DNA from: a virus
Virus record (IMG/VR): IMGVR_UViG_3300009527_000010
Coordinates: 1 to 40,737 of that record
DNA length: 40,737 bases
Strand: one strand, 5' to 3'
The notes below the pieces were generated by a model, which made no database searches, had not been told where the DNA came from, and worked only from the letters and a program-made list of their open reading frames with translations. A program made the translations under genes and the position numbers. Below are positions 1-40,737 of this stretch, piece after piece. The first letter of the stretch is position 1, and each line of letters starts with the position of its first letter.

Positions 1-386
1 TTCAGGCGAAACAATTTCGCCATGCATTTTTGATACATCTCATCGTCATCAATCGGGAATAGCTCATTCCAATTCTCTCTGGCCAAATCGAGCTTGTTCT
101 TGATTTCGGTGATCTTCCCTTTTTTCGCTCTGATTTGGTTTGATTTGATATTGGCCAATAAGTTGCCTGTAGCTGACTCATTGCCCCATCTATGATCAAC
201 TTCTGCCTTAGGGTACTTGACCTGCAGAAGAGCCGCCCGGTACTTAAAATACCAACTCCATTTGCAACGAACATCCCAAGGCAATTTATCCCAGCGCAAT
301 ACTTCAATTCGATCACCACCCATCTTGGTGCTGACAATAATCGTCACCCAATGGCTGACAAATGCAGCGGAGGTTCCGTAGGTCAT
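1..386 (-). CDS. Hypothetical phage protein, C-terminus off the window
   Basis: An open frame runs from an ATG at 384-386 to the left edge without a stop, giving 128 visible residues that start MTYGTSAAFVSHWV. The ATG overlaps the TGA of the gene upstream (ATGA), the same coupling seen along this operon, which is why this frame is chosen over overlapping ones. The protein is basic and tryptophan-rich, with WDKLPWDVRCKWSW near residue 35 and EVDHRWGNESATG near residue 70. I do not recognise the family. It is the last visible gene of the leftward early operon. A nuclease role would be speculation: a single DH pair is no HNH motif. Confidence 0.7.
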   Translation of the reverse strand, partial: MTYGTSAAFVSHWVTIIVSTKMGGDRIEVLRWDKLPWDVRCKWSWYFKYRAALLQVKYPKAEVDHRWGNESATGNLLANIKSNQIRAKKGKITEIKNKLDLARENWNELFPIDDDEMYQKCMAKLFRL

Positions 387-799
387 GGGTTGACCTCCTT
401 TATTGTGAGTTCTTCGCCCGTCAAAGCGTGGTAAAGGTTTTGGAGTTCGTGGGCATTATCAACACAAACTCTCGTATGGCAATCCATCCATCTTTCAAGC
501 CTTTTGTTGAAGAAAATTGTGGGGAATGTTTTACCCAAATCTTTATGTTCGTTTTCAGGCTCTTTAGGTAATGGGTGGTCGAAACAAATTTTATGAGAGT
601 CAGGCGTGAACCCCATCCTCACAAGCAATTCCTCGGTCAATGCTTTGGGGCGGTAAAGCCCATCATTTGGATTTGCAGATATCCAACGCATATCGTCTAT
701 ATCCACGTAGTTTTCGAACCAAGTATCTGTGCCATCTACGAGGTCAAAAACGTGATATTCAATCAGGTTTCCAAGGCGCAGCTCTGTTGCTTTAATCAT
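383..799 (-). CDS. Conserved Bacteroidetes phage protein (ELRLGN...LQNLYHALTGEEL type)
   Basis: 138 residues. The protein begins MIKATELRLGNLIEY and ends with HELQNLYHALTGEELTI, a start and end pair that recurs in small proteins of Bacteroidetes phages and mobile elements. I know no established function. The family point is recalled knowledge; the role is unknown. It overlaps the next gene by ATGA and is itself overlapped by the small membrane protein gene upstream, so it is translated within a coupled chain. Cysteines at two positions (CFDH, MDCHTRVCVD) are present without a clear zinc motif. Confidence 0.75.
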   Translation of the reverse strand: MIKATELRLGNLIEYHVFDLVDGTDTWFENYVDIDDMRWISANPNDGLYRPKALTEELLVRMGFTPDSHKICFDHPLPKEPENEHKDLGKTFPTIFFNKRLERWMDCHTRVCVDNAHELQNLYHALTGEELTIKEVNP

Positions 800-941
800 T
801 GCGAACCTCCTTTACTTCTTTTGCTTCATCCGTACCCAGTGCGAGGGCGGCAAGTACAATCAGACTTGCCACCCCTTTACTGAATATCACCATGTCCGCA
901 AGCACGAAAACACAGACAATCACAATCAGGTAATTTTTCAT
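792..941 (-). CDS. Small membrane protein, 49 aa
   Basis: The ATG at 939-941 overlaps the TGA of the DUF2958 gene (ATGA), and the TAA at 792-794 lies 3 nt inside the next gene. The product begins MKNYLIVIVCVFVLADMV and has two short hydrophobic stretches (about residues 4-20 and 23-36) followed by a charged tail (TDEAKEVKEVRND). It is probably an inner-membrane hairpin. Function is unknown. The gene fills an otherwise empty 140-nt gap, and perfect translational coupling on both sides supports it. Confidence 0.65.
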   Translation of the reverse strand: MKNYLIVIVCVFVLADMVIFSKGVASLIVLAALALGTDEAKEVKEVRND

Positions 942-1327
942 GCTGCTTCGATATTTACCGCTGTGGTGAGGTCAGCGTCTTTGGTTGATATGAAACGAAG
1001 ATTGGAAGCGGTTCGAGCATACACGCTCATAGGGTGCTTTGGCTCAAAATGTCTATCGCGCTCGATGCCAAACACACGCGAATTCTGCAAATGAAGTAGG
1101 TCAGGCAGGTGGATATATCCAAGCTCAGGAAAACCAACACCAAGGTCACAAAGGCCATAAGCGGTTTCGTCATCTACAATCTCACTCACAAGCCATTTCA
1201 TGTCTGTACCGGGCAGGAACCATAACAATACGGGCGCATGGTCTTTGTCGCAGTTCTCAGGGCGTCCGTTGAATACCAATTGAGCTAATTGCTCGGAGGT
1301 AGCTAATCGTTCGTTTATAGTGATCAT
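938..1327 (-). CDS. DUF2958-like protein
   Basis: 129 residues. The central part has the marks I associate with DUF2958: a hydrophobic strand with a tryptophan (LWFLPGTDMKWLVSEI), then ETAYGLCDLGVGFPELGYIHLPDL, and IERDRHFEPK near the C-terminus. These small proteins are common on plasmids and phages; no biochemical role is established. The start overlaps the upstream gene (GTATGATC, 4 nt) and the stop overlaps the small membrane protein start, so it belongs to one leftward operon. Confidence 0.75.
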   Translation of the reverse strand: MITINERLATSEQLAQLVFNGRPENCDKDHAPVLLWFLPGTDMKWLVSEIVDDETAYGLCDLGVGFPELGYIHLPDLLHLQNSRVFGIERDRHFEPKHPMSVYARTASNLRFISTKDADLTTAVNIEAA

Positions 1328-1659
1328 ACCGTTGCCTCCTCTTTATGTTTTGTGTATTCACCATCTTCCAAAACATAGTTCGCGCTGTCTTCAGGAAAAA
1401 GTTCGAAGTACATTTCGAATGCTTCTTTTGATTTGCGAATAGGTTCATCCATGGTGGTTCGTTGACCTTCTACGTATGTTACTGCTCGTGCGTATACTCC
1501 AGCGCTCGATTCGACAACAACGTGCTCTAGTTCTACCTTGCCAAAACGCATTGATAGTGTCCTGCACACGTCATCCAAAAAGGCTGAATCTCCATCAAAT
1601 TGAATGTCCATCTTCACTACGTGGGGACAGTTCATTTTTAAGCGGTGTCTGTAGTCCAT
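1324..1659 (-). CDS. Hypothetical protein, 111 aa
   Basis: Not recognised. It begins MDYRHRLKMNCPHVVKMD and is acidic toward the C-terminus (ELFPEDSANYVLEDGEYTKHKEE). No membrane segment or signal peptide is seen. It lies 3 nt after the 64-aa gene and overlaps the DUF2958 gene by 4 nt, so it is co-transcribed in the early accessory cluster. Confidence 0.6.
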   Translation of the reverse strand: MDYRHRLKMNCPHVVKMDIQFDGDSAFLDDVCRTLSMRFGKVELEHVVVESSAGVYARAVTYVEGQRTTMDEPIRKSKEAFEMYFELFPEDSANYVLEDGEYTKHKEEATV

Positions 1660-1662
1660 GGC

Positions 1663-1857
1663 TTAGTTCCAATTTTTAATGAAGTTGTCCACTTTGATTT
1701 CGAGCTGACGTGCTTCGTTCAGGTCTGCTGATGTGCGATCTTTGAAGTATCGCTTTTGCGCTGCTCGCATTTGCTCTGTGAGCTTTATGAACTGCTCGAA
1801 ATTTTTTGCAAGTAGTTCCAATCCTTGCTGCTCTGTTGATTTTGATTCTTGTGCCAT
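1663..1857 (-). CDS. Small helical protein, 64 aa
   Basis: A charged, helical protein (FEQFIKLTEQMRAAQKRYFKDRTSADLNEARQLE) ending DNFIKNWN. The pattern 'mr.aQk.Yf..R....l..A..lE..vD' is familiar from small proteins of Bacteroidetes phages, without a known role. The start is set by the CACATAAATCA-type leader just upstream (1861-1871 on the complementary strand), which marks the first gene of a transcript or translation unit here. A 61-nt gap separates it from the 111-aa acidic gene. Confidence 0.65.
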   Translation of the reverse strand: MAQESKSTEQQGLELLAKNFEQFIKLTEQMRAAQKRYFKDRTSADLNEARQLEIKVDNFIKNWN

Positions 1858-1918
1858 TGTGATTTATGTGATTTTTATAGTTAGCCACCGACCTTTTCAG
1901 ATCGGTGGCGTTTGATTT

Positions 1919-2254
1919 TTACCAAGCGTATGAGTCTGATCTTAATTCGTTGTAGAATCTTGTTGACTCTTCGCACTCGCTATTGATCTCACTCACGATT
2001 GCTTCGTATTGACACTCTAATTTGTCGAGCTCTTCGCCTTCGAATACAACCTCTTCATCATCTTCATCAGTGTCCATCAATTCAACTTTCAATCCATCAG
2101 AGTAATTCCAAATCACTAAGCATTGATCTTCGTTGTGGTAAACTGATTCGCTTACAAGTCCTTCAAACTCTCCGCAGCAGTGCTCTGATACAGCCTCTTC
2201 AAGTTTTGTCTTGATCTCTGCTGCCATTTCTTTTGTCAATTGTAACTTTTTCAT
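1919..2254 (-). CDS. Acidic hypothetical protein, 111 aa
   Basis: Not recognised. The protein is strongly acidic (MDTDEDDEEVVFEGEELDKLE in two pieces, residues about 62-82) with a two-cysteine patch HCCGEFEG near residue 26. Phage-encoded acidic proteins can mimic DNA or bind host enzymes, but nothing here shows that. It is the first gene after the operator pair at 2301-2361, with the GATTTATGTG leader copy at 2269-2278, so it probably has its own promoter. Confidence 0.65.
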   Translation of the reverse strand: MKKLQLTKEMAAEIKTKLEEAVSEHCCGEFEGLVSESVYHNEDQCLVIWNYSDGLKVELMDTDEDDEEVVFEGEELDKLECQYEAIVSEINSECEESTRFYNELRSDSYAW

Positions 2255-2300
2255 TTTGATTGTTTTTTGATTTATGTGTACCTGATTGGCTCTACAAATA

Positions 2301-2361
2301 TATGCAAATTAAATCAAATTGCAAACTATTAGCATAAATATTTATGCAAATTAACAATTTT
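2301..2361 (-). promoter_or_regulatory. Operator-like repeat pair upstream of the acidic gene
   Basis: Two copies of the phage-wide element. One at 2301-2323 reads, in transcription direction, CAATTTGATTTAATTTGCAT with half-sites 10 bp apart. A second, shorter copy lies at 2343-2361 and ends in the same AATTTGCATA half. An inverted AGCATAAATA lies between them. The pair is 46 nt upstream of the ATG at 2254. Confidence 0.55.
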
Positions 2362-2372
2362 GGCAAAAAAAA

Positions 2373-2483
2373 TTATCCTTTTTCGAGGAATATTGTTAGG
2401 AATTTGACCGCAAAAGCGGCACCGGCTATCAGGCAAGAAATTTTCACCACCAGCGCGATTGATTTATGAATTTTGCTCTTCAT
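2373..2483 (-). CDS. Small membrane protein, 36 aa
   Basis: The ATG at 2481-2483 overlaps the TGA of the DnaC-like gene (ATGA) and the frame ends with TAA at 2373-2375. The product begins MKSKIHKSIALVVKIS, with one hydrophobic stretch at about residues 9-32 (IALVVKISCLIAGAAFAVKF) and a short charged end. It is probably a single-pass membrane peptide. Function is unknown. Support is the overlap and composition only. Confidence 0.5.
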   Translation of the reverse strand: MKSKIHKSIALVVKISCLIAGAAFAVKFLTIFLEKG

Positions 2484-3361
2484 CGGAAACTAATATGGTT
2501 TTTTTCGTTTGACTCGTAAGTCCAGACGTTGCACATTTCACGAAGACGATCTCTAACACGAATGCCGTACATCTCTTCAATCTCTTTTGGATCTGTGATG
2601 TTCGATGTGAAATATGTTTTGATTCCAAAGTTCACAAATAGATCGTAACGCTGGCAAATGATTGACTCCATAACGTTTATACGATTTCCGTATCGCGAAG
2701 CGCTGCTCTCTTCATTTCCAAGGTCATCGAATAACATTGGCTTGTGTGCAAGAAATGGATCCAAAGCCTTTTCACCATCTCTTCTGAACTGATGATGAAT
2801 TGTAACGCAAGAATGAATATTTGGTATTGTGTACATACCAAAATGAATACCATCTCCCCAACCAATTCCACGAAGGTCATTAAGTCCATGGACTGATTGG
2901 CCATTGTGCCGCTCTCCATTTGCATCTGCAAAGAGTTTTACAAGAAATGTCTTACCGCCACCGGGTAATCCTCGAAGCATAAATCCTTTTTTCAGATCTA
3001 CGTCCGGGCTATTCGCTCTTAGCGCATAGTTGGTTAAATTCGCTATCACAGATCGATTGGCGTCATTCACCGTGAATCTTGGTAAATCGCTAATGGGAAT
3101 ATCTTTATTCTTTATTTTGAAAAGTATATAAGCGCGATATTTGAGCATGTGCCATACCTGATTTTTCTCAAGCGCAAGCACTGGTTGTTTAATTGGATCA
3201 GTTATAACTTGACCCCAATAATTTCCTATTGCTTGTGAATTTGGTAACGCTATTTCGCCTGCTTCAATTTTCAATTGCCTCTTGTATTCTTGGTAGGCAT
3301 TCCAATCTCCATTGAACCTTTCAAAATTTGATTGTTCCATTGTTGTTGATGTGTTTTCCAT
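2480..3361 (-). CDS. DnaC-like AAA+ helicase loader
   Basis: 293 residues. Walker A GLPGGGKT lies at residues 131-138, Walker B PMLFDD at 208-213, a sensor-like FTSN at 251-254, and a C-terminal arginine cluster (RVRDRLRE, 268-275) typical of the arginine finger region of DnaC/IstB-type ATPases. The expected role is loading the host replicative helicase onto the phage origin. The 100-residue N-terminal part would contact helicase or initiator. It lies directly downstream (11 nt) of the DUF1376 initiator, the same arrangement as lambda O-P. The role is inferred from motifs and order. Confidence 0.85.
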   Translation of the reverse strand: MENTSTTMEQSNFERFNGDWNAYQEYKRQLKIEAGEIALPNSQAIGNYWGQVITDPIKQPVLALEKNQVWHMLKYRAYILFKIKNKDIPISDLPRFTVNDANRSVIANLTNYALRANSPDVDLKKGFMLRGLPGGGKTFLVKLFADANGERHNGQSVHGLNDLRGIGWGDGIHFGMYTIPNIHSCVTIHHQFRRDGEKALDPFLAHKPMLFDDLGNEESSASRYGNRINVMESIICQRYDLFVNFGIKTYFTSNITDPKEIEEMYGIRVRDRLREMCNVWTYESNEKNHISFR

Positions 3362-3372
3362 TTTTAGCTTGA

Positions 3373-4236
3373 TTAAAGGGCTCCGACAATCGAACTAAAC
3401 GATTTGTACGTGCTTGGTGATTTATGTGAATTTTGACCTGTTTGCGGGCTAATCTTGCCCCATTCAACCGCGTTTCGGATTCCCGTCCTTGATGCTGCCC
3501 TCCAATCCTTCATTGGCGTTCCTGCTTTTCCTACCTTCCAACCCCTTGCTACCATTGAATCGTACCACGATGCCGCTTGCTCATAGGCTTTTTCCTTGGT
3601 CCAACCTTGAAGCGTTGATTTTTCATCACATGTGCAGTTATCCCAAAATGATTGCACCACAAGAAGCTCTGGAACATTTTGGGCAACAGTACCCGCCATT
3701 CGTTCTCTTCTCGGTTTGGAATTTTGTGGCATGAGAAAATGAATGTTGTCAGAATTGTTTTTTCCCTCTTCACTCCCTTTTTCTATTCCAATTCTATTTT
3801 CATTTTCATTTTCATTTTCACTTTCTAAAGGCAATGCCGTGGCATTTGCCGTGGCATTTGCCGTGGTATATGCCGCGGCAATGCCGCGGCTATCGCTTAT
3901 GTTTTCTTTATCGAATTGATTATCAGCAACTTTCTTTCTTTTTTCCCACCCACTCTTAGCACGCTGCCTTTGTTTTTCGGCATGGGCTGCTCTTTTTTCA
4001 ATTTCCTCCACAAGCCGCTCATTGTAAAAATTGCCTGCCGGATCCTGCCGAAATTTTGCCATGACATCTGCCGCGGCATTGCCGCATGAAAGCCGGATCA
4101 TTTTTTCGGTAAGCGGACCTTTCTGATGTTGGAGGCAAAGCAAGGTGATATATTGGCCTCGCTCTTCCATAGTTAAATCTTGAACACCAGTCAAGAAATC
4201 CCCAGGATAAAATAAAAACGCTGGATCTTTTGCCAT
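3373..4236 (-). CDS. DUF1376-family replication initiator-like protein
   Basis: 287 residues. The N-terminal 90 residues (MAKDPAFLFYPGDFLTGVQDLTMEERGQYITLL) are a typical DUF1376 domain, a winged-helix-like domain found in phage replication proteins. A low-complexity linker follows (about residues 115-150: TTANATANATA, then ESENENENENR). The C-terminal part contains WTKEKAYEQAASWYDSMVARGWKVG and PMKDWRAASR, which resembles the end of DnaD/replisome-organiser proteins. The gene precedes the DnaC-like loader, and its linker DNA carries iterons, as lambda O does. The function is inferred. Confidence 0.8.
   Translation of the reverse strand: MAKDPAFLFYPGDFLTGVQDLTMEERGQYITLLCLQHQKGPLTEKMIRLSCGNAAADVMAKFRQDPAGNFYNERLVEEIEKRAAHAEKQRQRAKSGWEKRKKVADNQFDKENISDSRGIAAAYTTANATANATALPLESENENENENRIGIEKGSEEGKNNSDNIHFLMPQNSKPRRERMAGTVAQNVPELLVVQSFWDNCTCDEKSTLQGWTKEKAYEQAASWYDSMVARGWKVGKAGTPMKDWRAASRTGIRNAVEWGKISPQTGQNSHKSPSTYKSFSSIVGAL
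3781..3892. other. Candidate replication origin inside the initiator gene
   Basis: Five tandem near-identical 11-bp units, TGCCG(T/C)GGCAT-like, start at 3835, 3847, 3859, 3871 and 3882, so spacing is 12, 12, 12 and 11 bp. An isolated copy is at 4069-4079. Immediately beside them, 3781-3830 is AT-rich and strongly strand-biased (repeated CATTTT on plus, GAAAAT on minus). Iterons next to an AT-rich tract within the linker of the initiator gene match the architecture of lambda ori in gene O. Repetitive coding for a low-complexity linker is the alternative. Confidence 0.5.
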
Positions 4237-4253
4237 AACAATAAGGGTTGAGA

Positions 4254-4499
4254 TTAATACTGGATTGAGACAGAATGCTTATTTGTCATTAGCATTTGAC
4301 GCATCTTATCGACTGATGAATGCCAGTGCATTCTCACTCTACTGAATTCTTGATATCCGATATAGCCGTTTTGATACTTGTATTCAGCAACCGTAAATTC
4401 ATAACGAGCATTTTCTGCTGCAATTTGTGCGGCCTTGTAGCTTTCGCATTCTTGCGCGAATTCCTGTAGGAAGGAAAGATTGATTTGATTGTTAACCAT
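4254..4499 (-). CDS. Hypothetical protein, 81 aa
   Basis: Start chosen at the ATG 4497-4499 (MVNNQINLSFLQEFAQ), which overlaps the TAA of the nuclease gene. An in-frame upstream extension would only translate the leader repeats. Two copies of GATTTATGTG (4502-4511 and 4511-4520) sit right upstream. The protein is helical with several tyrosines (KYQNGYIGYQEFSRVRMHWHSS). The family is not recognised. Confidence 0.6.
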   Translation of the reverse strand: MVNNQINLSFLQEFAQECESYKAAQIAAENARYEFTVAEYKYQNGYIGYQEFSRVRMHWHSSVDKMRQMLMTNKHSVSIQY

Positions 4500-4929
4500 G
4501 TGATTTATGTGATTTATGTGTTTCAGATTCACGGGCTTTGATAGCCTTTAGGATGTCTTGATGAACTCCTGATAAATTGAGGACGGTTTTTCGAATGACA
4601 ATCCACCCCATTAGCGCAGCTTCATTGTACTTCTCCGTATCACCGGTATAGCCCTTTATCGTGGTATGCCGGCTTTTAGATGACGATATACCCTCATATT
4701 CAACTGCTATTTTCAGAATTGGCAAGGCAAGGTCAAAGCGCCACTTGCGAGTAGGATGGAATATGTGTTCGAAGACAACTGTATAACCAGAGTCCTTTAA
4801 CGCCATTCCAATCCTACTCAGGTGCTCTTGCCCACGCATAGATGCGGGCTTCTTAGGCAACTTGCCCTTCTTTAATCCTTTGACAATAAACTTGCGATAA
4901 TCAGCTACCGACCAAACTTCTGTTTTCAT
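4492..4929 (-). CDS. PD-(D/E)XK nuclease-like protein (DUF559/Vsr-like)
   Basis: 145 residues from ATG 4927-4929. An in-frame ATG at 4947 lies inside the operator repeat and is less likely. A conserved glutamate (GQEHLSRIG) is followed by RFDLALPILKIAVEYEG, i.e. the D...ExE core of a PD-(D/E)XK fold. Then come SRHTTIKGYTGDTEKYNEAALMGW and a final strand IVIRKTV, as in DUF559/very-short-patch-repair type nucleases. It probably cleaves branched or replicating DNA (resolvase-like); substrate not shown. The tail (ETHKSHKSHG) is the in-frame translation of the tandem leader repeats of the next gene. Confidence 0.75.
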   Translation of the reverse strand: MKTEVWSVADYRKFIVKGLKKGKLPKKPASMRGQEHLSRIGMALKDSGYTVVFEHIFHPTRKWRFDLALPILKIAVEYEGISSSKSRHTTIKGYTGDTEKYNEAALMGWIVIRKTVLNLSGVHQDILKAIKARESETHKSHKSHG

Positions 4930-4940
4930 CCCCGCAATAT

Positions 4941-4963
4941 TATGCAAATTGCATCAAATTGCA
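4941..4963 (-). promoter_or_regulatory. Operator-like repeat upstream of the nuclease gene
   Basis: It reads CAATTTGATGCAATTTGCAT in transcription direction, two half-sites 10 bp apart, ending 11 nt before the chosen ATG at 4929. A degenerate second half-site copy (TATGCAGATTA on plus) lies at 4975. Confidence 0.55.
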
Positions 4964-4968
4964 GTGAA

Positions 4969-5259
4969 TTATTTATGCAGATTATTAACTTTGAATTCTT
5001 GACCAATTCTTTCCTGATCAAGTGAGGATAGTTCCTTCATTTTTTCGTCGAGCATTTTCCGTACTTTCACCTGCTCCATTCTAAAGTTTAGGGAGTCATA
5101 TCTGTCCATGAAATCTATTATGCTATCTAATTTTCGAAGGCGCTCCCTCAATTCCACACATTCACCGAATAAAGAAAGGCCGTTGGATTCTTTAACTACA
5201 ACTTTTATGTTGTACTGCGGATAACCTTCGTTGACAACCTCTTCGTATTTGTATTCCAT
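4969..5259 (-). CDS. Coiled-coil hypothetical protein, 96 aa
   Basis: The start is taken at ATG 5257-5259, 1 nt after the helicase stop, and gives MEYKYEEVVNEGYPQYN. Upstream ATGs in the same frame (for example 5310) would overlap the helicase end. The middle is a probable coiled coil (CVELRERLRKLDSIIDFMDRYDS, then VKVRKMLDEKMKELSSLDQE, as two helices). The family is not recognised. Tight coupling to the helicase suggests an accessory replication or recombination role, which is inference only. Confidence 0.6.
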   Translation of the reverse strand: MEYKYEEVVNEGYPQYNIKVVVKESNGLSLFGECVELRERLRKLDSIIDFMDRYDSLNFRMEQVKVRKMLDEKMKELSSLDQERIGQEFKVNNLHK

Positions 5260-5260
5260 T

Positions 5261-6964
5261 TCAGAAAAGTGTTGAGTTATTAGAATCGTTTGATTTTCCA
5301 AAGTTTTCATCAAATAATCGTGCTGCATCTCCAAGAATATCCACAGTAGTAACATCAATGGCACCTACCGCTGAATTACTCATTGATCGCTTCTCTTCGA
5401 TGATTCCATAGATGTGCTCATCAATCGTGTCTTTACCCACGAAATATGTGCATTGTACATTGTCTTTGGCGCCAATACGATGAGCGCGATCTTCGGCCTG
5501 GTCATGTATAGCAGCGTGCCATGCGAATTCAACGAATGCAACTCTGCTTGCTGCTGTCAACGTAATACCAACACCAGCAGCCATGATCGAACAAACGATC
5601 AGCCTACATTCGGGATCCGTTTGGAAGCGATCTACATTAGCATCACGCTGTTCGTGGGCATCGTTTCCGGTAACTGTGACGCATTTAGGGTACTTTGCTA
5701 CGATCTTGTTGATCACCTCATGCAAGTGAGCGAATACAATCAATTTCTCGCCTGCCTCCATTACTTCATCAATGTATTCGAATGCCGTTTCTAGCTTTCC
5801 ATTGGCAGATATGTTCTTCAGTGCCTGCATCTTCACCATGAGTTCACCACGAAGGCTTTTCTGAACTTCCTCATCCGTTTTTTGGCGGTACTTTTTGAGG
5901 TAGTCAGCAAGATCCATTTCAGCCTCTTTGTACTCCTGCCTGTTATTGATCTCGCAATAAACGATCTGCCTTGTTTTGCTAGGCAACTGAGTAAGTACCT
6001 CGTGCTTTTCTCTTCTGAAGAAACAATTGCGCCTGAGTTGCGCGTTCAGATGCTCCAATGCCCCGGTGATTGGCTTATCACAATACATAGCTTTGAATGC
6101 CTTGTACCCTCCGAGGGTGTTCAGGTGGTCAATGATTGCGAGCTGTGATATAAGATCATCTGGTTTATTGATTACAGGTGTTCCTGTCAGCGCTAAAATG
6201 TACTCCTTGTCCTTACATATACCCTTGGTCAACTTCGTTTGAATGGTAGCGTTGTTCTTGCATCTGTGGCTCTCATCAATAATTACAGATTGAAATTTGT
6301 CAATGCCTGACTTGAATTTGAAATCCTTCAAAGTAAGTTTTTCGCCTTCATCCTTCTGCTTGCGCTCTTCAACAAAATACTTCTGCAATGACTCATAATT
6401 GACGATGAAAACATCGTATTGGCCCCGATCAATGAGAAACTCCCACCGGTTCTTTATAGAGTCATCCAACACCCTTGCACGCTTATCTGTCCAAATAGTC
6501 CATTCACGTCTCCAGTTCTCACGAAGAGTAGCCGGGCAAATGATTAAGCATGGAAATGCATTCACCTCTGTGATTGCCATTATTGATTGGCCTGTTTTAC
6601 CTAGCCCCATCTGATCACCAACGATCACCCTTTTATTATCACAGATATATTGCACTCCTTCCAATTGATAAGGAAATGGGGTGCGCCTAAAAGTAGATGA
6701 TCCTCTATACTCAGGCATTTTAGGATATTCAATATTGGAAAAATCGTAAGGCGAATTACCTGTGCTCTCATCTACGATCTCAAATTCATACTTATTAGCA
6801 AATGCTGTTACTTGATCGACTGAAAAAAATGGAGCTGTCCAGCACTTTAGCTTGTCATTCCATGATCTTCCATCAATGAGTTTAACAGCATCCACAAGCC
6901 GTGGGTTGTAACGGAAATTTATTACAAACCCACGGTCAGTCTTGCGAATGTGGTTGGCGTTCAT
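5261..6964 (-). CDS. SNF2-family helicase/translocase
   Basis: 567 residues. The N-terminal segment (FRYNPRLVDAVKLIDGRSWNDKLKCW, about 17-42) resembles the HARP-like lead domain of SMARCAL1-type proteins. Motif I is GDQMGLGKT (116-124), motif II DESH (230-233), motif III LTGTP (259-263) and motif VI QAEDRAHRIG (489-498), with an intact C-terminal helicase half (AAGVGITLTAA). Such phage enzymes are dsDNA translocases thought to act in recombination, fork regression or replication. The start overlaps the stop of the gene upstream by 3 nt. Confidence 0.9.
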   Translation of the reverse strand: MNANHIRKTDRGFVINFRYNPRLVDAVKLIDGRSWNDKLKCWTAPFFSVDQVTAFANKYEFEIVDESTGNSPYDFSNIEYPKMPEYRGSSTFRRTPFPYQLEGVQYICDNKRVIVGDQMGLGKTGQSIMAITEVNAFPCLIICPATLRENWRREWTIWTDKRARVLDDSIKNRWEFLIDRGQYDVFIVNYESLQKYFVEERKQKDEGEKLTLKDFKFKSGIDKFQSVIIDESHRCKNNATIQTKLTKGICKDKEYILALTGTPVINKPDDLISQLAIIDHLNTLGGYKAFKAMYCDKPITGALEHLNAQLRRNCFFRREKHEVLTQLPSKTRQIVYCEINNRQEYKEAEMDLADYLKKYRQKTDEEVQKSLRGELMVKMQALKNISANGKLETAFEYIDEVMEAGEKLIVFAHLHEVINKIVAKYPKCVTVTGNDAHEQRDANVDRFQTDPECRLIVCSIMAAGVGITLTAASRVAFVEFAWHAAIHDQAEDRAHRIGAKDNVQCTYFVGKDTIDEHIYGIIEEKRSMSNSAVGAIDVTTVDILGDAARLFDENFGKSNDSNNSTLF

Positions 6965-8526
6965 TAGACAAAATCAATTGTAATGTTGGCCAACTCTTTT
7001 TTGCATAAATCAATGGCATGATTTGCTCTTTCAGCGCCCTTCTTGCCTGCTTCCGACTTCATGGTAGAAACATCAACTTTTAGGGCATCAATATTTTGCA
7101 CCAATGCCTTCAGGATTTCTCCATCCGGACGCATTTTCTTCAACTCCTGAGCGCGAAGTTTCTCGCTCTGGTGCTTTTGCTCAAACACCAATCTATTCTT
7201 TGCATCGAACACATTAGAAGCGTGAGCGCTACAACCTGCAAGAATTTGGCTAAAGTCTTCTGGACCCGCCTCTCTAATCTCAGTGAAACTCACTACCATA
7301 CTGAGCGATTTGACTCCCAATTTTTCATCACCGACAAACAGCAGTGCAATCTCTTCACCGCGTTCAACGAATCCAAGGGCTCGCAAGTTTGCACAGCGGT
7401 CTTCAAACTGCTTTTGCTTCGCCTCCTTTTCTTCGCTCTCGATACGGATCAGTTCAATCTCCTGGTTGTACTCATCAGATTTTGCCTGAGCTGTTGCAAG
7501 CATCAAAGTCCATGCATCCTCTTCGCTTTCGAATATTTCGGTTTTAGTGAAAACCTGATTGGTACCATCGAGGTAGTACCCCTCTCCTATCAAGGAGAAT
7601 CCAAGATTTGTGAGTGCTAGATGACGATTGTTGCCGCGATCGCGCTTGATCTGCACTTGAGCGGCATCAATACGCTTTTGCTCTTCTGCTTGCTCCTGTT
7701 GCTTGCGCTCGAACTCCTCTATCTTTTTCTTTTCAGCTATGTGCAAATCAGACAAGTCACTGTGAAGGGCGTTGAACTCTTCAACTGACAACAGAAACAA
7801 CTGCTCTTCTGTAAGTGTTGTTTCGAATCGAGCGCGACTAAACACACCAGACTCTTCATTATAAAACATACCGAGCTGATTGATCTCAGACTTGCGTTTA
7901 CTCATAAGATCTGCTTTGGCCTTTTCCTTTGCCATGTCAGCAGCAATGATATTGGCCTGATCTATCCAGCGGTTAAACTCATCCTCCTTGAAATCGCACA
8001 CGTCATTCATGTGGATCGCATGTTCACCAATGAAATAACTTTGGCCTTTGATTACGGCTCCCGTTTCATCAATTCTAGTGCAACGATCATTGATCTTTTT
8101 GTCTTCCAAGTCCTGAAGGCGCTTTTTCTCTTCGCGCTCAAGCTGCTCGAAATTGGCCTGTTCTGCTTGCAGATAATCTTCGATTTCAGTTAACTCTTCA
8201 ACCCATTCAGCAACGCCTGCTTTTACCCGGTTGATGATCTCCTTTGGTGTCTCAAGGATTTCCTTTTCACGTCTTTGAATAGCTAAACGCAATTGCTTAA
8301 CACGCTTGCGCTCCGTATCTATCAACTTGTAACCACCCTTGTCTGCAAGCCCTTGAATCTTTAAAGATTTCAATGCTTGCAATTCGGCAAGTTGATCTTT
8401 GTTGATGGGCAATGAAGATAGATTCGCTTGGATAAGCGTTTCATTTGCCTCTTTGATTTGCTGCTCCATCTCTGGAGTAAGGATCACGACCTCTGTCGCT
8501 TCCTGAATTTGTAATTCTTGTGCCAT
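6964..8526 (-). CDS. Large coiled-coil protein (DUF1351-like)
   Basis: 520 residues, dominated by charged helices. Residues about 40-110 (DQLAELQALKSLKIQGLADKGGY, then RKRVKQLRLAIQRREKEIL) resemble the DUF1351-type phage proteins that accompany recombination genes. Further coiled coil lies around 130-150 and 255-290, with a C-terminal SMVVSFTEIREAGPEDF region. No catalytic motif is seen. It is the first gene after an operator repeat (8564-8586) and has the GATTTATGTGA leader (8528-8538). It may scaffold the SNF2 helicase, whose start overlaps its stop. Family assignment is moderate. Confidence 0.6.
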   Translation of the reverse strand: MAQELQIQEATEVVILTPEMEQQIKEANETLIQANLSSLPINKDQLAELQALKSLKIQGLADKGGYKLIDTERKRVKQLRLAIQRREKEILETPKEIINRVKAGVAEWVEELTEIEDYLQAEQANFEQLEREEKKRLQDLEDKKINDRCTRIDETGAVIKGQSYFIGEHAIHMNDVCDFKEDEFNRWIDQANIIAADMAKEKAKADLMSKRKSEINQLGMFYNEESGVFSRARFETTLTEEQLFLLSVEEFNALHSDLSDLHIAEKKKIEEFERKQQEQAEEQKRIDAAQVQIKRDRGNNRHLALTNLGFSLIGEGYYLDGTNQVFTKTEIFESEEDAWTLMLATAQAKSDEYNQEIELIRIESEEKEAKQKQFEDRCANLRALGFVERGEEIALLFVGDEKLGVKSLSMVVSFTEIREAGPEDFSQILAGCSAHASNVFDAKNRLVFEQKHQSEKLRAQELKKMRPDGEILKALVQNIDALKVDVSTMKSEAGKKGAERANHAIDLCKKELANITIDFV

Positions 8527-8563
8527 TGATTTATGTGAATTTTAAATTTACTCGACAAATATA

Positions 8564-8601
8564 TATGCAAATTAAATCAAATTACAATTAATTTGCATAT
8601 A
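8564..8601 (-). promoter_or_regulatory. Operator-like repeat with inverted second copy
   Basis: 8564-8586 carries the element TAATTTGATTTAATTTGCAT in transcription direction. It is followed by an inverted half-site TAATTTGCATATA on the plus strand at 8589-8601. The element is 37 nt upstream of the ATG at 8526 and just downstream of the tRNA-like gene, so a promoter for the helicase operon probably starts here. Confidence 0.55.
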
Positions 8602-8613
8602 TTTTCAAAATTG

Positions 8614-8672
8614 CGGTGTGGGGCAGACTCGAACTGCCGACCTGAAGCTCTAACCATCTGAGCTACCACACC
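8614..8672 (-). tRNA. tRNA-like gene lacking the anticodon arm (59 nt)
   Basis: Read on the minus strand from 8672: acceptor GGTGTGG, TA, D-arm GCTC-AGATGGTTA-GAGC, then only TTC, variable loop AGGTC, T-arm GGCAG-TTCGAGT-CTGCC, acceptor CCACACC, discriminator G. All three remaining stems pair perfectly. The 17-nt anticodon arm (positions 27-43) is absent, so no amino-acid identity can be read, and CCA is not encoded. It could be a fresh deletion pseudogene or a functional tRNA mimic. Perfect pairing of every other stem argues against long decay. Confidence 0.65.
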
Positions 8673-8860
8673 CACCATGGGCACTGTTCTATCTCACTGA
8701 GAATTCCCGGTCATCTGGCGCTGTACCGGAGCTTTCGAACAACACCTCACATCTATATCATTGGCCCTCCCTATACTTGTTGCAATCAAGTCAGAACCAA
8801 TTTTCATCCCTAGAAAATAAAAACTGATCTCTTCAGGAGGGCCCCCTTCACTAAAATGTC
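8673..8860 (-). ncRNA. Structured non-coding stretch upstream of the tRNA-like gene
   Basis: No supported ORF. In minus-strand sense GGCCCTCC near 8834 can pair with GGAGGGCC near 8761, enclosing a hairpin ACTTG-ATTGCAA-CAAGT. CCGGT and ACCGG form a second stem around 8705-8730. A short CTGA-TCAG stem followed by TTTTTATTTT (about 8812-8830) could terminate the operon above. CCGGGAATTCTCAGTGAGATAGAAC (as CCGGGAATTCTC and AGTGAGATAGAAC) around 8680-8710 looks like a decayed tRNA 5' half. This is either a small RNA or a degraded tRNA cluster, at low confidence. Confidence 0.3.
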
Positions 8861-9574
8861 TTATGAGAAGATTATTGGCAATTCAGCCAATGCCTCCACT
8901 ACTTTGTTCAGTTCTTTTTCAGCCTGCTCTTCCTCAAGAAGCATCATTGGAACGCTTTCCAAATAGAATCTTGGGGATCCACTTTCAAGGGAAACCAATA
9001 CATCGATTGTGGTCGATGTTGGTTGAACTCCTTGCCACGGAGTCACGAGCAATGAGATCTCCTTCTGCATATTGGTTTCCACGTTAAGGTGAGCTGAATT
9101 GGCAATCTTGCCTCGCTGGTCATCAGCTTTCTTGGATTCACCTTCAACCTTCATTGTGAAGTTGCGAAGGGAATTCAAGGTGTCTCGATAATCCTGAGTT
9201 GATTCGAAAAGGTGTGGGCGCTTGCGTAGAAGCATTTCCAAATCCTTTTCAGAGTGCTTTACAGTGGTATTGATTCCAAGTTCTTTGTAGTCCTTGTTCT
9301 TAACCAGCGCCCCTTTGATAGAAATAGTCTCTTCAACTATCTCTTTTTGCAATTGCAGTTCCACTGTGCGTTCACCTTCATTGACCAACAGCAACGAATT
9401 CTTAGGATCAATTTGAATCCCTGCTGCTTTGCGTTTTTGAAAGTAATCAATGACACTAGCCAATGTACCGGTCAAAGAATAACCTTTCGGCTGGCGAATA
9501 ATTGACGCCTGCCCTTCACGGATAACAATCTCCCTTGTTTCTCCATCCATGATGTTCAATTCGATCTTTTCCAT
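8861..9574 (-). CDS. Hypothetical phage protein, 237 aa
   Basis: It begins MEKIELNIMDGETREIVIREGQA and ends PMMLLEEEQAEKELNKVVEALAELPIIFS. The C-terminal half contains NMQKEISLLVTPWQGVQPTSTTIDVLV and SGSPRFYLESVPM, β-rich strands seen in conserved proteins of phage recombination operons (DUF2303-like is possible). I cannot assign a function. It lies between a coiled-coil gene (4 nt away) and the structured non-coding stretch. Confidence 0.6.
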   Translation of the reverse strand: MEKIELNIMDGETREIVIREGQASIIRQPKGYSLTGTLASVIDYFQKRKAAGIQIDPKNSLLLVNEGERTVELQLQKEIVEETISIKGALVKNKDYKELGINTTVKHSEKDLEMLLRKRPHLFESTQDYRDTLNSLRNFTMKVEGESKKADDQRGKIANSAHLNVETNMQKEISLLVTPWQGVQPTSTTIDVLVSLESGSPRFYLESVPMMLLEEEQAEKELNKVVEALAELPIIFS

Positions 9575-9577
9575 TGA

Positions 9578-9949
9578 TTAGGCTGTTTTGTGACGCATCG
9601 AGACAACCGTTGCATCGTTATCAATAGTGAGTTGACGTTCGTTTGGCATGAGGCGTCTTTGGTCCACCATTTCACCTCCGTCAACAGAGTAATACTCCAT
9701 CATGTTTGTGGCATAGTTTGGACGTGGCTCAACCTCCACATCGCGCATCTCAGATTTGCTACGAATGTTTTCGAGCATTTCTTTTTGCACTGATTTGAGG
9801 CTCTTAACCTGCTTTTTGAAGCCGTCTGATGTGATCTTTGCTTCGTTTTCGACCGTCTCAAGGTCTTGCGCTACTTCCGTGAAGCGTGCGTTCACTGCAT
9901 TCAGTTCATCATCTGAATAGCGGTGGATAATCGTTCTTAATTCTGACAT
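9578..9949 (-). CDS. Hypothetical coiled-coil protein, 123 aa
   Basis: The N-terminal 65 residues are a coiled coil (NARFTEVAQDLETVENEAKI, KKQVKSLKSVQKEMLENIRS). The C-terminal part is polar (MMEYYSVDGGEMVDQRRLMPNERQLTI). It is not recognised. It starts 27 nt after a strong hairpin (9977-10004) that follows the exonuclease gene and overlaps nothing, so its expression may be set by that hairpin. Confidence 0.6.
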   Translation of the reverse strand: MSELRTIIHRYSDDELNAVNARFTEVAQDLETVENEAKITSDGFKKQVKSLKSVQKEMLENIRSKSEMRDVEVEPRPNYATNMMEYYSVDGGEMVDQRRLMPNERQLTIDNDATVVSMRHKTA

Positions 9950-9976
9950 AATTAAAATTGTTGGGGGTTATAATTA

Positions 9977-10004
9977 GCACCCCTACTCAATTGAATAGGG
10001 GTGC
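9977..10004 (-). terminator. Strong hairpin between exonuclease and coiled-coil genes
   Basis: A 28-nt near-perfect palindrome GCACCCCTA..TAGGGGTGC with CTCAATTGAA in the centre, 6 nt after the exonuclease stop. No U-tract follows on the minus strand (TAATTATAACCCCC), so it may be an attenuator, processing site or mRNA 3' stabiliser and not a full terminator. Confidence 0.4.
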
Positions 10005-10010
10005 ATTGGT

Positions 10011-11141
10011 TTACTCTTCGATGTCCATTGGATCAACTTCCTTTTGAATCCAATAAGGCAACTCCATTTGAATGATCCCATAATGGCCAGCCTCTGCATA
10101 AGCGTCAAAACCAGGGAATAGTTTTTTATCAAATGCTTCTGAAACTGTCTGCATCGCATGGTCATATCTCATTCTACCTGCATGAAGGTCACTTGGATTC
10201 CACCAAAAGACTGCGAGCAAATAAGGAGGCTCTGTTTGAAGCATTACCATGATGGTTGCATTGAACTTGCGACCAGTGATGTCCGTTGCAACCTTTTGGT
10301 ACATTGCTTCCGAAACATGGTAGCCATAGGACGCACAATCAAGCTCAAATTTGCCCTTTGTCGCAGCCTTAGTGGTCTTTACAGAGATAATTGCGTTAAC
10401 GCCAATGTTCTCTTCGATATTGAATGCATCAGGGCGAATTTTCACGTCCAATCCTGTTTCAGCATCCACACCATAGAAACTCACTTCTGCTTTTGCACCT
10501 GCAAATATTTTTTGCAGAATACCACCCCCATAGGTTGTGTAATTGCGCTTCAACCATTTGATGACTTGAAAATGTCCATCCTCAACAGACTTGTACTTGG
10601 ATTGCGCTTTCAATTGTTTGATGTATTCGCGCTTACCATCCATCTTAGTGATGTCTAGCCCGAGCAACTCCACTTCAGTTTGAGCGCTAGCCTTGATAAA
10701 CTTGTTTGATTTGGCTTCCCAAAAATCAACATGGGTCTGTACACCTTCCTTCGTGTTCAGTGGCGCATCAGGCTCAACAATAACTAGATCGAACAACTCA
10801 GGCTCTAGGAAAGCCATGTGAGCGAACGTACCGAGCTCGAAATGCTTCTTTGTGCCCTTTTCTGTTCTGTCATTCATGTAGAACCAAAAATGCTGTGGAG
10901 ACTTTAGGGCTTCCTTTATCGCGCTTGAACTGATCGCTTTGGTAGCCAAATACTTTTCCATTGGCTCTTCCAAAACTCGACCATTCACACTCATTTCGGC
11001 CAAATTGATTTCAATGCGTTCATCTGAAGCATTGATACGATCCAACATATCTTCGATGTTGGCGTAGTCAGCGAAATCGAAGGCGAGGGGGTTTAATTCC
11101 TCGCCTACGACCGCACTGTTTAAGTCAGGCATTGTAGTCAT
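10011..11141 (-). CDS. RecE/exonuclease VIII-like PD-(D/E)XK protein
   Basis: 376 residues. The fold pattern matches the DUF3799/RecE-type exonucleases: SPQHFWFYMN and LGTFAHMAFLEP (H108), EVSFYGVD (E219), RPDAF (D238), then IISVKTT (K255) and a Tyr-rich helix SYGYHVSEAMY. These enzymes degrade 5' ends to feed single-strand annealing. The usual D/E two residues before the lysine is a serine (S253), so activity may be altered. It follows the 159-aa gene with overlapping stop and start, consistent with a recombination pair. Confidence 0.75.
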   Translation of the reverse strand: MTTMPDLNSAVVGEELNPLAFDFADYANIEDMLDRINASDERIEINLAEMSVNGRVLEEPMEKYLATKAISSSAIKEALKSPQHFWFYMNDRTEKGTKKHFELGTFAHMAFLEPELFDLVIVEPDAPLNTKEGVQTHVDFWEAKSNKFIKASAQTEVELLGLDITKMDGKREYIKQLKAQSKYKSVEDGHFQVIKWLKRNYTTYGGGILQKIFAGAKAEVSFYGVDAETGLDVKIRPDAFNIEENIGVNAIISVKTTKAATKGKFELDCASYGYHVSEAMYQKVATDITGRKFNATIMVMLQTEPPYLLAVFWWNPSDLHAGRMRYDHAMQTVSEAFDKKLFPGFDAYAEAGHYGIIQMELPYWIQKEVDPMDIEE

Positions 11142-11620
11142 TACTCAACGCCCTCCCCAACAACTTCTGTTGCAATCATCAATGGTTTGATTGACCAATT
11201 GTCAGATGAAAAAGCATTGCTTTTGTTGCGCTTTTTTCCAAGGTACTTAATCTCGAAAGGCATACCATTCTGAGCGTTGATTGATTCCAATGCACCTACC
11301 AAGCGCTTAGATCCATTGCTCACTGATTTCACCTCTCCATTAGAGTTTTCAAGAAAAAAGGCACAATCCAATGGAATTACTTTTGATGGATCTTGTTGGT
11401 CAACAACGTTGCGTGGAGCAATACGAACGAAATACATTCGCTTTGTTTCGCCACTCTGCTCTGGTGTCCAATAGTCACTCATTAAGTCAACCGGTGCAAC
11501 TTGTGCATCATTCAATGATGGGATTGATGTTTGAAGATCTACGACTTGAAAGCCGCTTTCTGTTTTTGTAGCCCGTACTACTTCCTTCGACACGGGCGAC
11601 TTTTGATTTTGTTTTGCCAT
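11141..11620 (-). CDS. First early-operon protein, possible recombination partner (159 aa)
   Basis: Not firmly recognised. It begins MAKQNQKSPVSKEVVRATK. The body is β-rich (KRMYFVRIAPRNVVDQQDPS, IPLDCAFFLE, FEIKYLGKKRNKS), which would suit an OB-fold-like single-strand DNA-binding partner of the exonuclease downstream. That is an inference from position and composition. It has the leader GATTTATGTGA at 11623-11633 and lies directly behind the operator cluster, so it is the first gene of the leftward early transcript. Confidence 0.55.
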   Translation of the reverse strand: MAKQNQKSPVSKEVVRATKTESGFQVVDLQTSIPSLNDAQVAPVDLMSDYWTPEQSGETKRMYFVRIAPRNVVDQQDPSKVIPLDCAFFLENSNGEVKSVSNGSKRLVGALESINAQNGMPFEIKYLGKKRNKSNAFSSDNWSIKPLMIATEVVGEGVE

Positions 11621-11647
11621 TTGATTTATGTGAATTAATAAATTTAC

Positions 11648-11720
11648 TATGCAAATATAGTCTAATTAAATCAAATTGCAAGTTATTTGCATATTTATTA
11701 TGCAAATTATGTCTAATTGT
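11648..11720. promoter_or_regulatory. Divergent control region with clustered operator repeats
   Basis: Between the leftward early operon and the rightward repressor there are at least three copies of the phage-wide element: 11648-11668, 11666-11680 (overlapping) and 11699-11720. An inverted TTATTTGCATA lies at 11683-11693. Two copies share ATGCAAAT(A/T)A and GTCTAATT. This is the densest cluster in the window and lies where lambdoid phages hold their operators. TAACTTTTATATAACTATCTTTG at 11722-11744 (as TAACTTTTATATAACT and ATCTTTG) may hold the repressor promoter. Confidence 0.6.
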
Positions 11721-11762
11721 TAATAACTTTTATATAACTATCTTTGCCAAAACACATAAATC

Positions 11763-12206
11763 ATGGCAAGGCTCCCGAACAACCCAAAGATTAGAAAAGA
11801 AATTATTGAAGGCAGGAAGGCACAAGCAAAGCGACTTGAGCAATTTGTCGCTCATAGCGGAAAAGGCAGTGTGCATAACATGATTAATTCGCTAGGTCAA
11901 AATTCATACTATGATATGTATCGAAAGATGGTGACTGGTAATCGAAACTTCTCTCCTGACTTTTTGAAGGACTTGACTAAGTATGATCCAAAATTAAATA
12001 TGGAATGGTTGCTCACTGGTGAGGGGTATATGATGGTATCAGATCAAACCAGCGCGATAACCCAAAAGGATATCGCACCGCCAAAGCAAATTGCAGCTGA
12101 TGCAACATCTGGAAATTATGGAAACGAATATTCAATGCCCGACAACTCAATGGCACCAAATATCATTAAAGGAGATATTTTGACTTATTCGACCCTGAAC
12201 GCTTGA
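11763..12206 (+). CDS. Phage repressor, HTH plus start of S24-like domain (frame interrupted)
   Basis: 147 residues in this frame. It has an N-terminal XRE-like HTH region (KRLEQFVAHSGKGSVHNMINSLG, SYYDMYRKMVTGNRN) and the typical Bacteroidetes phage repressor signature NMEWLLTGEGYM near residues 79-90. The start of an S24/LexA-like domain follows, with the nucleophile motif PDNSMAP and KGDIL. The frame stops at TGA 12204-12206, while the rest of the domain continues one base later. The start follows a CACATAAATC leader (11753-11762). The product probably binds the repeats at 11648-11720. Confidence 0.8.
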   Translation: MARLPNNPKIRKEIIEGRKAQAKRLEQFVAHSGKGSVHNMINSLGQNSYYDMYRKMVTGNRNFSPDFLKDLTKYDPKLNMEWLLTGEGYMMVSDQTSAITQKDIAPPKQIAADATSGNYGNEYSMPDNSMAPNIIKGDILTYSTLNA

Positions 12207-12393
12207 TCTACCTGTTTACGGTGAACTGTTCTTAATCCAAACTAAAACAGCCAAATTCGTAAGGATTCTTTGGCACGAAGGAGATAGATACCTTTTAAGT
12301 CCGTTCGATAAAGCTCGCAGTGCTGAAATTTATCTAAATCAAAACGAAGTTATTTCGCTGCACCCTATTCGCAGAATCACCAGAAATTTATAA
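12205..12393 (+). pseudogene. Out-of-frame C-terminal half of the repressor S24-like domain
   Basis: From GAT at 12205 to TAA at 12391-12393 the +1 frame reads DLPVYGELFLIQTKTAKFVRILW and continues EGDRYLLSPFDKA to an end at IRRITRNL. This is the normal second half of a LexA/S24 C-terminal domain. Skipping one base (12204) joins it directly to the upstream part. The usual catalytic lysine position appears to be arginine (KFVRIL), so even a joined protein might not self-cleave. Single-base indel, sequencing error or recoding cannot be told apart here. Confidence 0.6.
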
Positions 12394-12429
12394 TTGATTG
12401 TGTCACCTTGGTGTCACCGGTACCGAAAT

Positions 12430-12471
12430 AAAAAAGAGCAATGTATTGATTATCAATGTATTGCTCTTTTT
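12430..12471. terminator. Bidirectional intrinsic terminator
   Basis: The stem AAAAAAGAGCAAT / ATTGCTCTTTTT is extended by ATTGA-TTA-TCAAT, with A and T runs at the two ends, so it can work on both strands. It follows the repressor remnant. It also lies 3' to the tRNA-like att core on the minus strand, where it could end the tRNA transcript after integration. Confidence 0.75.
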
Positions 12472-12504
12472 GTTTGTGCCCAGGACTGGGCTCAAACCTT
12501 GATT

Positions 12505-12587
12505 TAATTTGATTCAATTTAGTAGTAAAATTGCGCCATTTCCATACTTTTACGCCTGTGCAACTTTAATTTGATTTAATTCTTTTA
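12505..12587 (+). promoter_or_regulatory. Two operator-like repeats upstream of integrase
   Basis: TAATTTGATTCAATTTAGTA at 12505-12524 and TAATTTGATTTAATTCTTTT at 12568-12587 carry the 10-bp spaced half-sites, here on the plus strand and so again facing the downstream gene (integrase). The second half-sites are weaker than elsewhere. Confidence 0.4.
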
Positions 12588-12625
12588 CAATTTCGTGTCA
12601 CCATTGGTGTCACCATTTTTAGATT

Positions 12626-13819
12626 ATGGCGAATGTTTCCTTCTACCTCAAGAACCTAAGTTCCAAAAATACCGATAAATCAAAGCGGTACCGGCTTTAT
12701 GTGGATATAATTCAAAGCAGGAAGGATCGGGCCCGTTACCCATCTCCTTTTAAGTTGCTGGCATCAGAATGGAACTCAACAAAGCAGGAGATCAAGTTGA
12801 TCAGCCCACATTACAAAGTGGTCCATGATTACATGGTAGAGATTCGAAATGAGGTGCATATAAGGTTCACGGAGCACAAAGAATGGCAATTTGAACGCAT
12901 CATTTCAACTTATTTCAACACCTCCAAGCATCCCTCTCAAAATACAGTTCTGATTGCTTTTGAGGAATTTCTTGATAGTAATAAGAAACTATTGACTGAT
13001 CAGACATTGAGAAGGCACAACCTCATCCGGGCTCAACTTATTCACCCTGAATTTCCAAAATACGACTTGTCATTTTTTGACAAGTTGATTCAGTTTTACA
13101 TTGATAAGGAGAGAGTTAACGAACACATTCAAGGAATCCTGAAGATTTACAAGACCTTTTTTAATTGGGCTGAACGAAGGGGGTACAACCCAAACAATAT
13201 CTTCAAGAAGCATAAAATAGGCTTTGGCACCAATTTCAACAAAGAGATCATCACATTGACTGAGCAGGAAATTCAGTCCATGGCCTCTTTAGACCTTGAT
13301 CCTTCTAAGAACTACATTCGAAACATATTCCTTTTGGCTTGCTATTCAGGAGCGCGAATGAGTGATGTGCTCAGATTAGATGCATCGCAGGTAAGTGATG
13401 ATGCATGGGAATTCGAAGCGTTTAAGACCAGGAGACATAAAGTACCAATCAAAATACCTTTCCTTGGGTGGTGTGCAAGCGCCAAAATCTACATCGACAA
13501 AATATTGCAGGAGCGGTTTGTGTTTGCTGAACCATATATCAATCGCGCTATTAAGCAAATCGCAAAACAAGCTGGTATAGATACCCCTATGCGCATTACC
13601 CGGATGAGCGGTAAAAATCAGATTGTTACAACACTGCCCAAATATGAATTCATCAGCTTTCATACCGGTAGGCGCACCTTTATTTCGAACCTAGTCAATC
13701 GTGGCGTTCCTGCATTTGTGGCCATGAAAATCACTGGTATCTCAATGATAAAAACGATGCTCAAATACACAAATACAGTGGAAGATGATGTTACTCGTGA
13801 ATTGAAGCGAATGCTATGA
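12626..13819 (+). CDS. int: Tyrosine recombinase (phage integrase)
   Basis: 397 residues, with the SAM-like N-terminal region and catalytic domain typical of Bacteroidetes integrases. Catalytic residues visible are R244 (SGARMSD), K267 (FKTRR), H346 and R349 (FHTGRR) and the nucleophile Y381 (LKYTN). The usual second histidine (GH) is isoleucine at 372 (TGISMIKT), a tolerated but unusual change. It catalyses integration at the adjacent attP. Its last 6 bases overlap the end of the convergent minus-strand gene. Confidence 0.92.
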   Translation: MANVSFYLKNLSSKNTDKSKRYRLYVDIIQSRKDRARYPSPFKLLASEWNSTKQEIKLISPHYKVVHDYMVEIRNEVHIRFTEHKEWQFERIISTYFNTSKHPSQNTVLIAFEEFLDSNKKLLTDQTLRRHNLIRAQLIHPEFPKYDLSFFDKLIQFYIDKERVNEHIQGILKIYKTFFNWAERRGYNPNNIFKKHKIGFGTNFNKEIITLTEQEIQSMASLDLDPSKNYIRNIFLLACYSGARMSDVLRLDASQVSDDAWEFEAFKTRRHKVPIKIPFLGWCASAKIYIDKILQERFVFAEPYINRAIKQIAKQAGIDTPMRITRMSGKNQIVTTLPKYEFISFHTGRRTFISNLVNRGVPAFVAMKITGISMIKTMLKYTNTVEDDVTRELKRML

Positions 13820-14074
13820 TGTTGGTTTTGCTTTCCTTGATTTGCGCCTAGACCGCTTTTGCTTCCAAGATTCAAACTTCTTTTTAGCCAGCTCAAAGAG
13901 GTACTCCCCTAATTTTTTCGCAATTACACCTAAAAAACCTGAAGCCACTGCCATGATTAAAGGTAGGTAAACGTCTGAAAAAAACAAGCGGCTAACCACC
14001 CCAATAATTGCGGAGCAGATGAATACAGGTATGTTGGATGAATCGTCTATATGGTGCATAAGCCGTAGTTGCAT
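13814..14074 (-). CDS. Small membrane protein, possible holin
   Basis: 86 residues starting MQLRLMHHIDDSS. Two hydrophobic segments (about 16-32, IPVFICSAIIGVVSRLFF, and 35-52, LPLIMAVASGFLGVIA) are followed by a very basic tail (KKKFESWKQKRSRRKSRKA). Size, two TM helices and basic C-terminus fit a small holin, and the endolysin and spanin-like genes are in the same late operon. The function is inferred. It is the last gene of the late transcript. Confidence 0.55.
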   Translation of the reverse strand: MQLRLMHHIDDSSNIPVFICSAIIGVVSRLFFSDVYLPLIMAVASGFLGVIAKKLGEYLFELAKKKFESWKQKRSRRKSRKAKPTS

Positions 14075-14079
14075 GGTGG

Positions 14080-14607
14080 TTATTTTTCAATTATGAAATC
14101 TGTTGGTTTATCAAAGCTCAGGAATTTCGATTCAACAAGTGAAGCGATAATGAAATGACGCATTTTGATCTTGGACCTAGTGAACATATTCGCGTCTTCT
14201 CCCTCATAATTCTCCAAATCGGTTATGAAGCACTCAAATTTTTCTTTGAGTCCAGATATAGGTAAAGGCATTTCTATTTCATCTTTGATAGCGAAATAGC
14301 GCACGCTAGCCAATGCTGCTCCATAATCAGCAAGCAAAAGTGGCTGCAATTCCAACCTTAACTCATCCCTTGTTTGCGCCAAAGCCATTCTTGTGTTGAA
14401 ATTGCTTACTGAACTAGTAACTACTGCTGCTGCCAGTGCATTTTCAGCATCGACTATCTGTTGTTGGAGCGCGATTGTTTCAGCGGTTAATGGATCCTGA
14501 TATCTTACCATATCCTCTATGGAGAAATTCTCCATCCGTATAATCACATCGTACAAATCAACGCTGTCAATTGTAGGTATGCTTATTTTATGTGTAAGTC
14601 TAATCAT
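14080..14607 (-). CDS. Fibre-associated hypothetical protein, 175 aa
   Basis: Start at ATG 14605-14607 (MIRLTHKISIPTIDS), which overlaps the fibre stop (ATGA). A longer in-frame extension would run inside the fibre gene. A central Ala/Gln-rich helix (ETIALQQQIVDAENALAAAVV) is followed by a C-terminal region with KMRHFIIASLVESKFLSF. It is not recognised. Its position directly after the receptor-binding candidate suggests a fibre chaperone or attachment accessory, as inference. Confidence 0.55.
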   Translation of the reverse strand: MIRLTHKISIPTIDSVDLYDVIIRMENFSIEDMVRYQDPLTAETIALQQQIVDAENALAAAVVTSSVSNFNTRMALAQTRDELRLELQPLLLADYGAALASVRYFAIKDEIEMPLPISGLKEKFECFITDLENYEGEDANMFTRSKIKMRHFIIASLVESKFLSFDKPTDFIIEK

Positions 14608-15953
14608 CGTCTTGTACTGAATTTTATTGAGATACCTGCCCAATCCGTCCACATCGTTGGACGAGAAGCGTTTGTTGCTTCGTACCACCATCCAAATGTC
14701 GCTCCCCCTGATCTAGTGGTTCTGAGTCCAACATAATTGTACGTTTTCATGTCCGGGCTATGAAAGAACTTATAAATGTTGTTCTTGTAGTCAAAGTATA
14801 TGACAAACACATTCCATGCATTCACGCACTGAGAAATAGGAATTCCCGAATCTAAAGCGCCTGCTGCAACGTTTGCGGCACTTCCTGCAAGGCCGCTATA
14901 AATAAACCAATTGGTTGTTGCGTTTGGAATGCCTGAATCATATCCATATCCAAAGACGGTTCCATTGCAAGCTCCTGTTGTATAGAAGGAACCCGCCCCA
15001 CTGATGAAGTTTCCTACACCAATCGCAAGTCGAGCAAACGTACTTGGCAGAGCTGATAAGTAAACTTTCGTTGCGAATACTACCGGGTACGCAGGATCAC
15101 CGCTAGTTGGTGCATACGGACCACCAAATGAACTTCCTAAAAAACTACGAGCACCAGCGGTTGGTGCTGCTGAAATAATTCCGTATTGGCTTGGTGCTAA
15201 TACCGAAGATGTAGTGCTCACGCCTAATGCATTGAAACTACCTACCGGCCCTGTCCATGTTCCTTGCAAACCGGTGAAATCATCGAACGCTGTCCAAAGA
15301 TCACCAAAAAGCATCTGCCATGCACCAGCACAATATTGCAAAAAAATTGATCTTCCGGGGCTTAAAAAAATAGCGATGCCATTTTTAGAATTTATCCGAT
15401 TGGCAGCGCTGCTATTGTCACTGTTGTGCTCAATAATAACTAGCTGCTCCGACTTGTTTACAAACATGCATATCCGGCCTTCAACGCCTCCGGTAAGTCC
15501 TGAAATTATTGCGTAATCGGTACCGGTATAATTGAGAATAGTTGCTCTACCTGTACCGGTAGAGGTAGCCCACGCATCATTCCATCCTGTTGGGCTAATA
15601 TTGTTGCTTTTTCCAGTAGTTGAGAAATCTACTCCATTGGGTATAGTCGCTCCAAGTTTCATCGACACTTCGTATGAAGCACCTGCACCAGCATCATTTG
15701 ACTGAATATTTTCACCAGGCGCAAACACTCGCTCATTATCCAAACCGGCATGCGCCTCAAGTGTAAGGAATTTTGCTTGTGGTATTGAACCACCCCCACC
15801 ACCATTCACCTGTATATAAGTTGTGGCCAATTCCGACCATGCGTAAATAGCGTCACCAACTCGATAAAACTTATAGAGATCACCAACCAATGGCAGCTCT
15901 GCCAATGTTGCTTCAGCAATAATTGATTTATCTACTGGACTGAGTTTAAGCAT
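14604..15953 (-). CDS. Tail fibre / receptor-binding protein candidate
   Basis: 449 residues from ATG 15951-15953 (MLKLSPVDKSIIAEATLAELP), which overlaps the upstream stop. A short N-terminal helical part is followed by a Gly linker (VNGGGGGSIP, about 60) and a β-rich body rich in Gly, Ser, Thr and aromatics. The C-terminal half (SPDMKTYNYVGLRTTRSGG, WWYEATNASRPTMWTDW) looks like a concanavalin-type lectin sandwich. Such proteins bind host surface glycans at the tail end. Assignment rests on composition, length and position. Confidence 0.6.
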   Translation of the reverse strand: MLKLSPVDKSIIAEATLAELPLVGDLYKFYRVGDAIYAWSELATTYIQVNGGGGGSIPQAKFLTLEAHAGLDNERVFAPGENIQSNDAGAGASYEVSMKLGATIPNGVDFSTTGKSNNISPTGWNDAWATSTGTGRATILNYTGTDYAIISGLTGGVEGRICMFVNKSEQLVIIEHNSDNSSAANRINSKNGIAIFLSPGRSIFLQYCAGAWQMLFGDLWTAFDDFTGLQGTWTGPVGSFNALGVSTTSSVLAPSQYGIISAAPTAGARSFLGSSFGGPYAPTSGDPAYPVVFATKVYLSALPSTFARLAIGVGNFISGAGSFYTTGACNGTVFGYGYDSGIPNATTNWFIYSGLAGSAANVAAGALDSGIPISQCVNAWNVFVIYFDYKNNIYKFFHSPDMKTYNYVGLRTTRSGGATFGWWYEATNASRPTMWTDWAGISIKFSTRR

Positions 15954-16344
15954 TTCGGTAAAAAGTGACCTGCAGTTTTGCGGTACATCCTGATTTGATA
16001 GCAGCCTTGAAATTAACCAACTCAGAAGGATCAAAATTGGTATTGGAAGTTTTGCCCAATAGCAGCACTGTTTTGTTCTCAAAGATTGCTTCGCCATTCT
16101 TTAAGTTCACATCAGGATCAAAGCCGCTTGCGGTGACAACACGCATTTCATTTGAAGGGGAAGTGAACTCAATCTCAATCCTTGCTCCTGTGGCTGAATT
16201 AGGCATCGAATAAGGTGCGCCAGCATCATCTACGCCATCAGAGAGCGTTGCAATCTTTGTGTCAGAAGCATTAATAACACAGTAGCCGACAATTGTATCG
16301 GCTACCGTGTTTTTTCTTTTCTGATGTTGGTTGTAACTAGACAT
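15946..16344 (-). CDS. Fibre-module hypothetical protein, 132 aa
   Basis: It begins MSSYNQHQKRKNTVADTIVGY. It is β-rich with FDPDVNLKNGEAIFENKTVLLLG and ends KLQVTFYRNA. No signal peptide. It is not recognised. It overlaps the fibre gene start and follows the 186-aa gene by 3 nt, so it is probably a virion or fibre-base component. Confidence 0.55.
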   Translation of the reverse strand: MSSYNQHQKRKNTVADTIVGYCVINASDTKIATLSDGVDDAGAPYSMPNSATGARIEIEFTSPSNEMRVVTASGFDPDVNLKNGEAIFENKTVLLLGKTSNTNFDPSELVNFKAAIKSGCTAKLQVTFYRNA

Positions 16345-16347
16345 AGA

Positions 16348-16908
16348 TTATGCTAGTGGGTGAGCTTGACGATTTGGCTGCAATGCATCTTCCCAAGAAG
16401 CCTTGTAAATATTTTTCACCAAATTTCCCGGACCCTCAGCGGTTTGATATGCGCTGACATTTACAGAGATACCGTCATGTACGTTTTCTGCACCACCATA
16501 GAGATTATTTCCCACACGGAAATACATGATCATTGGCTTGTTTCCGTACTGAAGCATACGAACAGCAGCATAATTGATGTCCGTGTCATTGAACTGCTCT
16601 GCTTCAAGTGAAAACTTGTATTTTCCAGCGCGAATTTCTTGACCGCCCTCCACACGAACTACGGGCGGCTCAGCTACAGCAATCTTTCCAGTTACCTTGA
16701 TGCGAACCACATCGTCCTGTGAATCTGGTTGTTGGTCTAGCTTCAATGCGAAAGACGCTGCATCTGCAAGGTCAGCCTCCAATAGAGGAGCTGCGGTCAG
16801 GTAGATTTCTGTTACTTCACCATCGGTAACTGTAGGTGCGCAGTTGAATTCATCAACTTGCGGTGGCTGCATGTTACAGCCGTAGGAGACAATTGTTGGA
16901 AATGCCAT
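16348..16908 (-). CDS. Tail-module β-rich protein, 186 aa
   Basis: It begins MAFPTIVSYGCNMQPPQVDEF. The middle (VVRIKVTGKIAVAEPPVVRVEGG, SLEAEQFNDTDINYA) and end (NNLYGGAENVHDGISVNVSAYQ) are β-strand-rich, like phage structural proteins. I considered a tail tube protein, but the position far from the chaperones makes that uncertain. It is the first gene after an operator repeat (16957-16978), so it starts a fibre transcript. Confidence 0.5.
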   Translation of the reverse strand: MAFPTIVSYGCNMQPPQVDEFNCAPTVTDGEVTEIYLTAAPLLEADLADAASFALKLDQQPDSQDDVVRIKVTGKIAVAEPPVVRVEGGQEIRAGKYKFSLEAEQFNDTDINYAAVRMLQYGNKPMIMYFRVGNNLYGGAENVHDGISVNVSAYQTAEGPGNLVKNIYKASWEDALQPNRQAHPLA

Positions 16909-16956
16909 TGCAATGTTTGTTTAAAGTTGTTATGTTCAAATATGCAATGCAAACTT

Positions 16957-16978
16957 GTGCGAATTAGAGCGAATTACA
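16957..16978 (-). promoter_or_regulatory. Operator-like repeat (variant) before the fibre genes
   Basis: In transcription direction TAATTCGCTCTAATTCGCAC, which keeps the 10-bp spaced AATT half-sites but has C in place of the third T. It is 48 nt upstream of ATG 16908. An extra TATGCAATGCAAA lies at 16941. Confidence 0.4.
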
Positions 16979-16998
16979 TTTAATTATTCACAAGTAAT

Positions 16999-17463
16999 TC
17001 AATCCTTGGTATTTAGCACAATCAAAGTACCGGCAACCAAAAGAGCTGCCGATTCAATGATTATGATTGTCTTTTGCAGAATTATGATCCTGCGAAGTGT
17101 CTTGATCTTTTTTTCTTGATCTTCGATTTGCAGATTTAAAGTCTGTAATCGCATAGTTGTTAATCTCAATTCATCGTCAATTTTAGCCACCTCTTCCATA
17201 CGATCTTCCAATGCAGATGACAACGCATTGCATCTTTGAGTCATCAAATCATTGATCTGCACGAGCTCATAATTGCGCTGAACCAAATACGATTTTAGTA
17301 TCAGTTTCTCCCCAAGAATATCGACATGTGCACTATTAAAACCGAGAAGAGTATCACCAGATGGGGATTGAATCCACTGTGGAGAGTTCTTTTGAGAAAA
17401 AATTGATCCTGACATCCCGATCAGAAGGAGGCAAAGCACGCCACGCATTAAGGTCTTCAACAT
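16999..17463 (-). CDS. Spanin-like protein (signal peptide, coiled coil, C-terminal TM)
   Basis: 154 residues. The N-terminal signal sequence MLKTLMRGVLCLLLIGMSG ends near SIFSQ. A long periplasmic coiled coil follows (EDRMEEVAKIDDELRLTTMR, LQTLNLQIEDQEKKIKTLRR) and a C-terminal membrane helix (IIIIESAALLVAGTLIVLN, about 133-151). This topology suits a unimolecular spanin, but no lipobox cysteine is visible. It overlaps the preceding TM/coiled-coil gene by 110 nt in another frame, reminiscent of Rz/Rz1. Confidence 0.55.
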   Translation of the reverse strand: MLKTLMRGVLCLLLIGMSGSIFSQKNSPQWIQSPSGDTLLGFNSAHVDILGEKLILKSYLVQRNYELVQINDLMTQRCNALSSALEDRMEEVAKIDDELRLTTMRLQTLNLQIEDQEKKIKTLRRIIILQKTIIIIESAALLVAGTLIVLNTKD

Positions 17464-17731
17464 ATTCGATTGTTGTTTGATTAGATTGCTTTTTTACTTT
17501 TGAAATCACGGACTGAAGAGAGTCTGCCCTTGCTTCGTTCTGCTCTGCTCTTTTTCTTATCTCTATTCTCTCTGCTTTGAGCATTTCGATTTCGGCTTGG
17601 ATAAACGGATCCTGATCCTTCCATGCCTGAATAGATTCCAATTCGCGCTTTGTGCGCTGATACATTACGGTTGTAACCAGCGCGATTATGAGGGCTATTG
17701 CGGCAATAATTGCCAATGTTTTATTGTTCAT
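17354..17731 (-). CDS. i-spanin (Rz)-like protein
   Basis: 125 residues from ATG 17729-17731, which overlaps the endolysin end. An N-terminal TM helix (LAIIAAIALIIALVTTVMY) is followed by a coiled coil (AEIEMLKAERIEIRKRAEQN, ARADSLQSVISKVKKQ) and a C-terminal domain with LPPSDRDVRINFFSKEL. A type II membrane protein with a periplasmic coiled coil directly behind the endolysin fits an inner-membrane spanin subunit. The protein downstream would be its partner. Confidence 0.6.
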   Translation of the reverse strand: MNNKTLAIIAAIALIIALVTTVMYQRTKRELESIQAWKDQDPFIQAEIEMLKAERIEIRKRAEQNEARADSLQSVISKVKKQSNQTTIEYVEDLNAWRALPPSDRDVRINFFSKELSTVDSIPIW

Positions 17732-18281
17732 CCCAGTATCTTGATATTCGTTCAATATTCTTTTTCAAACGCTTTCTGCGCATCACTCTATCTCCCTCAT
17801 CACTGCCACCTTCGTTGGTGTTGCCCTCAATAGTATCCACCCATTTTTGGTCCGATGATTCCACAAGAGCCCAATGGCCAATACGCTTTTTTGATGCGAT
17901 GTAAATGCCGCCACAATCTCCTGGTCTTATCTTATCCTCATCCTTTCGGCCACGTATGTAAATACACTTTGATTCAGGAAACCAAGAGGGCGAATAAGCC
18001 GACATTGGATTATCTATACCCGCCATATAGTGCCACATAGCACCAACAGCAGCACACCATGGATTCCCAAGACCAACACCACATAAACGCAAGCACTGAT
18101 CAATGAATGGCGATCTGTTATTCCCATGCGTTTCGCTTTGGCCAATTGTTTCCTGTGCGCACTCAACTATATCAAGGCCGCAAGAATAATCGCGGGTAGA
18201 AGCGTGTAAAGGATGAACGCTCCAAAGAATATGTAAGGCAAATAAGGCGAATCGTTGGAATCGAATTGTTTTTCGTACCAT
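17721..18281 (-). CDS. Secreted CHAP/NlpC-like endolysin
   Basis: 186 residues. A signal-like N-terminus (RFALFALHILWSVHPLHAS) precedes a cysteine-peptidase/amidase fold: C76 in GNPWCAAVGAMW, H136 in RIGHWALVE, and E152/N154 in IEGNTNEGGSDEGD followed by MRRKR. The order Cys-His-polar fits CHAP-type peptidoglycan hydrolases. The ATG at 18281 gives the signal peptide but lies 115 nt inside the upstream membrane protein gene; a shorter start would lose export. It acts on periplasmic peptidoglycan during lysis. Confidence 0.8.
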   Translation of the reverse strand: MVRKTIRFQRFALFALHILWSVHPLHASTRDYSCGLDIVECAQETIGQSETHGNNRSPFIDQCLRLCGVGLGNPWCAAVGAMWHYMAGIDNPMSAYSPSWFPESKCIYIRGRKDEDKIRPGDCGGIYIASKKRIGHWALVESSDQKWVDTIEGNTNEGGSDEGDRVMRRKRLKKNIERISRYWDEQ

Positions 18282-18610
18282 AAGTATGCTGATTTAAAGT
18301 TTAGGCGAATACCGAGGAAAGCAAAGCCATTTATGACAATCACTGCTCCACATGCAATTGGAAGGAATTGGTATATCTCAGACTCAACAACATGGTTTGT
18401 TGGATCAATCCACTCCATCAATGGTGGCATCAAATACAGCAGGATAACAGATACAAGTGGTATGGCCCACAATTCAGGAACAAACTTTCCAACGTAGGAT
18501 GAACGCACCTTTTTGATCGCGCTGGCTATGTATTGCCTTTTAGAGAATACTACGTAATAAAGAATGGCAGCAGCCAAACTGATGTAAAGGATGCCTAAGA
18601 TTTTATCCAT
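18167..18610 (-). CDS. Four-TM membrane protein of the lysis region
   Basis: 147 residues from ATG 18608-18610 (MDKILGILYISLAAAILYY). A longer frame upstream would translate the tRNA-Met gene and is rejected. Hydrophobic segments lie at about 4-20, 47-62, 80-100 and 125-145. It is not recognised. Its position before the endolysin and the overlap make a holin or antiholin-like role possible, but it is larger than most holins. Confidence 0.55.
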   Translation of the reverse strand: MDKILGILYISLAAAILYYVVFSKRQYIASAIKKVRSSYVGKFVPELWAIPLVSVILLYLMPPLMEWIDPTNHVVESEIYQFLPIACGAVIVINGFAFLGIRLNFKSAYLWYEKQFDSNDSPYLPYIFFGAFILYTLLPAIILAALI

Positions 18611-18634
18611 GTGATATTGCTTTTTGAAAAGGAA

Positions 18635-18660
18635 CCACGGCAAGACGTTTCCTGCCGTGG
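18635..18660 (-). terminator. Terminator-like hairpin after tRNA-Met
   Basis: CCACGGCA / TGCCGTGG, 8 bp with a 10-nt loop, followed on the minus strand by TTCCTTTTTC. It lies 41 nt downstream of the tRNA and 25 nt upstream of the membrane protein ATG. Confidence 0.55.
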
Positions 18661-18700
18661 ACACTTTGTTTAACCGTTTTATAGCTTTTAACCAAAACCG

Positions 18701-18773
18701 TTGCGGGGGAAGGATTCGAACCTCCGACCTTGAGATAATGAATCTCACGAGCTGACCACTGCTCCACCCCACA
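18701..18773 (-). tRNA. tRNA-Met(CAT)-type tRNA
   Basis: 73 nt, a complete cloverleaf: acceptor TGTGGGG/CCCCGCA (one G-T), D-arm GAGC/GCTC, anticodon arm TGAGA-TTCATTA-TCTCA with anticodon CAT at 18738-18740, variable AGGTC, T-arm GGAGG-TTCGAAT-CCTTC, discriminator A. CCA is not encoded. It has no GGG/CCC anticodon stem, so it is not an initiator; it could be elongator Met or Ile2 (lysidine). Position 37 is T, where a purine is almost always found. Confidence 0.85.
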
Positions 18774-18804
18774 ATTTACCCCTCACATGAGGGGTAGGAA
18801 TGTT

Positions 18805-20190
18805 TTATACACTCCAAAATTTCAAAGTCTCTTCACCCGTATGCAGGTTGAGATAGGTGTGATAAAAATCGCTCTTACCCGTGTCAGGCTTGAATGCTAT
18901 ATGAAATCCAATAACCTTGCGCTCAACACCAGCAGGAAACTCAATTGTTAAATTTCCTTCTGTATCAACTGTGGCTCCGTACTTATCTCCATCAACAACT
19001 TTGATAAACGGAGGCAATTCATTCTCAAATCGAGTTTCTGAAAACTTACCACGGAAGCCCATGAGTGTTGGATTAGCACTTGTCACGATTGGTGCGTCAT
19101 ATCGCGGTATAGCTCTACCATCGGTATCAAAGGTGAACAAGTCCTCAGTGGTAACATCTCCGTGGCCACAAATCTTCAACGTGAAGTCGGGAATCTTGTA
19201 ACCCCAAGGCGTCATCAAATCACGGAAGTTAATCGAATTGTCATCCTTGCCATTGATCCATACTTGCGGGAAGTATGTGTTTGGAGAACCTTCTAATTCC
19301 TGAATTTCCAGAGCAATCGTGCATAGATCTGTTGCAGGATTAGCGTCGATAATGTTCCATTCTTGAAAAGCCATTTCAGACAACTGCTCATCAGTATATC
19401 CCAATGATTCTATCTTGTCTTTTGTCAATATGATCGAGTTTCCTGTTTGACGAGAAGTCTTGACTGTTTCGATGATCTCAAATTGCACAGGGTTACTTAA
19501 CGAAGTACCGGTTCCTGCTACACGTCTGCGAAGTCTTGATATATTATGGACAACTTTGTCGTGTTTGCATTCAAGCCATCCTTTCTCGTATTGGATAGCC
19601 TCTCCATCGAATTTACCATTGGTGTCACCAATAGAGCCATGACGGGAAGGGCTTTCAATATTCATAAAAACTCCGAGTGATCGCATTTTCAATGAATCAT
19701 CGTCCATTGTTATGACTTGACTATTTCGGAAGCCGGTTGCATCGTTCTTGCCTTTATTTTCCCATTCGAAAGGAGCTGTTTCAGTAAAGAAAGCCTGATT
19801 CACTTTTTCGCTTAGGAAATTCAATAAGCCAAAGGAATTTTTGGTAGGTGAAGTAACCGGAACAAATTGTTCTAAAACAACTTCATCCGTGTAAGCACCT
19901 CTGGACCACAATCGCTTGATGTGTGTTTCAAATTTGAAGCCTTGCGAGCTCGCTGGCTTCAGTTGCTTGTTGGCAAAAGGCGCAAGATAACCGGGTAAAC
20001 CGAGCAACTCAGTGACCGCTTCGTTTGTGATTGGCGCTTGAGATGTTTCCACACCTAAGAGCAGGTTCAATTCGTTAGAATTTGTCATGTCTATAATTTT
20101 TGGGGGTTGATTCGAGTAAGCCCATGAGTCAGGCATAAAGGCTAGGCCGATAAGTGCACCTAGTAGAAATGCAATCAGATTCTTTTTCAT
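18805..20190 (-). CDS. Tail-region structural protein, 461 aa
   Basis: It begins MKKNLIAFLLGALIGLAFMP with a signal-like N-terminus ending near SWAYS. The mature-looking part starts MTNSNELNLLLGVETSQAP, with an internal ATG at 20088 as an alternative start. The body has LWSRGAYTDEVVLEQFVPVT and RLRRRVAGTGTSLSNPVQFE, and ends TYLNLHTGEETLKFWSV. I do not recognise a family. A signal peptide on a virion protein is odd, so either the start is later or the protein is exported. It follows an operator repeat at 20251. Confidence 0.55.
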   Translation of the reverse strand: MKKNLIAFLLGALIGLAFMPDSWAYSNQPPKIIDMTNSNELNLLLGVETSQAPITNEAVTELLGLPGYLAPFANKQLKPASSQGFKFETHIKRLWSRGAYTDEVVLEQFVPVTSPTKNSFGLLNFLSEKVNQAFFTETAPFEWENKGKNDATGFRNSQVITMDDDSLKMRSLGVFMNIESPSRHGSIGDTNGKFDGEAIQYEKGWLECKHDKVVHNISRLRRRVAGTGTSLSNPVQFEIIETVKTSRQTGNSIILTKDKIESLGYTDEQLSEMAFQEWNIIDANPATDLCTIALEIQELEGSPNTYFPQVWINGKDDNSINFRDLMTPWGYKIPDFTLKICGHGDVTTEDLFTFDTDGRAIPRYDAPIVTSANPTLMGFRGKFSETRFENELPPFIKVVDGDKYGATVDTEGNLTIEFPAGVERKVIGFHIAFKPDTGKSDFYHTYLNLHTGEETLKFWSV

Positions 20191-20250
20191 TGTGTTTATT
20201 GATAGGTTAGACTAAAATTAGGAACACCAATAATATGCACAATTTCAATT

Positions 20251-20273
20251 TATGCTAATTGCGTCAAATTAAA
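20251..20273 (-). promoter_or_regulatory. Operator-like repeat before the 461-aa gene
   Basis: In transcription direction TAATTTGACGCAATTAGCAT, close to the copies at 37234 and 40060, 60 nt upstream of ATG 20190. A partial TAATATGCACAATT lies just beside it at 20231. Confidence 0.55.
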
Positions 20274-20288
20274 GTTTTTAACCGATTA

Positions 20289-21506
20289 TCAAGGCAGGTT
20301 GATGCCAACGGAATTGTTTGACCAATGGGATTCAGATCCTGAAGCTATTGTTTTCAATTGGATTCTGAAAACGTAACTACCAGGCGCTAAACCCGAAACG
20401 TTTACCCCGGAGAATAACTGCATGTAAGAATAGGTGGTTGGTAATAACTGAAATGCTCCACTATCCTTGCTGTATTGAATCCTCACTAGGCTCCACGCTG
20501 GCAGTAAACCTTGTGCTATCCAATCCCCCAAAGTAAAATTCTTCTGCACGCGAATCGTGGTTGAATTCACTTTTGACACGTTCGCGCTAGGAGGTACTTT
20601 CCCAACAAAAGAAACGATCTCTTGGGTTTCACAACAATCATCACTAGCAAGCATTGGATCGATCTGAACTCGTATCTTTAAGGAAGGGCAAAGCTCTGAA
20701 ATACTATAGTCGGGCTTCTCTACATCTAAACCTTTTATGAAAATCTTTGAATCGTATGCATTTCTACCAATAAGATATAATTTTCTATTCTCACCATTGG
20801 CATACATAGCCATACTATTGATTGCATCGACCATTGCAACAGTTAGCCTTGGGCATGCAAAAAGGTGCGTTTTCAAAATTTCTTGACGTGATGATACAAC
20901 CTCACTTTGCAGGTTTGTAGCATTTTCCTCCACTAAAACGGACTCAGGCATAATTCCTTCAGATGGAATCCAAAGGTTATTCTTGTAGTTAGGAAGTATT
21001 GAATAGTTGATACCCCCAAAATTGCAAGCAGCATAATACACAAATCGTGTAAAATGCTTATGAAATGTGGTGTTGTATTTTAGGTCGCAAACCTCCCATA
21101 TCTCGCTATAAAAACGATATGCACCTATGGTTACACGATATTGGTAATTGCCTGAAGGCATTGTTGTCACAGAATCGTATATTCCAGAGAACATGGTAAC
21201 TATTCGCGCTTGCCCATCAATGATGACTTGGTAATGCTGAAAAAACACTGTGAATATAGGTAGTGCTCCAAAGTCCACATGAAGTGTATCGGTATCGGTA
21301 TTCCAAACCTGCACCGACATAGACGAAGGTAATTCCGATGACCATTGGCGGTGAAATATGAATTCCGGGTACCAATCAGATGGATTTGGTATTCCTTTGA
21401 ATTCCCTGAATTCAGCGACAGTCTTGCTTATTTGCAATTCCGGCTGATCATCGAAACTCGTAGTTTGAAAAAATGGTAATTTGGTATGGAAATGATTCTT
21501 TGTCAT
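20289..21506 (-). CDS. Tail tip protein with C-terminal FN3-like domain
   Basis: 405 residues. The N-terminal part is β-rich (WSSELPSSMSVQVWNTDTDT, SGIYDSVTTMPSGNYQYRV). The last 100 residues look like a fibronectin type III domain (GKVPPSANVSKVNSTTIRVQ, LVRIQYSKDSGAFQLL, VSGLAPGSYVFRIQLK). FN3 domains are common in tail-tip proteins. It overlaps the stop of the 598-aa gene (ATGA), so both are made together. Confidence 0.6.
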   Translation of the reverse strand: MTKNHFHTKLPFFQTTSFDDQPELQISKTVAEFREFKGIPNPSDWYPEFIFHRQWSSELPSSMSVQVWNTDTDTLHVDFGALPIFTVFFQHYQVIIDGQARIVTMFSGIYDSVTTMPSGNYQYRVTIGAYRFYSEIWEVCDLKYNTTFHKHFTRFVYYAACNFGGINYSILPNYKNNLWIPSEGIMPESVLVEENATNLQSEVVSSRQEILKTHLFACPRLTVAMVDAINSMAMYANGENRKLYLIGRNAYDSKIFIKGLDVEKPDYSISELCPSLKIRVQIDPMLASDDCCETQEIVSFVGKVPPSANVSKVNSTTIRVQKNFTLGDWIAQGLLPAWSLVRIQYSKDSGAFQLLPTTYSYMQLFSGVNVSGLAPGSYVFRIQLKTIASGSESHWSNNSVGINLP

Positions 21507-23299
21507 AGCGTTACATCAATTTGAGAAACACATGAATGTATTTCGGTAGTGATTGAATTTATTTCTCCAATACCTAGCTCTGTTTCACACATGGTAAAAG
21601 AATGAAGGTATAGATCACAATTCTTTGCAGTCAGGCTTTGGCGCTTGATTCTTTTGGTAGAAACGAAATCTACATCTACGTTATTGAGCTTGCCGCTTGG
21701 TGTGTGAGCCCCGTGCCTGTGGAAAGCATCATGCAGATTGGCCCATGACATTGGAGCGTTGACTTGCGAGTTGTTAGATAGCATGCCTGTTGTTGACCAA
21801 ATGTTACCGTCCGCATCAGCTGCAACAATTACAATTGCGTCATTTGTTATGTTGTCCGGAAAGGATTGTATATAATCGATGTCAGCGCAAAGCATATCAG
21901 TGTTTCGACTCTCAATTTCTTGATTTGTGCAGTTTGGAGAGAACTTTATTTCTGAGCCAACGAAGTCTAAGTTTCTCTGAACAGGCGTGCTGAATTTAAG
22001 AGAATATGGCAAGTTTTCATTAAGATAGTTATATGCTTTGAATCCCTTCAAGTTAGAGAGATTGATCACATCTAGGCTTTCTGCAAAACTTTCATGTTCC
22101 ACCCTCACCCAATAGTTTGAGCCATCTGATTCTAGCCACCATACCACCTTGAACATTTTATACAAATCAGACATCAACTTCTTAAAAGTGATCATCCCAA
22201 TTGATGCTTGTTCAGACGCTTCAGGAAACTTGACATCAGTTATTTGAAATAAAAGCGGGTGCTTCCAATAATGAAGCCCACCTGAAACTTGGTTGTATGT
22301 AGTCTCAACCAAGTCTGAATTAAAAAGAAAAAAATCAGATTTCGCGAAACTAATTGAATATGGACAATCTGTTAAAGCAAAGGAAGTCACCGCTAAGATA
22401 GTCTTATATAAAGACCTTCCATTTGGTATTGTGCTCACTGCATAACCAGGAGTGCCCTCTGTGAACACTAAGCTGCAACAAGTACCTGAGATCGTTATTT
22501 GACCAATCGCTGTTGTTACAGGGCATGTATCTATGTAGCTTAATTGGCTGACAATGTATTGCCCAACATAGGTAGGCGGGTACATGACCCATTTCGTGTA
22601 TTGTGAACCATCCCCAAGAGTAAAGCATTCTAACAAAGGAATCCAATCCTCAGGAGTTTGTCCATAGCCCGCATCCGGTGTTTGCGAAACATTGCCAATG
22701 CATTCCGTAACAACGTACAATCTAAAATAAATTGTTGTTGATCCGGGCACGCCTCCGATGATTCCCGGCAAAGTTAAATTATCCCATGTTGGATCACCAG
22801 ACATGTCGTCTGAAGAGTATTCAACCGCTCCAACCATGTTGAATGGCAGCAGGTTTGAAATACGAAAAACACTTCCTGTTATTGGGTTTTCGATGCTAAG
22901 AAAGTTATAATCAGCATCTTTATTTTTATTCAAACACGAGTACAAACTAACCTCCCGACAACTAACTTCAATCTTGCAGTGTTCTATATTGAATTTACAT
23001 GAATTCATAGAGAATTCACCACGAAACTCAATGTTATACTGATTATTGAAGGTGTCTACATACCGGCGAAGCTCAACATATACAGGGTCACACCGATAAA
23101 CGGAATTCTCAATGCTCATCAGAAGATCGTAAGCAGCAGAATCCAACTTGCGCTGGATGGTAAAACTAGATAACTTACTTTCCCAATAGTAACCTCCATA
23201 ATCATTGGAGCTCTTCTCTTTACTCAGAGAAACCTTACCTAGCGGCTGCTTTACCTCTGTAATATCGGATCCGTGGGAAATGAATATTCTGTACTTCAT
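21503..23299 (-). CDS. Tail tip / hub-like protein, 598 aa
   Basis: Large protein downstream of the tape measure. The N-terminal part has WESKLSSFTIQRKLDSAAYD, a tail-hub-like strand region, then NIEFRGEFSMNSCKFNIEHC and IEVSCREVSLYSCLNKNKD, a pattern I associate with Bacteroidetes phage tail proteins. Many cysteines are present (more than 15), which is unusual for a virion tip. The middle contains LMSDLYKMFKVVWWLESDGS. It probably corresponds to the central tail tip complex. Family assignment is tentative. Confidence 0.55.
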   Translation of the reverse strand: MKYRIFISHGSDITEVKQPLGKVSLSKEKSSNDYGGYYWESKLSSFTIQRKLDSAAYDLLMSIENSVYRCDPVYVELRRYVDTFNNQYNIEFRGEFSMNSCKFNIEHCKIEVSCREVSLYSCLNKNKDADYNFLSIENPITGSVFRISNLLPFNMVGAVEYSSDDMSGDPTWDNLTLPGIIGGVPGSTTIYFRLYVVTECIGNVSQTPDAGYGQTPEDWIPLLECFTLGDGSQYTKWVMYPPTYVGQYIVSQLSYIDTCPVTTAIGQITISGTCCSLVFTEGTPGYAVSTIPNGRSLYKTILAVTSFALTDCPYSISFAKSDFFLFNSDLVETTYNQVSGGLHYWKHPLLFQITDVKFPEASEQASIGMITFKKLMSDLYKMFKVVWWLESDGSNYWVRVEHESFAESLDVINLSNLKGFKAYNYLNENLPYSLKFSTPVQRNLDFVGSEIKFSPNCTNQEIESRNTDMLCADIDYIQSFPDNITNDAIVIVAADADGNIWSTTGMLSNNSQVNAPMSWANLHDAFHRHGAHTPSGKLNNVDVDFVSTKRIKRQSLTAKNCDLYLHSFTMCETELGIGEINSITTEIHSCVSQIDVTL

Positions 23300-23427
23300 T
23301 GATCATCCAAATTATGTGCATTTCGCGTGCATAGTTTGGTGAAGTCAAAATTTTAACTCACATGTATTTCACATAGATTTGCATTGAACCTTTTGATTGT
23401 TTCCAACAACCAACAGATTTATGTGAA

Positions 23428-23460
23428 GAGCCCGACTGATTACCGGGCTCTACTTTTTTT
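23428..23460 (+). terminator. Terminator hairpin at the edge of the accessory island
   Basis: GAGCCCG-ACTGATTA-CCGGGCTC followed by TACTTTTTTT on the plus strand. No plus-strand gene precedes it within the window, so it may have come with the island. It is preceded by a copy of GATTTATGTGAA (23417-23428) without an ATG beside it. The rest of 23300-23427 shows no gene; 23313-23334 has a weak operator-like TGCATTTCGCGTGCATA. Confidence 0.55.
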
Positions 23461-23521
23461 AGATGCCGTTTATATTGGAACTATTTCGCAGTAACTTCAA
23501 CAGAAAAGTCTACATACCTAT

Positions 23522-23654
23522 CCCTAACGTCCGCCCAGCTTTGCGAAGGCAGGGATTAGGATTACAAATGCTGAATATTCGCACAATGCCAAATAGTAGT
23601 ACTGGTGTTGAATTTATTACTACTGCCCTGCTTTTGCAAAACTGGCTGTTATGC
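23522..23654 (+). repeat. Integron attC-like element
   Basis: A 133-bp imperfect inverted repeat with boxes CCTAAC at 23523-23528 and GTTATGC at 23648-23654. The arm CGCCCAGCTTTGCGAAGG then CAGGG (23532-23554) pairs with CCCTGCTTTTGCAAAACTGG then CTG (23626-23648), apart from a few mismatches. About 70 nt of loop separates the arms. Length, end boxes and arm pairing resemble long attC/VCR-type sites. It lies upstream of the plus-strand 108-aa gene, and a 9-bp inverted copy of its end box (ACGCATAAC, 24028-24036) lies right after that gene. Confidence 0.5.
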
Positions 23655-23701
23655 GTTCGGGCTAATTGATAAACTATTTTAAAACTTTAAATATATAAAA
23701 A

Positions 23702-24028
23702 ATGGACTTAACAAAATTTAAATTTCCAAAAGTGTCAGGATTAGATATGGCATTCTCAACTTTCAAAACTGATAAAACTCTTTTAGAAGAAGCAAGAGAG
23801 AGAGGTTTTTATGGCGGTCATACACCATACAATAGATTATTTTCAAAACTTTTTTTTGGTGGCGGTCAAGTAAAATTCAAAGAGAATATTGACGAAGAAT
23901 TTAAGAAAAATGCGTGGGCATATTGTCGTTCTTTTATGTCAAGTTTTGAGCCAAAACACGAAGAAAAAGAAGCTATTTGTGCTTTATTAATGTCAGAACT
24001 TTTAGAGCCGAACGCAGTCGAAGCCTGA
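23702..24028 (+). CDS. Cassette-like hypothetical protein, 108 aa
   Basis: The only plus-strand gene within the late region. ATG follows an A-rich leader (TTTAAATATATAAAAA), typical of Bacteroidetes. The protein begins MDLTKFKFPKVSGLDMAFST, is positively charged and aromatic (NRLFSKLFFGGGQVKFKENI), and ends LLMSELLEPNAVEA. It is not recognised. GTTATGCGT (23648-23656) and ACGCATAAC (24028-24036) flank it as perfect inverted repeats, the layout of an integron gene cassette. Its coding strand is antisense to the last 55 codons of the gene at 24552. Confidence 0.65.
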   Translation: MDLTKFKFPKVSGLDMAFSTFKTDKTLLEEARERGFYGGHTPYNRLFSKLFFGGGQVKFKENIDEEFKKNAWAYCRSFMSSFEPKHEEKEAICALLMSELLEPNAVEA

Positions 24029-24552
24029 CGCATAACATCCAAATTTAATTTGTTTTCAATTTCCATCAACTTGTTCAGATACAAAGAGCAAATTTGAATG
24101 TGAACTCTATTTGTGATACACAATTGACACTGCTGTGCTATATTATGCAGTTGTTCTTTTATTTTGTGTAAGTATAATTGCTTTACAACTTGAAGATTGG
24201 ATTGTAGTAATGAAGCATTAGACATACCGATCGACTTATCCAGTCTTACCAATATTCCAATATACTTCAAAATAATTCGATCAATCACTTCTGGTCTTCC
24301 TGCTCCTATTATAACTGAACGTATTTGTCCAGTAAGCTCATAACAATCACCTTTATCCGCTTTAAAATCAAACCAATATTCAAGCTCAGAGTTTAAATCT
24401 ACTCTCAATTGATGATTAAAAGAATTCACTTGAGCATCCATTGAAACCCTTTGTTTATTAAATAGAATGGCAGCAACAATAGTTGTTGTAAAACCCAAAT
24501 AAACCTGCCACCAATCAGAAGTGAACCAACTTGTAATTTCAAGAATAAACAT
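23866..24552 (-). CDS. Membrane-anchored protein, probably truncated by the cassette
   Basis: The frame encodes 228 residues: an N-terminal TM helix (WWQVYLGFTTTIVAAILF, about 14-31), then a helical cytoplasmic part (ELTGQIRSVIIGAGRPEVID, NLQVVKQLYLHKIKEQLHNI). About the last 57 residues, after NKLNLDV, are antisense to the cassette gene, and the junction falls in the GTTATGCGT box. The native C-terminus has therefore probably been replaced. Function is unknown. It lies outside the usual siphovirus gene order and is likely an accessory (moron) gene. Confidence 0.5.
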   Translation of the reverse strand: MFILEITSWFTSDWWQVYLGFTTTIVAAILFNKQRVSMDAQVNSFNHQLRVDLNSELEYWFDFKADKGDCYELTGQIRSVIIGAGRPEVIDRIILKYIGILVRLDKSIGMSNASLLQSNLQVVKQLYLHKIKEQLHNIAQQCQLCITNRVHIQICSLYLNKLMEIENKLNLDVMRQASTAFGSKSSDINKAQIASFSSCFGSKLDIKERQYAHAFFLNSSSIFSLNFT

Positions 24553-24578
24553 GATAAAAATAGATTACACTAAACTCA

Positions 24579-25112
24579 TCAAAACTTCACATTCATTCTC
24601 AGGCCTAGGTTCTGATACTTGAATTCTGAATCATCTGAGCCACTTGCGTTATTGATAGACTTTTGAAGATCTGCTCCCACTTCGAAGTGTTTCCATGCGC
24701 AAAGGAATTGCAAATTTGCGCTAAAATGCAATGGATTTCCTTTGTGAAAATCGTATGATGGACCAATAAGTATTAATGGATGGCATTTCTCTGAAGTAGG
24801 AATATCCCATCCTTTGAGTACCACAACATTCGCATGTCGATCTGTTTCTCTAATCGACACTTCCTGATTGGTATAACTAAATCCGCGATCTATAAAACCA
24901 CCCATGAAGCGGATCAATCCTACTTCGCTAGTATATAAATCCATAAATAAATGGCAAGCATACCCATCAGTGCTTTTGTACTCATCAATAGTTACTGAAG
25001 CGTCCATCACACCACCACCAATACCATAAACAACACGCTTCTGAGCAACCAAAGAAGTCGCTAATAAAACCAATCCAATCAAAAAAAGTGCTTTCATATA
25101 GCTAAAGTACAT
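24579..25112 (-). CDS. Outer-membrane β-barrel-like protein (lysogenic conversion candidate)
   Basis: 177 residues from ATG 25110-25112, which overlaps the tape measure stop. ATG 25097 (MKALFLIGLVLLATSLVAQ) gives a tight signal peptide. The mature part alternates polar and hydrophobic residues (VGLIRFMGGFIDRGFSYTNQ, LHFSANLQFLCAWKHFEVG) and ends NLGLRMNVKF, a terminal Phe β-signal typical of outer membrane proteins. It probably alters the host surface, for example superinfection exclusion; this is inferred. Confidence 0.6.
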   Translation of the reverse strand: MYFSYMKALFLIGLVLLATSLVAQKRVVYGIGGGVMDASVTIDEYKSTDGYACHLFMDLYTSEVGLIRFMGGFIDRGFSYTNQEVSIRETDRHANVVVLKGWDIPTSEKCHPLILIGPSYDFHKGNPLHFSANLQFLCAWKHFEVGADLQKSINNASGSDDSEFKYQNLGLRMNVKF

Positions 25113-28100
25113 CAAAATGAGTTTGTTCTGGTCTTTACAACCTTCATACCTTTTTTTACAACGGTGGTATCACCTTCATTCCATGATGTTGGTTTGGCCT
25201 CTATTTCTGACAATTTAGCGTGCATTTTATCTAGCTTTAGATTTGTTTTCTCAAGCTCCAAACGCAAACGATCAGAATCCTGAGCAGCCCTTCCATACCT
25301 CATACCCTCGAAATCAGCATCTCGCACGAATGCTACAGCCGGTACCATTGGGGCTTTGACTATTGAAGGATTAAAATTGCCGTTGTTCATGGCCTCTACC
25401 ATCTTGTGAAAGGCGTTTCCATACTTTCTTGATGCTGACCTGCTCAATACTCCCCATGCCTCATCGCTTTCGACTTCTACATGGTCCAAGAATTTTTCAC
25501 CACCTTGCTCGTGTGAACGCCCAGTGAACATGCCCGTCTTATCACCGGATCCACCATGTCGAAGTTGAGTTGATGCCGCTTTTATCTTTGATTTTGTGGC
25601 TGCGAATATCGCGAACAGAGACGCAATGGCGCCAACTGCTACCAATACCCCTGCTAAACCCTTGGTTGACTCCGCTGCAAATATTTGTGCTGTGGCCGTG
25701 ATCAGACTACTTGCCTGCACTGCCGCATCAATTAATGCTTGTCGCTTTTGCAGTTTTTGCTTTTCCTTTAGTGCTGCCTCTCTGCGCTTTTTCTCTTCCG
25801 CTATTTCCTTCTCAACAGCTGTGACATTGTTTGCGAGACCTTCCGCTTTCAATCCTTTTTCCTCATCCAATTGGGCATTTAGTTGAGTTAGGATGTCATC
25901 ACTTGCTTTGATTTGATTCTCTGCATCTTGGATTCGGGCTGCATTAGCCGTTGCGTATAATCCCAATAGTGCATCAGCAGCACTGGCCGCTGCTTCTTTG
26001 AATGAAGCCAATCCTTCATCATCTAGCCCAAGTAGGCCTTGTAAAAAAGATCCCTCTTTCTCAGCAGCCGCTTCTGGTGTAACCGTTTCAATCTGTGATT
26101 TCAGTTCAGAAATGGTTCGCTCAAGTTGTGATTTTTGCACCTCTGATTCAGCATCGGTACTTCCCTGAAGCAACTCCAATCGCTTTTGAGCATAAGCTAA
26201 ATTGATTTTGAGCAACTCCTGGTTCTTGAAGTCCTCGAACGCCTGTTCGTTTTCAAAGGATGCCCTTTGTGATTCTAATCTGACAGCAGCGCGATTTATC
26301 TCAATTTCCTCTTGCTGCTGCAATGATTCATTGGACGCATCAATTTGATTAGCTGCTTGATCAGCTCGAAATTGAATGAGATCATCGGTTGCCTTACGCT
26401 CCGCATCTAACCGAAGTTGTCCAATATATTTTTCAATTTCAACGTACTTCGCTGCCAATTCATCACCTTGGAACCCTGCTTGTTGTGCCAATAACTTTGT
26501 TGACTCTTCAATCACGGATATCTTCTCATCCTCAACAGCAGCAAGTGCAGCCAATTTGGCTTCACCAATCAAGGATTCAATTTCAGCATCGTTGGCATCA
26601 TCGAATAGCTTTGACATTTCATCATAGAAGGATTCACGGGCTCGTAATTGCTCTGCTTGTGCCCTTTCCTGTTCCTTCAATATGTCATTGTTGGCCTTTC
26701 GATTATTATTGAGAACCTTTGTTCCATTGCTCTTTACTTGTTCCGGATCGCCTCCAATTGCCTCCAATTGCGCTGCACCTTCAGTGATAACTTTGTTCAA
26801 AGCATCAATTTCAGATGTTATCTTAGCGTTCTCTTCGCTTCGGTTTTCCAAGGCATCACCATAAGCACCTCTTCCAGCCGCACCAGCATCAAAAACAGAC
26901 TGTGCACCTCGCAAGAATTTCTCAGTCAGCGTCAGGGATTCTTTTACCGCTTGGTTTTCGAGTTGCAAGGATTTCTTGTTTGCCTCAACCAACAATTCTT
27001 CAGCAGCGCGAATTTTAGCTTTTAGAACATAGGCATCCTTCAGTTTAATCACGCTTTTCGTAAGATCATCAGTGGTGACTGATTCCGCGTCAATATTTCC
27101 CAAATAATTAGGGTACTCTGCCTGTAGTTCTTGAATCAGTCTTGTCCGTTCCTTTTCACCAACAGCAAGTTCATTTATCTTCAAGAGTTTTACATCGAGA
27201 GCTGTTACCTCTTCAGCTACTGAGTCAATTGCCTTTTCTGAAATCTGCGCATTGATTTTCTGTTCAACTGAAGTTCCTGAAATAGCCTCTGACAGCTTAT
27301 CCCAATTAGCTACAAGCGCACCTATTGCAATAACAGCCGCACCTATACCGGTGGCAAGAAGAGCTGTGCGAAATCCTTTCATGGCTCCTGTGCTTGTTCC
27401 TACGGCAGCAGCATACACGGATTGGGCTGATGAAATCAATTTGGTTTTGAACGCACCATCTCCAAGTAATTGATTGCTCACTGATTGTAGTCCTTGAGAA
27501 ATCGCCATTAGAGCATTCAGTTTGATCATGGTTTCTTGAAAGTCCTCATTCTCAACACCCATCAGCGCGATAGCGCCTTCGGCCACAGCCGCCCCACCTG
27601 CAAGCGCCTCGAATCCTCCCACAACAGCATCAAGGGTGAAGGTGTCAGATGAAAGGGCTTTGATTCGCTGCTGAACATCACCAATTTCGTCTTCAAGTTC
27701 TGCAGCTCTTCTTATAGCAACCTCCAACTCATCCCCTTCGAGTTCGCCAGCTTGCATTTGCCGTTTAAGTTCACGAAGTTCCTTTGTTGGTCGATTAATT
27801 GCTACCTCTACCTTTTCAAAACCTTCCTCCATTCCTTGAGCAAACGCTTTCGCTTGCTCTGGGTCAAGTCCTTTTTGAAACTCATCCATCAAACGCCCTA
27901 CCTCTTCAACATTACCTGAATCGGCAGCGCGAGCAACATTCTTAATGAGATCCTGACCTTTAGCGTCAAGTTTTGTTAATTCATCGTAAATGCCTTTTAT
28001 TTCAGCCTCATTGCTCTTCAAAGAACTCAATGCTTTAGACGCATCCCCGGCAACACTGCTGTTAGCCTTTCGCACTTTCTCAATAACACCCGCCATTTGA

Positions 28101-28318
28101 TCAAGGGCTTGTGACTGCTTCAATGTGCTCTGAGCCTGTCGTGCGCTAGCTTTTTCGCGCTCAGAAAAAGACGCAAGTAAATCCTTTCCGATTTGGCGTT
28201 CAGAATTATTGACCTCTTCCTCCACCTTCGCGAATTTTCGAAGAGCCTCTATATTGTCATTTACGCTGTTGAGAAGATCGTTTTGAACCTTCATTCTGAA
28301 CTCCAATTCTGTACTCAT
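25112..28318 (-). CDS. Tail tape measure protein
   Basis: 1068 residues, the longest gene, placed after the frameshifted chaperone pair as expected. The N-terminal 230 residues are coiled coil (KEKASARQAQSTLKQSQALD). A hydrophobic segment follows around 240-345 (GGAAVAEGAIALMG, ALLATGIGAAVIAIGALVAN), then long charged coiled coils, a second hydrophobic stretch (IFAAESTKGLAGVLVAVGAI, about 915-940) and a C-terminal tail. At the usual ~1.5 Å per residue the tail would be about 160 nm. Confidence 0.9.
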   Translation of the reverse strand: MSTELEFRMKVQNDLLNSVNDNIEALRKFAKVEEEVNNSERQIGKDLLASFSEREKASARQAQSTLKQSQALDQMAGVIEKVRKANSSVAGDASKALSSLKSNEAEIKGIYDELTKLDAKGQDLIKNVARAADSGNVEEVGRLMDEFQKGLDPEQAKAFAQGMEEGFEKVEVAINRPTKELRELKRQMQAGELEGDELEVAIRRAAELEDEIGDVQQRIKALSSDTFTLDAVVGGFEALAGGAAVAEGAIALMGVENEDFQETMIKLNALMAISQGLQSVSNQLLGDGAFKTKLISSAQSVYAAAVGTSTGAMKGFRTALLATGIGAAVIAIGALVANWDKLSEAISGTSVEQKINAQISEKAIDSVAEEVTALDVKLLKINELAVGEKERTRLIQELQAEYPNYLGNIDAESVTTDDLTKSVIKLKDAYVLKAKIRAAEELLVEANKKSLQLENQAVKESLTLTEKFLRGAQSVFDAGAAGRGAYGDALENRSEENAKITSEIDALNKVITEGAAQLEAIGGDPEQVKSNGTKVLNNNRKANNDILKEQERAQAEQLRARESFYDEMSKLFDDANDAEIESLIGEAKLAALAAVEDEKISVIEESTKLLAQQAGFQGDELAAKYVEIEKYIGQLRLDAERKATDDLIQFRADQAANQIDASNESLQQQEEIEINRAAVRLESQRASFENEQAFEDFKNQELLKINLAYAQKRLELLQGSTDAESEVQKSQLERTISELKSQIETVTPEAAAEKEGSFLQGLLGLDDEGLASFKEAAASAADALLGLYATANAARIQDAENQIKASDDILTQLNAQLDEEKGLKAEGLANNVTAVEKEIAEEKKRREAALKEKQKLQKRQALIDAAVQASSLITATAQIFAAESTKGLAGVLVAVGAIASLFAIFAATKSKIKAASTQLRHGGSGDKTGMFTGRSHEQGGEKFLDHVEVESDEAWGVLSRSASRKYGNAFHKMVEAMNNGNFNPSIVKAPMVPAVAFVRDADFEGMRYGRAAQDSDRLRLELEKTNLKLDKMHAKLSEIEAKPTSWNEGDTTVVKKGMKVVKTRTNSF

Positions 28319-28988
28319 TTGCCTACGTGCTTTTTATATTGGTTTTTTCTGCTTGTTGCGAATCGGTAAAACTCAAATATCTCCATTCTCCCAAGCTCAC
28401 GAATTTCACTTGCCGCTCCATCTCCTAAACTGAATTTCAACGAATGGAAAGATGCCTTTATCTCCTTTATTTGCTCTGTTGCAGATGGAGTTACTCCTGT
28501 CCTTGCATCTCCTTTCTTTGCGAGCCAATCAAATTCGCTGAGTAGTTCTTGCTCGATAAACCCTTGAAACTCCCCAGCAACTCGAAAAAACAGCCGATAC
28601 CTATATCCCTCCAATCAGCGCATTTATCCATCATTTCTACTTCGTTAAAAGACATCTTTGTTTCTGTGGTATCAGTGTCTTTGTTGATGAACATTGCGCA
28701 TGCCTTCATAGCTGGATGAGGATAGGTGTCAACACGCTTTCCAAATTCTATTATCTTCCTCAATTTCTCCCCGGCATCCATTAGTTTAGGGCTTTGTAAA
28801 TCATTGTAAGCACCTGCAATGAGCCTCATCAAATCTGATGCACTCATATTGGTAGCTACCTCAACAAGATATTCTTGCAGCTTAGCGTACCGATCTACTG
28901 AAATTTCACTCTCCAACTTGTAGTGTGTGCCTGAAATCCCTTTGAATCCATGTTGGACTACCTCTTCCCAAGTAATTGTTCTAATCAT
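28315..28988 (-). CDS. Tail assembly chaperone fusion (gpGT-like, -1 frameshift product)
   Basis: Ribosomes slipping -1 at the heptamer T TTT TTC (28584-28590) would join the first 134 codons of the 165-aa gene to a second frame that continues RVAGEFQGFIEQELLSEFDW and ends RKNQYKKHVGK at 28315, giving about 224 residues. The second frame overlaps the first by about 124 nt and has no good ATG of its own. This is the layout of lambda G/GT: the long form recruits the tape measure, whose gene follows with a 4-nt overlap. Confidence 0.75.
28491..28988 (-). CDS. Tail assembly chaperone (gpG-like, unshifted)
   Basis: 165 residues, beginning MIRTITWEEVVQHGFKGISG. The helical body (VDRYAKLQEYLVEVATNMSA, LRKIIEFGKRVDT) is consistent with siphovirus chaperones; the position directly before the tape measure is decisive. 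The zero frame ends GSQRKEMQGQE. It starts at an ATG with the leader GATTTATGTG at 28989-28998, so a new translation unit begins here. Confidence 0.75.
   Translation of the reverse strand: MIRTITWEEVVQHGFKGISGTHYKLESEISVDRYAKLQEYLVEVATNMSASDLMRLIAGAYNDLQSPKLMDAGEKLRKIIEFGKRVDTYPHPAMKACAMFINKDTDTTETKMSFNEVEMMDKCADWRDIGIGCFFELLGSFKGLSSKNYSANLIGSQRKEMQGQE
28584..28590 (-). other. Programmed -1 frameshift heptamer
   Basis: On the minus strand GGC TGT TTT TTC GAG in the zero frame contains T TTT TTC, a perfect X XXY YYZ slippery site. After a -1 slip the next codons are CGA GTT GCT GGG, the frame that runs to 28315. Confidence 0.75.
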
Positions 28989-28999
28989 GATTTATGTGT

Positions 29000-29317
29000 T
29001 TAAAAATGTGTCTGAATTTTGGAAATCTGCCATGCAAAGAACATGGCCATAAAAGGCATTGTAGCAATTGAGCATGCCTGTATAATTGTGAAATGGCTAG
29101 AGCTTGTCAGCGCGAATACCACACCCCAAAATGACCATTGGCCAGCAACGCACACCTCGCACTTGTATAAAGGTTTGGCCAACCATTCTGGTATTCGCAC
29201 TTGTCGCACAAAGCCAAACAAATGACCTTCGTTGGTCAATACGTTTGACCATACCGATGCGCAACACGATATTATCAAAGGAAGCACTAGGTAATATGCA
29301 ATAATCGATTCTAGCAT
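29000..29317 (-). CDS. Membrane protein with CxxC motif
   Basis: 105 residues from ATG 29315-29317 (MLESIIAYYLVLPLIISCC), which overlaps the stop of the gene before. Hydrophobic segments lie at about 4-22, 63-80 and 84-98, with LYKCEVCVAGQW between them, a CxxC that recalls small membrane proteins in Bacteroidetes phage tail operons. Function is unknown. A membrane protein between connector and chaperone genes is unusual for a siphovirus. Confidence 0.6.
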   Translation of the reverse strand: MLESIIAYYLVLPLIISCCASVWSNVLTNEGHLFGFVRQVRIPEWLAKPLYKCEVCVAGQWSFWGVVFALTSSSHFTIIQACSIATMPFMAMFFAWQISKIQTHF

Positions 29318-29874
29318 GGATTGAGTGTTATTGGCTCGCACACGTGCGAAGTGAATTCCAAATTGAAGACTATGTTGTACCCAAAATAAGGATGAATAGA
29401 CATCATCGCCTTATCGGTAAACCCATACTTTCCAAGGATCTTATCGGCACCAACGTTGATTTTCACAACCTGAACTCGAATAATCCTTATTGGCCCCAGA
29501 GTGGTGTTTTTTAGATTTGCAATGGCTGATTCAGCCAGCGACATTACCTTGTCTTGGATGAAAGGATCGTCCTTGTCAATCAGTTTACAATTTATCCAAT
29601 TGCAAAAACTTAATTGAGTGGCTGTAGTTAGCCCATGCTCAACCTTGTTTTTCATATTCAAACCATCAGATTCGAACCAAGAAACTGACCTTTTCTTTGC
29701 ATCAGGCGAAATGAAATTTCCATTCTTGCACTCTTCAATACCCCACTCAAACGGCACTGACACCTTTCCTGCGCCCGGCAAATCAACTTTATTGGTAAAA
29801 GCAAGACCATGCTTGACATCAAGCCAATTCAGGTCTAATTGCTCCTTTAACTCATTGCACAATGTTGCTATCAT
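29311..29874 (-). CDS. Tail-connector region protein, 187 aa
   Basis: It begins MIATLCNELKEQLDLNWLDV and has DLPGAGKVSVPFEWGIEECK, GPIRIIRVQVVKINVGADKI and an end NIVFNLEFTSHVCEPITLNP. It is β-rich and without TM helices. By position it could be a tail terminator or tail tube protein, but no family is recognised. It overlaps the next gene (ATGC..TAG) and the previous one (ATGA). Confidence 0.5.
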   Translation of the reverse strand: MIATLCNELKEQLDLNWLDVKHGLAFTNKVDLPGAGKVSVPFEWGIEECKNGNFISPDAKKRSVSWFESDGLNMKNKVEHGLTTATQLSFCNWINCKLIDKDDPFIQDKVMSLAESAIANLKNTTLGPIRIIRVQVVKINVGADKILGKYGFTDKAMMSIHPYFGYNIVFNLEFTSHVCEPITLNPC

Positions 29875-30164
29875 TCTGGTATAATGTGAATTTGAATTGG
29901 ACTTGAAACAGATCCGTCTGGCCCTAATTCTTGAACGAAACGAAACGCATCTGCCATATCATTCAAGACAGGCTCATAGCCTAGCAATTTGATAGAGAAC
30001 AATTGCTTGTAAGCTAGAGCCTCTATCGAACTTGTTCCATTGTAAAAATGAAGAGTTTGAGTGGCCGGGTTGATCATGAAGTAGCCAGTAAGCCAATCTG
30101 GAATATTGTCTAAGGTGATTAGATCATGTTCCTCAAATATGAGGGTATTTGCTTCGTTAATCAT
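29871..30164 (-). CDS. Small connector-region protein, 97 aa
   Basis: Not recognised. It begins MINEANTLIFEEHDLITLDN, with DWLTGYFMINPATQTLHFYN, and ends PIQIHIIPE. It overlaps the gp10-like gene by 8 nt and the 187-aa gene by ATGA. Probably part of head-tail joining, from position only. Confidence 0.5.
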   Translation of the reverse strand: MINEANTLIFEEHDLITLDNIPDWLTGYFMINPATQTLHFYNGTSSIEALAYKQLFSIKLLGYEPVLNDMADAFRFVQELGPDGSVSSPIQIHIIPE

Positions 30165-30642
30165 TGATGGGAAAGTATTTATCGACTAGCTGAATAAGGT
30201 TGGCTTCCATTTGGTCTGCAATATGTTTTTCCTCTTCCTCTGACAAGCGCAACGGAAATCCATCACGTTTTGTCAATGACTCCATGATTGCAATATTCAC
30301 AGGAGCCTTTGGGCCAATAGTAACTAAAGTATCAGCACTTTGAACCACGAGGCTTCTTACTTGGATGTCACGCCAAAAAGCTCCGGTTAACATGTAATCC
30401 GTCTTGCCCGAGAATCTACTTGAGCCTAAACCAAGTTCACGCCCTCGCTTAGTATTTTGAGGTGCTTCCTTAAATTTTTGATATGGTCTAGTGTAAGGTT
30501 TCAAAGCTCCACCACCAGGCCCCTTGCCCTCAGTAGTAATTCTATGTTCGATCATGGCAATAGCATTCATGCCAGCACCAGCAACCTCTTGTGGCCAAGT
30601 AGTTGTAAGTTCGAGCCTAAGTGATTCAAACCTTTCGATCAT
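30157..30642 (-). CDS. HK97 gp10 / virion morphogenesis-like protein
   Basis: 161 residues from ATG 30640-30642 (MIERFESLRLELTTTWPQEV); a GTG at 30663 overlapping the upstream stop is the alternative. It has the pattern of gp10/gpS-like tail completion proteins: an N-terminal amphipathic helix, ALKPYTRPYQKFKEAPQ, RFSGKTDYMLTGAFWRDI, then GPKAPVNIAIMESLTKRDGF. These proteins join head and tail. Family assignment is moderate. Confidence 0.6.
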   Translation of the reverse strand: MIERFESLRLELTTTWPQEVAGAGMNAIAMIEHRITTEGKGPGGGALKPYTRPYQKFKEAPQNTKRGRELGLGSSRFSGKTDYMLTGAFWRDIQVRSLVVQSADTLVTIGPKAPVNIAIMESLTKRDGFPLRLSEEEEKHIADQMEANLIQLVDKYFPIND

Positions 30643-30659
30643 ATTTAAGATAGTGATTG

Positions 30660-31688
30660 TCACAAACGAATAGATGTGCGTTTGATAGCCGGATTACACT
30701 GTACACAATCGGCAGTGTATAAGATTTGACTGAAGTAGGCAAGATTCTCATTGTATCGAGAAGTATGAAGGATAAGTAAATCCTCAAGATATTCTCCACC
30801 TAATGAGGTGTACTTATTGATTTCACCACTATTGATTATTTTTTCAAGCATGTTTATTGCCCATTTGAGATGCAGGCAAATTGCCGCTGATACTTTTACC
30901 TGACCATCGGCAGCACATACTAAATCCTCAAAAGCGCATTCGATAGTTAATTTTGGTCGAATACCGAAAAAGAATTCGCTCGCAGTGCTATTAGGTAGAT
31001 CGTTTAGGTCATCCATATTCACTCCCGTAACTTTGAAGTAGTTTTGGTACGGAGACGGGGTTGACATACACCCTGAACATTCAGATTCATTCTTGACAAC
31101 ATTAATCGCGTTCCAAAGGATGTAATATTGTGTTGCATCGGAATCATCAGACCAAAGCGGAAACTTAGCAGCGGTGGTAAATTGAATGAGTTTCCATTTA
31201 TTTTGATCAGCAACGTCAATTTGGATAACTTGATCGGCAGCCAATTCGGTGCCGTATCGATCAACAATTTTCAAAGTGTATGTGCCGGCAGTGGCAGTCT
31301 TTACCATAATCTCATTCATGGAAGCATTCATTCCACGGCTTTGCTTATGAAGCGTCATACGGATACCGCCCAATGCTTTAGTGTTCACTAAAGATGCGCC
31401 CTGATCTTTTCCTACGAATCCAGTCCATGGGTTACGGACTGTACCGGTCAATGTATAGTATTTGATCAGATCATTTATGAAATCGGTTTTTGCCGATTCA
31501 CGAGCTCTTTTAAGTGTGTGCCAAATGGAAGCGTCTCCACAATTCGCGGTGAAGTCTATTGGCATCAGGTCACTGAGATATTTACCTGTTTGTGATTCCG
31601 TGACTGCATCAAAACCATCTGGAACAGTCTCCAAACATTCGCATGTACCGGGTACATATCCGATCAATTTATTTAAGCAATCAAGCAT
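30660..31688 (-). CDS. Head-tail connector-region protein, 342 aa
   Basis: It begins MLDCLNKLIGYVPGTCECLE. The middle β-rich region includes GTYTLKIVDRYGTELAADQV and QNKWKLIQFTTAAK, a Cys-rich loop ECSGCMSTPSPYQNYFK follows, and the C-terminal helical part ends SQILYTADCVQCNPAIKRTS. It has paired cysteines (CEC, CSGC, CVQC) but no proven metal site. It is the first gene after the capsid terminator and an operator repeat, so it has its own transcript. Function unknown. Confidence 0.55.
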   Translation of the reverse strand: MLDCLNKLIGYVPGTCECLETVPDGFDAVTESQTGKYLSDLMPIDFTANCGDASIWHTLKRARESAKTDFINDLIKYYTLTGTVRNPWTGFVGKDQGASLVNTKALGGIRMTLHKQSRGMNASMNEIMVKTATAGTYTLKIVDRYGTELAADQVIQIDVADQNKWKLIQFTTAAKFPLWSDDSDATQYYILWNAINVVKNESECSGCMSTPSPYQNYFKVTGVNMDDLNDLPNSTASEFFFGIRPKLTIECAFEDLVCAADGQVKVSAAICLHLKWAINMLEKIINSGEINKYTSLGGEYLEDLLILHTSRYNENLAYFSQILYTADCVQCNPAIKRTSIRL

Positions 31689-31713
31689 TGATTTTATTTT
31701 AGATTGTAATTGT

Positions 31714-31746
31714 TATGCAAATAACAGCTAATTATAGCAAATTACA
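31714..31746 (-). promoter_or_regulatory. Triple operator-like repeat after the capsid terminator
   Basis: Three half-sites 10 bp or so apart in transcription direction: TAATTTGCTATAATTAGCTG and then TTATTTGCATA. The element is 25 nt upstream of ATG 31688 and directly follows the capsid terminator, so it probably restarts transcription of the tail genes. Confidence 0.55.
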
Positions 31747-31773
31747 TAAAAAAAACCCACCGTTTTCGATGGG
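31746..31773 (-). terminator. Intrinsic terminator after the major capsid gene
   Basis: On the minus strand CCCATCG-AAAA-CGGTGGG followed by eight T. It pairs fully with one G-U. It lies 37 nt after the capsid stop and would limit read-through, giving high capsid mRNA relative to tail genes. Confidence 0.75.
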
Positions 31774-31809
31774 CTTTTTAGATATTTTGAACACGTTTCG
31801 AGTATTCGA

Positions 31810-32835
31810 TTAAGCGCCTTTGAAGAGCTTAATGATACCAGTGTTTGTCGATGCATTCGCGCTCTTAGGATTCATGAATCCTTTGAACTGAGTGTCAATG
31901 GCAAAGTGAGTGGTGTCGTAAGCGTTCTCCAAGCAGTCATAACGCTCAGTGACTTCGTGGTACACTCCTGGCAAGAACGGATTCTGCAAAGAGTAGTACA
32001 CCTTATCACCAGCGCGAGACTCACGTGGAGCTCCCATTGGGAAGATGTCACGAGCTTTGTTCGCGAATGCATAAGCAAACGGGCTTACCATATAGATAGG
32101 CTGATTTGCGACTGCACCAAGGCCACGGATATCGAACACCCAATTGATCGCGTCTAAGCGATTGCGGTTGTCTTTACCATCAGCATTTGCAAACTTCTTT
32201 TCTGCATTGAAATAAGCATCATAGAAATCACCGCCTGTAACAGCGAATGAACCCATGAGGTTATTCAAGATTTCAATACGAGCGATCTTCGACATCAAGT
32301 TGTCGTTGTAGTCCACAGCCGGCACAACAATACCAGAAGCATTGTTTGTGTAGCCAGATGGAGCCCAAGCGGAAGTACCAATGTTCGCTTCAAGGAAAGC
32401 CAACACTTTTGCATTGATGTTCTTAGCATGCTGGTACATGTGCTGAAGCATCAATTGAGCAATCTCTTGCTGTTCGGAAATTTCGTTGGTACGCTGATCC
32501 TTTGAATTCACCGAGAAAGTGGTGTTGATTGCAGCATCCAACACATTGGTTTGCGCATCGGTACCACCTTGTGCTCCTGTGAAGTCACATTCAGTCGTAG
32601 CAGTTTCTTCCACAGCGGTTTCAACTTGCTCGAACCATACGATTTTCATCGATTGTTCTTTCTCTTTTGAGAATTCGATCTTAGCAGCTTGGTTAGCCAA
32701 AGCAGCTTTTGCGGTTGCAGGATCAAAATTCTTATACAAACGATTTACGCTTGTATCAGTATTAAGAGCCTTGGTCATCTCCATCTGCAAGGCCAACAAG
32801 GCCGATGCAGTTTTTGTGCCGTTAGTAATTGCCAT
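31810..32835 (-). CDS. Major capsid protein
   Basis: 341 residues, directly after the scaffold gene and followed by a terminator. It begins MAITNGTKTASALLALQMEM, has AEANIG-like loop residues in KVLAFLEANIGTSAWAPSGY, and a C-terminal region QPIYMVSPFAYAFANKARDI, FPMGAPRESRAGDKVYYSLQ with a P-domain feel, and ends NTGIIKLFKGA. Length and position fit an HK97-fold capsid protein. Family not named. Confidence 0.8.
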   Translation of the reverse strand: MAITNGTKTASALLALQMEMTKALNTDTSVNRLYKNFDPATAKAALANQAAKIEFSKEKEQSMKIVWFEQVETAVEETATTECDFTGAQGGTDAQTNVLDAAINTTFSVNSKDQRTNEISEQQEIAQLMLQHMYQHAKNINAKVLAFLEANIGTSAWAPSGYTNNASGIVVPAVDYNDNLMSKIARIEILNNLMGSFAVTGGDFYDAYFNAEKKFANADGKDNRNRLDAINWVFDIRGLGAVANQPIYMVSPFAYAFANKARDIFPMGAPRESRAGDKVYYSLQNPFLPGVYHEVTERYDCLENAYDTTHFAIDTQFKGFMNPKSANASTNTGIIKLFKGA

Positions 32836-32865
32836 TGTATTTAAAAATTAGGTTAGGAATTGCTT

Positions 32866-33843
32866 TTATTTTGCTTCAACTGCTTCAAGCATGGCTTTGT
32901 CCGCTTCTCCAAGAATCGCGTTAAATTGCGATTGTCCTAGCTTCCCTTCTCCTTTCAACTTGTTTGCTGATGACAAGAATACGTTGTACTCTTCCATGTT
33001 TTTTGGAGCAGATAAACCCAAGGATTCAATTGTGACTGTATCACCAGCTCCACCACCAGCACCACCACCACCACCACCATCACCTTTCGCTTTAGCGGCT
33101 GTCTTTAAGCCGTCTAGTGGCTTATAGGCATCAGTGATGACGGAATCAAGTTTAAGTGAGTGTCCGTGTGCGTCCTTTCTCAATTCTCCCTTTTCATCAA
33201 TCAACACAATTTCGCCATTTTCCAAAACCTTGAATTGGTTGTTGGATAATAACGCTGCTTGTGCTGTTGCTTTAAGGGCTTGGATTGTTTCAGCAGGAAT
33301 GTCAGTGCGAAGCGTCAATGAATCTTCGAATTTTCTTGCTGCTGCTTTAACAGCATTAGAAACCTTCTCCTTTTCAATGTTAGACTTCAAATCATTCAAG
33401 GCCGTTTCCTTCTCAGTGATCCTGCCTTCATAGTCCTTTTTCACACGCTCTTCCGCTTCACGGACACCTTGTATAAAAGTTTCTGATGCCTTGATCTTGT
33501 CAGGCTCGGTCTGAATGTTTGTGATCTTCTTGACTGCTTCTGGAATTGCGTTCAAAAGGTCATTACCTTTCAGCGTTTTGTCGATACCGGGAATTGCATC
33601 TGAGATTGCCTTTTCAAACTTTTCAGCAGTTTGTTTTGTAAACTTGCCTTCAGCCTGCTCTAGGTCTCTTTTGCGTTTGGCTTCAGCGTCCTCATTAAGT
33701 TTGGCAACATGTGCGCTAAACTTGTCTTCAATGAATTTGCCTGCACCATCCTTGATCTTGTCACCATCAAAGAGAGTTGATGATACCTCCGATTCAGCCA
33801 CGTTTAACGCCTTGCTGAGGGCCCCGATTAACTCTTTACTCAT
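32866..33843 (-). CDS. Scaffold protein
   Basis: 325 residues, highly charged and helical (SAHVAKLNEDAEAKRKRDLE, QAEGKFTKQTAEKFEKAISD, YEGRITEKETALNDLKSNIE). A Gly-rich linker (KGDGGGGGGAGGGAGDTV, about 255-272) precedes a C-terminal helical domain (SLGLSAPKNMEEYNVFL, QSQFNAILGEADKAMLEAVE) that would bind the capsid. This architecture and position directly before the capsid gene are typical of a scaffold. Confidence 0.8.
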   Translation of the reverse strand: MSKELIGALSKALNVAESEVSSTLFDGDKIKDGAGKFIEDKFSAHVAKLNEDAEAKRKRDLEQAEGKFTKQTAEKFEKAISDAIPGIDKTLKGNDLLNAIPEAVKKITNIQTEPDKIKASETFIQGVREAEERVKKDYEGRITEKETALNDLKSNIEKEKVSNAVKAAARKFEDSLTLRTDIPAETIQALKATAQAALLSNNQFKVLENGEIVLIDEKGELRKDAHGHSLKLDSVITDAYKPLDGLKTAAKAKGDGGGGGGAGGGAGDTVTIESLGLSAPKNMEEYNVFLSSANKLKGEGKLGQSQFNAILGEADKAMLEAVEAK

Positions 33844-33912
33844 TGCAAAGTTATTGATTTAATTATACTGATGTTGCGATTCTCTAAAACAATTCAACAT
33901 GAAATGAACACG

Positions 33913-34104
33913 TTAAGTGTTCATTTCAGGTGCTTGTGGTTGTTCAGGAATTGCAATTTCCAATTCCTTTACTTCCTTAGTTTTTTCAATTGGCTTTGAT
34001 GTGATCTGAAATTTCTTTTTCAAATCATCAGGCCACTTTTCAAAGTCCTTGTGGTCCAGGTTCTGCTCAAAGCCACTTCGCTTATTTCGGATAGTGATCT
34101 TCAT
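33913..34104 (-). CDS. Hypothetical protein, 63 aa
   Basis: It begins MKITIRNKRSGFEQNLDHKD, has DLKKKFQITSKPIEKTKEVK, and ends in a Pro-rich tail (AIPEQPQAPEMNT). No family recognised. A hairpin AAATGAACAC/GTGTTCATTT overlaps its stop (33903-33927) without a U-tract. It sits 2 nt from the Ala-rich protein; a pair of small head-region proteins. Confidence 0.5.
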   Translation of the reverse strand: MKITIRNKRSGFEQNLDHKDFEKWPDDLKKKFQITSKPIEKTKEVKELEIAIPEQPQAPEMNT

Positions 34105-34106
34105 GC

Positions 34107-34520
34107 TTATGCAGGAATTTCAGAAATCAACTCATCGCGCAAGCGTGTCATGGTCACACGTGGATCATTACCAAAGAATGAGATGATATCTTCCTTTGTA
34201 GCTCCATTAAGTTTCTTCTTGATTTCTTCAAGATCAGTGGTGGTATAACCTTCCGATTCAGATTTTGGAGCTTGGTTTGCCTCCGCTTTGGCTGCCGCTT
34301 CTGCATCTGCCTTTGCTGCCGCTTCTGCATCTGCTTTAACCTGAGCCGCTGCCTTTGCTGCCGCTTCTGCATCAGTATTTTTTTCTCCTGTAACTTCACC
34401 AGGAGCTTCCACCCATCCTTCGGCCTCCGGGAATTGGTACTTTTTGGTTGAGAACGCAAGGATTACGTCTTCATCGAATTCGCGGGTCACTCCGTTTCTT
34501 GAAAATGTTTTGTTTGACAT
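34107..34520 (-). CDS. Ala-rich repeat protein, 137 aa
   Basis: The N-terminal 50 residues (FDEDVILAFSTKKYQFPEAE) look like a small β domain. The middle is a repeat of AEAAAKADAEAAAKAEA type (about 52-85), and the C-terminal helical domain DLEEIKKKLNGATKEDIISF looks like a small SAP/HeH-like helical domain. The DNA of the repeat (34283-34372) is itself repetitive (GCTTCTGCATCTGC units). It is possibly a head decoration or accessory factor; unknown. Confidence 0.55.
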   Translation of the reverse strand: MSNKTFSRNGVTREFDEDVILAFSTKKYQFPEAEGWVEAPGEVTGEKNTDAEAAAKAAAQVKADAEAAAKADAEAAAKAEANQAPKSESEGYTTTDLEEIKKKLNGATKEDIISFFGNDPRVTMTRLRDELISEIPA

Positions 34521-34538
34521 GATTTATTTAGGTTTAAA

Positions 34539-35459
34539 TTAAACTGCTCTATACAATTCACCTTTCTCATTTGATTTGATGGTAGAATCTCTTCTGATCG
34601 CCTCTGAGTTGGTAATATATCTTTTGTGATGACGGCAACGATGCCCACCCATGTGCTTTAGTGGAATGTATTCCAAATCATCATCCCATCTTGGACCACA
34701 TTTCTCATTCCTGAGCACTGGCCATTCTGTTGTGGCTTCATTTGTCAATATCACCTTGCCTGCCCTCTCTTTGCAAAAACATCGTGTGGTTTCAATCACG
34801 GTGCCCGTAAATAAAAAAGCATCCATGTTAAATTCCTTCGCGATTAAGTCCTCTTGCGCTCTGGCTGCTATATTGAATGTGTCTAATGCCATTGTTTTGA
34901 AATGCCGTAACAACTTGCCCTCCTGCATATCAGTTCCTTCAACAAATCGAATAAGCGACTTCATCATGTCGGAAAATGGAGAGGCATTGAAAACACTGTC
35001 AATAATAATTTTACTCACTCCATTTCTCAACTCTGGATTATTGGTTAGGCTATCCATGTAACCACCGGTAATGATTTTGAAAGATGACTCCGAGAGTTCA
35101 ATCCCCATTTTACCAAGCAAGTCCTTTTCAATCTTTTTTGAAAAGGCAAGGAAATTGGATCCCTTGATTTGCAATTTGAAATAAGAATTTATTGCCTTTA
35201 CCGTGGCAACAATTTCCTTAGAAATAGTCTCAACGATTGGCTTCAACTCATTACTTTGAAAATCATTTAGAACCTCATCGACAATCATTGTTAGATCGCG
35301 CTTTGCATTCAGATTTTTATCCTTTTCGTATTGATACAGAGCATTCATGAGCCGTTCCACAAGGTTGCGTTCAGCTTTAGTCAATAATCGTTCAGATGAT
35401 CGTTCAACTTTTTCGATCAAATCTTCGACCTTTTTCCATGCGTCATCAGTGGCACTCAT
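34539..35459 (-). CDS. MuF-like minor head protein
   Basis: 306 residues, placed directly after the portal with an ATGA overlap. A long helical N-terminal part is followed by the C-terminal F-like pattern ETTRCFCKERAGKVILTNEA, WPVLRNEKCGPRWDDDLEY, HMGGHRCRHHKRYI, i.e. clustered Cys and His that probably bind zinc as in Mu gpF/SPP1 gp7 proteins. The role is head morphogenesis, probably injected or portal-associated. No toxin domain is fused at the C-terminus. Confidence 0.75.
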   Translation of the reverse strand: MSATDDAWKKVEDLIEKVERSSERLLTKAERNLVERLMNALYQYEKDKNLNAKRDLTMIVDEVLNDFQSNELKPIVETISKEIVATVKAINSYFKLQIKGSNFLAFSKKIEKDLLGKMGIELSESSFKIITGGYMDSLTNNPELRNGVSKIIIDSVFNASPFSDMMKSLIRFVEGTDMQEGKLLRHFKTMALDTFNIAARAQEDLIAKEFNMDAFLFTGTVIETTRCFCKERAGKVILTNEATTEWPVLRNEKCGPRWDDDLEYIPLKHMGGHRCRHHKRYITNSEAIRRDSTIKSNEKGELYRAV

Positions 35460-37222
35460 ATAACAACCGTTGGACTTATTTTATCCATAATAGACTTGAC
35501 ATCCTCTTGGATTTTCATATCTCGAATTGCAGGAGTCATTGCGAACCAATTCTCATACTTCAATTCAAGTTTATCCATGATGCGATCATAGTTCGCCCAC
35601 AAAATCCGATCTTCAGGAGTAACTAAATTCTGAGCAATCAAATACTTGATGTCCTCTACTTTCTTGTCTCCAAAAGGCTCGTGAATGATTCTAACAGCAT
35701 CGCGCATATCGCTGTGGCTATCAGAAACCGATAGCTTTCGGGAAATTTTCTTACGAAGAGCCCTACGCACTGCGACTGGCATTCCTTCGCTTTCTTTGTA
35801 ATCAGTGAGTAATTCAGATAGTGTCTTGATATCCAAATCATCCGGGAATCGAATTTTATATTGTGGACTATCTATATCGCGAATCTGAGTAGCCATGTCC
35901 ATGCAGAAGGTCCAAATGGCTTCGATCTGTCTGTTGTATGGCAGCAAAACGTCTTGTTGATCCTCATAGTCCACTTTGATCTCTGTGGCTGTGCTCATAA
36001 CGCTTTTTTCCTGTGCTTTAGAAGGAAACACATCCTGAATACAGGCCAACTCTTCACCTTTGAGATATTCCAAAAGAAATTTCGGAGTAGTGATGTCAGT
36101 CTGAATGTATCGAACGATATTGTCCAAATCTCGATCATCCTCTGGCTTCTTTCCAAGCCTTGTTGTGATTACGTCCATTGCACTTTTTGCAATAGGCTCA
36201 TGTCCTGAACCTTTGCAGTTTGGGCATATTTTATCACTACCTACCTGAAATCCATTTCTGCACATAGTGTGAATTCCATCTGAACCCGTCCACCCCTTAC
36301 ACTCTTCAACCTGTTGGATCTTTTGAGGAAAGACGTGAAGTGCAATGGAAATATCCATTTCGCTTTTGGCCTTAATCAACGATTCCATTCTTGGAATAGC
36401 GGTATTGAATGGCGTAACGCAAGTTCTACCATCGGTATCATCATCAGGAATAAAGCCTATGCGCATCACTTGAATATGCTTTACATGAGGTTTATATACT
36501 TTGATTTCGTAGGTCTTACTCGCTGCCTTTACATACAACGGGGTGTTTTCTTTTACCAAATTTGCGACAACCTCTAATTCACCAGAATCTTTTTCCATCA
36601 GAGCAGGCTCTAATGCATTGCTTCGATCATCAACTACTCTGGCAACCAAACACTCGCTTTGATCGGAATCCTCAGAGAAATTATAACACTTGACCACACT
36701 ACCCATCTGCAATACAGCATGCTGCAATACCGTGTGATCATATTTGAAATTCAGCACATCCTTGGATGCAATAATTTCGGGTAGGAATTTTGCCTTTTCA
36801 GTATTGTGATCGAATTCCGGTATAGTTATAACTAGGAATGCATTTGGATCCCGGAAGGCGCGACGATGGACCTCGGTTGTGACATAATTGTACAATGGCT
36901 GATTACCATTGAACTTATCCGCTAAATCCTTTTCTTTATCACCGAGCGAAATATTCACATTGTCCGTTCTGAGTGCTTTATTGAACGGGGTCATGATCTT
37001 GTTGATCAGAGCCGGTGTTGTTAGCCTCGTGATGGCCTTTCGTTGCTCGAAATCCTCAATATTTTCGCGCTTGATGAACTGCTGTAGCAATTCTCCATTG
37101 GCAGATCTGCTGTTGGAAAACATGTTTTTGAGCTTCTTTGCATATTCAACTGTATGCTCATGATCGGGGTGTTTAACTCCGTTTAAGGTCTTCCAAAGAA
37201 AGATTAGGTTATTTACTTTCAT
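35456..37222 (-). CDS. Portal protein with zinc-ribbon-like insertion
   Basis: 588 residues from ATG 37220-37222. A TTG three codons earlier would extend it but lies between ATG and the operator repeat. The portal call is based on size, position between terminase and MuF, and RAFRDPNAFLVITIPEF, KFKYD-like crown and stem strands. A Cys cluster C308, C321, C333, C336 (ECKGWTG, HTMCRNG, ICPNCKGSGHEP) forms a DnaJ/rubredoxin-like knuckle in the middle, unusual for a portal. An operator repeat ends 11 nt before the ATG. Confidence 0.75.
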   Translation of the reverse strand: MKVNNLIFLWKTLNGVKHPDHEHTVEYAKKLKNMFSNSRSANGELLQQFIKRENIEDFEQRKAITRLTTPALINKIMTPFNKALRTDNVNISLGDKEKDLADKFNGNQPLYNYVTTEVHRRAFRDPNAFLVITIPEFDHNTEKAKFLPEIIASKDVLNFKYDHTVLQHAVLQMGSVVKCYNFSEDSDQSECLVARVVDDRSNALEPALMEKDSGELEVVANLVKENTPLYVKAASKTYEIKVYKPHVKHIQVMRIGFIPDDDTDGRTCVTPFNTAIPRMESLIKAKSEMDISIALHVFPQKIQQVEECKGWTGSDGIHTMCRNGFQVGSDKICPNCKGSGHEPIAKSAMDVITTRLGKKPEDDRDLDNIVRYIQTDITTPKFLLEYLKGEELACIQDVFPSKAQEKSVMSTATEIKVDYEDQQDVLLPYNRQIEAIWTFCMDMATQIRDIDSPQYKIRFPDDLDIKTLSELLTDYKESEGMPVAVRRALRKKISRKLSVSDSHSDMRDAVRIIHEPFGDKKVEDIKYLIAQNLVTPEDRILWANYDRIMDKLELKYENWFAMTPAIRDMKIQEDVKSIMDKISPTVVI

Positions 37223-37233
37223 TGGCGCCAAAT

Positions 37234-37256
37234 TATGCTAATTACGTCAAATTAAA
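37234..37256 (-). promoter_or_regulatory. Operator-like repeat before the portal gene
   Basis: In transcription direction TAATTTGACGTAATTAGCAT, 11 nt from ATG 37222 and just after a strong terminator (37259-37290), so transcription probably restarts here. Confidence 0.6.
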
Positions 37257-37258
37257 CA

Positions 37259-37290
37259 AATAACCCCTTCAACTTTTTGAAGGGGTTATT
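37259..37290 (-). terminator. Intrinsic terminator between the 106-aa gene and portal
   Basis: A perfect 14-bp stem AATAACCCCTTCAA / TTGAAGGGGTTATT with a 4-nt loop; on the minus strand TTGTTTAATTT follows. It lies 36 nt after the 106-aa gene. Confidence 0.75.
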
Positions 37291-37325
37291 AACTACCTTG
37301 AGCCAAACGTATAACTATATCACAG

Positions 37326-37646
37326 CTATGCTGCGAAATCATTAGGGTATTTTACAATAAACCAATTACCCTTGACCTTTTTTAATTCAAATTCAGGATC
37401 GCTCTTGAGCATTTTCATAATGGTTTGATAAGACATCGGCACCTTTTCACCTCGCTCGTAGGTGACTTTACCTTTATTCTTACCACGTTCAGACTTACGC
37501 ACACGCAAAGAACACTTGCCCAGCGCGATCATCGCATCTGGTAATGGAATCCAACGGATCTTCACTGCACTCGCATCAACATGCTGCTCCTTTTTCATCT
37601 TGTCCAACTCTTCTTTGAGTTCCAATATTTGCCTTTCTAAATCCAT
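37326..37646 (-). CDS. Hypothetical basic protein, 106 aa
   Basis: A coiled-coil start (MDLERQILELKEELDKMKKE) is followed by IRWIPLPDAMIALGKCSLRV, a basic loop RKSERGKNKGKVTYERGEKV and a winged-helix-like end (MSYQTIMKMLKSDPEFELKK, VKGNWFIVKYPNDF). It could be a small DNA-binding regulator: it stands alone between its own operator repeat and terminator, within the packaging region. The role is inferred from the fold feel only. Confidence 0.5.
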   Translation of the reverse strand: MDLERQILELKEELDKMKKEQHVDASAVKIRWIPLPDAMIALGKCSLRVRKSERGKNKGKVTYERGEKVPMSYQTIMKMLKSDPEFELKKVKGNWFIVKYPNDFAA

Positions 37647-37672
37647 GACGCTATAAATTAGTTATGCAAATA

Positions 37673-37695
37673 TATGCAAATTACGTCAAATTATA
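37673..37695 (-). promoter_or_regulatory. Operator-like repeat before the 106-aa gene
   Basis: In transcription direction TAATTTGACGTAATTTGCAT, 26 nt upstream of ATG 37646, with an extra overlapping ATATTTGCATA half-site at 37663. It is the best match to the consensus. Confidence 0.6.
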
Positions 37696-37710
37696 CAAAA
37701 CACCGCTTTT

Positions 37711-39183
37711 TTATTTTGGAAAGAACTCTTCATTGAATTCATAAGCCAAGTAGTAGATTAATGCATCAGCACAGTGGCCTCCTTCTTCGTAACTATCTCC
37801 CGTGGCCTTGTCTCTCACTACACGCTTAACGTACCCACCAGTGCGATCAATAGTAAGGGTATCAAAATCCTTGATTAAGTTCTTGCAACGATGTGATATT
37901 TCCAAAACACAAGTATCTCCCTTTAATACTTTGGACATAGCGAATTGGCGTTTGGCAAGTGGGGGAGCTGAACGAAGGAAGATGTTTGAGTAATTATGCC
38001 TGTATTGATTGAAATCGATCTCAATCTGCTCTTCATACGAATTCGCCTCTTCCCTTCCTTTTCGCTGACCTCTCGCACGGCCTGATGGATCGCCTGTATA
38101 GAAAACAGACTTGATCCATGGGTACATCGCTTCAATTCTATCCTTGATATCCGTTATGCTGTTATTTGGAGGCGTCAAACATATTTCATCCAATACAGTT
38201 ATTTTGGCCTTGCCATCGGGAAGCCTACCCTTTTGTATCAATAGGCAGGTACTATATGGTTTTCTATTGAAGTCAAAAGCTAAAATAATGGCAGAATTTT
38301 GGTCGGGCTCAACGGAGTCGCTTACATGGGTGGTTCTACTGAATTCATCAAAGAACTCGCTACCGGTCTTCATTCTACCAAACTCACCATTGGCATACAC
38401 CGTATAGTAATAATCGTTCTTGTACGTCTTGTAATAATCGAAGTTAGCAATGGTGTGCTCATCTCGAAACCCGTATTGTGAGCCAGCAGGATGACCTACA
38501 ATCCAAAAATTATCGCGGTAAGTAGTTTTTATCAGAACAGTATTGCCTATCTCATTTATTCGAATATAACTATGCTCATGGTCCAACATAGAATATTTTG
38601 TTGGAGCACCAGGAACATTCAAAGGCAAGTCGATCCATTTCTCCATTGGCACATCATCCACAACCTTCTGAATGATATCTCTATTCACCCAATGATCAGG
38701 ATCAATTGGATTCATATCAGCAATAATCTTTTGGTTTGGCTTTCCACGCAAACGTCTGCTCAATTCGTCAAAATCCTCCTTTTCAAATGCTGAAACCTCA
38801 TTCATGTACACAAATTGATAGCTCGATAATCCTTTTGTTTTTTCAGGGTCGTCAAGCCCTTTGAAGGTGGTTTTATACTCCCCGTTTTTAGCCCGAATAT
38901 GTCTTTTTATGAATTCTAAATCACCGGTAAGCTCCAAGGCTTTAGCTGCGCTTTGAAAGTCAGAATATACAGTGTCATCAATTGTTGTTGATTCCTTCCT
39001 GTAGGTCATGAAATTGCAGTGATGCTTCTGTTGATACAGGAGTAGATTTTGAACAATGGTGTGCGTTTTACCTGCACTGGATCCACCAATGACAAACACA
39101 AACCTTATTTTTGGATCCTCAAGAACACGCTCAAGATGCCAAAATAAAGGATTGAATAAATATGGATGGTAAACAACCTTCAT
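37711..39183 (-). CDS. terL: Terminase large subunit
   Basis: 490 residues. Walker A GGSSAGKT (33-40), Walker B QFVYMNE (123-129) and coupling region ADMNPIDPDHWV (155-166) make up the ATPase. The nuclease domain shows D304 (AFDFN), D365 (TGDPSG) and D473 (HCADAL), the three acidic residues of the RNase H-like fold. It packages DNA through the portal. The start overlaps the small terminase stop (ATGA) and the order small-large-portal is standard. Confidence 0.92.
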   Translation of the reverse strand: MKVVYHPYLFNPLFWHLERVLEDPKIRFVFVIGGSSAGKTHTIVQNLLLYQQKHHCNFMTYRKESTTIDDTVYSDFQSAAKALELTGDLEFIKRHIRAKNGEYKTTFKGLDDPEKTKGLSSYQFVYMNEVSAFEKEDFDELSRRLRGKPNQKIIADMNPIDPDHWVNRDIIQKVVDDVPMEKWIDLPLNVPGAPTKYSMLDHEHSYIRINEIGNTVLIKTTYRDNFWIVGHPAGSQYGFRDEHTIANFDYYKTYKNDYYYTVYANGEFGRMKTGSEFFDEFSRTTHVSDSVEPDQNSAIILAFDFNRKPYSTCLLIQKGRLPDGKAKITVLDEICLTPPNNSITDIKDRIEAMYPWIKSVFYTGDPSGRARGQRKGREEANSYEEQIEIDFNQYRHNYSNIFLRSAPPLAKRQFAMSKVLKGDTCVLEISHRCKNLIKDFDTLTIDRTGGYVKRVVRDKATGDSYEEGGHCADALIYYLAYEFNEEFFPK

Positions 39184-39572
39184 CCCTCTTCCTCGCTCAT
39201 ATTCTTGAACCCGATTTCCTTAACGGGCGGCAGAACTTCCACTGTTGTTTTGAATAAATTGAGCAGCTTAGCTTGATGCTCCATGATCTTCACCATTGCC
39301 ATAACACCAGCAGGAGTCTTCGCCATATCAGATGGCAGTTCCGACATCATCTTTTCACATTTGAGTAATTGCTTACTAACCCATGCCTTTGCTTCAGGCG
39401 CTGCTTGCTCTGCAATGTATTCGTTGACCACTTTGATATACTCTGACATTGTTGGCCGCGTAACACCCCACATGGCCACACCGGATTCAATGATCGTTTT
39501 GGTATCATACGAATCGAGGGTTTGCCTGAGCACAGTCATTATCCTTCGATGATATTCTATATCGGAAATCAT
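39180..39572 (-). CDS. terS: Terminase small subunit
   Basis: 130 residues, between the 90-aa gene and terL with ATGA overlaps on both sides. It has a helix-turn-helix-like region (YDTKTIIESGVAMWGVTRPT, MSEYIKVVNEYIAEQ) and a central helical oligomerisation part (WVSKQLLKCEKMMSELPSDM, VMAMVKIMEHQAKLLNLFKT). It recognises the packaging site and stimulates TerL. Assigned from position and helical HTH layout. Confidence 0.7.
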   Translation of the reverse strand: MISDIEYHRRIMTVLRQTLDSYDTKTIIESGVAMWGVTRPTMSEYIKVVNEYIAEQAAPEAKAWVSKQLLKCEKMMSELPSDMAKTPAGVMAMVKIMEHQAKLLNLFKTTVEVLPPVKEIGFKNMSEEEG

Positions 39573-39841
39573 TTCGCGCTGATGTATTGGATTGTGGCCA
39601 TATCAGATTGGATATCCAAAACACGCTCTCGAATCTTGCTTGCCTGTTCAGCTCGCATCCTTTGAGTGTCAACACCGGTGTCTGCAATGGCCATCTCAAG
39701 TTTTTGCAATTGGTTTTGCAGTGTAGCTGACTTGGTTTCGAGATAAGCTAGAATTCGTTGACGCAACACTTCAGATTGATCCGTAAATGTGGCGGCAGGT
39801 GTTTCGCTTTGTGCTTTTGTTTTTGGTGGTGTCTTTGCCAT
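39569..39841 (-). CDS. Coiled-coil protein next to terminase, 90 aa
   Basis: Start at ATG 39839-39841 (MAKTPPKTKAQSETPAATFT). A longer frame reaches further up but lacks support. The body is coiled coil (VLRQRILAYLETKSATLQNQ, LQKLEMAIADTG, QRMRAEQASKIRERVLDIQS). No family recognised. First gene of the packaging operon, behind a 218-nt non-coding leader. Confidence 0.55.
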   Translation of the reverse strand: MAKTPPKTKAQSETPAATFTDQSEVLRQRILAYLETKSATLQNQLQKLEMAIADTGVDTQRMRAEQASKIRERVLDIQSDMATIQYISAK

Positions 39842-40059
39842 GTATAAGTTAGATAAAATTATGGCAGCGCCCTTGTGCACAGGACACCGCCTTCGTTTTC
39901 AGTGGTTTTTGATAACCTTAAAACCGTCTCAAAAGAACCTCTTGTCGAGTAACAAAATACAGCATAAACAGGGCCTAATGGTTTTGTGTCTCATGGCGTT
40001 TGACATGATGTAAACTTATAGACCCGTGTTGTATTGTATTTACAACGACAGCACAAACT
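39842..40059 (-). other. Non-coding leader upstream of terminase genes
   Basis: 218 nt without a supported gene; the best frame on the minus strand gives 25 residues. It is moderately GC-rich for the window near 39866-39895 (CAGCGCCCTTGTGCACAGGA). Position upstream of terS is where cos or pac sites lie; no repeat or palindrome here proves it. Confidence 0.3.
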
Positions 40060-40082
40060 TATGCAAATTACGTCAAATTAAC
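40060..40082 (-). promoter_or_regulatory. Operator-like repeat before the packaging operon
   Basis: In transcription direction TAATTTGACGTAATTTGCAT, identical to the copy at 37673, 218 nt upstream of the first packaging gene and directly after a terminator, so it marks the start of a transcript. Confidence 0.6.
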
Positions 40083-40083
40083 A

Positions 40084-40154
40084 CAAAAAAAGAAGCCGTA
40101 CCAAAGATGATACGGCTCCCTCTCTACTCCACTCCGACCTTCACACCGGAGTGG
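40084..40154 (-). terminator. Intrinsic terminator plus second hairpin
   Basis: AGCCGTA / TACGGCT (40094-40117) followed by a run of T on the minus strand (40084-40091). A second stem CCACTCCG / CGGAGTGG at 40129-40154 lies between it and the gene end. Together they end the transcript of the restriction-like gene. Confidence 0.75.
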
Positions 40155-40164
40155 TAATGCTCAA

Positions 40165-40737
40165 TTATGAAATAACCTCTTTTGATTTCTCTAAAGTTTC
40201 AACAACACGGAGCAATTCATCACTATGTCTAAAAATATCATCCAAACTGTTCAGCTCGAACTTAACTTCCTTTTTCTGATCATCTATGGTTGCAATTGAT
40301 TTTTTATTCCCATTCAAATACATCCTGCAAATAGTTTTTCTGTTATTATCGTCCAATAAAATAGCAAAATAAGATTGGGCATCCCTATAAGTGATTCTAT
40401 TAATTGCTATTCTTTGACGCAAAATTGATTTCACAATCATAAAACTCTCAAGCTCTTCATCTGTTGTGATAACTTTAGAAGCGCTCTCTTCTGCTAATGG
40501 AGCGTTATCTGGAGCCTGCGTCTCATCTTCCTTTTTCAAAGCTGTTTTCAATCTGTCCGTTATCAGATCGTTAATGTGTTGGTTGATTGATCGCTTTGCG
40601 AGATTAGTAAACTGCTCGAGAATCCTTGCTGTCACCACACCAGGATAAACCTGCTTCGCAAAATGTTTTACAAACTCAGGTGTCGGATTCGTAAACTCTT
40701 GATGAATAATATGTTTAAGCTCATTAGTATACTTCAA
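40165..40737 (-). CDS. C-terminal part of a COG4748-like (HsdR_N-type) restriction-related protein
   Basis: 190 residues visible and open to the right edge (the first codon shown is TTG, so the start is outside). The middle reads ITTDEELESFMIVKSILRQR, ITYRDAQSYFAILLDDNNRK and ICRMYLNGNKKS, the C-terminal signature I know from COG4748-type proteins with an N-terminal HSDR_N_2 nuclease domain. That nuclease domain would lie beyond the window. Its role, defence or counter-defence, is unknown. It has its own terminator. Confidence 0.65.
   Translation of the reverse strand: MKYTNELKHIIHQEFTNPTPEFVKHFAKQVYPGVVTARILEQFTNLAKRSINQHINDLITDRLKTALKKEDETQAPDNAPLAEESASKVITTDEELESFMIVKSILRQRIAINRITYRDAQSYFAILLDDNNRKTICRMYLNGNKKSIATIDDQKKEVKFELNSLDDIFRHSDELLRVVETLEKSKEVIS

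Follow-up and report, generated by a model that had tools for sequence, protein, structure and literature searches.

The minus strand of a 40.7-kb virus sequence from IMG/VR encodes, at positions 8614–8672, a tRNA-like RNA without an anticodon arm (the whole stretch analysed, 40,737 nt in length, is called the window). Non-reading tRNAs of this kind were found in a wide range of phages that are not related to one another, which makes a viral RNA kept by selection more plausible than a defective gene. The structure and conservation of this class were shown by comparison of sequences, and from them we infer both cleavage and function: with a probability of roughly 0.45, RNase P and RNase Z would excise the RNA from the phage transcript, dividing the message and freeing the tRNA-like RNA.

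Structure and detection of the window element

Read from its 5′ end, the gene runs GGTGTGG-TA-GCTC-AGATGGTTA-GAGC-TTCAGGTC-GGCAG-TTCGAGT-CTGCC-CCACACC-G and is made up of the following parts.

8614–8672, minus strand: anticodon-less tRNA-like RNA gene, 58-nt body plus discriminator; 45.2 bits with RF00005, 72.6 bits with the leave-one-out model R2
8666–8672, minus strand: acceptor 5′ half GGTGTGG, 7/7 pairs with 8615–8621; the helix covaries in the class
8665–8664, minus strand: nucleotides TA between acceptor and D stem
8647–8663, minus strand: D arm GCTC-AGATGGTTA-GAGC with G15, G18 and G19; stem 4/4 paired, (nearly) invariant in alignment A4
8639–8646, minus strand: linker TTCAGGTC, consisting of the U26-UC-A44 turn followed by G45 G46 U47 C48; 26:44 pairing and 15:48 covariation in the class
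8622–8638, minus strand: T arm GGCAG-TTCGAGT-CTGCC, stem 5/5 paired, T loop TTCGAGT
8615–8621, minus strand: acceptor 3′ half CCACACC, 7/7 pairs
8614, minus strand: discriminator G

The perfect pairing of the acceptor (7 bp), D (4 bp) and T (5 bp) stems, claimed in an earlier sequence-only reading, was borne out by the minus-strand sequence, and so was the complete absence of the anticodon arm, as the D stem passes via 8 nt into the T stem. The 3-nt join reported after the D stem can be refined to position 26 plus a dinucleotide; since U26 is able to pair with A44, the 26:44 pair marks the precise point at which the arm has been removed. The tail after the acceptor, G73 C74 A75 A76, is of the NCxA form common among CCA-less phage tRNAs.

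The Rfam tRNA model RF00005 gave 45.2 bits (cut-off 29), matching over its full length with the anticodon arm skipped. The element was missed by ARAGORN and by the default filters of Rfam, both of which report only the tRNA-Met near 18700 in the window. A covariance model built from 38 other elements, from which the window copy was excluded, scored it at 72.6 bits (E ~2e-26 in the window), while the ordinary tRNA-Met at 18702–18768 reached 24.3 bits. Minimum-free-energy folding of the isolated strand did not return the cloverleaf and preferred another structure, thus the tRNA fold of the window element rests on comparative evidence.

In place of the 7-nt anticodon loop of a functional tRNA the element has only its 8-nt linker, and since it and its class have no seven-base anticodon loop, they cannot decode. 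The lost pairing and free drift of a pseudogene were not found either, as 16/16 stem pairs are intact in the window and the class covaries. The element shares with the class the covarying acceptor and T stems, the 15:48 pair and the U26–A44 closure without an anticodon loop, and it is one of the shortest forms in the wider class.

A class of anticodon-less tRNA-like RNAs in viral contigs

All viral contigs were scanned with a first pattern consisting of a D arm, 7–20 nt and a T loop, in which the acceptor stem was not required. It returned at least 119 stretches, and at least 84 distinct matches had 10 or more of the 12 acceptor and T-stem pairs; 17 and 5 matches came from related patterns. 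When the nonredundant viral matches of all patterns were taken together without filtering, the acceptor was paired at 6–7 of 7 positions in 137 of the 170 among the matches listed, versus 6 expected with shuffled partners. Overall, the viral contigs hold well over 100 anticodon-less tRNA-like RNAs as a lower bound. As a similar pattern gave just 79 matches in 257 Gb of prokaryote genomes, many of them containing Ns from scaffolding or belonging to a different type, the class is concentrated in viral contigs. Examples in isolate genomes came from Corynebacterium flavescens, Acinetobacter, Microbacterium and Lacticaseibacillus. The Polaribacter phage Danklef_1 carries one, at 43546–43603 of MT732458, that is annotated as “tRNA-OTHER, Undet (NNN)”, and in the Vibrio phage K476 and its relatives a 60-nt anticodon-less tRNA with an encoded CCA lies in a tRNA array (L234:2501–2560; OZ195911 141592–141651). 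Such phage RNAs were not found described in the open-access literature (subscription papers lay outside the search), and the class is apparently a viral RNA so far undescribed.

Pairing across the class was analysed in a nonredundant set of 104 well-paired members among the matches listed, for which acceptor and T-stem pairing served as the filter and 26:44 and 15:48 did not. Linker length, counted from the D to the T stem, peaks distinctly at 8 nt (41/104 among the matches listed). Within this group, again among the matches listed, 26:44 is paired in 38/41 members compared with 25.7 in shuffles (p<0.0005), and the pair is Watson–Crick in 37 of the 41, with four types represented (CG, TA, GC and AT). 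This pairing implies that the anticodon arm is cut at its top and a two-base turn stands in its place; the commonest turn sequence in the 8-nt group is CUUG, a known tetraloop sequence. A 39-member alignment showed changes on both sides at all seven acceptor pairs, four of the five T pairs, 26:44 and 15:48, with 98.7% of its 702 pair cells standard versus 70% after shuffling and 32–48% when slid; double changes occupy 204 pair cells, the members having been prefiltered on acceptor and T-stem pairing. At the tertiary (Levitt) pair 15:48, G-C is replaced by A-U in three members of the alignment. U8 and A9 are conserved in the class, neither of which the first scan had demanded. The sequence of the acceptor stems is free to vary, as is position 73, and this lack of class-wide acceptor and N73 identity argues against aminoacylation.

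When the viral contigs were scanned a second time, for linkers of 16–20 nt, these tRNA bodies also turned up in a form whose short anticodon stem ends in a tetraloop rather than in the seven-base loop. With the 20-nt linker, 23/39 good members among the matches listed have a perfect 5-bp anticodon stem and a 4-nt loop, often GNRA (GAGA, GCAA, GAAA, GGAA, GTGA) or UUCG, and the discriminator 73 is not conserved in this form. Both scans together show phage-encoded tRNA bodies that either lack the anticodon loop or carry a stable cap in its place, with an arm of freely varying length. Such freedom means that only the elbow and the acceptor are needed, in line with the recognition by RNase P, RNase Z and the CCA enzyme. 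Two tetraloop-type mimics are each surrounded by an outer stem, 14 bp long in L250 and 9 bp in L293.

The earlier reading had offered two origins: the arm was deleted recently, or the gene was selected as a tRNA mimic serving as a decoy or a processing signal. Selection stands at the level of the class, owing to the covariation of the acceptor, 26:44 and 15:48 and to the modal linker; a recent deletion is unsupported, since the class is widespread and its acceptor stems are diverse. That the window gene is a decaying or freshly deleted tRNA without function is therefore improbable. Such decay would agree with a comparable truncation in Lactococcus P335-type phages, whose relatives have a full-length tRNA-Met there, and with the position of about a quarter of the class near full tRNAs, but it does not explain the compensatory changes at every acceptor pair, the covariation of 26:44 and 15:48, the modal linker or the stable tetraloops. 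Neither does it agree with the Acinetobacter-type cluster, in which the body is kept nearly identical although flanks and linker differ. For the class as a whole, functionless decay is already contradicted by these comparisons.

Several look-alikes were set apart from the class. In Lactococcus phages of the P335 type, the region from lysin to repressor contains a shortened tRNA-Met (AF323670 36732–36795, L127; DQ838728 199–262, L130; OP323077 21575–21651, L237), and phages bIL312 and PLgT-1 have only the 3′ part of tRNA-Met. These phages were dropped as members because relatives carry a full tRNA-Met at the same place, which makes theirs a separate truncation. A full-length tRNA in a relative, the outcome that the earlier reading had named as refuting, was observed for these phages alone, whose deletion is a different one. 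Gaps of NN that coincide with the anticodon arm were seen in tRNA genes of metagenome-assembled genomes (MAGs; L138, L145, L151, L160, L181, L194 and others); these are probably scaffolding artefacts mimicking loss of the arm, and matches with N runs in the genome collection were discounted as evidence since they resemble such gaps.

Genomic surroundings and flanking signals

The window contains genes for an integrase, exonuclease VIII, a helicase, a tape measure protein and a large terminase, and the element sits between two genes of its own strand.

8861–9574, minus strand: upstream gene, DUF2303-related (Bacteroides phages); phrog_11501, E 2e-23; tblastn matches annotated as DUF2303
6964–8526, minus strand: downstream gene of 520 aa on the same strand; a family search gave no match
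8558–8587, minus strand: promoter/operator-like repeat (TTTG..TATATTTG type) between the element and the next gene; repeated in the genome

The DUF2303-related protein is also matched in a Flavobacterium phage, and its relatives in Bacteroides and Flavobacterium phages suggest a host from the Bacteroidota. The repeat TTGCAATTTGATTTAATTTGCATATATTTG occurs on the minus strand at 2295–2324, 8558–8587, 11652–11681 and, in a weaker form, at 31718–31747, where chance would predict none. The copies at 2295–2324 and 11652–11681 each precede an open frame, and a likely meaning of the repeat is shared regulation of several operons. The 520-aa gene seems to have its own promoter directly after the element, so that excision in the window would affect only the upstream operon, at its 3′-end. 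A search of the viral contigs with the flanking proteins gave no relatives of the window phage, and comparison of the intergenic DNA with GenBank phages yielded chance or generic tRNA matches alone; as none of the collections searched contained a relative of the phage, selection at this locus is deduced from class membership.

The presence of an integrase and the frequent origin of partial tRNA genes in phage integration (PMC9897764) could mean that the element is what an attachment site in a host tRNA gene has left behind. We regard this as hardly credible, as the element has the two halves of the acceptor and the two arms, the integrase lies ~4 kb away on the opposite strand, and attachment sites copy the 3′-end of a host tRNA, not a covarying whole body.

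Judged from base frequencies, the flanks of the elements are a weaker form of true tRNA processing signals. U precedes the body at −1 in 44% of the elements (37% or less at the seven preceding positions), and the tails have C74 in 59%, C75 in 21% and A76 in 50%, the corresponding values for full CCA-less tRNAs at the same loci being 86%, 7% and 47%. Among the 78 elements flanked by genes on both sides, 54 fall within same-strand gene runs and 24 do not. A hairpin ends just 5′ of the element in Danklef, in an Acinetobacter cluster and in a Microbacterium cluster, and in two of the three, Danklef and Microbacterium, the next start codon comes no more than ~20 nt after the element, which leaves no room for a promoter of its own; this arrangement suggests that the element is probably read only within a longer message. 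The enrichment of such hairpins is modest, with an upstream z below −2 in 27% of the elements versus 12% of solitary full tRNAs, and terminator motifs lie upstream of 12/104 elements versus 7% of random positions. A terminator just 5′ was consequently rejected as a general feature, as it holds for a subset only. A full tRNA was found within 300 nt of 26/104 elements, sometimes only 2–8 nt away.

A cis-regulatory leader or a domain of a larger RNA, such as a tRNA-shaped element of translation or transcription or a Y-RNA-like part, appears quite improbable. The 9–14-bp outer stems around L250 and L293 and the location of some copies directly 5′ of a ribosome-binding site would suit it. Against this, outer stems are overall no commoner around the elements than in swapped controls, Shine–Dalgarno starts within 60 nt after the elements are not enriched (21 vs 21 on the control side), and no other Rfam family overlapped the elements in the 12 loci tested. 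Very short frames follow the element directly at L022, L036, L037, L102, L108 and L112 and at L095, L107 and L054; among their products are hydrophobic peptides of ~28 aa, for example MLLVKIMIYLAVVSAISIFFYGAGG, and MLGFLKRLFWIDD-like peptides.

Possible function and related RNAs

The product of the window gene would be a ~59-nt tRNA mimic that keeps the acceptor stem, the D arm, the T arm and the elbow. Processing enzymes recognise the elbow and the acceptor/T stack of tRNAs (PMC4810234), and RNase P needs no more than an acceptor/T-stem hairpin (PMC11143913). The 12-bp stack and the elbow are features recognised by RNase P, RNase Z and the CCA-adding enzyme, so the host RNases P and Z would be expected to cut the element from the surrounding phage transcript. 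The cut would part the upstream from the downstream mRNA, as in tRNA punctuation of polycistronic transcripts or at the RNase III sites of T7, and a small stable tRNA-like RNA would remain; loss of the anticodon loop would presumably prevent charging or translational use of the processing mark. Excision is favoured because the retained parts are those that the end-processing enzymes read, and because of the flanking signals, the same-strand gene runs and the 5′ hairpins with close starts. The sequence determinants of RNase P processing are present, namely the elbow, the 12-bp stack and the class-wide bias for U−1 and C74. Counted against excision are the 24/78 elements outside same-strand gene pairs, the modest hairpin enrichment and the non-conserved position 73 in the tetraloop form, and punctuation would be pointless for those elements that lie 2–8 nt from a full tRNA.

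The main rival explanation, which we consider possible though doubtful, is that the excised, CCA-ended and unchargeable tRNA body acts in trans, occupying a host tRNA-handling factor and thereby protecting the phage; candidate targets are defence enzymes or toxins that attack tRNAs, exonucleases and stringent-response factors. The tails resemble those of CCA-less tRNAs, suggesting that a mature 3′-end may matter, and the 26/104 elements in or beside tRNA clusters would share their processing, as would suit the copy with a CCA inside the tRNA array of the Vibrio phage K476 group. Moreover, phages evade tRNA-targeting defence by their own tRNAs (PMC11555353), and a role as competitive inhibitor has been proposed for the tRNA-like domain of YrlA (PMC7790460). 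However, the free variation of the acceptor stems and position 73 implies that no specific target tRNA is copied, and several copies stand behind a terminator-like hairpin without room for a promoter, which would be odd for an abundant decoy. Extended to the whole class, the proposal that phages of many bacterial phyla carry a family of non-decoding tRNAs, their anticodon loop lost or capped by a tetraloop, as trans decoys against tRNA-attacking or tRNA-sensing host factors seems rather unlikely.

If the class is real, it represents a recurrent phage RNA that tRNA finders discard or mislabel, as in the “tRNA-OTHER Undet” annotation of Danklef and the miss by ARAGORN, and it would mean either RNase P punctuation of phage messages or a new viral tRNA mimic directed against tRNA-based immunity. 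The class would be a natural minimal substrate for tRNA-maturation enzymes, and either reading is testable on one short RNA.

With the canonical bacterial tRNA (RF00005) the element shares the acceptor, D and T arms, U8, G15–C48, G18/G19 with the T loop and a score above the cut-off, but the class has no anticodon loop and its acceptor stems and position 73 are not conserved. T7 early mRNA contains RNase III sites, at which a host endonuclease divides the polycistronic phage message; these offer a functional analogy only, because the enzyme is different and the sites are plain hairpins. The mascRNA of MALAT1 is mammalian, keeps a small anticodon arm and is not sequence-related to the phage element. 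The acceptor of YrlA, a bacterial Y RNA, is closed, with the parts in permuted order. YrlA resembles the element in having tRNA D, T and acceptor arms without an anticodon that are read by tRNA enzymes, but it ends in a basal stem, is 90–150 nt long and is associated with Rsr and RNA-repair genes (PMC8394870), whereas the phage element ends at the acceptor after ~59 nt. Identity with YrlA was rejected, as the order here is acceptor–D–T–acceptor and not T–acceptor–D with a basal stem. Neither rsr nor rtcBA genes are among the neighbours of the window element, which are the DUF2303 relative, the family-less gene and the helicase. Like the phage element, mascRNA is a tRNA mimic, one that serves to bring in RNase P and other tRNA-processing enzymes for end formation, and plant-virus tRNA-like structures also mimic the tRNA elbow (PMC4810234), but the latter form the 3′-ends of RNA genomes, are pseudoknotted and can often be aminoacylated. 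Phage transcripts cut by RNase P are already known in the phi80 M3 RNA and the phage antisense C4 RNA (PMC11143913). The M3 RNA was dismissed as an earlier example of this shape, being annotated as a lambda oop homologue, antisense near cII and not tRNA-shaped.

About 20 chromosomal matches in Bacteroidota were set aside because their acceptor halves are not paired in tRNA order. These chromosomes carry a conserved module in the order T arm, acceptor 3′, acceptor 5′, D arm, T arm, that is, a permuted tRNA-like arrangement with T arms ~32 nt before and ~30 nt after the D arm (L161:7330–7430, L154, L171, L200, L190, L147, L179, L207, L136 and others). In L161 and L179 it lies ~500 nt 5′ of similar-looking reading frames, and the modules are probably bacterial Y RNAs. 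Another tRNA-like RNA, of ~121 nt, was observed in four viral contigs (L007:4857–4977, L083, L046 and L082), with paired acceptor, D and T arms and a conserved ~60-nt domain, including a second T-arm-like hairpin, that replaces the anticodon arm.
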